Assembly (NCBI GenBank): GCA_025358205.1
Contig: JANYKG010000058.1
Coordinates: 1 to 39,036 of the forward strand
Reading direction: 5' to 3'
Source: Armatimonadota bacterium
GTDB lineage: Bacteria; Armatimonadota; UBA5829; DTJY01
DNA length: 39,036 bases
In this document: piece after piece, positions 1 to 39,036 of the stretch
Position numbering within the stretch: the stretch's first letter is position 1
How the letters are laid out: each line of letters begins with the position of its first letter
The notes under the pieces: model-generated
Told to the model about the DNA's origin: nothing
Database searches by the model: none
What the model saw: only the letters and a program-made list of their open reading frames with translations
Program-made: the position numbers and the translations under genes

Positions 1-32
1 CTTGATATTGGTAGTTGAGTTAGAATGGATCT

Positions 33-87
33 GCATGCGCGTAGTCTCCTTTTTGATTTGGCGATCATCAAAGAGACTACCGCATGC
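33..87. repeat. Long imperfect hairpin upstream of the methyltransferase
   Basis: The arms GCATGCGCGTAGTCTC (33-48) and GAGACTACCGCATGC (73-87) pair along their whole length with one bulged base. The helix continues inward through TGAT (54-57) and ATCA (67-70). The plus strand after it is pyrimidine-rich (TTCTCTATCTTTTC), so this could be the terminator of a gene left of the window. A regulatory hairpin is the alternative. Its presence, and the AT-richer composition here, argue that coding starts downstream at 124. Confidence 0.65.
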
Positions 88-123
88 TTCTCTATCTTTT
101 CAACTCCGAGTGTTCATAATGTC

Positions 124-996
124 ATGAGACTGGACAATAAGGTGCTGATCTTCACCGACGATCCCAACATCGATCTGGACGGGGACCAGACGTATGTGGG
201 ATACGATCCGGTTGCCGATGGATACGACAGATACGTCCACCCGGAGTCCCTCTCCGACCAGATCAATACCGGATACGGCAGGGCAATCGCCGGACTGCTT
301 TCTCCCGACAGCACCATCGCCGACATCGGCTGCGGTCCTGGTGGCTATGAGCCGGAGATTGCCAGAGCGGGCGCTAAGATCGTTGCCGGCGACATATCAT
401 TGAACATGCTGAAAATCCTAGCCGGACGACTGGACGACGGTCCGGATCGCTCGATCACTCCCTGCAAGATCAATGCATACGACCTTCCCCTGCTCGACAA
501 CTCTATGGATGCGGTCGTCTGTCTGCAGATGCTTCCATTTGTCGGTGATCCAGCCGGAGTGGTCAAAGAGATCAAGCGTGTGCTGAAGCCAAACGGCCTG
601 TTCATCACAGACGGACCGAAGAACCGGCAGTACCCTGATTTTGTCTTGACCGTGCGGCGACACTACGGAGAGGCGCTCAAGAACCAAGGCATGACCGAAC
701 TAGCGATACTCGGCTGGAACGGCGGCGGAGCGAACGAGGCTGCAAGTCAGTTCTTCCGCCATCGCAAGGTTGTAGACAGCAAGCATCTCACGTTCCGATT
801 CGAGCAGACAGCCGGATGGTTCTTCACTGCCCTTCGCAACCGATACACTATGTACCAGGCAGTGATTGACCTGGAAAAGCATGAGGCGGCGATTGACGAA
901 TTGCGGGGTAGACTCGTTTCGGAGTATGGCCCTGATCTCGAAGCGATATCCGAAGAGTGCCAATGGACGGATAGCCTGGTAGTATACAACGACTAG
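124..996 (+). CDS. Class I SAM-dependent methyltransferase (Methyltransf_11 type)
   Basis: This is a predicted cytoplasmic methyltransferase using S-adenosylmethionine; the substrate is unknown. Motif I is clear (DIGCGPGG, about residues 67-74 from this start), followed by the acidic GDIS end of strand 2, an NAYDLPLLDNSMDAVVC motif II/III region and VLKPNGLFITDG as the post-motif. The roughly 140-residue C-terminal extension is not diagnostic and may form the substrate lid. The frame is open back to an ATG at 25, but those extra codons overlap the hairpin at 33-87 and look non-coding, so ATG 124 is preferred. Neither start has a good ribosome binding site. The gene stands apart from the sugar operon that starts 232 bp later. 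Family is fairly sure, function is not. Confidence 0.8.
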   Translation: MRLDNKVLIFTDDPNIDLDGDQTYVGYDPVADGYDRYVHPESLSDQINTGYGRAIAGLLSPDSTIADIGCGPGGYEPEIARAGAKIVAGDISLNMLKILAGRLDDGPDRSITPCKINAYDLPLLDNSMDAVVCLQMLPFVGDPAGVVKEIKRVLKPNGLFITDGPKNRQYPDFVLTVRRHYGEALKNQGMTELAILGWNGGGANEAASQFFRHRKVVDSKHLTFRFEQTAGWFFTALRNRYTMYQAVIDLEKHEAAIDELRGRLVSEYGPDLEAISEECQWTDSLVVYND

Positions 997-1086
997 GAGC
1001 AGCGAAGTGACCCTGTGGCATTCAGCTCATCGCGACTGACGAGAATACATGTGAGATTGCTGATCTGGCAGGCATTCCGCAGTCCG

Positions 1087-1130
1087 CGTTCCGAAATCCG
1101 AGATTCAATCATCCTGTCCATCCTGTTAGG
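1087..1130. repeat. Degenerate intergenic micro-repeats (TCCGAAA and ATCCTGTCC types)
   Basis: Two short repeat motifs lie side by side in the gap before the isomerase operon: TTCCGAAATCCGAGATTC and ATCCTGTCCATCCTGT. The first type recurs as a longer tandem array inside sbcC (25441-25473). They look like non-coding simple repeats. The rest of the 997-1228 gap holds a small GC-rich hairpin (CCGGC/GCCGG near 1200-1215) just before the ribosome binding site, and no clear promoter. Confidence 0.5.
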
Positions 1131-1228
1131 AATCCCCGTTCCCACCCGTAAATCCTCGGAGGAATAATCTTACACAAGAAAGTATTAGTCAGTAAGAGTC
1201 CGGCGCGGGGCCGGAGAATCACGGAGGC

Positions 1229-2008
1229 ATGAAGATGAAAGGTTTTCCAATCGGGTGTCAGACGATCACCTACGGCGAAACACAGAAAGAGCATTTTCCG
1301 CAGATATTCGACGAGATCAAGACAGCCGGATACTCTGGAGTCGAACTCGGCATCCGGCACGTGAGCGACCTCACGCCGGACGCACTGGCGCAGATTCTTG
1401 ACGAGGCCGGACTGGCGCTAGTGGCGCTTCATGTCGGCGGCGATTTCTTCAGCGAGGACAAGTCACACCCCGGCAAGACCGTATTGGATAAGAACCTTGA
1501 CTTCACTAAGATGGCCGACGCGGAGATAATGATAAGCTCTGGGATGAACACCAAGGACAAGACCCAGTTCGCAACATACATGGATACACTCAGCCGCGCG
1601 GCGGAGGCATGCAAGGCGCAGGGCATCCATCTGCTCTACCACAACCACAGTTTCGAGTTTGCGGACGACGCCTGGATGATCAACGCGCTGATAAACGACA
1701 CCAGCAAGTCGCTCGGCTTCTGCCCGGATATTGGCTGGGTGATGCGCGGTGGTTGGGACATAGTCGCGTTCCTGGACAAGATCAAGGGCCGTGTGGGCGG
1801 GATGCACTTCAAAGACTTCGGCCAGGTCAACGGCAAGTGGCAGACCGTGATGCTCGGCGAGGGAACGGCCCCGCTCAAAGCGGCGGCGCAGTGGATCAAG
1901 AAGAACACCACAAGCATGTGGGCGATAGCGGAACAAGACCGGGCGAGTGTACCGCCGGCGAAAGCAGTCGCGCAGAACGCATTCTATATGCGGAGTCTGT
2001 TCGAATAA
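1229..2008 (+). CDS. Sugar phosphate isomerase/epimerase (xylose-isomerase-like TIM barrel), copy 1
   Basis: This 259-residue protein belongs to the AP endonuclease 2/xylose-isomerase-like TIM-barrel superfamily (IolE, YcjR and hydroxypyruvate isomerase relatives). Such enzymes isomerise, epimerise or dehydrate sugars or keto-sugars at a divalent metal. The expected ligand positions are visible: GVELGIRH (Glu), LLYHNHSFEF (His), CPDIGWV (Asp), GGMHFKD (His) and AIAEQD (Glu). There is no signal peptide, so it is cytoplasmic. The start ATG follows a good GGAGG site. The next gene, starting 112 bp downstream, is a paralogue of identical length with about half its residues the same by eye, pointing to tandem duplication. 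Two dehydrogenases follow, suggesting an oxidation-epimerisation-reduction route. The substrate cannot be told from sequence. Confidence 0.85.
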   Translation: MKMKGFPIGCQTITYGETQKEHFPQIFDEIKTAGYSGVELGIRHVSDLTPDALAQILDEAGLALVALHVGGDFFSEDKSHPGKTVLDKNLDFTKMADAEIMISSGMNTKDKTQFATYMDTLSRAAEACKAQGIHLLYHNHSFEFADDAWMINALINDTSKSLGFCPDIGWVMRGGWDIVAFLDKIKGRVGGMHFKDFGQVNGKWQTVMLGEGTAPLKAAAQWIKKNTTSMWAIAEQDRASVPPAKAVAQNAFYMRSLFE

Positions 2009-2120
2009 GCGCGTAAAGCGGATTTCACGTAGTTGGCAACACTTCTTGTACTTACCGGAGGAATCATCGTCCCTCAGGTCATATAGAAACTACAGAACCA
2101 TTCGGAACAGGAGTTACACA

Positions 2121-2900
2121 ATGGGAGACTTCAGAATCGCATGTCAGACAATCACCTGGGGGGGCGAGCAAGCGACCCGTTTCCCGCAGGTATTCGCGGA
2201 GGTCAAGGCAGCCGGATTCGCGGGGGTGGAGATCGGGTTCCGCCACGTGCGGCAGATACCCCCGGCTCAACTGAAAGCCATGTTGGACGACAGCGGTCTC
2301 GTCATGGCCGCGCTGCACATCGGTGGTAACCTCTTCGACCCCGCGCAAGCAGCGGAAGAACAGCGAATCCTGGACCTGGCGATGGAGTACATGCGCGCCC
2401 TGGAAACCGATAAGCTGATATACTCCGGTATGAGAGTTCAGACCGACGAACAGTTCGACGCGGAACTCGATACCCTGAACAAGGCCGCCGAGTCGCTGCA
2501 GAAGCAGGGCTGTCATCTGCTCTATCATAATCACAACTGGGAGTTCAAAGACGACGAACGGATTATGCGCCCGCTGATCGAAAAGAGCAGCAAGGCGCTG
2601 GGGTTCTGCCCGGATATCGGCTGGGTGATGAAGGGCGGTGTTGACGTCATTAAGTTCCTGGACGGCATCAAGGACCGGATAGGCGCGCTGCATTTCAAGG
2701 ACTTCGCGACATCGGGAAGTATGTGTGACACGGTAGTCCTCGGCGAAGGAGTCGCCCCACTCGCGGAGGCTGCAGCATGGGCAAAGCGGACCCTGCCCGA
2801 CATGTGGATGATCGCCGAACAGGACAACGCGGATATCCCGGCATCGGAAGCGGGGAAGAAGAATGCGGAGTTCCTGCGGAAAGTGATAAGTGATAAGTGA
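2121..2900 (+). CDS. Sugar phosphate isomerase/epimerase (xylose-isomerase-like TIM barrel), copy 2
   Basis: This is the second 259-residue paralogue, with the same metal-site landmarks: GVEIGFRH, LLYHNHNWEF, CPDIGWVMKGG, ALHFKD and MIAEQD. The frame is open back to 1947, but ATG 2121 is chosen because it has a GGAG site about 8 bases upstream, aligns exactly with the start of copy 1, and leaves the end of copy 1 intact. The last codons (VISDK) are written by a GTGATAAGTGATAAGTGA repeat that also supplies the stop, so the C-terminus has been reshaped by a repeat. The protein is cytoplasmic. Neofunctionalisation, for example isomerase versus dehydratase or epimerase, is plausible but is inference. 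Confidence 0.85.
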   Translation: MGDFRIACQTITWGGEQATRFPQVFAEVKAAGFAGVEIGFRHVRQIPPAQLKAMLDDSGLVMAALHIGGNLFDPAQAAEEQRILDLAMEYMRALETDKLIYSGMRVQTDEQFDAELDTLNKAAESLQKQGCHLLYHNHNWEFKDDERIMRPLIEKSSKALGFCPDIGWVMKGGVDVIKFLDGIKDRIGALHFKDFATSGSMCDTVVLGEGVAPLAEAAAWAKRTLPDMWMIAEQDNADIPASEAGKKNAEFLRKVISDK

Positions 2901-2971
2901 AAAGTGATGAGTGAACTGATGCGATACGCTGATAAACCATCACCGGGCTAGTTCACGTATCACATATCACT
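2896..2971. repeat. Large imperfect hairpin built from GTGATAA-type micro-repeats
   Basis: Two 22-base arms, 2896-2917 and 2950-2971, are inverted copies matching at 18 of 22 positions, separated by 32 bases. Each arm is itself a run of degenerate AGTGATA/GTGATGA units. The left arm contains the stop codon of the preceding gene (2898-2900). The right arm ends about 25 bases before the next start codon. It would form a long stem in the mRNA between two operon genes, as a processing, attenuation or stabilising element, or a decayed mobile hairpin. Confidence 0.65.
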
Positions 2972-2996
2972 CATCAGATGAAACAGGAGTAAGAGT

Positions 2997-4004
2997 ATGA
3001 GTATGAGTAAGAGATTGAACGTATGCATTATCGGCTGTGGAGATATGGGGCGGACTCATGCGGCGGGATGGAAACTGCGCGATGACGCGGAGATAGTCGC
3101 GGTTTCCGACCCGATGGAGGACCGCCGGAACCAGATGGTGGAGAACACCGGCGCAAAGGGCTACGCCGACTGGAAGGACGCGATCCTGCATGAAGGCGTG
3201 AACGTTGTGTCAGTGTGCGTGCCGGTCTGCTTCCACTCGGAGGTTTCGTGTTTCGCCATGCGGAATGGCAGGCACGTCCTCTGCGAGAAGCCGTTGGCGC
3301 TAACAATAGATCAAGCGGACGAGATGGTCCGAACGGCAAAGAAGACAGGGATGCTGCTCTCCACGTCGTTCCAGTACCGTGGCTATGCGCGCAATGTCAG
3401 ATATCGCAAGATGTTTCAGGAGGGCGCGTTCGGCGGACCCATCTTCGTGCGATACTCAGACGTACGCGAGGTGCGCCCCAAGCTCGCGATGCACAAGCGG
3501 TCCATGAACGGCGGACCGGTGATTGACATGGCCGGCCACTACTTTGACTTCATCCGGTTCATCACCGGCGAGGAACCCGTCAGCGTCTTCGCGCGGGGAC
3601 ATGTATTCGGCAAGGGCACGGCACGGCTCGCAAGTGTCGAGGATTTCGCGATAGACGCCGCGGACGTTCAGGTCACCATGACGGGCGGCCATGTGCTGAA
3701 CGTCTTCGTGAACTGGGGTATGCCGGAGGGTTACAGCGGATTCGGCGAAGAGGTTATAATAGGGCCGAAGCTGTCCACCCGCGCCACGCCGGACGGTATC
3801 GAAGTGGTGTCGCAGAACTGGAAGGAAACCTGGGACACAAAGATCGGCAATCCGCCCGGATCGTCTGTACGAATCAATGATCTGGCAGAGGCGATCATCG
3901 AGGGCAGACAGCCGGAAGTCACCGGTGAGGACGGACGCGCCGCGCTGAAGATGAGTCTCGCCGCGTTGAAGTCCATAGAGACGGGCAACGTCATCAAACT
4001 GTAG
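2997..4004 (+). CDS. Gfo/Idh/MocA family NAD(P)-dependent oxidoreductase, 335 residues
   Basis: This is a predicted cytoplasmic sugar or inositol-type dehydrogenase. The N-terminal Rossmann fold opens with CIIGCGDMGRTHAAGW (GxGxxG). The catalytic EKP lysine motif is in HVLCEKPLAL. The C-terminal half is the usual beta-sheet substrate domain, with GGPVIDMAGHYFDFIRF carrying the Gfo/Idh Asp and His. Length is normal for the family. ATG 2997 has a GGAG site at the right distance. An in-frame ATG at 3003 is equally placed because the sequence repeats GAGTATGAGTAAGAG. It lies in the same plus-strand run as the two TIM-barrel enzymes, and the pairing is typical of 3-keto-sugar pathways. The specific substrate is unknown. 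Confidence 0.88.
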   Translation: MSMSKRLNVCIIGCGDMGRTHAAGWKLRDDAEIVAVSDPMEDRRNQMVENTGAKGYADWKDAILHEGVNVVSVCVPVCFHSEVSCFAMRNGRHVLCEKPLALTIDQADEMVRTAKKTGMLLSTSFQYRGYARNVRYRKMFQEGAFGGPIFVRYSDVREVRPKLAMHKRSMNGGPVIDMAGHYFDFIRFITGEEPVSVFARGHVFGKGTARLASVEDFAIDAADVQVTMTGGHVLNVFVNWGMPEGYSGFGEEVIIGPKLSTRATPDGIEVVSQNWKETWDTKIGNPPGSSVRINDLAEAIIEGRQPEVTGEDGRAALKMSLAALKSIETGNVIKL

Positions 4005-4023
4005 AACAGAGTAGGATGCACAC

Positions 4024-5184
4024 ATGATATTCAAGGGATTGACCGCATTGTGCCTGCTGGTATTGGCTTGCGGATCATGCTTTGCCACCAGCACCCTGAT
4101 TCGCTACCAGACCGAGGATGACTTCTCGCGTCTGATGCTCTCCCACTCGCGTTGGGATGACAAGGCGGGCGGTATCGTGTTCGACGCGTCGGTGCCGGGC
4201 AAACCGCTTGGCGCGATACCCAGGGGCGTTATCGAGTCGCCGGTGGTGGAATCGCCCGAAGTGCCGGTGCCAGCCGGATTCGATCAGGCGATAGTATCGT
4301 GGAACGCATTCACGCCTCCGGGGGCGTATCTGACCGTATACATGCGCTGCCGAGTGAGCGGATCATGGACAAAGTGGTACAACCTCGGCCTGTGGAACAC
4401 GGACGGTCACCCGATGCACAAGACCTCCTTCGGCAAGCAGAAGGACTCGTTCGGCGATGTGGATACCGAGACCCTGAAGCTGGACAAGAACGCCGACGCT
4501 TTCAAGGTCCGTCTGCAGCTCGAATCGTCCACCGGCAAGTCTTACCCCACCGTCCGCATGCTTGCTGTGAACCTGAACGACTCGACCTGGCAGACCGAAA
4601 TCCCGCCGGTAAAGGAAGTATGGGGCACGGAACTGGATGTGCCGTACCTGTGCCAGCTTTCGGTCAAGGGCGGCGGCGTGTGGTGCAGCCCTACTTCGAC
4701 CGCGATGGTGATGAGCTACTGGGGCAAGAAGCTCCACCGCCCGGAACTGAAACTCGGCATCACGCAGACTGCGAACAACGTGTTCGACACGGACTGGGGC
4801 GGCACCGGCAACTGGTCGTTCAACGTTGACTACGCGGGCGAGTTCAAGGGCATGCGCGCGTATGTCACCCGGTTCACGAGCGTCTCGCAGATCGAGCAGT
4901 GGATTGCGAAGGGCGTCCCGGTGATCACCGCGCTGAACTACTCGGCGCTGAACGGCAATCCCGACAAGCAGACCGGCCACCTGATGGTCATTCGTGGGTT
5001 CACGAAAGACGGCGAACCGGTTTTCAACGACCCCTGGGCGCGGCTGGAGAAGGGCGAGAAGCTCCGCAAGGTCTTCACTCGCAAACGGCTGGAAGACGCA
5101 TGGCTCGGCCCGAAGGGTTCATGGGGCACGGTATATATCATCTATCCCGAGGTGCTCGCTAGCGAGTTGGAGAGTCATCAGTAA
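4024..5184 (+). CDS. Exported C39-like papain-fold cysteine peptidase
   Basis: The 386-residue protein starts with a signal peptide (IFKGLTALCLLVLACGSCFA). Residues roughly 25-195 look like a beta-rich accessory domain. The C-terminal part is a Peptidase_C39_2-type domain: VWCSPTSTAMVMSYWG contains the candidate nucleophile Cys221, TGHLMVIRGF the His319, and VFNDPWA the Asn335/Asp336 pair. C39-like proteins of this architecture are exported cysteine peptidases, and their substrates are usually unknown. It starts 19 bp after one dehydrogenase and ends 32 bp before the next, so it is embedded in a sugar-dehydrogenase operon where no protease is expected. The stop codon lies inside an ATCAGTAATCAGTTATCAGT repeat. 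A transglutaminase-like role is less likely given the C39 motif order. Confidence 0.8.
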   Translation: MIFKGLTALCLLVLACGSCFATSTLIRYQTEDDFSRLMLSHSRWDDKAGGIVFDASVPGKPLGAIPRGVIESPVVESPEVPVPAGFDQAIVSWNAFTPPGAYLTVYMRCRVSGSWTKWYNLGLWNTDGHPMHKTSFGKQKDSFGDVDTETLKLDKNADAFKVRLQLESSTGKSYPTVRMLAVNLNDSTWQTEIPPVKEVWGTELDVPYLCQLSVKGGGVWCSPTSTAMVMSYWGKKLHRPELKLGITQTANNVFDTDWGGTGNWSFNVDYAGEFKGMRAYVTRFTSVSQIEQWIAKGVPVITALNYSALNGNPDKQTGHLMVIRGFTKDGEPVFNDPWARLEKGEKLRKVFTRKRLEDAWLGPKGSWGTVYIIYPEVLASELESHQ

Positions 5185-5202
5185 TCAGTTATCAGTGATC
5201 AG
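5177..5202. repeat. ATCAGT(A/T/G) micro-repeat over a stop codon
   Basis: Four degenerate copies of ATCAGTN run tandemly here. They encode the last residue and stop codon of the C39-like peptidase gene and end just before the ribosome binding site of the next gene. The arrangement is the same as the GTGATAA repeat at the end of the second isomerase gene. Confidence 0.55.
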
Positions 5203-5216
5203 AGAGGGAAAAGACA

Positions 5217-6488
5217 GTGGCGTCGAAACCGATAACCGCAGTCATAATAGGCGCAGGACACCGCAGCATGTGTTACGCGAGGCACGCGCTGAGGCACCCG
5301 GACGAGTTCAAGATCGTCGCGGTGGCCGACCCCAATCCGCACCGGCGCGCGAGTGCCGCGAAGATTCACGATATCCCCGCCGACATGTGCTTCGAGACCG
5401 CCGAGGAGCTTGCATCACGCCCGAAGTTCGCCGATGCCGCGATCAACGGCACCATGGACCGCCTGCACATCCCCACTTCCCTGCCGCTCCTGAAAGCCGG
5501 GTATCACCTGCTGCTGGAAAAGCCCATCGCCCCCAGCGCGGCGGATGTGCTGCTCCTCCAGGAGACCGCTCAGAAGTACGGTCGCACGGTGATGATCTGC
5601 CACGTCCTCCGCTATGCGCCGTTCTACGCGGCAATCCGTCAGAGGGTCGCGGACGGCGAGATCGGCGATCTTGTCAGCGTTCAGACCCAGGAGAACGTGA
5701 GCTACCACCACATGGCGGTCGGGTTCATCCGAGGCAAATGGCGGATCGAGGACGAGAGCAACTCCATGTTGATGGCTAAGTGCTGCCACGATACCGACCT
5801 GATCGCGTGGATGAAGAGCGGCATTACTCCGAAGAAGGTCGCGAGCTTCGGCAGCCTGATGCAGTTCAAGCCGGAGAACGCGCCGGAGGGATCTGGCAAG
5901 CGGTGTCTGGTGGACTGCAAGATCGAGGAGACCTGCCCGTACTCGGCTAAGAAGAACTACATCGAGCAGGGCCTATGGGGCATGTACGCGTGGGAGTCGG
6001 TCGAGCATCTGAACCTGGACACGGAAGGCAAGCTCGAATCCCTGCGCACGGACAACCCGTTTGGCCGATGCGTCTGGCAGTGCGACAACGATGTGGTGGA
6101 CCATCAGGCGGTGATCGTGGAGTTCGAGGACGGCAGCACGGCGACGCACAACATGGTCGGGGGGACCTCACGTCCCGGCCGGTGGATACACCTCATCGGT
6201 ACGACCGGCGAGATTCAGGGCGACATAAGGGACGGCTTCTTCGTGGTACGCCACATGGACGCGCGCGCCGGACATGAGTACTCCGAGGAGAAGATTGACG
6301 TGACCGGTTCCGAGGATGGTCACGGCGGCGGCGACGGCAGGCTGGCCGCGGATTTCGCGCATATCATGGCGGGCAAGGAGCACTCGATCTCGACGACCAG
6401 CCTTGAGGACTCGGTCTACGGCCACCTCATCGGCTTCACCGCCGATGACTCACGGCGACAGGGCCGGGTGATAGAGATCAAGACCTGA
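5217..6488 (+). CDS. Gfo/Idh/MocA family oxidoreductase with cysteine cluster, 423 residues
   Basis: This is the second predicted NAD(P)-dependent sugar dehydrogenase of the operon. It starts at GTG with an AGAGGG site upstream. The Rossmann motif is VIIGAGHRSMCYARHA, and the catalytic lysine motif is LLLEKPIAPS. It is about 90 residues longer than the first dehydrogenase. The extra length includes a segment around residues 225-240 with closely spaced cysteines (RCLVDCKIEETCPYSAK), which could bind a metal or form a structural site. GGGDGRLAADFAHIM near the end is typical of this longer subfamily. It is cytoplasmic. Its last codons face the convergent GH2 gene across a 72-bp gap that carries a hairpin. 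Confidence 0.88.
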   Translation: MASKPITAVIIGAGHRSMCYARHALRHPDEFKIVAVADPNPHRRASAAKIHDIPADMCFETAEELASRPKFADAAINGTMDRLHIPTSLPLLKAGYHLLLEKPIAPSAADVLLLQETAQKYGRTVMICHVLRYAPFYAAIRQRVADGEIGDLVSVQTQENVSYHHMAVGFIRGKWRIEDESNSMLMAKCCHDTDLIAWMKSGITPKKVASFGSLMQFKPENAPEGSGKRCLVDCKIEETCPYSAKKNYIEQGLWGMYAWESVEHLNLDTEGKLESLRTDNPFGRCVWQCDNDVVDHQAVIVEFEDGSTATHNMVGGTSRPGRWIHLIGTTGEIQGDIRDGFFVVRHMDARAGHEYSEEKIDVTGSEDGHGGGDGRLAADFAHIMAGKEHSISTTSLEDSVYGHLIGFTADDSRRQGRVIEIKT

Positions 6489-6500
6489 CAGGATGCGGAA

Positions 6501-6550
6501 TGGTTGATATGGATTGCCTGGAGTGGATCCCCATTTGACCATCAACCATC
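6501..6550. terminator. Hairpin between convergent genes
   Basis: ATGGTTGAT (6501-6509) is perfectly complementary to ATCAACCAT (6542-6550). The right arm lies in a run of GACCAT/CCATCA micro-repeats like those at 16600-16686 and 18785-18830. On the plus strand a CTCATTTTCC tract follows. Its position between two convergent stop codons suggests a terminator or a 3'-end protecting structure. No strong U-run is present, so the call is tentative. Confidence 0.45.
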
Positions 6551-6560
6551 AGCCATTACC

Positions 6561-8849
6561 TCATTTTCCCAAAAGAAGCGCCAGGTCAATGAACTGCCCG
6601 CCGGTATCCTGGTGCGTATGAACCCCGATCACGTTCTTACCGGGCTTCAGCGCGGGTTTGAATGTCTTTGTGACCATGAATCCGCTGTAGCAGTCGTTCC
6701 AGCCGGTTCCGCGCCATATGCGCTTGCCGTTCACGTACACCTCGGTCTTGTTGTCGTAGTGGATCACGAGCATCGCCTGGTCGTACGGCGTGCCGTCGTA
6801 CTCGAACTCCTGACGCAGCCAGATGTCCGACGTCGCCCACGATGAGCGGGTCGCCCACTCCCAGCCGCCCTTCGTGCCGAAACCGCCGAATCCACTGCCC
6901 CATGACGAGTCATCGAAACCGGGCTTCACCCAGTCAACGGCGGGCGAATCTGTCGTATAGCGCCACTTCTCTGAAGCGCCCATGTCCGGGTATGCGCCGA
7001 TCAGCAGACGCCAGTCCGCTAACTTCGGACCCGCTGCCCGCTGAATCGGCGGATTGGTCTCATACGCAGCCTTCCGCGCCGTGATCGCCTTCAACTTCCT
7101 TACGTCGAACTTCGCCTTGCGCTCGTAAGTATAAAGGCCGTTCTGCTCCTGCTCCACGTCGTAGATCTGCGTGTAGCAGAAACCGAACAGATTCGGGTTG
7201 TCCAGCATCGCATCTACGAGGCCCTTGTACCGCGTGTAGAACTCGGTGGCGTCCTTAGGAGCAGCCCCGTATCCCCATCCGCCGTTGACTGACCAGCCGA
7301 TTCCGCCCATCTCGCTGACCATGAATGGCACACCGATGACCAGTTCTGGCGCGCCGTACCGGACCGGCACAGTGAAGATCGTGCCGAAGCGGCCCACGTA
7401 CCGATTGCGGAACGACTCGGGATTCTGATCGTAGTCGTGCGAGTCCAGGACATCGGGATCGGCGATGCCGTGCGCATAGCCGCTCGATTCGATGATCGGG
7501 CGCGACGGGTCTATCGCACGGGTGACATTCACCACTGCTGTCTGGATCGGAACTGCGCTGGGCGGAGTCTCGTTGAACGGGCACCAGCCGATGATGCTGG
7601 GGTGGTTCCTGTCGCGCCGCACAATCTCCGTCCACTCGTTGATGACCGGCAGATTGATGTTCTGATCGGTGTAGTTCAGCCCCCAGTTCGGGTACTCGCC
7701 CCAGACCAGATAGCCCATCTTGTCCGCCCAGTAGAGGTACCGCGGCTCGAAGACCTTCTGGTGCAGGCGCGCGCCGTTGAAGCCGACAGCCTGAGACAAC
7801 TCGATGTCTTTCTTGAGTGCCGCGTCCGTCGGGGCGGTCCAGATGCCGTCCGGGTAGTAGCCCTGATCCAGCGCCAACCGCTGGAAGACCGGCTTGCCGT
7901 TGATGAGTATTGCAGCGCCCTGGATGGAGACATCACGCAGTCCGAAATACGAGGTGACGACGTCCGCCGGGGGTAGCGCCGGCAGCTTGCCGGCTCCGGC
8001 AGTAGCAGTAAGCGTGAGCTTCAGATCATAGAGAAACGGACTCCCAGCCGACCACAGATGCTTCTCAGAAAGGTTCAGCGCCAGCCGCCCATTCCGCCAA
8101 TCCGCTGGGCACTGCGCCGTTCCGACAACCTTGCCGCCCGCAGACGCAACCGCCTTAAGCGTCATCCCCTGCTGCGGACCATCTACCTCCGCCTGTATGA
8201 CCGCTCGACCACCAGCCGGATCAGTCTCGATTCGAAAATCCTTGATGTACGCCGACCCAACACCCTCCAGCCAAACCGTCTGCCAGATGCCGGTGACCCG
8301 CGTGTATGAGCATCCCTGGCTCAGCAGCGCGTGACACTGCTTGCCGGTCGCCTGCAGACCGCTCCGGGTGTCATCGAAGGCGTGGACGATGACCGTGTTC
8401 TTGCCCGGCTTGAGCTGCTTGGTGATCTCGAAGGTGATGGGCGCGCTCCCGCCCACGTGCGTGCCGAGCAGCTTGCCGTTCAACCACACGGTGGTCTCCC
8501 AGTCGCACGCGCCGATGTGCAGCAGCGTCCGGGGGGATTTCCAGTTCTTAGGTATCTCGAACGTTCGGCGGTACCAAACGTTCTTCACGAACCCGGTGCG
8601 CCCGAGGCCCGAAAGCTTGCTCTCCCGGCAGAACGGAACGATGATCTTGTCCGGGTAGGCCTTCTCACCCAGATAGCCCTGATCGGTCGCGTCGTCCGTC
8701 TCGGCAAACTCCCACTGGCCGTTCAAGTTCATCCACTCCGCGCGCACGGCCTGCGGATTCGGATACTCCGGCCTGGGAATGGAGGCCGACGCCAGCGAAA
8801 CGGATAGACTGAGGATGAAGACTGCGAAAAGAATCCTGCGAGAGAACAT
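6561..8849 (-). CDS. Exported glycoside hydrolase family 2 enzyme
   Basis: The 762-residue protein begins with a clear signal peptide (MFSRRILFAVFILSLSVSLASA). It then shows the GH2 order: jelly-roll sugar-binding domain (ILLHIGACDWETTVWLNG-type region), immunoglobulin-like domain, and TIM barrel. The acid/base is Glu427 in GWCPFNETPP, and the likely nucleophile is Glu513 in FMVSEMGG; the 86-residue spacing suits GH2. After the barrel comes a second sugar-binding-like domain (WLRQEFEYDGTPYDQ, EVYVNGKRIW) reaching the C-terminus. Beta-galactosidase, beta-glucuronidase or beta-mannosidase activity cannot be separated here. The frame is open to 8927, but ATG 8849 is right: it has an AGGGG site and signal peptide, and a promoter occupies 8898-8927. 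Confidence 0.88.
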   Translation of the reverse strand: MFSRRILFAVFILSLSVSLASASIPRPEYPNPQAVRAEWMNLNGQWEFAETDDATDQGYLGEKAYPDKIIVPFCRESKLSGLGRTGFVKNVWYRRTFEIPKNWKSPRTLLHIGACDWETTVWLNGKLLGTHVGGSAPITFEITKQLKPGKNTVIVHAFDDTRSGLQATGKQCHALLSQGCSYTRVTGIWQTVWLEGVGSAYIKDFRIETDPAGGRAVIQAEVDGPQQGMTLKAVASAGGKVVGTAQCPADWRNGRLALNLSEKHLWSAGSPFLYDLKLTLTATAGAGKLPALPPADVVTSYFGLRDVSIQGAAILINGKPVFQRLALDQGYYPDGIWTAPTDAALKKDIELSQAVGFNGARLHQKVFEPRYLYWADKMGYLVWGEYPNWGLNYTDQNINLPVINEWTEIVRRDRNHPSIIGWCPFNETPPSAVPIQTAVVNVTRAIDPSRPIIESSGYAHGIADPDVLDSHDYDQNPESFRNRYVGRFGTIFTVPVRYGAPELVIGVPFMVSEMGGIGWSVNGGWGYGAAPKDATEFYTRYKGLVDAMLDNPNLFGFCYTQIYDVEQEQNGLYTYERKAKFDVRKLKAITARKAAYETNPPIQRAAGPKLADWRLLIGAYPDMGASEKWRYTTDSPAVDWVKPGFDDSSWGSGFGGFGTKGGWEWATRSSWATSDIWLRQEFEYDGTPYDQAMLVIHYDNKTEVYVNGKRIWRGTGWNDCYSGFMVTKTFKPALKPGKNVIGVHTHQDTGGQFIDLALLLGK

Positions 8850-8897
8850 TGCTTGGTACCCCTGTTCGTAGTTGCCCGCCGGTCGGCTTGCAGATGT

Positions 8898-8927
8898 ATG
8901 GTAGCTAGTATGAGGCTCAGTTGTCAA
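8898..8927 (-). promoter_or_regulatory. Sigma-70-type promoter of the GH2 gene
   Basis: On the minus strand there is a perfect TTGACA -35 box (8927-8922), an 18-bp spacer and TACCAT (8903-8898) as -10. Transcription would start near 8891, giving a leader of about 40 bases before ATG 8849. Confidence 0.55.
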
Positions 8928-8950
8928 TGCTCACGCAAGGCACGTCTGAG

Positions 8951-10015
8951 TCAGTGCCACAGTACCACGGTATTGAGGTCGTCGAACCGCCCCGCAGGAT
9001 TGACCTCCGGGTGATCTTGCAGATATCGGTCTGTCCACTTCCACTCCAGGTCGCGCAACCGGTAATATCGGTCGTTGCTCGCGTCGCCGTACACGGCGGC
9101 AAGCTCGGCCATACAGGGAATGGATCTGAGGAACGACTCATTCTGCGCCCTCATGCCGCTGACGATCTCGCCGCAGTCCGCTGATTCCAGCGCCTTGATG
9201 CTATCCTCACAAACGGTGACCAGATATACACGTCCGTGCTTGAGAGGATAGTCACCTGCCCGTATGCGGCTTAGCCACGCGGCCTCGGAGGTGTATGATC
9301 CCTGTCCCGCGTACTGGCGGATTTGGGGCGAAAGGCTCTCGACGTCCGCGATGGTGAGCCGCTCATTCTCCAGCCTCTCCGCACGCCCCCGGTAGTCCCA
9401 CGGCTCGATGCTGCGGCCCTTGATACCCGGGATCTCGTCCAGGAGCCGGACGAGTTCCGGCGCATCGGCGGTGGACTCGTGTGAGAGGATTATGCTCTCC
9501 CGGCGCTCCAGGCCACACTCCGCGGTGAGGCGGGCGATGAGCATCGTCTGATCGAAGTCGCCCTTCCGCATGCAGAACCGGTCATGGTAGTCACGCAGTC
9601 CGAAGAACGTGAGGCAGACGCAGGTGACGCCGATCTCGGCGAGGAATAGGAGGTGACTCCGAAGCTCATCCTCCGCACGAAATCGCTGGCCTTTGATCGG
9701 GAAATACGGGGCCGTGCCGCCGTGCGCGGTGTTGAACGCGACGACCTCCGGCAGTTCGGGGTAGTCAAGCGAGTACCCGACGAGCATGTCAACGGAGAAG
9801 TCGGACATCCCCTGCTCGGTCTTCCAGGCGGCGAACCTATCCGCAAGCGCCCTCGCGTGTTGAAACGGCACGGTCGTATCCCTGCCGGTGTTCCGCAGAG
9901 AGCAGTGTCGGCACCTGCACAGGCACGGCGCGCCGAACCACTGGACGATGACTCCCGTGTCCCCAGCGTCAGGGCTGATCTCATCCCAAAGGCTTCTATC
10001 CATCTGTCTCTCCAT
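8951..10015 (-). CDS. Radical-SAM-like protein of unknown function
   Basis: The 354-residue protein has no signal peptide. Near the N-terminus the cysteine run APCLCRCRHCSL contains a CX3CX2C arrangement (Cys-Leu-Cys-Arg-Cys-Arg-His-Cys), the signature that binds the 4Fe-4S cluster of radical SAM enzymes. The following pattern fits a radical SAM partial barrel: GVTCVCLTFFGLRDYHDRFC followed by a DFDQTMLIARLTAECGL helix. If real, it would be a cytoplasmic enzyme using S-adenosylmethionine and a reducing system. The substrate is unknown. It overlaps the end of the DUF2161 gene, and both ATG 10015 and ATG 10003 have GGAG-type sites, so the two are translationally coupled. The extra cysteine within the motif (CLCRC) is unusual. 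Confidence 0.6.
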   Translation of the reverse strand: MERQMDRSLWDEISPDAGDTGVIVQWFGAPCLCRCRHCSLRNTGRDTTVPFQHARALADRFAAWKTEQGMSDFSVDMLVGYSLDYPELPEVVAFNTAHGGTAPYFPIKGQRFRAEDELRSHLLFLAEIGVTCVCLTFFGLRDYHDRFCMRKGDFDQTMLIARLTAECGLERRESIILSHESTADAPELVRLLDEIPGIKGRSIEPWDYRGRAERLENERLTIADVESLSPQIRQYAGQGSYTSEAAWLSRIRAGDYPLKHGRVYLVTVCEDSIKALESADCGEIVSGMRAQNESFLRSIPCMAELAAVYGDASNDRYYRLRDLEWKWTDRYLQDHPEVNPAGRFDDLNTVVLWH

Positions 10016-10715
10016 TCTGACTCCGATAATGCTCTGCCAAATCCGGGTAGTGCGCCAGTTCCTCTCGGCCTTTCGCGCTCAGGGCATAGACTCCCTTGTC
10101 CACCCGCTCGAACCAGCCGTAGACATTGCGGTAGAGGATGGAGAGCGTTTTCTCGCCCGTGCCGAGGGTGCGCAAGGACTTCGGGCAGGACGGGCCAAGG
10201 GAATCAAGGCAGCAGGCGATCTGAACCGCATTCTCTCGGTAGGCGGTGACTATCTTCTTGCGGCAGCTTCCACCCTGATTGAAGTCGGCGGACCGGCGCT
10301 CGATCTCGTGCAGCACGGCACGGTGCGAAGCCTTGCGCTTTCGCCGTTCGCAAGGTACTGGATGAAAAACAACCTCCACCTTCGGCTTCCGTCCGTTAGG
10401 CGAGACGAAGATGAGCCCGACTTCCAGCCGTCGTAGGACGTCCTGTACACCCTTCGATCCGCCCATCCACTTCCGCTTGTTCACCGGACGCGGCACGGCG
10501 ACGTACACGGACTCGGTGATCTTCTGACGCTGTACCGCCTGCACCAGGAGCGGGACGTTCAGCGCGCGCTTCATCTCGACAACTATGAGATCGCCGTCCT
10601 TCACGGCGGCGATGTCGCAGTTCTTCACCTCGCTGCGAACGGTATACCCCTGCTCCACCAGGTAGTCGTGCAGCGGCCGATAGAGGTCAGTTTCGAGGAT
10701 AGCCTTGCCTTTCAT
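9996..10715 (-). CDS. DUF2161 family protein with PD-(D/E)XK nuclease-like fold
   Basis: This 239-residue protein resembles the DUF2161 family, which has been described as a putative PD-(D/E)XK-type phosphodiesterase. The N-terminal half gives the pattern: ETDLYRPLHDYLVEQGYTV, then NCDIAAV (Asp) and LIVVEMK (Glu-x-Lys) as candidate catalytic residues. ALNVPLLVQAVQRQKITESV and VYVAVPRP follow. The C-terminal half (about 150-235) ends in a winged-helix-like stretch (LYRNVYGWFERVDKGVYAL). It is cytoplasmic. No DNA target or role is established. The start ATG has no good Shine-Dalgarno sequence. It is coupled to the radical-SAM-like gene downstream, a pairing I do not recognise. Confidence 0.65.
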   Translation of the reverse strand: MKGKAILETDLYRPLHDYLVEQGYTVRSEVKNCDIAAVKDGDLIVVEMKRALNVPLLVQAVQRQKITESVYVAVPRPVNKRKWMGGSKGVQDVLRRLEVGLIFVSPNGRKPKVEVVFHPVPCERRKRKASHRAVLHEIERRSADFNQGGSCRKKIVTAYRENAVQIACCLDSLGPSCPKSLRTLGTGEKTLSILYRNVYGWFERVDKGVYALSAKGREELAHYPDLAEHYRSQNGETDG

Positions 10716-10763
10716 AATTGAGCATTCGCTGAAAGTGAAGGGAAACCTGCACTAAGGAGTTGG

Positions 10764-10805
10764 AAAAGAGCAAAAGAAGAAGCCGAGGATGCTGAAGTCC
10801 CCGGC
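10764..10805 (-). terminator. Rho-independent terminator of the PEP-CTERM gene
   Basis: Read on the minus strand, GCCGGGGA pairs with TCCTCGGC (8 bp including one G-U) around an 8-base loop, and is followed by TTCTTCTTTTGCTCTTTT. It lies about 30 bases after the stop codon of the PEP-CTERM gene and before the DUF2161 gene, so the two are separate transcripts. Confidence 0.75.
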
Positions 10806-10837
10806 CCCTAAGTCTTACGGAAAGAGAAACAGAATCA

Positions 10838-11479
10838 CTAGCGACGTCTGCGCATCATCAGACCGGCTGGCGCAAGGAGCGCCAGGGCGGCTGCAACGGT
10901 TCCCGGCTCGGGAACTGCGGTCGGCGTCAGAGTCATGCTGAATGAACTGGCGAAAGGCCCTTCATAGTAGGAGTTGTCCGTATAAATCTTGAATGCTACT
11001 TTCTGGCCTACTGCCAGCGGAGTAGTGAACGTGAACAAAGCCTGTCCCCAAAGAGCCCCGGTTGCCGCGTTGTCATAGGTCCGGCTACCATACGGAGTGG
11101 AATACATAATGGAACCAGTCTTATTCGACACAACACTGTTCCCAACGAAACCCCACTCATCTACAAGGCCGCTGCCCTGGACGATTGCCACCAGGTTACC
11201 GTCCCCTGGCTTGATCTTAATACTGGACCATGCGGAGGACGTGTTGTTCTGCAGATTCACGTACCACCAACCTTTGTACCAGTTCTGTGGATTGCCTACT
11301 GTCTCGTCATGGAGGCTGGAAACTGTGGAGAAATCAGCCGAGGCGAGTTCAGTATAGCCGATCTCGCCGCCTAAAGCAGGAGTTGCGCCGCCCACAAGAG
11401 GTCCGGTCATTGCGAATGCGGAAGCGGACATGATCATTGTCAGCGCAACAACCAGTCCAACAAACCAAAATACCTTCAT
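10838..11479 (-). CDS. PEP-CTERM sorting domain-containing exported protein
   Basis: The 213-residue protein has an N-terminal signal peptide (MKVFWFVGLVVALTMIMSAS) and ends with a textbook PEP-CTERM tail: VPEPG, a hydrophobic stretch and a terminal RRRR. Proteins with this tail are processed by an exosortase, usually in bacteria with an outer membrane and exopolysaccharide production. The central region is beta-rich (AFKIYTDNSYYEGPFASSFS) without a recognised catalytic domain, so a surface or matrix role is inferred. It has a strong GGGAGG ribosome binding site, its own promoter and a terminator, so it is monocistronic. No exosortase gene is in the window. Confidence 0.88.
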   Translation of the reverse strand: MKVFWFVGLVVALTMIMSASAFAMTGPLVGGATPALGGEIGYTELASADFSTVSSLHDETVGNPQNWYKGWWYVNLQNNTSSAWSSIKIKPGDGNLVAIVQGSGLVDEWGFVGNSVVSNKTGSIMYSTPYGSRTYDNAATGALWGQALFTFTTPLAVGQKVAFKIYTDNSYYEGPFASSFSMTLTPTAVPEPGTVAAALALLAPAGLMMRRRR

Positions 11480-11556
11480 TTTCGTTCCCTCCCTTTAACT
11501 ACGCCGCGCTTCACCGCAAGGTACAATTACGTCCGCCCTCGCGTATGCGCGCCGGG

Positions 11557-11585
11557 ATTATTGGATACGATGAGCGGAGTGTCAC
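11557..11585 (-). promoter_or_regulatory. Promoter of the PEP-CTERM gene
   Basis: GTGACA (11585-11580) and AATAAT (11562-11557) are each one mismatch from consensus, with an ideal 17-bp spacer. The start site would be near 11550, giving a leader of about 70 bases. The conserved 20-bp motif at 11650-11669 lies about 100 bp upstream of this start. Confidence 0.65.
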
Positions 11586-11649
11586 AAACACCTCAACCCA
11601 TCTAACATGAATGATACCGCAGTAGGACTGGCTGGTCAAGTCCCCAAGC

Positions 11650-11669
11650 GAAAAACTGGTAATAATACC
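11650..11669 (+). promoter_or_regulatory. Conserved 20-bp motif, copy 1
   Basis: GAAAAACTGGTAATAATACC is found here and, base for base, at 30464-30483. It contains GGTA-ATAA-TACC dyad symmetry, as expected of a regulator site. Here it sits between the divergent PEP-CTERM and MFS genes. The role is unknown. Confidence 0.5.
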
Positions 11670-11687
11670 TGTTCTGCTGTTCCACCC

Positions 11688-11740
11688 GGCAAGTGAGTCT
11701 CTGCCGACAAGGGATTCCGTTGGCCCGTAGCGAACTTGCC
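11688..11740 (+). other. Possible structured leader before the MFS gene
   Basis: GGCAAGT (11688-11694) is perfectly complementary to ACTTGCC (11734-11740), enclosing 39 bases. If transcribed, it would form a stem about 30 bases before the MFS start codon. I could not match it to a known riboswitch class. Confidence 0.3.
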
Positions 11741-11772
11741 ATCAGACATGCCTGAAGGGACAACAAAGCAAA

Positions 11773-12941
11773 GTGACTGGACTTCTCATTCTCATCGCCT
11801 CGATGCTCATCCAAATCTGCCTCGGCGGGGTGTTCGCCTGGAGCGTGTTTGTGCCTAAGCTGTGCTCTGCGTACGGCTTCACCACCGCGCAGGCGACTTC
11901 CGTCTTCGGCATCACCATCGGCGCTTTCGCCTTGTCCATGCCGCTGGCCGGACGACTGCAGGCTCGGTTTGGACCCAGGACCATCGCGTGCATAGGCGGA
12001 CTGCTCTTCGGGCTGGGCTACCTCACGGCGTCCATGTCTCACGGTTCTCTTACGCAGATCATCATCGGAATTGGCATAATCGGCGGCATCGGCATAGGTT
12101 TCGGCTATGTCTGCCCGCTCGCCACGTGCGTGAAGTGGTTTCCGAAGTTCAAGGGGCTGGTAACGGGATTCTCGGTGGCAGGCTTCGGCGGCGGGGCGAT
12201 ACTGCTGTCAACCCTGGCGGCATTGCTTATGTCTCGTGGGATGGACGTACTCCATATCTTCAGGCTGATAGGGCTGACCTACGGAAGCATCGTCTTCCTC
12301 AGCGCGCTGCTGCTCTGTGTGCCAACGGAATGCCTCTACGATACCATCGGGCGGGATATCCCGATCCGCGGACTGTTCGCACAAAGATCGTTCTGGCGGC
12401 TGGTTGTCGGCATGTTCTGCGGCACCTTCGCGGGGCTGCTCGTGGTGGGCAACATCTCCAAGATCGGGCTATCCGCCGGGCTTACACCGTCAATCGCGAC
12501 TGTGTCAATCAGCGCATTTGCAGTCGGCAACGCGCTGGGACGAGTCGCGTGGGGTCATCTATCGGACAGGTTCGGCAAACCGGTCGTGCTGTGGTCGCTG
12601 CTCTACCTATGCGCGGTAGTGCTTGTGCTGCGTCCGGCATCCAGCCAACCGATTACGTTCCTGATCGCAGCCGCGGTGGTGGGCTTTGGGTTCGGCTCCA
12701 ATTTCGTGGTGTACGCAGCACAGGTGGCGGCTTCGTTCGGCGTGGACGCGGTCGGCACGGTCTACCCGTTCGTGTTCATGTTCTACGGATTCGCCGGAAT
12801 CACCGGGCCGTATATCGGGGGACGCCTGTTTGACCTGACGCACAACTATACGATTTCCATACTGGTGGCAGCAGTGATCGCGGCGGGGGGGGCGGTTGCC
12901 ACAACACTCATGTCCACGCGCGAGACAGAGAAAGCCAGCAC

Positions 12942-12945
<4 letters not shown>
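11773..12945 (+). CDS. MFS transporter, oxalate/formate antiporter-like (OFA family)
   Basis: The 390-residue polytopic inner-membrane protein has about 12 hydrophobic helices. The N-terminus (SMLIQICLGGVFAWSVFVPK) and the GRLQARFGPRTIACIGG loop between helices 2 and 3 are typical of the oxalate:formate antiporter-like branch of the major facilitator superfamily. GHLSDRFGKP is the equivalent motif A of the second half. It probably exchanges or imports a small carboxylate, but the substrate cannot be assigned. The chosen start is GTG 11773, with AAGGGA about 12 bases upstream. The stop overlaps the convergent tex stop by 4 bases. Confidence 0.85.
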
Positions 12946-15083
<2,138 letters not shown>

Positions 15084-15091
15084 GTTTTCCT

Positions 15092-16579
15092 TTACTTCGG
15101 TTCAGTCAGTGTCTTCCGAACAGCATCCTGCCAATCAGCGTACAGTGCATCGGCGTCACATCTCGGCATCGAAGGCGTGAAGACCGTGTCCTGCTGCCAG
15201 CATTGCTTGATCTCGTCGGTATCGCGCCAGTAGCCCACCGCCAGGCCCGCGAGATACGCCGCGCCAAGAGAGGTAGTCTCAATCGTCCGTGGGCGAACGA
15301 CATCCACGCCCAGAATGTCCGCCTGGAACCGGCAGAGGAAGCTGTTTGCCGCCGCGCCGCCGTCCACCTTCAGGCTCGACACAACAAGCCCGGAATCCTT
15401 CCGCATCGCCTCGACCACGTCCCTGGTCTGGTAGCAGATGGCCTCAAGCGCCGCGCGGACAAGATGGTTTGCGGTACTCCCACGAGTAAGCCCGAAGACG
15501 CACCCGCGAGCATCCTGATCCCAATACGGCGCACCCAGCCCCACCAATGCAGGCACGAAATAAACCCCGCCGTTGTCGTCAACAGCCGCCGCCATAGCTT
15601 CGGATTCAGCAGCGTTGTGGATTATCCCCAGTCCGTCGCGCAGCCACTGGATCGCCGCGCCCGCGATGAACACCGCACCCTCAAGCGCATAGAACGGCTC
15701 GCCCTTAGCCCCGCATGCCAGCGTCACGATCAGTCCATGATTGGAAACCGGACGCTTGTGCCCGACGTTCAGCAGAATGAAACTGCCCGTGCCGTAGGTG
15801 TTCTTCATCGTCCCCGGCTCAAAGCACGCCTGGCCGAAAAGCGCCGCCTGCTGATCGCCCGCCACGCCTGATATCGGTATGCCCGCCGGGAGATCGCAGA
15901 TCTTCACCGTGCGCCCGATCTCGCCAGAGGACGCACATACCTTGGGCAGCATGGACGCCGGTATCCCGAAACGTTCGAGAATCTCCTCGTCCCATTGCAG
16001 GGTCTCGATATTGAAGAGCATGGTACGCGAGGCGTTGGTGTAGTCCGTGGCGTGAACCTGTCCGCCGGTGAGCTTCCAGATAAGCCAGGTGTCCATCGTG
16101 CCGAAGAGCAGTTTGCCCACCTTCGCTTTGTCCAGCGCGCCGGGGACTTTCTGCAGAAGCCACTCGATCTTTGTGGCAGAGAAGTAGGCGTCAATCGGCA
16201 GGCCGGTTCGCTTGCGGAAGAGGTCGGACTCCCCTGCCCTGTCGTTCAGTTCGTCGCATCGAGACGCTGTCCGCCTGCACTGCCAGACGATGGCGTTGTG
16301 AATCGGTTGACCGGTTTCCTTGTCCCATACCACCGTGGTCTCGCGCTGGTTTGTTATGCCGATGCAGGATATGGACTCAGGAGGAACCTGGGCAAGCGCC
16401 TTCTGAATGCAGTCGCACACACCCCGCCAAATCTCCTCGGGGTCGTGCTCCACCCAACCCGGCTGCGGGAAGCGCTGCGTGAATTCCTGGTACTCACTGG
16501 CAACCTGCGACCCATCCCGATCGTACACAATCGCTTTGCTGCCGGTTGTGCCCTGATCAATGGCCAAGACATATTTCAT
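15092..16579 (-). CDS. glpK: Glycerol kinase
   Basis: This cytoplasmic FGGY-family kinase phosphorylates glycerol with ATP to sn-glycerol 3-phosphate. Family landmarks are present: YVLAIDQGTTGSKAIVYDRD at the N-terminus, ITNQRETTVVWDKETGQPI, GVAGDQQAALFGQ, NTYGTGSFILLN and KVDGGAAANSFLCRFQADI near the C-terminus. From ATG 16579 it is 495 residues, the usual size. The frame stays open to 16636, but that extension lies in the micro-repeat hairpin and lacks homology. A GGAGG site precedes ATG 16579. It lies between an alpha-galactosidase-like gene and tex, all on the minus strand and probably read from the promoter at 18737-18765. Breakdown of galactosyl-glycerol compounds would fit that context (inference). 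Confidence 0.95.
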   Translation of the reverse strand: MKYVLAIDQGTTGSKAIVYDRDGSQVASEYQEFTQRFPQPGWVEHDPEEIWRGVCDCIQKALAQVPPESISCIGITNQRETTVVWDKETGQPIHNAIVWQCRRTASRCDELNDRAGESDLFRKRTGLPIDAYFSATKIEWLLQKVPGALDKAKVGKLLFGTMDTWLIWKLTGGQVHATDYTNASRTMLFNIETLQWDEEILERFGIPASMLPKVCASSGEIGRTVKICDLPAGIPISGVAGDQQAALFGQACFEPGTMKNTYGTGSFILLNVGHKRPVSNHGLIVTLACGAKGEPFYALEGAVFIAGAAIQWLRDGLGIIHNAAESEAMAAAVDDNGGVYFVPALVGLGAPYWDQDARGCVFGLTRGSTANHLVRAALEAICYQTRDVVEAMRKDSGLVVSSLKVDGGAAANSFLCRFQADILGVDVVRPRTIETTSLGAAYLAGLAVGYWRDTDEIKQCWQQDTVFTPSMPRCDADALYADWQDAVRKTLTEPK

Positions 16580-16599
16580 CGTAACAGCGCCTCCGAGGC

Positions 16600-16686
16600 A
16601 ATGGTCGGGAACAATGGTCAAGAAGCATGGTCGCATGGTCGTCTCTTCTCGACCATCTGACCATCAGACCATTATCCCTGACCATT
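16600..16686. repeat. Giant imperfect hairpin of ATGGTC/GACCAT micro-repeats
   Basis: The left arm (16600-16641) carries four ATGGTC units. The right arm (16650-16686) carries four GACCAT units in inverted order. The arms pair over most of their length around an 8-base loop. It lies between the GH36 stop codon and the glpK start codon. It may be a transcript-processing or stabilising hairpin between GH36 and glpK, or a mobile hairpin remnant. Relatives occur near 6535-6557 and 18785-18830. Confidence 0.65.
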
Positions 16687-16701
16687 CCCCATGCCATCCG
16701 T

Positions 16702-18702
16702 TCATTCCCGCTTGCCATACACGATCAAGGCGTCCCCAGGGCGCTCCTGAATCGTGATTCGCAGCCCTTGTTCCATCAGCTTGCGTCCGGTATAGTCGGC
16801 TTTCCAATCCGAGCTTAAGTCTTGGAGATGGTATGTGGTTCCCAGGTCGAGGCCGTGCAGCTTCACGAGAATCGAGTCCTGCGGATTCTCCGGCCTGCGG
16901 AACACCTGCACGAAGCCCCGTCCGGTCTCAGGCTTATCGAACTGAAATCCAATCCATTCCTTGTTGTCCAGCGTCCACGGAGTGAGCGGGTAGAAGTCGC
17001 CCAGGAAGATATCAGCTATGCCGCGCCACTCGCCCATGACCCTTCGGATCATGCCGTAGTCAACGTCGGGCTTGCGTATGTCCGCGGCCATACCGTAGAT
17101 CGGACTCAGGCAGCTATGATGCACGTAAGTCGTATCCTGATAGTTCCCGCTTCCATACCAGGGCAGCCACATCGAGAGCCCGTATGTCTGAGCCTGGTTG
17201 CCGCTCGGCTCGAACTGGTAGTCACTTCGCAGCACCGGTATCGCCCGCCTGAGGGTCTCGAGGTCGTTCCGGCGGCCTCCGCTTGCGCAGGTGTCTATCA
17301 GCAGTCCCGGATGACGGCGCAGGAGTTCGTCCCAGAACGCGAAGTAGCCCGTCACGTGGTGGTTCTCGGTGATCCCCTGCCGGTCGTCCGGTTCGCCGTC
17401 ACGCCAGTACGAAAGCGGATCCATGTTGAAGTCCTGTCGGTAGAGGTCTATCGCCTCGCTCGTGAGCAGTGAGTCTATGCGGTCGGTGATCCACTTCCGG
17501 CACTCGGGGTCGTCGAGCTTCAAGAGTCCATCTCTCTTCCCGACACGCACCCATTCCGGTCGGTTCTCGGCCAGCCATGTGCCCGGACGGACGCGCTCCG
17601 GCTCGAACCAGACCATGGACTTGACTCCGTGCGCGTGGAGATAGTCGCTGAGTTCGCGGAGACCCTTGGGATATCGCTCCGGGTCAGGCTCCCAGGTACC
17701 CACCTCGCCCCATCCTATCTTGGGATCGCACGGATACCACCCTGCATCCGTGTTCCAGTAGTCCGGCTTGAAACCCTCTGCGAAGTAACGGTCCCCGAAC
17801 TGCTCTGCATCCTTCTCGCTGGACCGCAGGCCGGGGAACATGCCGCATATCGTGGTGTCGAGAAACGGTCGCACCGGCTTGCCGCCCGGTCTCGGCGTGT
17901 TGTGCGCGAGCATCCACCGCCGCCAGACGTTCTGAGCGCGGGTCACGTCGCCCTGATAGAACTGCATCACCATCATCGGGCTGCGCGCTTCCTCGCCTGG
18001 ATGCAGCCTGAAGTGGGTCAACTCCTGACCGGCGGTGATGTGCAGACCGGAGCCGCTGTCACGCGTGAACTGCGCCGACCACTGCCCCGTCCAACTCACC
18101 ACGATGATTGTTCCGCGTCCGGGTTCGGATAGGTTGAAGTAAGGGAACTCGCCGTTCGTCGGCCGACCTCCAACCGGGGCTATCTTCTTGCTGGACCCGG
18201 GGACGAGTGTCTCTTCGAGGGGCTGATAGCTGCCGGCTGAGTTGAAGTCACCCTTGATGCGATGCAGAACGAACTCCCCATTCGCACCGCGCACGAGTTT
18301 GGTGTCGAGCGCGAGTATGTCGGAGAGGACGGGTGTATCGGTCTTCCCCGTGTTCTTGAAGAAGAGCGTCCACTCAACCGTCGGGAAATCGGAATAAGTG
18401 ACGGCGACACACTTCACCTGCAGGCCGGTCTTCGGGTCGGAGTAGGTCTGAGTGGTCTGCGTCCGGGTGCTGTCGAGTTTCCGAACGCTTTGTCTGAATG
18501 TCCACTGGCCGAGTACGGCATCGGAACGCTCCCCGGCATACACGAACGAGAACGGAGTCTTCTCAGCAGGACGCGCGAGGTGTTCGCCCACCCATTGGTC
18601 ACGCTGCAAGAACTCTGCGTTCGTCGGCGACGGCCCCGCGGCATTCGCTCGAACGCACAGGGACAATACAATCAACAGGACAACATAGGAGTAGAACTGC
18701 AT
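16702..18702 (-). CDS. Exported GH36-type alpha-galactosidase (melibiase)
   Basis: The 666-residue protein has a signal peptide (MQFYSYVVLLIVLSLCVRAN) and the GH36/GH27-clan layout: an N-terminal beta-sandwich, then a TIM barrel beginning near PDYWNTDAGWYP, then a small C-terminal beta domain. The nucleophile is Asp424 in YRQDFNMDP. The acid/base is Asp480 in DTCASGGRRND, the SGGxRxD motif of the family. MVWFEPERVRPG is another clan signature. It would hydrolyse alpha-galactosides in the periplasm or outside the cell. The gene has its own strong promoter and a GAGGTG site. The ABC importer gene upstream ends 147 bp before the start, and glpK and tex follow. Confidence 0.9.
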   Translation of the reverse strand: MQFYSYVVLLIVLSLCVRANAAGPSPTNAEFLQRDQWVGEHLARPAEKTPFSFVYAGERSDAVLGQWTFRQSVRKLDSTRTQTTQTYSDPKTGLQVKCVAVTYSDFPTVEWTLFFKNTGKTDTPVLSDILALDTKLVRGANGEFVLHRIKGDFNSAGSYQPLEETLVPGSSKKIAPVGGRPTNGEFPYFNLSEPGRGTIIVVSWTGQWSAQFTRDSGSGLHITAGQELTHFRLHPGEEARSPMMVMQFYQGDVTRAQNVWRRWMLAHNTPRPGGKPVRPFLDTTICGMFPGLRSSEKDAEQFGDRYFAEGFKPDYWNTDAGWYPCDPKIGWGEVGTWEPDPERYPKGLRELSDYLHAHGVKSMVWFEPERVRPGTWLAENRPEWVRVGKRDGLLKLDDPECRKWITDRIDSLLTSEAIDLYRQDFNMDPLSYWRDGEPDDRQGITENHHVTGYFAFWDELLRRHPGLLIDTCASGGRRNDLETLRRAIPVLRSDYQFEPSGNQAQTYGLSMWLPWYGSGNYQDTTYVHHSCLSPIYGMAADIRKPDVDYGMIRRVMGEWRGIADIFLGDFYPLTPWTLDNKEWIGFQFDKPETGRGFVQVFRRPENPQDSILVKLHGLDLGTTYHLQDLSSDWKADYTGRKLMEQGLRITIQERPGDALIVYGKRE

Positions 18703-18736
18703 GCTTGATCACACCTCACGGCCTTTTGATGACACG

Positions 18737-18765
18737 ATTATGCGCTACGGTTTATCACATGTCAA
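18737..18765 (-). promoter_or_regulatory. Near-consensus sigma-70 promoter for GH36-glpK-tex
   Basis: The minus strand reads TTGACA (18765-18760), exactly 17 bp, then CATAAT (18742-18737). The predicted start is near 18730, about 30 bases before the GH36 ATG. The same TTGACA-N17-CATAAT combination precedes the DUF362 gene. A TGACA/TGTCA inverted pair brackets the -10 and could be an operator. The remainder of the gap (about 18785-18830) holds one arm of GACCAT/CCATC micro-repeats. Confidence 0.75.
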
Positions 18766-18849
18766 GCCGGACGGGGGTGAATAAGTGCCAGCCATCCGAC
18801 CATTCTCTCGTCTGACCATCAGCCACTAGCCATCTTCCCATTTTCCCCG

Positions 18850-19698
18850 CTATCCCTTTATGCCCGTCATCGCGATGCCTTCTGTTATGCGCTTCTGGAA
18901 GATCAGGAAAGCGATGATGATCGGCAGAGTGCAGACGGCGGCGGCGGTCATGGTGATGCCGTACTCGGTCGTGTACCGTCCCTGAAAAATCATGATGCCG
19001 ATAGGGAGCGTTCGGAGGTTCATGTCGTTTGTGATGATCAACGGCCACGCGAAGTCGTTCCAACTGCCGATGAAGGTGAAGATCGCTAGAGCAGCAAGTG
19101 CGGGCTTTGCGAGCGGGAGGATTATGCGCCAGTAGATGCCGATGGGACCAGCGCCGTCCATGAATGCCGCCTCCTCAAGCTCCACCGGGATGGATAGGAA
19201 GAACTGCCGCAGAAGGAAAACTCCGAATCCACCCGCCAGGCCCGGGACGATCAGCCCGTAGTAGCTGTTGAACCAGCCGAGTTTCTGGACGATCAGGAAG
19301 ACCGGGATCAGCGTTATCTGCGAAGGGATAATCATGGTGGCAACCACGCACATGAACATCGTGTCTCGGCCCTTGAACTCAAGCCGCGAGAAGGCGTACG
19401 CGGCGGAGCTTGCCACAAACAACACCAGCAGCGTCACCGACATGGATACAAACATGCTGTTCGCCAGCCAGCGGAAGACCGGGAAGTCCTGCGCCTGCGT
19501 GAAGAGCTTGGTGTAGTTCTCGAACGTCACGGGGTCAGGCAGCCACTGCGGCACTGCGCTCAGCACGGTTGACTCCTGCTTGAGCGAGGTCGAGATCATC
19601 CACGCGGTTGGCGACAGCATGATGATCGCCGCCAGCGTCATGACGATCTGGGCGATTGCGTGTCGTACCGATATTGGTTTCCGCTTCTGTTTTCCCAT
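18850..19698 (-). CDS. Carbohydrate ABC transporter permease (MalG/UgpE type)
   Basis: This 282-residue inner-membrane protein has about six membrane helices. The cytoplasmic EAA loop reads ELEEAAFMDGAGPIGIYWRI and continues ILPLAKPALA; it docks on the ATPase subunit. It is the second permease of the sugar importer encoded with the binding protein at 21783 and the permease at 20802. Its AGGA site overlaps the stop codon of the preceding DUF4037 gene, so translation is probably coupled. No ATPase gene is in the cluster, so a shared MsmX-like ATPase encoded elsewhere is inferred. Confidence 0.92.
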   Translation of the reverse strand: MGKQKRKPISVRHAIAQIVMTLAAIIMLSPTAWMISTSLKQESTVLSAVPQWLPDPVTFENYTKLFTQAQDFPVFRWLANSMFVSMSVTLLVLFVASSAAYAFSRLEFKGRDTMFMCVVATMIIPSQITLIPVFLIVQKLGWFNSYYGLIVPGLAGGFGVFLLRQFFLSIPVELEEAAFMDGAGPIGIYWRIILPLAKPALAALAIFTFIGSWNDFAWPLIITNDMNLRTLPIGIMIFQGRYTTEYGITMTAAAVCTLPIIIAFLIFQKRITEGIAMTGIKG

Positions 19699-19704
19699 GA
19701 TATC

Positions 19705-20790
19705 CTAAACATATAAGATGCGCAGCTTCTTAAGCCTCGACTGCCGATCAAGTACATCGGTCGAGTCGGCGAACTGCGATACGGCACCCAGGTGTACGGG
19801 CAGGTTGCGCGCGGTCTCGGACTCGACCCGGGCGAGCAGTGCCCGGACGAAACGGTCCGAATGCGGAACCAAGTACGGCCGGTCGTGGAATGGTGCGATC
19901 TCCGGTTCGACGTAATCGGTCACACCCAGGTCGTTGTGCATCCTGGCGATGTGCAGGTATGCGGCGGACATGTGTCCTTCGCGCGTCTTCCAGTCCGGGC
20001 TGTCGAGCACGGCATGAAAGACTGGACGCAGCACTTCGGCGCACTTCAGGCGGGAGAACGCGGTCCCAAACCACTTGTAGTACGTCCAGTACTTCCTCTC
20101 GATGAGGAAGCACAGCCTCATCAGCTCATTGATCTGACGGGAGGCGACAATGCGCGATCCAAGCTCGTCGCCGACGTCGCCGCATCGCCCTACGAACGGC
20201 TCTTCCTGATCAATCCTGCGCCATTGGCAGGCAAGCACGTACAGCCAGAGGTCCTTCGGATACCACTCCAGCGCGCGCCGTGCGGGCTCAAGCTCCCCCA
20301 GGCCATCGTGGAACACCCTCCCCGACGCTATGGTCCGCAGGCGCTGGTGCGGCATGCTCAGCCATTCGACCTCGCTGATCCCGGCCAGCGGATCGACGCC
20401 CAGATAGTCATCGAAGAACCTGCGGACAGTCGCGACGGTCACGCCGTGGCAGATCGGGCCCTCGTCTATCAGTTTCAGAAAGCCGCCGCTGACCTCCGGT
20501 CTGTCAAAATGCGTCGGCAGCCCGCGGAACTCGTACTGCAGTTCGTTCGCGAGAACGTCGACTATCTCCCCCGCGGAGCACTCGCAGTCCGGCTCCGACA
20601 GGAAGAGCATCGTCTTCGGACCCCAGTGATGATCCATGGATCGGGGCGTGTCGAAACCGAGGACATCCGATCCCCGGTCGAGCTTCGCAGCGGAGTGCAC
20701 CAGGCCCGGAAACCGCCTGTCCAGTATCGGACGCACATCTTCATGATAGAACGCCTCGGATAGATCAAGACCCGGAATGAACTTCTGCAT
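19705..20790 (-). CDS. DUF4037 domain protein inside an ABC sugar importer operon
   Basis: The 361-residue cytoplasmic protein resembles DUF4037 proteins, which have a nucleotidyltransferase-like N-terminal part. Visible landmarks are LDRGSDVLGFDTPRSMDHHW (a GSD-type motif), GPKTMLFLSEPD, and the helical C-terminal region with IERKYWTYYKWFGTAFSRL. Function is unknown. The frame runs upstream to 21177, but that overlaps the neighbouring permease in another frame. ATG 20790 has a strong AGGAGGG site and starts 11 bases after the permease stop. The gene sits exactly between the two permease genes with almost no spacing, so it is co-expressed with the importer. A regulatory, sensing or modifying role is inference. 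Confidence 0.8.
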   Translation of the reverse strand: MQKFIPGLDLSEAFYHEDVRPILDRRFPGLVHSAAKLDRGSDVLGFDTPRSMDHHWGPKTMLFLSEPDCECSAGEIVDVLANELQYEFRGLPTHFDRPEVSGGFLKLIDEGPICHGVTVATVRRFFDDYLGVDPLAGISEVEWLSMPHQRLRTIASGRVFHDGLGELEPARRALEWYPKDLWLYVLACQWRRIDQEEPFVGRCGDVGDELGSRIVASRQINELMRLCFLIERKYWTYYKWFGTAFSRLKCAEVLRPVFHAVLDSPDWKTREGHMSAAYLHIARMHNDLGVTDYVEPEIAPFHDRPYLVPHSDRFVRALLARVESETARNLPVHLGAVSQFADSTDVLDRQSRLKKLRILYV

Positions 20791-20801
20791 CGGCGTCCCT
20801 C

Positions 20802-21707
20802 CTACTTCTTCACTGAGAGCATCTTGAACTGCAGGATCGTGAACACCAGCACCGCCGCAAAGAGGACGTACCCCACCGCCGACGCATAGCCCATCTGGTA
20901 CTGGCTGAATCCCTGCTGGAACATGTACAGAATAACCGTCAGTGTGCTGTAGTACGGCCCGCCGCCGGTGAGTATGTACGTTTGCCCGAAGACCTGGAAC
21001 GATCCGATCACCGACATGACCAGGCAGAACAGCGTTGTCGGCTTCAGCAGCGGCCAGGTCACCGCCCAGAACCGCTGGAACGGCGTGCAGCCGTCTATCT
21101 CCGCTGCCTCCAGAAGCTCTTTCGGGACGTTCTTCAGCCCGGCGAGGTAGATCAGCATGTTTCCGCCTGCGCCCCACCAGACCGAGAGCAGCGCGATTGA
21201 GGGCATGGCCGTCTTCGTGCTAGACAGCCAGTTGACCGTCCAGTTGCCGCTGAAAATCGCAGGCGCCATCGTGTGCAGCGCGAAACCGATCTTGGTCAGA
21301 TAGTAGTTAAGCAGGCCGAACTCCGTGCTGTAGAGCCACCGCCAGAGGATAGCCACTACCGAAACCGATGTCAGCACCGGCAGGTAGTACGCCACCTTGT
21401 AGAATGTCGTACCCTTGTAGTCCTGGTTCAGACCGACAGCCAGCAGAAGCGAGAGCGCATTCCCCGCCGGAACGACCATGATGACGAAGAAGGCTGTGCG
21501 CATAAACGCTATTCGGAAAAGGTCGTCTTTCAGTACTGCCGCATAATTGGCGATGCCGACATAGGTGGGATGCGGCGCGAGGATATACCACTTGTGGAGG
21601 CTGATCACAAACCCGTAGATGATCGGCGACACAACGAAGGTCAGGAAGAGCACCGTATAGGGCAGCAGGAAAAGCGCCGCGTATTTGTTTCTGTTCCAGA
21701 TCTTCAT
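20802..21707 (-). CDS. Carbohydrate ABC transporter permease (MalF/UgpA type)
   Basis: The 301-residue inner-membrane permease has about six helices. The EAA loop is ELLEAAEIDGCTPFQRFWAV followed by TWPLLKPTTLF. The N-terminus (YAALFLLPYTVLFLTFVVSP) is the usual first helix. It forms the translocation pore with the permease at 18850 and receives substrate from the lipoprotein at 21783. The 75-bp gap before it carries a REP element, which could set the ratio of binding protein to permease, as REPs do in E. coli malE-malF. Confidence 0.92.
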   Translation of the reverse strand: MKIWNRNKYAALFLLPYTVLFLTFVVSPIIYGFVISLHKWYILAPHPTYVGIANYAAVLKDDLFRIAFMRTAFFVIMVVPAGNALSLLLAVGLNQDYKGTTFYKVAYYLPVLTSVSVVAILWRWLYSTEFGLLNYYLTKIGFALHTMAPAIFSGNWTVNWLSSTKTAMPSIALLSVWWGAGGNMLIYLAGLKNVPKELLEAAEIDGCTPFQRFWAVTWPLLKPTTLFCLVMSVIGSFQVFGQTYILTGGGPYYSTLTVILYMFQQGFSQYQMGYASAVGYVLFAAVLVFTILQFKMLSVKK

Positions 21708-21717
21708 CGTATCTCCT

Positions 21718-21781
21718 GGGAGCGCAGACGTCCCCGTCTGCTCTCTCCGGAGGGAATGCGGGTGAGGACACCCGCGCTCCC
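21718..21781. repeat. REP-like bipartite palindrome, copy A
   Basis: GGGAGCGC (left) and GCGCTCCC (right) pair as outer arms. Each half also forms its own small hairpin: GCAGACG/CGTCTGC on the left, GCGGGT/ACCCGC on the right. The middle is TCCGGAGGG. The element ends one base from the stop codon of the solute-binding-protein gene. It matches the elements around the RAYT gene at 33.0-33.8 kb, about 11 kb away. Confidence 0.8.
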
Positions 21782-21782
21782 A

Positions 21783-23072
21783 CTACTGCCTTTTCAGCAC
21801 GTTGTCTATCCTGCGGTTTGCCTCAGCTACCGCTTCCTTCTCCGGCATTAGGTCGTTCAGTATCGCTTCCACAGCCGCCTCGCAAAACGGCATCACCTGG
21901 TTCGTAGCGGTTGACTGCGGCAGGTAGACCACATACGGGAGTTCCTTGCTGAACTGATACTGCACAGGAAGTTCGCGGAACTCCGGCGTGGCCAGAATGC
22001 TCTTCCGAACCGGCACTTGCCCACCCTTCGACCACTCAAGGCTGTGGTCGGACAGGTAGTTCATGAACTCCCACGCCGCCTTCTGACGCGCCGCCGAAAG
22101 TTTCTTCGGCATGACCATCATGTGCGAGTCGCCCCACACTGCCGCGCGCTTGCCGAAAACCGGACACGGCGCTCCGGCGAAGTTCAACCCCTTCTGCTCC
22201 TCCAGGCTCGACAGCATGTAGATGCCTTCCAGTACCATGGCCACCTTGCCGATTCGGAACCCGTTCCACGCATCCTGTCCTTCAGGTTTCGGGCAAATCT
22301 TGTACTTGTTGATAAGGTCAGTCATCAGACCGAATGCCTGGGACGCTTCGGGGGAGTCTATCGCTGCGTGTCGAGTGTCCTTGGAAAGCCAGCTTGCATC
22401 GTACTGCGCGAGGAAGGTGTGAGCGTTCGTCCGAAGCCAGGTATAGATGTAGCCCCACTGGTCAATCCGCCCGTCGCCGTCGGTATCTTTCGTCAGCTTC
22501 TTGCCATCTGCCAGGAATTCGGCTAGAGTGGTCGGCGGCTTGGCATTCCCGTTGGCGTCTACGATACCGGCCTTCTTGAACAGGTCGGTGTTGTAGTACA
22601 TGCCGATCGGGTGGCAGTCCAGCGGGATGGCGTACTGACGGCCTTTCCAGTGTGCAGCAGCCCAGGCGCGGGGTGTCCAGTCGTTGACCTTATTCCCCAG
22701 TGCGGCCACCTTATCGTCCAACCGAAGGATCGCCTCGGCATCCGCATACTCAGGAAGCCTGCTTGCGTGGAGGATGAACACATCCGGCGCGCCGCCGAAC
22801 GCAAGGCTGAGCGTGACTTTGTCGTAGTAGGTGTTCCAGGGGATGATCTGCATTCGGACCCGGATGTCCTTGTGCTCAGCGTTGAACTGGCGGACGATCT
22901 TCTCCATCGTCTTGCCGTCCGGACCGGTGAACCCATTCCAGAACTCGATGGTGGTGACGCCGTTGACGGTATCAACGGGGCGAGGCTTTCCGCACCCGCT
23001 GACAAGGATGGCGGTCAGAGCAAGCAGCAGCGCGGCCAACATATGCAATTTCAATGTTCGAAGACGAGGCAC
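21783..23072 (-). CDS. ABC transporter sugar-binding lipoprotein
   Basis: The 429-residue extracytoplasmic binding protein has a lipoprotein signal: a basic n-region, a hydrophobic stretch MLAALLLALTAILVSGC, and a lipobox Cys for acylation. The mature part follows the family 1 (MalE/UgpB-like) solute-binding pattern: TIEFWNGFTGPDGKTMEKIV, AFGGAPDVFILH, AIPLDCHPIGMYYNTDLFKK and AAWEFMNYLS. It captures an oligosaccharide or sugar conjugate for the permeases downstream. The start may be GTG 23072, keeping the basic n-region, or ATG 23042; neither has a clear ribosome binding site. The gene ends against REP copy A. Confidence 0.93.
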   Translation of the reverse strand: MPRLRTLKLHMLAALLLALTAILVSGCGKPRPVDTVNGVTTIEFWNGFTGPDGKTMEKIVRQFNAEHKDIRVRMQIIPWNTYYDKVTLSLAFGGAPDVFILHASRLPEYADAEAILRLDDKVAALGNKVNDWTPRAWAAAHWKGRQYAIPLDCHPIGMYYNTDLFKKAGIVDANGNAKPPTTLAEFLADGKKLTKDTDGDGRIDQWGYIYTWLRTNAHTFLAQYDASWLSKDTRHAAIDSPEASQAFGLMTDLINKYKICPKPEGQDAWNGFRIGKVAMVLEGIYMLSSLEEQKGLNFAGAPCPVFGKRAAVWGDSHMMVMPKKLSAARQKAAWEFMNYLSDHSLEWSKGGQVPVRKSILATPEFRELPVQYQFSKELPYVVYLPQSTATNQVMPFCEAAVEAILNDLMPEKEAVAEANRRIDNVLKRQ

Positions 23073-23122
23073 AGTGAAATCCGTGGGCCACCGATGAGCG
23101 TCTAGCGCGCAGGTGGCGATTC

Positions 23123-23152
23123 AAAGTACCGCAAACCAGACCTCAGTGTCAA
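23123..23152 (-). promoter_or_regulatory. Candidate promoter of the ABC importer operon
   Basis: On the minus strand TTGACA (23152-23147) is followed after 18 bp by TACTTT (23128-23123). The -35 is perfect and the -10 is weak. A second TTGACG lies directly upstream of the -35, so the hexamer is repeated. Confidence 0.4.
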
Positions 23153-23183
23153 GCGTCAAGACAGGTACGTTTCGCGAACGGAA

Positions 23184-25823
23184 TCAGAGCACTGATATCT
23201 GGCTGCCGGAAGTATCCTTGCTGATCTCGATGCGGGTGGGAAATGCGTCCTTCAGTTCGTCAATGTGCGTGATGACGAGGATCAGCTCGAAATCTTCCTT
23301 GATACTGTCTATCGCCTCGACGAGCTTCTCGCGGCCCTTGCCGTCCTGCGTGCCAAATCCCTCGTCTATGATCAGCGTCTGCAGTCGCGCACCCGCTCTG
23401 CGAGCCAGGAGCTTGGAGAGCGCAATTCTGAGTGCGAAGTTGACGCGAAACGCCTCGCCACCGGAGTATAGCTCATATGCGCGAGTGCCCATGTCGTCGC
23501 TGATGCGGATGTCCAGGGTCTCCGCAGCGCCACCGGTCTTCTTCTCCCTCACCGTCTCGATGCTGATCTGCATGGCGTTGTCCGTCATCCGCGAGAGCAG
23601 GCGGTTGGTCTCCTCCTGAATCTCGGGGATGGCGTTCTCGATGATAAGCGCCTGAACGCCCTTCTTGCCGAACGCGGCGGTAAGGTCGGTGTAGACTGAT
23701 CGGTCGGCCCGTGCGTTTTCGAGGCCTTTCACCTTCTCCATGCTCTCGGTGCGCAGGGTCTTGCATCGGGCCAGCGACTGTTCAAGCGTGGCGATGCGAC
23801 CGGTAACCTCCCTGTCCGTCTGGCGCTGGACGGCCAGCGATTTGCTGATCTCCGCGATCTCCGTTGTCAGAGCAGGAAGATCGGCGAGGGCTGCACTCAG
23901 TTCCTTGGTTGCGGCTTCACTCTCACGGATTGATGCCTCCCGCGCACCCATAAGCGCCTCGGTCGTCTTCAGGCTCTGCTCGTCGGCAGGCAAGCCCTCT
24001 TCCGCAAGTTGCAGCGCGGCGGCCAGCGACTCGAACTCCGCAAGCGAGGATAGCTCTTCGCGAACGCGCTGATGCTCCTCAGGGCTGTACTGCAATTTGG
24101 ATATACTCGCCACAATCTCCACCAACTTCGTGCGCTGTTCCAGGGCAAAAGTATCTTCGGCCAGCGTTTTGCTCTTCACCTCCAGCCGTGCCTTGATCTC
24201 GGGTAACTGCTGGGCATGCTGCTCGGCCTGCGACACGATCTGCTCTACCTGCGCAAGACGCCTGCGCACCTCCAGTCCGGCCTTGAGTTGCGCATCAATA
24301 TCCGCGCACTCCTTCTGAGCAGCATCGCGCTTGTTCTTCGCATCGGCGCCTTCGCGCTTGAACTCACCTATCCGGGCATCCGCGTCCTTGATACGGCTCG
24401 CGTAGTCGGCGACAATGGCTGAGTGCTTGTCATGCCCAAGCTCCGTCTGGCAGAGCGGGCATTCCGCGCTTTCGCCCAGCATCTTGACCTTCCCATCCAG
24501 TTCCTCTTTCACCTGAAGCATCCGCTCATACCGACTCTTCAGATCGGTCCACCGCTCCGATTCCCTTGCCGCTTCGACCTGAAGCTGCGACCTGCGTTTG
24601 TCGAGTTCGTCCAGCTTGGCTACTTGCTCGCGAAGAGACGATGCTTCCGTCGCCTGCTTCGTGCCGACCACCACTCGCGTTTCGAGTTCCGCAAGCTCCT
24701 TGGCAAGCGACTGACGTTCGAGTTCCAGCTTGTGCTTCTCGGCCAGTATCTGCTGCTCCAGCCCGGATTTCTCGTGTTCCAGCTTACGCAGTTCCTGAAG
24801 CCTCTTGTCCAGGTCAACAACCCGCTCCCTGGCAGCGCACAGCTCCTCCATACCTGCTGTTATGCGTTCCTTATCGGCCAGCGCCTCACGGCTTCGGGCA
24901 ACCCGCCGTTCCTGCTCGGTCTTCTGCGTCCGCAGGTTGACGATATCAGCCTGCAAACCCTGGACGGACCGCTCCATCTCCTGCAAGCGGTTCTTCTTCG
25001 ACTGAAGGTCCGCGTCCCTGGCATAAAGCTTGCGGAGAGACGAATCCGCGCTCTTGATCTCGGCCTCGACCTTCTCTCTCTGCGCCTTGTTCTCGACAAG
25101 CCGGCTCTCATACTCAGGTTCATGCGCTAGTTCGTCCTGAATCTCGGCAATCTCTCGTTCAAGGTCCTTGACCTGCAGATCGCTCTCGTTTCGTCGCTCT
25201 TTCGCTTTCTGTTCCAGCACATCGTACCGGCTCAGGTCCAGGATATCTGCCAGTATCTCCTTGCGCTTGCCCACCGCCTGCTTGGTGAACTCGTCCGCCC
25301 TGCCCTGCTGAATGTACGCGGAGTTGATGAAGGTATCGTAGTCCATGCGGAGAATGCGCTGTATCACCCGGCCCGTGTCGCGTATGCCCTGACCGGTGAT
25401 CGGACGCCAGGTGGCAGGTGTTAGGTGGTTGGTGTTGGGCGATTTCGGATTTCGGATTTCGGATTTCGGATTGTCCGGATTCGCGTTGGACGTTGAACGT
25501 TCACCTCCGCCATCCGCGATGTACACTTCCCACATGCTGCTGCCGACGTTCTTCCTGCTCCTGGCACGAATGACCCGATACATATCGTCACCCAGGCGAA
25601 AATGGAATATCACCTGCGCTTCTTCCGTGCCCAGACGAATCAGCTCATCGTCCGACGCGCGAGCCTTACCCCATAGCGCCCAGGTGATGGCGTCCAGAAG
25701 CGCCGACTTGCCATTCCCGTTATCGCCGGACAGACAAGCCAGGTGCATGCCGGTCAGGTCCAGCGGCTGCACATCCTCTCCGTAACTCATGAAGTTCTTC
25801 AGTTCGAGTTTGATTGGAATCAT
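23184..25823 (-). CDS. sbcC: SbcC/Rad50-type exonuclease ATPase with a repeat-encoded insertion
   Basis: This is the large subunit of the SbcCD DNA-end processing nuclease, an SMC-like ATPase of 879 residues from ATG 25823. It has Walker A LSGDNGNGKSALLDAITWAL, long coiled coils, a zinc-hook CPLC near residue 453, the ABC signature YSGGEAFRVNFALRIAL, and Walker B LQTLIIDEGFGTQ. A TTG 51 bases upstream gives an alternative start overlapping sbcD. ATG 25823 is preferred because MIPIKLELKNFMSYG is the canonical N-terminus. Between the beta-rich part of the head and the RPITGQ strand there is an extra low-complexity run of about 30 residues containing two NPKS units, encoded by tandem micro-repeats (25409-25505). 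It lies 28 bases after sbcD in the same operon. Confidence 0.93.
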   Translation of the reverse strand: MIPIKLELKNFMSYGEDVQPLDLTGMHLACLSGDNGNGKSALLDAITWALWGKARASDDELIRLGTEEAQVIFHFRLGDDMYRVIRARSRKNVGSSMWEVYIADGGGERSTSNANPDNPKSEIRNPKSPNTNHLTPATWRPITGQGIRDTGRVIQRILRMDYDTFINSAYIQQGRADEFTKQAVGKRKEILADILDLSRYDVLEQKAKERRNESDLQVKDLEREIAEIQDELAHEPEYESRLVENKAQREKVEAEIKSADSSLRKLYARDADLQSKKNRLQEMERSVQGLQADIVNLRTQKTEQERRVARSREALADKERITAGMEELCAARERVVDLDKRLQELRKLEHEKSGLEQQILAEKHKLELERQSLAKELAELETRVVVGTKQATEASSLREQVAKLDELDKRRSQLQVEAARESERWTDLKSRYERMLQVKEELDGKVKMLGESAECPLCQTELGHDKHSAIVADYASRIKDADARIGEFKREGADAKNKRDAAQKECADIDAQLKAGLEVRRRLAQVEQIVSQAEQHAQQLPEIKARLEVKSKTLAEDTFALEQRTKLVEIVASISKLQYSPEEHQRVREELSSLAEFESLAAALQLAEEGLPADEQSLKTTEALMGAREASIRESEAATKELSAALADLPALTTEIAEISKSLAVQRQTDREVTGRIATLEQSLARCKTLRTESMEKVKGLENARADRSVYTDLTAAFGKKGVQALIIENAIPEIQEETNRLLSRMTDNAMQISIETVREKKTGGAAETLDIRISDDMGTRAYELYSGGEAFRVNFALRIALSKLLARRAGARLQTLIIDEGFGTQDGKGREKLVEAIDSIKEDFELILVITHIDELKDAFPTRIEISKDTSGSQISVL
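25409..25505. repeat. Micro-repeat array inserted in the sbcC reading frame
   Basis: Three different simple repeats lie end to end: GGTGTTAGGTGGTTGGTGTT-type, then about four TTTCGGA units (25441-25473), then CGTTGGACGTTGAACGTTC. All are read through in frame by sbcC. The middle type also occurs between genes at 1090-1105, so this looks like intergenic-type repeat DNA captured by a gene. Confidence 0.7.
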
Positions 25824-25851
25824 AGTCGGCCTGTGGTTGATAGTATATCCA

Positions 25852-27090
25852 TCACTGAACTTGTTCTTCAGCAAGAAGCTCGTCTATCATCGGGCGGGCA
25901 TGCTCCATGAGCGTGTCCTTACGTTTGCGCAGGTTTTGCTTGGTGTCAAGAAACATCTCAAGCGCTTTCACGGGGTCGAGAGATTCGTTCAGCAGGCGGT
26001 TGCGTGTGGCCTGCGCATCGCGAGTCACATCGCGTGTGACCGAGACGACCATGAACGCCGCCGAAAGCGCGTCTCTGACCTCCTGTTCGCGTACCAGCGG
26101 CAGCCGCTCTCGCGAGATTCGGTACTTCAGCCTGACCACCGCATCGGCCACATCCTTCTCAGAGATAGCCTTCAGTATTTTCTCAGTCGGTTCGTCCAAA
26201 TCCGCATCCACATCTATGTCCACAAACCGCCGTGCAGGCACGCTCACGAACTCGTAGGTCGTAGCCCCTTTCGCCACGTCCGCAATGACGAACCCCTTCT
26301 CCTCGTTTCGCTCGCCGAAGTCGGTGCGGTCAATGCTCCCGGCGTACACAACCGGCGGATGCGCCCTCTTGTTGAGGTCCTGAAATTTGTGGATGTGACC
26401 CATCGCCACGTAGTCGAACTCCGGGTTGGCGGCGACGCTCACCAGCATCTGAGGTTCCGACGGGTTGAAGTACCCCGGACCCGCGCTGAGCTTGGCGTTC
26501 ATCACCCAGAAATGCCCGAGCAGCACGGACGGAATGCCCGGCTCAAGCTGACGCGCCAGGTAGTCAATGTACTCGGAGTACTTGCCGACCATAAGCTCAG
26601 TGGTCTCTTCGACCGATTTACCCTTAGTCGCCTCTTTGGATAGCGCCGCGCTGCGAAGCAGGTACGGCATGGCGGCAATCTGGATGGGTCCATCAAGCGT
26701 TTCTATCCGCACGATCTCCGGACGGCTGAGCACATGGACATCCTTCACTCCCAGGGTACGGTATATCTCCACGGCGTTGGCACGGGCGGTGGCGTTGGGT
26801 ACATCGTGGTTGCCGGTCACCATGACCACGGGGATACCAGCGTCCGTGAGCCTGCGGATACAAGAGGCAAACTCGCGCTGGTGGGTCTGATTGGGGTCCC
26901 TCGCCTTGTAAGCGTCACCGGCGAAGAGCGCGACCTTCACGCCCGCGTCAAGCGCCTTGTCTATGGCGAAGTTCAGCGAGTTCCGAAAGTCCACCAGCCT
27001 TGTGTTAAGGCCGGTCTCGGAGTCAATCCTGCCGTAGGTTTCAATGCCGAAGTGCGCGTCGGCAAAGTGCATAATTCTGATGGGATTCAT
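25852..27090 (-). CDS. sbcD: SbcD/Mre11-type exonuclease
   Basis: This is the nuclease subunit of SbcCD, 412 residues, a calcineurin-like metallophosphoesterase that cuts DNA hairpins and ends with Mn2+. All phosphoesterase motifs are visible: MHFADAHFG (Asp, His), FAGDAYK (Asp), TGNHDVP (Asn-His-Asp), LLGHFWV (His) and AMGHIHKFQ (His-x-His). The C-terminal part would bind the base of the SbcC coiled coil. The gene has no Shine-Dalgarno sequence. Instead a perfect extended -10 box lies just upstream, predicting a leaderless mRNA. sbcC follows immediately in the same direction. Confidence 0.93.
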   Translation of the reverse strand: MNPIRIMHFADAHFGIETYGRIDSETGLNTRLVDFRNSLNFAIDKALDAGVKVALFAGDAYKARDPNQTHQREFASCIRRLTDAGIPVVMVTGNHDVPNATARANAVEIYRTLGVKDVHVLSRPEIVRIETLDGPIQIAAMPYLLRSAALSKEATKGKSVEETTELMVGKYSEYIDYLARQLEPGIPSVLLGHFWVMNAKLSAGPGYFNPSEPQMLVSVAANPEFDYVAMGHIHKFQDLNKRAHPPVVYAGSIDRTDFGERNEEKGFVIADVAKGATTYEFVSVPARRFVDIDVDADLDEPTEKILKAISEKDVADAVVRLKYRISRERLPLVREQEVRDALSAAFMVVSVTRDVTRDAQATRNRLLNESLDPVKALEMFLDTKQNLRKRKDTLMEHARPMIDELLAEEQVQ

Positions 27091-27096
27091 TTATGG

Positions 27097-27105
27097 ATTA
27101 TACCA
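27097..27105 (-). promoter_or_regulatory. sbcD: Extended -10 promoter of leaderless sbcD
   Basis: On the minus strand TGGTATAAT (27105-27097) is a perfect TGn-TATAAT extended -10 element. Transcription would start at or next to the A of the sbcD ATG at 27090. There is no recognisable -35 and no ribosome binding site. Confidence 0.65.
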
Positions 27106-27149
27106 GATGCCCGCGAAGCTTTGCACGCGAGGAATTAAACAATCGTCGC

Positions 27150-27183
27150 AGAAAACAGGGCACGCCCGGTGTGGACGTGCCCC
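27150..27183 (-). terminator. Rho-independent terminator of the exported amidase-like gene
   Basis: On the minus strand GGGCACG and CGTGCCC form a perfect 7-bp stem around an 11-base loop, followed by TGTTTTCT. It lies about 30 bases after the stop codon at 27212 and isolates this gene from sbcD. Confidence 0.75.
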
Positions 27184-27211
27184 AGTCTAACTTACTTCCG
27201 CGATGCCGTCC

Positions 27212-30064
27212 CTATGGAGTGGGAAGGTGCGCGATAACGTACTGCGCGTCAGCAAGCAGTATATTCGCTGCTGCGACGGTCAGGTGCTTGCCGGACTGCG
27301 CGTTGACTTCGTTGATGAAGTTCTTAAGGTAGTTCTTCGCATCGACGATGTCGCCGGTATCCTTCTCGTACTTCGCCAACTTCACGAGCAGACTGTTTTG
27401 TATGCCCTCGTTGTCGATCTGGCCTCCAGCATACAGCTGGTTGATAGCCGTGCCTATGCTCTCGAGGGTTGCCCCGATGGTGAATGTCACGGACTTGGCA
27501 GTGGAATTGCCCATGCCGTCAACCGCAGTCACCACCAAAGTGTGCGTACCTAGAGGAGCCCAAAGCAGGCTATAGGTTGTGCCGTTGCCAATCGCCGCAC
27601 CATCCATCGTGGCCGAGATCGAAGCAACGCCGGAGAAGTCATCAACAGCTCCGAAGCTAACCAGTACACCACCAGCCTGCAGGTACTGCTTGGCCTCAGG
27701 TGAGACGATCGTGATGACCGGAGGAGTCGAGTCCATCGTGAAGACGACGGTCTGAGTGGCAGTGTTGCCCACGTTGTCCACGGCGGTCACGGCCAGCGTA
27801 TGCAGACCGCTCGCAAGACCGCTAACAGCCACGCCGCTTGTGACTTCGGAGCCATCAAGGGCGGCTGTCACGCTGGCAACGCCACTGAGAGAGTCAACAG
27901 CACTGAACTCAGGAGTGATGACCTTTCCAGCGTAGATCTGGGCCAATGGGGCCGTGATCGTGATCACAGGTGCGTCCTTGTCAACGTTGAAATTGACGCT
28001 CTTGGTGGACTCGTTCCCCAGCTTGTCCTTGGCAGACACTGAAAGAGTGTGAATGCCATTTCCAAGGCCGCTGACGGAGTCGCCGCTTACAATGTCCGTG
28101 CCATTAACGTTGGCAGTAATGGTGTCAAGGCCGCTCATGGCGTCAGTGGCGCTGAAGCTGACCGTGATCGGGTCTGCGTTGTACCACTTTGCCTCGGGGG
28201 CAGCGATGGTGATCTCGGGGCCGTCTCCGTCAACACCAATCTGCGCGCTGGCTACTGCACCGAATGCGCCGCCTGCAAAGCCGTCCTTAACCATCTTCCA
28301 TGATGTGGTGTAAGTGCCCGTCTCAGCAGGTGCGGTCAGTGAGACTGCAAACTCAGCGGTGTCGCCGGGATAGTAGTTACCATCGTTGGCGATATAGATC
28401 TTCGTACCAACGACGCCGAACTGGTCAGCCGCTGTCGCCTGAAGGTTCCAGACGGTATACGGGTTGTAGGCAGTGCCCACTTGCTTATTGCCCCAGCACC
28501 ATGCCATGCCCTGGTTCTTCATGGAAACGGTTCCGTTGACAGCAGCGCCAGGCAGCACATACGCCGGGAAGCTGACGCTGTCCACTGTTGCGCCCAGGTA
28601 CGGCTTGGGTGTTACGGCGAAGAAGTTGCAGATGCCGGTGTACATACCCCAGGCAATCGTTGCACGGAAGATCTTGTCCTGATGGAAGGCCTGGTCAGGG
28701 TAGAACTTCCAGTCGTCATGGAACAGGAGTTCCATCAACTGCGCAGGAGCCTTGACCTCTCGGATTTCGCCGAAGTTGGATGTCTTCACACCTCGGTCCT
28801 GCCATCGAGCGTTAGCGTCAGCAGTGCCCTGCTTGTAGCCGCGGTATGTGCCGTAAGGAACGGACCACTCCTGCGGGACAGGGGTGGTCGTCGCGTTGTA
28901 GATTGCTTCCGCCCAGGTGCCGTCGTACTGGCTGCGGATGGCGCTGATGACACCGTTCTCCACCGCAGTACAGTAGGCGGCCGACTTCGCCTGCTCAGTC
29001 GGATACTGCGCGATGTACCAATATGTCTCAGTACCGCGCGCCTGTGACTGTATGGGGCTTCCCGTGGTGGCCGCGTTGCTGTGCAGGCTGAAGGACACCG
29101 TGTTGTTGTAGTTGTAGCCGAGCGTCTGCATCAGGTAGTTGACGTAGTATGCCCTCGCACGGAGGTCCTTGTCGGCCTGGAGGGGCAGGGCCGGCTCGTC
29201 CCATACAGACTGAGGCAGACCGATATCCTGCAGATTGTACTTAGAGGCAACCTGCCATCTGGGATACGATGTCGCAGGGTAACCAAAGGAAGTAGCCGGG
29301 AAAGCGCCGGCTGACTTGTTGAGATTCCTGGAGCAGTACGTCGCCGCGCCCCCCGCCTTACAATAGGCATACAGGAACCTGATGGTCTCCGGGGACATGT
29401 CGTCCTCGTAGTACATCGGCCACGAGAAGCCCTTGGTCCAGTAGTAGTAGTCACTGGGCTGGTAGGCAGCGCCCATTCCCGGAGGACGATTCGTCACCGG
29501 GTTCGGACCGCAGAGAGTTCTCTGGGCGCGATACCAAGTGGTGCCGATGAAATATGAGCCGTGGCTGGGATGCAGAACGACCAGTTTTCCGGTCAGTTCA
29601 CTTGACAGCGGAGTAACTACGGGGACGCTCCCGACACCCTGCGCGGCCATGAGGCTGCGGCTCACATCGCCAGGACCGCCCAGTGACATCAATGATCTGC
29701 CTCCACTTGAGCCGAAAAGGTCTGACGGTGGAGGCAGATATGTCCACAGCGGGAATCCGCCTACTGTGACCTCGATGTTGGTGATTTCCGGCCACTGTGT
29801 CAACGCATCGTTGATCGCTTCCACATAGGCATCAGACTGCGAATCGCCGAAGCCACCGGTGAATACATCAGTACTCAGGTCAACTGTAACACTGTCTTCT
29901 GTAGCCGTCAGGTTCACTACTGACGTGCCGAGGGGAAATACTCCACTGTTCAGCACCATATCATTGATGGCATCTGCAGGGGTCTGAGCCATTGCGGCTC
30001 CGGAAACGAGTATCAACGCCAGCCCGATGACTAGCAGGATACTTCTAACATGATTTCGCAACAT
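27212..30064 (-). CDS. Exported multidomain amidase-like protein (GerMN, amidase, Ig-like repeats, FIMAH)
   Basis: The 950-residue protein has a signal peptide (SILLVIGLALILVSGAAMA). Residues about 40-110 look like a GerMN domain (SVTVDLSTDVFTGGFGDSQS). Residues about 155-480 resemble a divergent N-acetylmuramoyl-L-alanine amidase (Amidase_3): LHPSHGSYF near 165 and SFSLHSNA near 326 give candidate zinc His residues, and MELLFHDDW near 440 the catalytic Glu. Three immunoglobulin-like repeats of about 90 residues follow (610-865), each opening with PxITI and holding a D-SGV or SGL motif. The C-terminus (about 880-950) is a FIMAH-like helical domain (LKNFINEVNAQSGKHLTVAA). It probably acts on the cell wall. 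Start ATG has a GGAGG site. The amidase call is moderately sure because motif spacing is unusual. Confidence 0.75.
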   Translation of the reverse strand: MLRNHVRSILLVIGLALILVSGAAMAQTPADAINDMVLNSGVFPLGTSVVNLTATEDSVTVDLSTDVFTGGFGDSQSDAYVEAINDALTQWPEITNIEVTVGGFPLWTYLPPPSDLFGSSGGRSLMSLGGPGDVSRSLMAAQGVGSVPVVTPLSSELTGKLVVLHPSHGSYFIGTTWYRAQRTLCGPNPVTNRPPGMGAAYQPSDYYYWTKGFSWPMYYEDDMSPETIRFLYAYCKAGGAATYCSRNLNKSAGAFPATSFGYPATSYPRWQVASKYNLQDIGLPQSVWDEPALPLQADKDLRARAYYVNYLMQTLGYNYNNTVSFSLHSNAATTGSPIQSQARGTETYWYIAQYPTEQAKSAAYCTAVENGVISAIRSQYDGTWAEAIYNATTTPVPQEWSVPYGTYRGYKQGTADANARWQDRGVKTSNFGEIREVKAPAQLMELLFHDDWKFYPDQAFHQDKIFRATIAWGMYTGICNFFAVTPKPYLGATVDSVSFPAYVLPGAAVNGTVSMKNQGMAWCWGNKQVGTAYNPYTVWNLQATAADQFGVVGTKIYIANDGNYYPGDTAEFAVSLTAPAETGTYTTSWKMVKDGFAGGAFGAVASAQIGVDGDGPEITIAAPEAKWYNADPITVSFSATDAMSGLDTITANVNGTDIVSGDSVSGLGNGIHTLSVSAKDKLGNESTKSVNFNVDKDAPVITITAPLAQIYAGKVITPEFSAVDSLSGVASVTAALDGSEVTSGVAVSGLASGLHTLAVTAVDNVGNTATQTVVFTMDSTPPVITIVSPEAKQYLQAGGVLVSFGAVDDFSGVASISATMDGAAIGNGTTYSLLWAPLGTHTLVVTAVDGMGNSTAKSVTFTIGATLESIGTAINQLYAGGQIDNEGIQNSLLVKLAKYEKDTGDIVDAKNYLKNFINEVNAQSGKHLTVAAANILLADAQYVIAHLPTP

Positions 30065-30267
30065 GTTTCTATGAACCTCCTTACTCAGAATAGCCCGTCA
30101 TTGGGCAATCAGACCAGAAACTGCAGCAATCTCTTTCCTACCACCCCCCTGCAATGCAAACGTTTACATAGCGGATGACATTCGACAAGAAACCGAAAAC
30201 TCTGGTGGGAGGTCAAAACAAGCTAGCCCGCATTATTCACGAACAGAGTGAACAATGCTCCGAAGGC

Positions 30268-30298
30268 CCTGGATGATTCAGAACACTAATCATCCAGG
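30268..30298. repeat. Perfect 11-bp inverted repeat
   Basis: CCTGGATGATT (30268-30278) and AATCATCCAGG (30288-30298) are exactly complementary around a 9-base loop. No U-run follows on either strand, so it is not a standard terminator. It could be an operator or an mRNA leader structure. Confidence 0.6.
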
Positions 30299-30463
30299 CT
30301 AGGACATGCTTGCATAACCCAGATTTTGCGAATCGCGACCCCTCTGATTGCGGCTCTAGACGCGCAGCCGATATTCACTTAATCAACTCCACGCACGGCC
30401 ACAATTCACTTGCTCTCGCTATCCAGTATATCTGCCGGGTTTCATGCGGTCAATACCTTTTTT

Positions 30464-30483
30464 GAAAAACTGGTAATAATACC
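30464..30483 (+). promoter_or_regulatory. Conserved 20-bp motif, copy 2
   Basis: GAAAAACTGGTAATAATACC is identical to the copy at 11650-11669. Here it lies about 170 bases upstream of the predicted start of transcription of the phosphodiester-glycosidase-like gene, and about 400 bases upstream of the divergent amidase-like gene. Confidence 0.5.
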
Positions 30484-30637
30484 GGGGATGTTTTTGTCCC
30501 TAGCCCATGTCAAATAGCTGAAAGGCAGTACAGCAAGCCAGCGATTGTGGAGCCACCTGAATACCGATTGAAATACTTGCAAATAAGTGGGAACTTAAAA
30601 ACCGGCAATATGCTCAGTTACGCTCAAGGCAGGCGAG

Positions 30638-30646
30638 TGCTATTAT
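30638..30646 (+). promoter_or_regulatory. Extended -10 promoter of the phosphodiester-glycosidase-like gene
   Basis: TGCTATTAT is a TGn extended -10 with one mismatch from TATAAT. The start would be near 30653, about 30 bases before ATG 30683. No good -35 is visible, which is normal for this promoter class. Confidence 0.5.
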
Positions 30647-30682
30647 ATACTTGAAGGAGAGATAAGCCGGGAGGTGAGTAGT

Positions 30683-31783
30683 ATGAAAACCAACATCCTG
30701 ATCGCCCTAATCCTTCTGAGTGTAAATCTCAGCCAATCTGCGTGGTGCGCAGAGAACATTTCATACTCCAAGGTAACTTGGAGCGGGATATCGGCTCACG
30801 TCATATCCATTAATCTGAACTCCCCAGATACCAAAGTCAGCGTTCTGCTGGCGAAAAACGGACGCGGCTCCTCGGAGTCGTTCTCGTCCATGACCAACCG
30901 GGTAAAGCCCGCCGCCGCCATCACAGGCACATTCTTCTGCTTACAGAGCCTGATGCCCACCGGCGACATTGTTATTGACGGTAAATCCATCCATACCGGC
31001 AGCGTAGGCGCCGGCGTCTGCGTTACCCCGGACAACAAGGTAAAGTTCATCCCCTACTCCATTGGCCATAAAACCAAATGGCAGGGATTTGAAGCAGTTC
31101 TGTGCGCCGGACCCACACTGCTTCGCGGCGGACAGCGATACCTGATGCCCAGGGATGAAGGATTCCATGATCCTGCCCTGTTCGGCTTCAAGCGCCGCAC
31201 CGCCGTTGGACTCACTGCGAGCAACAAACTGCTCATGGTGACTGTTGAGAAACCTATTCAACTCCGCACGCTGGCAAACGTGATGATGCATCTGGGCGCT
31301 GTGGACGCAGTGTCTCTTGACGGAGGCACTTCCACCGCACTGCAGATCAACGGCAAAACCGTCAGCCGGCCCGGACGCAGGTTGACAAACCTGCTGATTG
31401 CATACAGCACGGACTATGACTACAAACAGCACAGACAAGCTTTGGCTCCTGCGCTGAGGAATACGATGGTTGCATCGGCCAACGTGCCAACAGCCCCGAC
31501 GAGCTTGGTCGTCGGCAACACTACTGCTCAGATACCTGAGAACCTGATGCTCTCTTACCGATACCGGACTACCAGCCTTGCCAGCAGAGGCAGGATCGGT
31601 CTCAGCACGGCCAAGACGCCGATGACAAAAGCATCGGACGCTGTCCCGTCTACTGAGCCGGTAGCGGCGATGACCACAAAACCTGATACAGAGGCTTCTC
31701 TCACAACTCTGTCAGCCAAACCCGCGCGGCGCGATCCGCGTATGGGTGAGCCAAGTGTATCCAACCACCTTCTAGCTCGCTAG
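30683..31783 (+). CDS. Exported phosphodiester glycosidase-like protein (NAGPA/DUF2233 domain)
   Basis: The 366-residue protein has a signal peptide (MKTNILIALILLSVNLSQSA, cut near WCA-EN). The body, about 30-245, matches the NAGPA domain first known from the enzyme uncovering mannose 6-phosphate. Landmarks are AAITGTFFCLQSLMPTGDIV, RTAVGLTASNKLLMVTVE and VDAVSLDGGTSTALQINGK near residue 210, the conserved DGG-S-x-L motif. Bacterial members hydrolyse sugar-phosphodiester bonds in envelope polymers or are annotated as exopolysaccharide proteins. The last 100 or so residues are Ser/Thr/Ala-rich and probably disordered. GTG 30674 is in frame, but ATG 30683 has a GGAGG site 8 bases upstream. A terminator follows at 31815. 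Confidence 0.82.
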   Translation: MKTNILIALILLSVNLSQSAWCAENISYSKVTWSGISAHVISINLNSPDTKVSVLLAKNGRGSSESFSSMTNRVKPAAAITGTFFCLQSLMPTGDIVIDGKSIHTGSVGAGVCVTPDNKVKFIPYSIGHKTKWQGFEAVLCAGPTLLRGGQRYLMPRDEGFHDPALFGFKRRTAVGLTASNKLLMVTVEKPIQLRTLANVMMHLGAVDAVSLDGGTSTALQINGKTVSRPGRRLTNLLIAYSTDYDYKQHRQALAPALRNTMVASANVPTAPTSLVVGNTTAQIPENLMLSYRYRTTSLASRGRIGLSTAKTPMTKASDAVPSTEPVAAMTTKPDTEASLTTLSAKPARRDPRMGEPSVSNHLLAR

Positions 31784-31814
31784 TCGGGCAGAAAGGAAAG
31801 AAGAGAGTCTTCGG

Positions 31815-31855
31815 GAGGGCGGTGATCCAAAGAGTTCGCCGCCCTCTCACTTTGT
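31815..31855 (+). terminator. Rho-independent-like terminator
   Basis: GAGGGCGG (31815-31822) and CCGCCCTC (31839-31846) form a perfect 8-bp GC-rich stem, followed by TCACTTTGT. It lies about 30 bases after the phosphodiester-glycosidase-like gene. The U-tract is short. Confidence 0.6.
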
Positions 31856-31872
31856 CAACGCCACAGCTCAGC

Positions 31873-31901
31873 TTGACACAAACCGCTCCCATCCGCATAA
31901 T
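31873..31901 (+). promoter_or_regulatory. Near-consensus sigma-70 promoter of the DUF362 gene
   Basis: TTGACA (31873-31878), a 17-bp spacer and CATAAT (31896-31901) predict a start near 31908. The leader before ATG 31934 is about 26 bases and carries a GGGAG ribosome binding site. Confidence 0.75.
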
Positions 31902-31933
31902 GAAGCCATCAACCTGAATCGGGAGCACTCAAC

Positions 31934-33040
31934 ATGAGCAAGGTACTTTTCGGCGCGGCACAGGCGCAGCACTTGAAGTGGCAGTCCACCCTGCCCGGCA
32001 AGCTGGACACCATACTGGAGAAGCTGGACATCGCAGGCGACCTGAAGGACAAGCGGGTCTGCGTGAAGATGCACCTCGGCGGCAACGTGGGCTATACTAC
32101 GGTCCACCCCGTCTTCGTGCGCAGGCTGATCACGTTCATCAAGGCGTCCGGCGGCAAGCCGTTCGTCACCGACAGCAACCACTCCGCGCTAACCGCGTTC
32201 GAGCGAGGCTACACGCAGGAGACCATCGGCTGCCCAATCGTCCCGGCGGCGGGCGCCAGTGACAAGTACTACCACACATTCCCCGCGCCGTACAAGAACC
32301 TGAAGGAGCTTCACGTCGCCGGGGAGATCGTGGACGCGGACTACCTGATTGTCCTCTCACACGCCAAGGCGCACGGCAACAGCGGCTACGGCGGGGCGAT
32401 CAAGAACCTTGCACTGGGAGCCATGAACGCCGTCTCGCGCAACGCCCTGCACATGGCCCAGCATTCCGAGAGCTACTGGGACGCAGACAAGTGTACTCAC
32501 TACACGGACGGCTGCGAGTTGTGCATCACTAACTGCAAGCTGAACGCCATGCGGTTTGCCGACGACAAGACCCTGCATGTGGGCTTCCATGAGTGCAACT
32601 TCTGCTATGAGTGCAACACCGTCTGCCCGCACGGCGCGGTGAGCGTCCGAGAGGTTTTTGCGGCTGATTTTCAGGAAGTGATGGCGATTGGGACCAAGAT
32701 CGTGATGAACCATTTCGACGAGAAGAGTAGAGCCTTTATCAACCTGGCGACCAACGTCACGCCGTTCTGCGATTGCTGGGGGTTCTCCACGCCCAGCCTG
32801 GTGCCGGACATCGGGCTGTTTGCGTCGAAAGACATGATCGCGGTGGAGACTGCGACTTTGGACTCGATCAAGACAGAGAACTTGATTCCAGGCTCGATTC
32901 CGCCGTGGCTGACACTGCGGCCTGAGGTTGAGGGTCATCTCTTCAAGAAGATCCACGGCAAGGACCCCTACCTGCACGTCACAGCCTGCGAGCGCCTCGG
33001 CCTCGGTACGAGTGCATATGAAATCGAAGAAGTGGAATAG
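31934..33040 (+). CDS. DUF362 domain iron-sulfur protein
   Basis: The 368-residue cytoplasmic protein has the DUF362 pattern: VCVKMHLGGNVGYTTVHPVF, KPFVTDSNHSAL, YLIVLSHAKAHGNSGYGGAI and KNLALGAM. An embedded ferredoxin-like segment has cysteines in CTHYTDGCELCITNC (about 186-200) and CNFCYECNTVCP (about 221-233), enough for two 4Fe-4S clusters, though the spacing of the first set is not canonical CX2CX2CX3C. DUF362 proteins are often annotated as iron-sulfur or 4Fe-4S-binding proteins with no settled reaction. It has its own promoter and is probably monocistronic. Its stop codon is 3 bases from the first REP half-element. Confidence 0.85.
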   Translation: MSKVLFGAAQAQHLKWQSTLPGKLDTILEKLDIAGDLKDKRVCVKMHLGGNVGYTTVHPVFVRRLITFIKASGGKPFVTDSNHSALTAFERGYTQETIGCPIVPAAGASDKYYHTFPAPYKNLKELHVAGEIVDADYLIVLSHAKAHGNSGYGGAIKNLALGAMNAVSRNALHMAQHSESYWDADKCTHYTDGCELCITNCKLNAMRFADDKTLHVGFHECNFCYECNTVCPHGAVSVREVFAADFQEVMAIGTKIVMNHFDEKSRAFINLATNVTPFCDCWGFSTPSLVPDIGLFASKDMIAVETATLDSIKTENLIPGSIPPWLTLRPEVEGHLFKKIHGKDPYLHVTACERLGLGTSAYEIEEVE

Positions 33041-33043
33041 AGC

Positions 33044-33067
33044 GGGAGCGCGAGCGTCCTCACGCGC
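33044..33067. repeat. REP half-element (left type)
   Basis: GGGAGCGC followed by a small hairpin (GAGCGTCCTCACGCGC) matches the left half of the full elements. It starts 3 bases after the stop codon of the DUF362 gene. Confidence 0.65.
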
Positions 33068-33071
33068 ATCT

Positions 33072-33136
33072 GGGAGCGCATGTGTCCTCACGTGCTTATC
33101 TCCGGAAGGGATGCGGGTGAGGACACCCGCGCTCCC
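33072..33136. repeat. REP-like bipartite palindrome, copy B
   Basis: The outer GGGAGCGC/GCGCTCCC arms pair. The left half forms a GCATGTG/CACGTGC hairpin and the right half GCGGGT/ACCCGC. The RAYT reading frame ends inside this element, with its TGA at 33088-33090. Confidence 0.8.
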
Positions 33137-33708
33137 AAGCACCCGGCTTTCTCCGGATTATTTCGGATATATGCCACCGCTCTCTCATAATGCCGCTCGT
33201 TCCGTATGAACCGGTCCCAGTATTCCTTCTGCCACACAGTACCACTGCGACCCAGCCGTTCGTTGATCTTCCGCGCAGTATACGACTCCCAGCCCTTCAC
33301 AGCATCACAAAGCAAATACGGCTCTTTCATGCGTACCAAGATATGCACATGGTTCGGCATGATCACCCAAGCATGAATCTCGTAGCGAACTCCATCGTAT
33401 GCTCGGAGCGAGTCTTCTACAAGTTCAGCGATAGCAGGCCGGCGAAGCAAACACTCACCATGTCCGGCATCAAGCCATGCGTCTATACGCTCACGGTATG
33501 CCTCGTCACCTTCCGCTGTGTCCGCTTCCTCTGCTAGCCTCTCGGCCACATGTCTCGGCAGCGAATCCGCGAGCCGATAGGTCACCATTTGTGTCACGCT
33601 GCCGCTCTCAAAATGGGGAAGGTAACCTCTAGAATGCCATCCGTATCCGTCCCTGGGAGCGCAGGTGTCCTCACATGCTTCCGCTGTCAAGGTCTCATTC
33701 TCATTCAT
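33088..33708 (-). CDS. REP-associated tyrosine transposase (RAYT, Y1_Tnp family)
   Basis: The 206-residue protein is an IS200/IS605-like single-domain HUH transposase of the REP-associated type. The metal-binding HUH motif is MPNHVHILVRM, and the catalytic Tyr lies in RHYERAVAYIRNNPEKAG. WQKEYWDRFIRNERHY is the conserved RAYT segment. Such enzymes nick and join REP hairpins as single-stranded DNA. REP elements flank it on both sides. The first 20 or so residues (with CEDTCAPRD) and the last 15 (CLGARVSSPASLPEIST) are translations of REP sequence rather than part of the family core. ATG 33708 has an AAGGTG site. The enzyme core looks intact, so it may be active. Confidence 0.9.
   Translation of the reverse strand: MNENETLTAEACEDTCAPRDGYGWHSRGYLPHFESGSVTQMVTYRLADSLPRHVAERLAEEADTAEGDEAYRERIDAWLDAGHGECLLRRPAIAELVEDSLRAYDGVRYEIHAWVIMPNHVHILVRMKEPYLLCDAVKGWESYTARKINERLGRSGTVWQKEYWDRFIRNERHYERAVAYIRNNPEKAGCLGARVSSPASLPEIST
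33655..33678. repeat. REP half-element inside the RAYT 5' coding end
   Basis: GGGAGCGC plus the GCAGGTG/CACATGC hairpin is a left-type half element. It is translated on the minus strand as part of the RAYT N-terminus. Confidence 0.7.
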
Positions 33709-33725
33709 AAGTCACCTTTCACACT

Positions 33726-33796
33726 GGGAGCGCACGTGTCCTCACGTGCTTCCGCTTCCTTCCGGAGGAGATGCGGGTGAGGACACCCGCGCTCCC
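33726..33796. repeat. REP-like bipartite palindrome, copy D
   Basis: A full element, with GGGAGCGC and GCGCTCCC outer arms, a GCACGTG/CACGTGC left hairpin, a GCGGGT/ACCCGC right hairpin and TCCGGAGG in the middle. It lies directly upstream of the RAYT gene. Confidence 0.8.
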
Positions 33797-33801
33797 ATTT
33801 G

Positions 33802-33825
33802 GCGAGCGAGGACGTCCGCGCTCCC
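33802..33825. repeat. REP half-element (right type)
   Basis: GCGAGGACGTCCGCGCTCCC corresponds to the right half of the full elements. It ends 3 bases from the stop codon of the P-type ATPase gene. Confidence 0.65.
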
Positions 33826-33828
33826 ATC

Positions 33829-36162
33829 TCACCGAAACCTTATCATCCTCATTCCGTTCGCGATGACGAGGAGGGCGCTGCCCTCGTGGCCGAGGACGCC
33901 GAGCGAAAGCGTAAGATGGCCGAGGAGTGAAGCCGAGATGAGCACGCCGATCACTATCAGTGCGAACCCTATGTTCTGTTTCACCGTGCGCAAGGCTTTC
34001 CGACTGAGACGAATAGTGTAAGGCAGCTTGCTGAGATCATCGGCCATCAGCGCGATATCGGCGGTCTCAAGCGCAGTGTCCGAACCGGCCGCACCCATCG
34101 CGATGCCCACGGTCGCCGCCGCAAGCGCGGGAGCATCATTCACGCCGTCGCCCACAAACGCCACCCTGCCGCCGAACCGATCAATCAGACTCCGTACCAC
34201 ATCTACCTTGTCCTTCGGCAGAAGCTCGGCGTGATACTCGTCAATGCCCAGTTCCGCCGCCACAGCCTTCGCCGCAGCCTCGTTGTCGCCGGTGATCATC
34301 ACGAGCCGCTGCATACCCACGCGCCGCAACTGCGCGATGGCTTCCTTCGCGGACTCGCGCAAAGTATCCTGCAGTGCCACCACCCCAGCCAGCCGCCTGC
34401 CGTGCGCCACCAGTATGGCCGTTTTTCCCTGACCCTGAAGCTCGGCCAGCTTGTCAGACCACCTGGAAAAGTCAATGTCCAACTGCTCCATCAGCCGCGT
34501 GTTGCCGACCACAGCAGTCTCACCTTCGAACTTCGCCGCTGCGCCCATGCCGGTCAACGCCTCGAAATCCTGGACCTCCCTAAGCGCCAATCCCCGCGCA
34601 GAGGCTTCTCGCAGAACCGCCTGCGCAAGCGGGTGTTCGGAACGGCTTTCCACGGATGCCGCCAGCGCCAGCGCCTCGTCCTCGCTGAACCCCTCGTCCG
34701 CCAGCACATCGGTCACGCTCGACCGCCCGGTGGTGATGGTGCCGGTCTTGTCGAAGGCCACCACCTGCACGCCGCCTGCCGCCTCCAGGTGCGAGCCGCC
34801 CTTGATCATCACACCGTTCCGCGCGGCGTTCCCGATGGCCGAGACGATGGTGACAGGCGTGGAGATGACCAGCGCGCAGGGGCACGAGACCACGAGCAGG
34901 GTGAGCGCCATGTAGACGGAGCTGTGAAACGGCGCACCGAACAGCAGAGGAGGAATCACTGCCACAGCCGCCGCAAGACCGATCACGATGGGAGTGTAGT
35001 TCCGCCCGAACCGCTCGGTGAACCGCTGAGACGGCGCCTTCTCCGCCTGAGCGCCCTCGACGAGGTGGAGTATCTTCGCCAGGGTGTTGTCGTCAGCCGT
35101 CGCGGTGGCGGTCACCTCCAACGCCCCGCGCTCGTTGATGCTGCCCGCGAACACCCTGTCGCCCACTGTCTTCTCAACCGGCGCAGACTCACCGGTGACC
35201 GACGCCTGGTTCACCGTGGAGGAGCCGGACTTCACAACCCCGTCCGTGGCAATCTTGTCGCCTGGCCGAACGACAAACACCTCGCCGACCTTTACCTCTG
35301 CAACCGGCACGATCACCTCCGCCCCATCGCGAATGACCCGCGCCTCCGTAGGGAAAAGGTTCACGAGCGACCTGACCGCCTGCCGTGCCTTCTCGACCGT
35401 GCGCGCTTCCAGGGCGTTGCCGAGTGAGAACAGGAACATCACCATCGCCCCGTCGAACCACTCGCCCATCGCCGCTGCCCCGATTGCCGCAGCAGTCATC
35501 AGGAAGTTCATGTCCAGCACCAGCGACCGCAGGCTGAACACTGCGCCCCTGGCAGCGTAGATGCCGCCCGAGACCAGCGCAACCGCATACAGCGTTTTTG
35601 CGGCAGCTGGATAGCCCTTCGCCCCCAGTAGAAGCGCAACTACCAGTGCAATACCGGCGATGGTAGTCAGCGCCGCCTGGCGACTGACGTGCCATCTCCC
35701 CGGCTGAGCTGCACGGGTTTCGCCGTCCGCCACACCGTAGCCCATTTCAGACACACGGCGAGTGATAGCCGCAAGGTCAACCTTCTCCGCCTCATACTCC
35801 ACCGACATCCGCCCCGCCGCGAAGTTCATGGACACCCACACCACGCCGCGAAGCCTGCAGACCGCTTTCTCAAGTTTCATCGCGCAATCCGGGCAGTCCA
35901 AGCCGGTCAGTGTGAGGGTTTTGTGCTGAAATCGCTCGCGGAGGTGGATACCAATGAGGTCGGCGCGCTTGCGGACATCTTCAAGCGACGCTTGGAACGG
36001 GTCATAGGAGATGGTCAGGGTGGAGTCGGACAGATTCACATCCACGGCTTCGAGGCCGGGGACCTGCAGAAGCGCATCGTGCAGGCGGCCGACGCACCGC
36101 CCGCACTCATCAAACCCTCTGGGCAATGTGACCGGCAGGCTGATTGTTCTGGTTTCAACCAT
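33829..36162 (-). CDS. Heavy-metal P1B-type ATPase (Zn/Cd/Pb-exporter-like)
   Basis: This 777-residue inner-membrane pump would export a soft or transition metal at the cost of ATP. It carries two N-terminal HMA-like domains: the first with CGRC (RGFDECGRCVGRL), the second with CPDC (GLDCPDCAMKLEKAV, ZntA-like). The membrane metal site is Cys427-Pro-Cys429 in VVSCPCALVIS, which favours Zn/Cd/Pb or Cu/Ag over Co. Asp471 of DKTGTIT is phosphorylated. SEHPLAQAV is the nucleotide-binding HP motif, and GDGVNDAPALA the hinge. The frame is open to 36225, but ATG 36162 is preferred by homology. A GAGG lies about 11 bases upstream. No metal-responsive regulator is adjacent. It may be co-transcribed with the aminotransferase gene upstream. 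Confidence 0.93.
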   Translation of the reverse strand: MVETRTISLPVTLPRGFDECGRCVGRLHDALLQVPGLEAVDVNLSDSTLTISYDPFQASLEDVRKRADLIGIHLRERFQHKTLTLTGLDCPDCAMKLEKAVCRLRGVVWVSMNFAAGRMSVEYEAEKVDLAAITRRVSEMGYGVADGETRAAQPGRWHVSRQAALTTIAGIALVVALLLGAKGYPAAAKTLYAVALVSGGIYAARGAVFSLRSLVLDMNFLMTAAAIGAAAMGEWFDGAMVMFLFSLGNALEARTVEKARQAVRSLVNLFPTEARVIRDGAEVIVPVAEVKVGEVFVVRPGDKIATDGVVKSGSSTVNQASVTGESAPVEKTVGDRVFAGSINERGALEVTATATADDNTLAKILHLVEGAQAEKAPSQRFTERFGRNYTPIVIGLAAAVAVIPPLLFGAPFHSSVYMALTLLVVSCPCALVISTPVTIVSAIGNAARNGVMIKGGSHLEAAGGVQVVAFDKTGTITTGRSSVTDVLADEGFSEDEALALAASVESRSEHPLAQAVLREASARGLALREVQDFEALTGMGAAAKFEGETAVVGNTRLMEQLDIDFSRWSDKLAELQGQGKTAILVAHGRRLAGVVALQDTLRESAKEAIAQLRRVGMQRLVMITGDNEAAAKAVAAELGIDEYHAELLPKDKVDVVRSLIDRFGGRVAFVGDGVNDAPALAAATVGIAMGAAGSDTALETADIALMADDLSKLPYTIRLSRKALRTVKQNIGFALIVIGVLISASLLGHLTLSLGVLGHEGSALLVIANGMRMIRFR

Positions 36163-36195
36163 AATGCACACCGCCTCGCGTAGGACTACACTGCA

Positions 36196-36222
36196 TGGGT
36201 CCCACCCGTCCGATGAGACCCA
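36196..36222. repeat. Short hairpin before the ATPase gene
   Basis: TGGGTC (36196-36201) and GACCCA (36217-36222) are complementary around 15 bases, in the 77-base gap between the aminotransferase stop and the ATPase start. No U-run follows on the minus strand. It could be a leader structure or weak terminator. Confidence 0.35.
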
Positions 36223-36239
36223 CAAAATAACCGATCACT

Positions 36240-37487
36240 CTACCGCTGATACGCTCTGGCAACCTTGTTGATCGCCGTGCCGTAGTCCTCGATGTCCTTC
36301 TGCGTGAAGTATTCATTGATGGAAAGCGGCATAATGTCCGCCAGAATCTTCAGCGTGTTCGGCGTGTCCGATTCCTTGTACTCCCTCGGCGTCGTGTGCT
36401 GACAAGTGAACGGACAACCGTAGCCGTAGACCCTCTGCTTCTGGAATATCTCCGTCGTAAAGATCGGTTTGCCGATGTAACCCACGCTCGCGGGGATGCC
36501 TTCCTTACTCAGAGCCTGAGCAAACTCAGCGGACGTACACTTCAGCACGGCAGGGTCAATGGTAATGGGATACAGCCACCACGAATGCTTGCAGTTCTCG
36601 CGCACGTACGGCAGGTTCACACCCGGTGCTGTCGAGATCAGCTTTGTCATGGCATCGGCAACCTTTCGACGTCGTTCAACCACGCTCTGAACCTTGCGCA
36701 TCTGGGCCACCGCCACCGCGCCGGTCAGCTCGTTCATGCGGTAGTTCATCCCTAGGAACAGGTACTCGCGCGGAACGCCCGGCTCACGCGGCCAACCCTT
36801 GTCCATGAACAGCTTGGCTCTGGTGTTCAGCGCATCGTCATTGGTAACCGTTATGCCGCCGTCGCCTGTGGTCATGTGCTTGCTCTGCTGCATACTGAAG
36901 GCGTTGATGTCACCCATAGTGCCGGACAGCCTGCCTTTGTACTCCGAGAAATACGCCTGGCAGCAGTCCTCGATCACCTTAATGCCATACTTCTTGCCGA
37001 TCGCCAGAATCGGGTCCATATCCGCGGTCTGGCCGAACAAGTGTACCGGGATGATCGCTTTCGTCTTCTCGGTGATGAGGGCTTCCACGCTCTCGGGCAT
37101 TATGGTGTAGGTCTTGGGATCAAGGTCCGCAAAGACCGGAATCGCGTTCTGCGCGAGGATGCCAATCAGCGTACCCATGTCCGTGATCGGTGCGGTGATG
37201 ATCTCATCGCCCGGATTCGGGCCGATCGCCGCGATTGCTATGTGCAAGGCCGACGTGCCGGACGTGGATGATATCCCGTGCTTCATCCCCAGCATGGCCG
37301 AAAACTCGTTCTCAAGCTGATCTACAAACTTCCCGCCGTAGCGGAACAGCGTACCGGTGTTGATCACCTCAGTCAGGTTCGCCAGTTCCTCCTGCCCGAT
37401 GTCGCGACCGGACTTGTTTCCTACGCTCGGCAGCGGAGTCGTCCTCACGGGTGTGCCGCCGTCAATCGCCAATTTCTCAATACTCAC
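36240..37487 (-). CDS. DegT/DnrJ/EryC1/StrS family PLP-dependent aminotransferase
   Basis: The 415-residue cytoplasmic enzyme is of the sugar-aminotransferase type (AHBA synthase/ArnB/StrS group), which transfers an amino group to a keto-sugar for cell-surface polysaccharides or secondary metabolites. Lys203 in FSMQQSKHMTTGDGG is the PLP lysine. FGQTADMDPILAIGKKYGIK and VIEDCCQAYFSEYKG are the conserved region around the PLP-ring Asp, and GMNYRMNELTGAVAVAQM is the substrate-proximal motif. GTG 37487 is preferred because GAGGTGG lies just upstream and the protein then begins SIEKLAIDGGTPVR, as in relatives. ATG 37541 gives 18 extra residues. No other amino-sugar genes are near. Confidence 0.9.
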   Translation of the reverse strand: MSIEKLAIDGGTPVRTTPLPSVGNKSGRDIGQEELANLTEVINTGTLFRYGGKFVDQLENEFSAMLGMKHGISSTSGTSALHIAIAAIGPNPGDEIITAPITDMGTLIGILAQNAIPVFADLDPKTYTIMPESVEALITEKTKAIIPVHLFGQTADMDPILAIGKKYGIKVIEDCCQAYFSEYKGRLSGTMGDINAFSMQQSKHMTTGDGGITVTNDDALNTRAKLFMDKGWPREPGVPREYLFLGMNYRMNELTGAVAVAQMRKVQSVVERRRKVADAMTKLISTAPGVNLPYVRENCKHSWWLYPITIDPAVLKCTSAEFAQALSKEGIPASVGYIGKPIFTTEIFQKQRVYGYGCPFTCQHTTPREYKESDTPNTLKILADIMPLSINEYFTQKDIEDYGTAINKVARAYQR

Positions 37488-37601
37488 TTCGTCCACCTCT
37501 CCCCATTGATATGGTGTCGCTAAATACCAGGACGGCCCCATGATTGGGGAATCCTCGCCCTTTTCGGCGCGAAAACCCGGTCCGCGCCAACGACTTGCGT
37601 C

Positions 37602-37630
37602 ATTCTACCACATATGCCATGGAATGTCCT
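37602..37630 (-). promoter_or_regulatory. Candidate promoter of the aminotransferase gene
   Basis: On the minus strand AGGACA (37630-37625), 17 bp, then TGGTAGAAT, which combines an extended -10 with TAGAAT (37607-37602). The start would be near 37595, leaving a leader of about 108 bases that contains a GGCGCG/CGCGCC hairpin. Confidence 0.5.
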
Positions 37631-37661
37631 ACCCTTAATGCTCGTCAGGTCATTCCTGCTG

Positions 37662-39019
37662 GAGTGTGTACTTTGTTTTTAGCCCCTGCCCCGAGACTTG
37701 TCTCTTTCCGTGTCATGCGGCCAGTTTCCTGGTCTTCGGCCGCTTTGCTTTCCTCGCCCGCGCCTGCCAGATGTCTTTGCCCTTCCAGATATCGTTCTGC
37801 CACAAGAACACCCCGAAGACGATCCGCTCCGATTGCTGCCTGTTGGCGAACGCTCCACACCCGAACCGCCGTCTCCTAAGCTCCAGAAAGACTCGCTCTA
37901 TCGGGTTACTCGTCCGCAGGTATTTGCGTCTCAGCTCAGGCTCGTCATACATGCACAGCAGATAGCCAAGGTCTTCAGCAAGGCAGGCTACCACCGATGG
38001 ATACTTCTCCGTCCATCTCACTCTGAATGCCCTGAACGCAGCCTTTGCCGCTTCCTTGTGTGAAGCCTTGTATATGGTCCTCAGTCCATCCACCAGTTCA
38101 TGGCGGTCGATCTTCTGCGTCGCTTTCAGGATGTTTCTCACTCTGTGCGCCCAGCATAACTGGTGTGGTACATCGCCAAATACTTCGCCTACCGCTGCCA
38201 TGATCCCCTTATGCTCATCAGAGATCACCAGCCTGAGACGACCGGGGTCAACTCCTCTATCTTTCAACCGTGTGAGAAATCCCCGCCAGTATGATTAACT
38301 CTCCCTCGGGCTTCTCTCAAACCCCAGTATCTCTTTCTCTCCGCTCTCCGTGATCCCGACTGCTGTCAGAACGCACACCCGGCTCCCATTCACTCCTACG
38401 ATATCTTTCACCCACGCCGCATCCAGGAACAGATACTCGTACTTCCCTTCAAGCTCACGCTCTTTGAATGCTTTGCACTGCCTGTCCAGGTCCTCCTGAA
38501 CTCGCTTGATCAGCTTATCAGATGGCCTGAATCCCGTAATCTGTTCCATGAACCGGATGATGTCTGCTCTGTGCAGCCCAACCAGAAACGCTTTGCTGAC
38601 CCAGTCTTCTACTTGTGCTATCGCCCTATGCCCAGGCTCAAGAAAGCTCGGTACGTAACCTTGGCCTCTGAGCCTGGGTATCCTGATCGTCACTGTCGTG
38701 AAGGTCGTCTGCACATCCCTTGTCCGGTATCCATTCCGGTAGTCGCCCCTTGTGTCGCTGCGCTCGTAGATGCGTACTCCTGAGCGCTTCTCTACTTCCG
38801 AAAGCGCCAACCTCTCGAACATGCACGTGATCGCATCTGCCATAGCTGAATCCAGGTCGCCATACAGCCGATCCTCCGGATCGCTCACCAGATCTCGTGT
38901 TTGCCTGAGTACTTCCTTCAGCGTTATACTTGTCATCGATGCTCCTCCGTTTCGTTTGATTGATCCTTCATCAGAACAAGTCTACGAAACTTGGAGCATC
39001 TTTTCAAATGTACACACTC
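37662..39019 (-). mobile_element. IS256-family insertion sequence
   Basis: The element is about 1.36 kb, the usual size. The termini carry the inverted repeat GAGTGTGTAC (37662-37671) and its complement GTACACACTC (39010-39019); the next bases are only partly matched. It holds one transposase frame on the minus strand. The 8 bases outside each end do not match, so no target duplication is visible, suggesting age, a rearrangement or slightly different true ends. It sits upstream of the aminotransferase gene and close to its promoter. Confidence 0.85.
37713..38936 (-). pseudogene. IS256-family (mutator-type) transposase interrupted by one in-frame stop
   Basis: Two open stretches, 38936-38295 and about 38294-37713, are in the same frame and together make a normal-length transposase of about 407 codons. 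They are separated only by a TAA at 38297-38295, between FERSPRES and SYWRGFLTRLKDRGVDPGRL. The DDE residues are present in both parts: FLDAAWVK (Asp), LVISDEHKGIM (Asp) and NPIERVFLELRRRRFGCGAF (Glu). VPHQLCWAHRVRNIL is also typical. A single nonsense change, for example GAA to TAA, is the simplest cause, so the copy should be inactive unless the stop is read through or a sequencing error. There is no other frame damage, so the inactivation is recent. Confidence 0.85.
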
Positions 39020-39036
39020 AAAACCTTCGCCAGCTG

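Follow-up and report, generated by a model that had tools for sequence, protein, structure and literature searches.

A RAYT gene of an Armatimonadota bacterium with REP-coded protein ends: REP elements with a TGGGA foot as probable insertions into their own transposase gene

REP sequences inserted within the tnpAREP gene are known from subclass 2.4, where they leave the frame undisrupted and lie mostly between the HuH motif and the tyrosine, in a region distant from the DNA site (Quentin et al. 2018, PMC6006769). According to Table 1 of that paper, subclasses 2.4 and 2.7 have no conserved tail domain, and their motifs are NH[IFV]H, WQ and YIxNNP (2.4) and [ND]HVH, WQ and YI[LR][NQ]NP (2.7). 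Di Nocera et al. (2013, PMC3733652) listed intragenic REPs in many genes, marked those overlapping RAYT gene ends (5'ov/3'ov, Fig. 8 legend) and described RPE/CGTC repeats, which have no dedicated transposase. The 3' ends of rayt genes can also be drawn into BIMEs (Nunvar et al. 2010, PMC2817692). For TnpAREP both foot and stem-loop are important, and the E. coli protein has a C-terminal tail that can be regulatory: deletion of 21 or 34 residues impairs the enzyme while deletion of 13 activates it (Corneloup et al. 2021, PMC8266576).

The locus described here lies in a 39,036-nucleotide stretch of DNA from an Armatimonadota bacterium (the window). Seven REP units, arranged as two inverted pairs and three singles, occupy positions 33044-33825 around and inside a RAYT gene. 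This RAYT with its REP-coded ends is an instance of the phenomenon outlined above. The locus anatomy, the number of REP copies, their conserved foot and covarying stems, the fold of the RAYT, similar cases among relatives and further REP-coded ends in the host together make it probable that a RAYT gene stands here with the REPs cognate to it, which would be ordinary insertions into the tolerant ends of their own transposase gene. The features are as follows.

33088..33708, minus strand: RAYT / TnpAREP-like Y1 HUH transposase (PF01797, NF047646, PDB 4er8, invariant residues)
33709..33720, minus strand: Shine-Dalgarno-like AAAGGTGA before the ATG at 33708 (sequence)
33726..33796: REP inverted pair (REPIN) upstream of the RAYT start codon, units 33726-33749 (plus) and 33773-33796 (minus); single-stranded DNA fold -26.3 kcal/mol, z -5.8
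33072..33136: REP inverted pair coding RAYT residues 191-206 and the stop, units 33072-33095 (plus) and 33113-33136 (minus); single-stranded DNA fold -25.2 kcal/mol, z -7.7
33655..33678, plus strand: single REP at codons 11-19 of the RAYT, with one mismatch in its stem (pattern scan, folding)
33044..33067, plus strand: single decayed REP between the DUF362 stop codon and the RAYT 3' end (pattern scan, folding)
33806..33825, minus strand: single REP, distal upstream of RAYT; pairs with the codons 11-19 REP in the predicted mRNA fold
21718..21782, plus strand: further REP inverted pair of the same family in the window (pattern scan)

The RAYT frame has 206 codons and is preceded by an in-frame TGA two codons 5' of its ATG. 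The 206-residue protein matches PF01797 (Y1_Tnp; E 7e-10, 39.5 bits against a cutoff of 23) and scores 77.5 bits with the NCBIfam equivalog NF047646 (REP_Tyr_transpos), just under the curated cutoff of 80. E. coli TnpAREP (PDB 4er8) matches by sequence (E 1.2e-7) and is also the top fold match of the RAYT model (E 3.3e-7), which makes it the closest solved structure. The HUH motif is formed by H120 and H122, the catalytic tyrosine is Tyr180, and a block W159-Q-K-E-Y-W-D165-R-F-I-R169 lies between them. In the alignment with relatives H120, H122, Y180 and N184 are invariant, and all catalytic and foot-contacting positions (H120, H122, W159, Q160, D165, R169, Y180, N184) are intact. In an AlphaFold2 model built with 30 homologs, pLDDT exceeds 90 over residues 91-180 and falls below 50 at residues 1-18 and 199-206. 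The neighbours of the RAYT gene are a convergent DUF362 ferredoxin-like gene at its 3' side, which ends at 33040, and a minus-strand gene for a heavy-metal P-type ATPase. Third-position GC of the RAYT gene is 0.57, compared to 0.83 and 0.77 in these neighbours, which would fit a foreign origin. A plasmid search returned distant transposases only, an Rfam search of the window gave no match, and a tRNA target was looked for and none was found.

The motifs NHVH, WQ and YIRNNP, a length of 206 residues and a long N-terminal region relate this RAYT to subclasses 2.4 (Bertels group 4) and 2.7. By motif comparison it fits both, D165 and R166, at the positions of E100 and H101, leaning to 2.7. It also shares with these subclasses REPs both around and inside the gene with an unbroken frame. 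It differs from them in its foot, TGGGA(N)C rather than GT[AG]G, and in the position of its REPs, at the two gene ends and not between HuH and Tyr. The overlap of REP units with both ends recalls the REPtrons of Di Nocera et al. (5'ov/3'ov, PMC3733652), from which the window differs in REP family and host. The resemblance to 4er8 covers fold, HUH, Tyr and the equivalents of W94, Q95 and R104; however, identity over the fold match is 17%, the foot is another and the C-terminus is REP-coded. In the open papers searched, no description was found of a TGGGA foot combined with otherwise canonical foot-contacting residues W159, Q160, D165 and R169.

In each REP unit TGGGAGC precedes a hairpin of 7 bp with a TCCT loop (GC-NNNNN-TCCT-NNNNN-GC). 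The host genome, 4.08 Mb in 200 contigs, contains 84 matches to the core pattern as compared to 6 to the reversed pattern; the element is thus multicopy, and the copy count proposed as a check in the initial annotation did not refute the observation. A search for the hairpin without the foot gave 41 matches against 0 for the control; 39 of these carry the same foot and were already in the foot-based list, and the other 2 are poor palindromes. Among 72 distinct units, a set mostly fetched by its foot, TGGGAGC is near-invariant. The stems show paired changes (G-C/A-T/C-G/T-A), and 61 of the 72 are perfect. It is therefore the DNA hairpin and its foot that are conserved in this family. The elements agree with the definition of REPs as short repeated hairpins mostly outside genes (56 of 83 units are intergenic), while the foot TGGGA departs from the 5' tetranucleotide GT[AG]G. 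Eight contigs (C22, C53, C61, C102, C149, C164, C165 and C169) start within about 50 bases of a REP copy. REPs are therefore probable break points of the assembly, which makes the genome count a minimum.

Allowing up to 2 mismatches, the core pattern occurs 10 times in the window, against a mean of 2.85 and a maximum of 8 in shuffled sequences. The three inverted pairs (REPIN/BIME) comprise two at the RAYT gene and the one at 21718-21782. When five units were folded singly, three gave clear hairpins (z -2.2 to -3.5); the codons 11-19 unit, with its stem mismatch, reached z -1.5 and the unit 33044-33067 folded poorly (z -0.7). The initial annotation had proposed a RAYT gene in a REPtron-like layout with two full and three half elements. 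The Y1_Tnp and 4er8 matches and the flanking REP family agree with the former, and the count of elements is exact.

The same annotation held that REP DNA supplies both protein ends. This is correct in substance, with other lengths: the codons 11-19 unit supplies 9 residues (11-19, rather than about 20), residues 1-10 not being REP, and the 3' pair supplies 16 (191-206, rather than 15) together with the stop. As it had stated, the frame ends inside a full element, the TGA at 33088-33090 lying in the unit 33072-33095. The N-terminal REP could have resulted from a misannotated start, a reading that is not supported: no start codon is present between this REP and the conserved GYLPH block, so that the REP must be coding if GYLPH is translated. 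The sole alternative ATG, GTG or TTG before GYLPH is the TTG of codon 7, still upstream of the REP. At the other end, the last conserved motif is NPEKAG, and residues 191-206 make up the entire remainder. Both REP-coded segments correspond to predicted disordered parts of the protein.

The REPs in and beside the gene could also have a regulatory role, in which pairing of the in-frame copy with an inverted copy upstream would hide the ribosome binding site in the mRNA, binding of RAYT to the hairpins possibly adding feedback. Down-regulation of RAYTs by REP hairpins has been discussed (PMC3733652), and the mRNA of the 5' region is predicted to fold at -101.8 kcal/mol (z -8.4), with the distal upstream REP paired to codons 11-19 and AAGGU near the start paired to a downstream ACCUU; the 3' end folds with z -6.0. 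However, any inverted set of REPs folds strongly, and such z-scores are no test of regulation. Moreover, the REPs that relatives retain in loops and at the C-terminus would not be expected to pair with the start region in this way, and no conserved arrangement was found. We consider this role improbable.

The 3' REP pair occupies the place of the tail found in most relatives, a W-containing (PEDWPWSS-like) segment that follows NPVKAG. Insertion of the pair may have cut off this tail and left a decaying or misregulated gene. Since the tail is missing and C-terminal deletions of 21-34 residues impair E. coli TnpAREP (deletion of 13 activating it; PMC8266576), the window copy may be inactive; the decayed stems of one in-frame and one flanking unit point the same way. 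Conversely, the frame is open, the catalytic and foot-contacting residues are intact, and subclasses 2.4 and 2.7 also lack a conserved tail domain (PMC6006769, Table 1). Decay of the gene is thus possible but rather unlikely, and insertion into tolerant ends of a RAYT gene is retained as the preferred explanation.

REP-coded ends are not special to RAYT in the host genome, where ordinary housekeeping proteins have them too. Compared with predicted genes on the fetched stretches of that genome, 22 of 83 REP units extend over the end of a gene, 5 lie inside one and 56 fall between genes; the genes were called by a simple hexamer method, and wrong starts may be behind some of the 5' overlaps. In alanine racemase (L164:1501-1556), 21 mostly REP-coded residues directly follow the Pfam domain, which ends at residue 379. 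A LarC nickel-insertion protein (L169:15-38), a polysaccharide deacetylase (L177:1501-1524) and one further, unassigned protein (L175:1456-1520) also carry REP-coded C-terminal tails. Of the 6 reading frames of REP DNA, 5 or 6 are open, which accounts for its tolerance in genes. The REP-coded tails recall intragenic REPs and the Rickettsia palindromic elements (RPE), short palindromes translated in frame in unrelated proteins and at their ends; unlike RPE, the family in the window has a RAYT. In a reverse transcriptase gene (RVT_1; contig C165, L152:602-656) a REP pair (MGARASSLASGADEDVRAPG) is read in frame immediately ahead of the GIPIGNLTSQ motif.

REP-coded termini had been called unusual in the initial annotation, a view that these counts and the precedents (PMC3733652, PMC6006769) do not support. 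It had further suggested that they couple excision products to the gene ends, which would make the RAYT gene a REP-bounded transposon. Inverted REPs do bracket the gene. However, the host genome contains a single close RAYT copy, compared to about 80 REPs; similar overlaps occur at unrelated genes, and no joined or empty-site product was seen. Such coupling, which is also not indicated by the peptides described below, appears extremely improbable. A multi-copy transposon was likewise rejected, the two further RAYT matches being distant (27-29% identity).

The nearest relatives of this RAYT retrieved by a name search belong to Lentisphaerae and Kiritimatiellota, and each carries its own, different REP family in frame. 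The sites are the N-terminus, two surface loops and the C-terminus. One relative (L034) has an in-frame REP in the loop preceding the WQKEYWDR block; a second (L035) has REPs at the N-terminus, at the same place as in the window RAYT, in the pre-WQKEYWDR loop and twice at the C-terminus; a third (L036) has them in the first linker, in the pre-WQKEYWDR loop and at the C-terminus. Comparison with relatives did not refute the REP origin of the tails: where a relative has such tails at all, its own REPs code for them. The REP-coded tails are not a conserved functional peptide, since relatives differ in peptide sequence, frame and orientation. What most of their REP families have in common is C(T/C)GGGA(N)C before the stem.

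A search of 198 genomes of the class of L036 yielded about 70 homologs. Many of these have inserts coded by REPs, and a small set of sites recurs: ahead of GYLPH, at the positions of residues 55-66 and 154 of the window RAYT, and at the C-terminus. In the model, residues 55-66 and 154 are predicted to be loops between structural elements. At 52 RAYT loci, REP-like hairpins per kb, compared to a reversed control, reach 1.52 (0.35) in the core, 2.97 (0.62) in the N-terminal region, 3.29 (0.38) in the C-terminal region and 1.88 (0.47) within 300 bp; elsewhere the value of 0.50 (0.32) is near control. At least one such hairpin lies in the core at 20 of the 52 loci. The scanner requires GGGA and so misses some units (L123, L144), while its false positives, such as EYWDRFIRDENHL, are accounted for by the reversed control. 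In the open papers searched, no description was found of the first-linker and N-terminal sites in Lentisphaerae and Kiritimatiellota lineages.

The 2.5 Mb Kiritimatiellota assembly of L036 yielded three REP copies, all of them inside the RAYT coding sequence (G061:C193:207-686); every stem is intact, with differing base pairs. Of the 8 copies in the assembly of L034, 3 are located at the RAYT. Selection might keep in-gene REPs as cis-acting sites that tie RAYT to its substrate or regulate it, an idea to which we give little credence. If in-gene REPs were functional, the continued association of RAYTs with their REPs on transfer would have an explanation.

We infer instead, in line with insertion into tolerant sites, that the substrate of the RAYT is most likely the REP hairpin in single-stranded form, recognized by its TGGGA(N)C foot and its stem-loop, and that the enzyme would cleave and rejoin such hairpins by HUH/tyrosine chemistry. 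Because the foot is not GTAG, recognition of TGGGA through the known TnpAREP contacts is an extrapolation. Copies would thereby spread through the genome, many of them close to the RAYT's own gene, a presumably frequent landing place. Within the gene, a copy would persist only if it leaves the reading frame open and adds residues that the protein can accommodate, as at both disordered ends in the window RAYT and in two surface loops in relatives. The REP-coded residues would then be neutral by-products with no function as peptides.

In-frame REPs in RAYT genes are not claimed as a discovery, having been published (PMC6006769). The present analysis extends them to the gene ends and two defined loops across these lineages. 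It also adds a REP family with a TGGGA foot in place of GTAG, common to RAYTs of Lentisphaerae, Kiritimatiellota and the host genome, which provides a handle on how RAYTs read the foot.

Some RAYTs (L127, L131, L100, L093 and L150) contain in-frame REP arrays at the N-terminus or in loops (for example GTADRLVG and TANREIGDP repeats), and protein length therefore varies with REP count. At another locus (L120/L094, G131:C76), two adjacent near-identical RAYT frames are accompanied by several tandem RAGARRSQEEMEIS units, an arrangement that looks like a local duplication.
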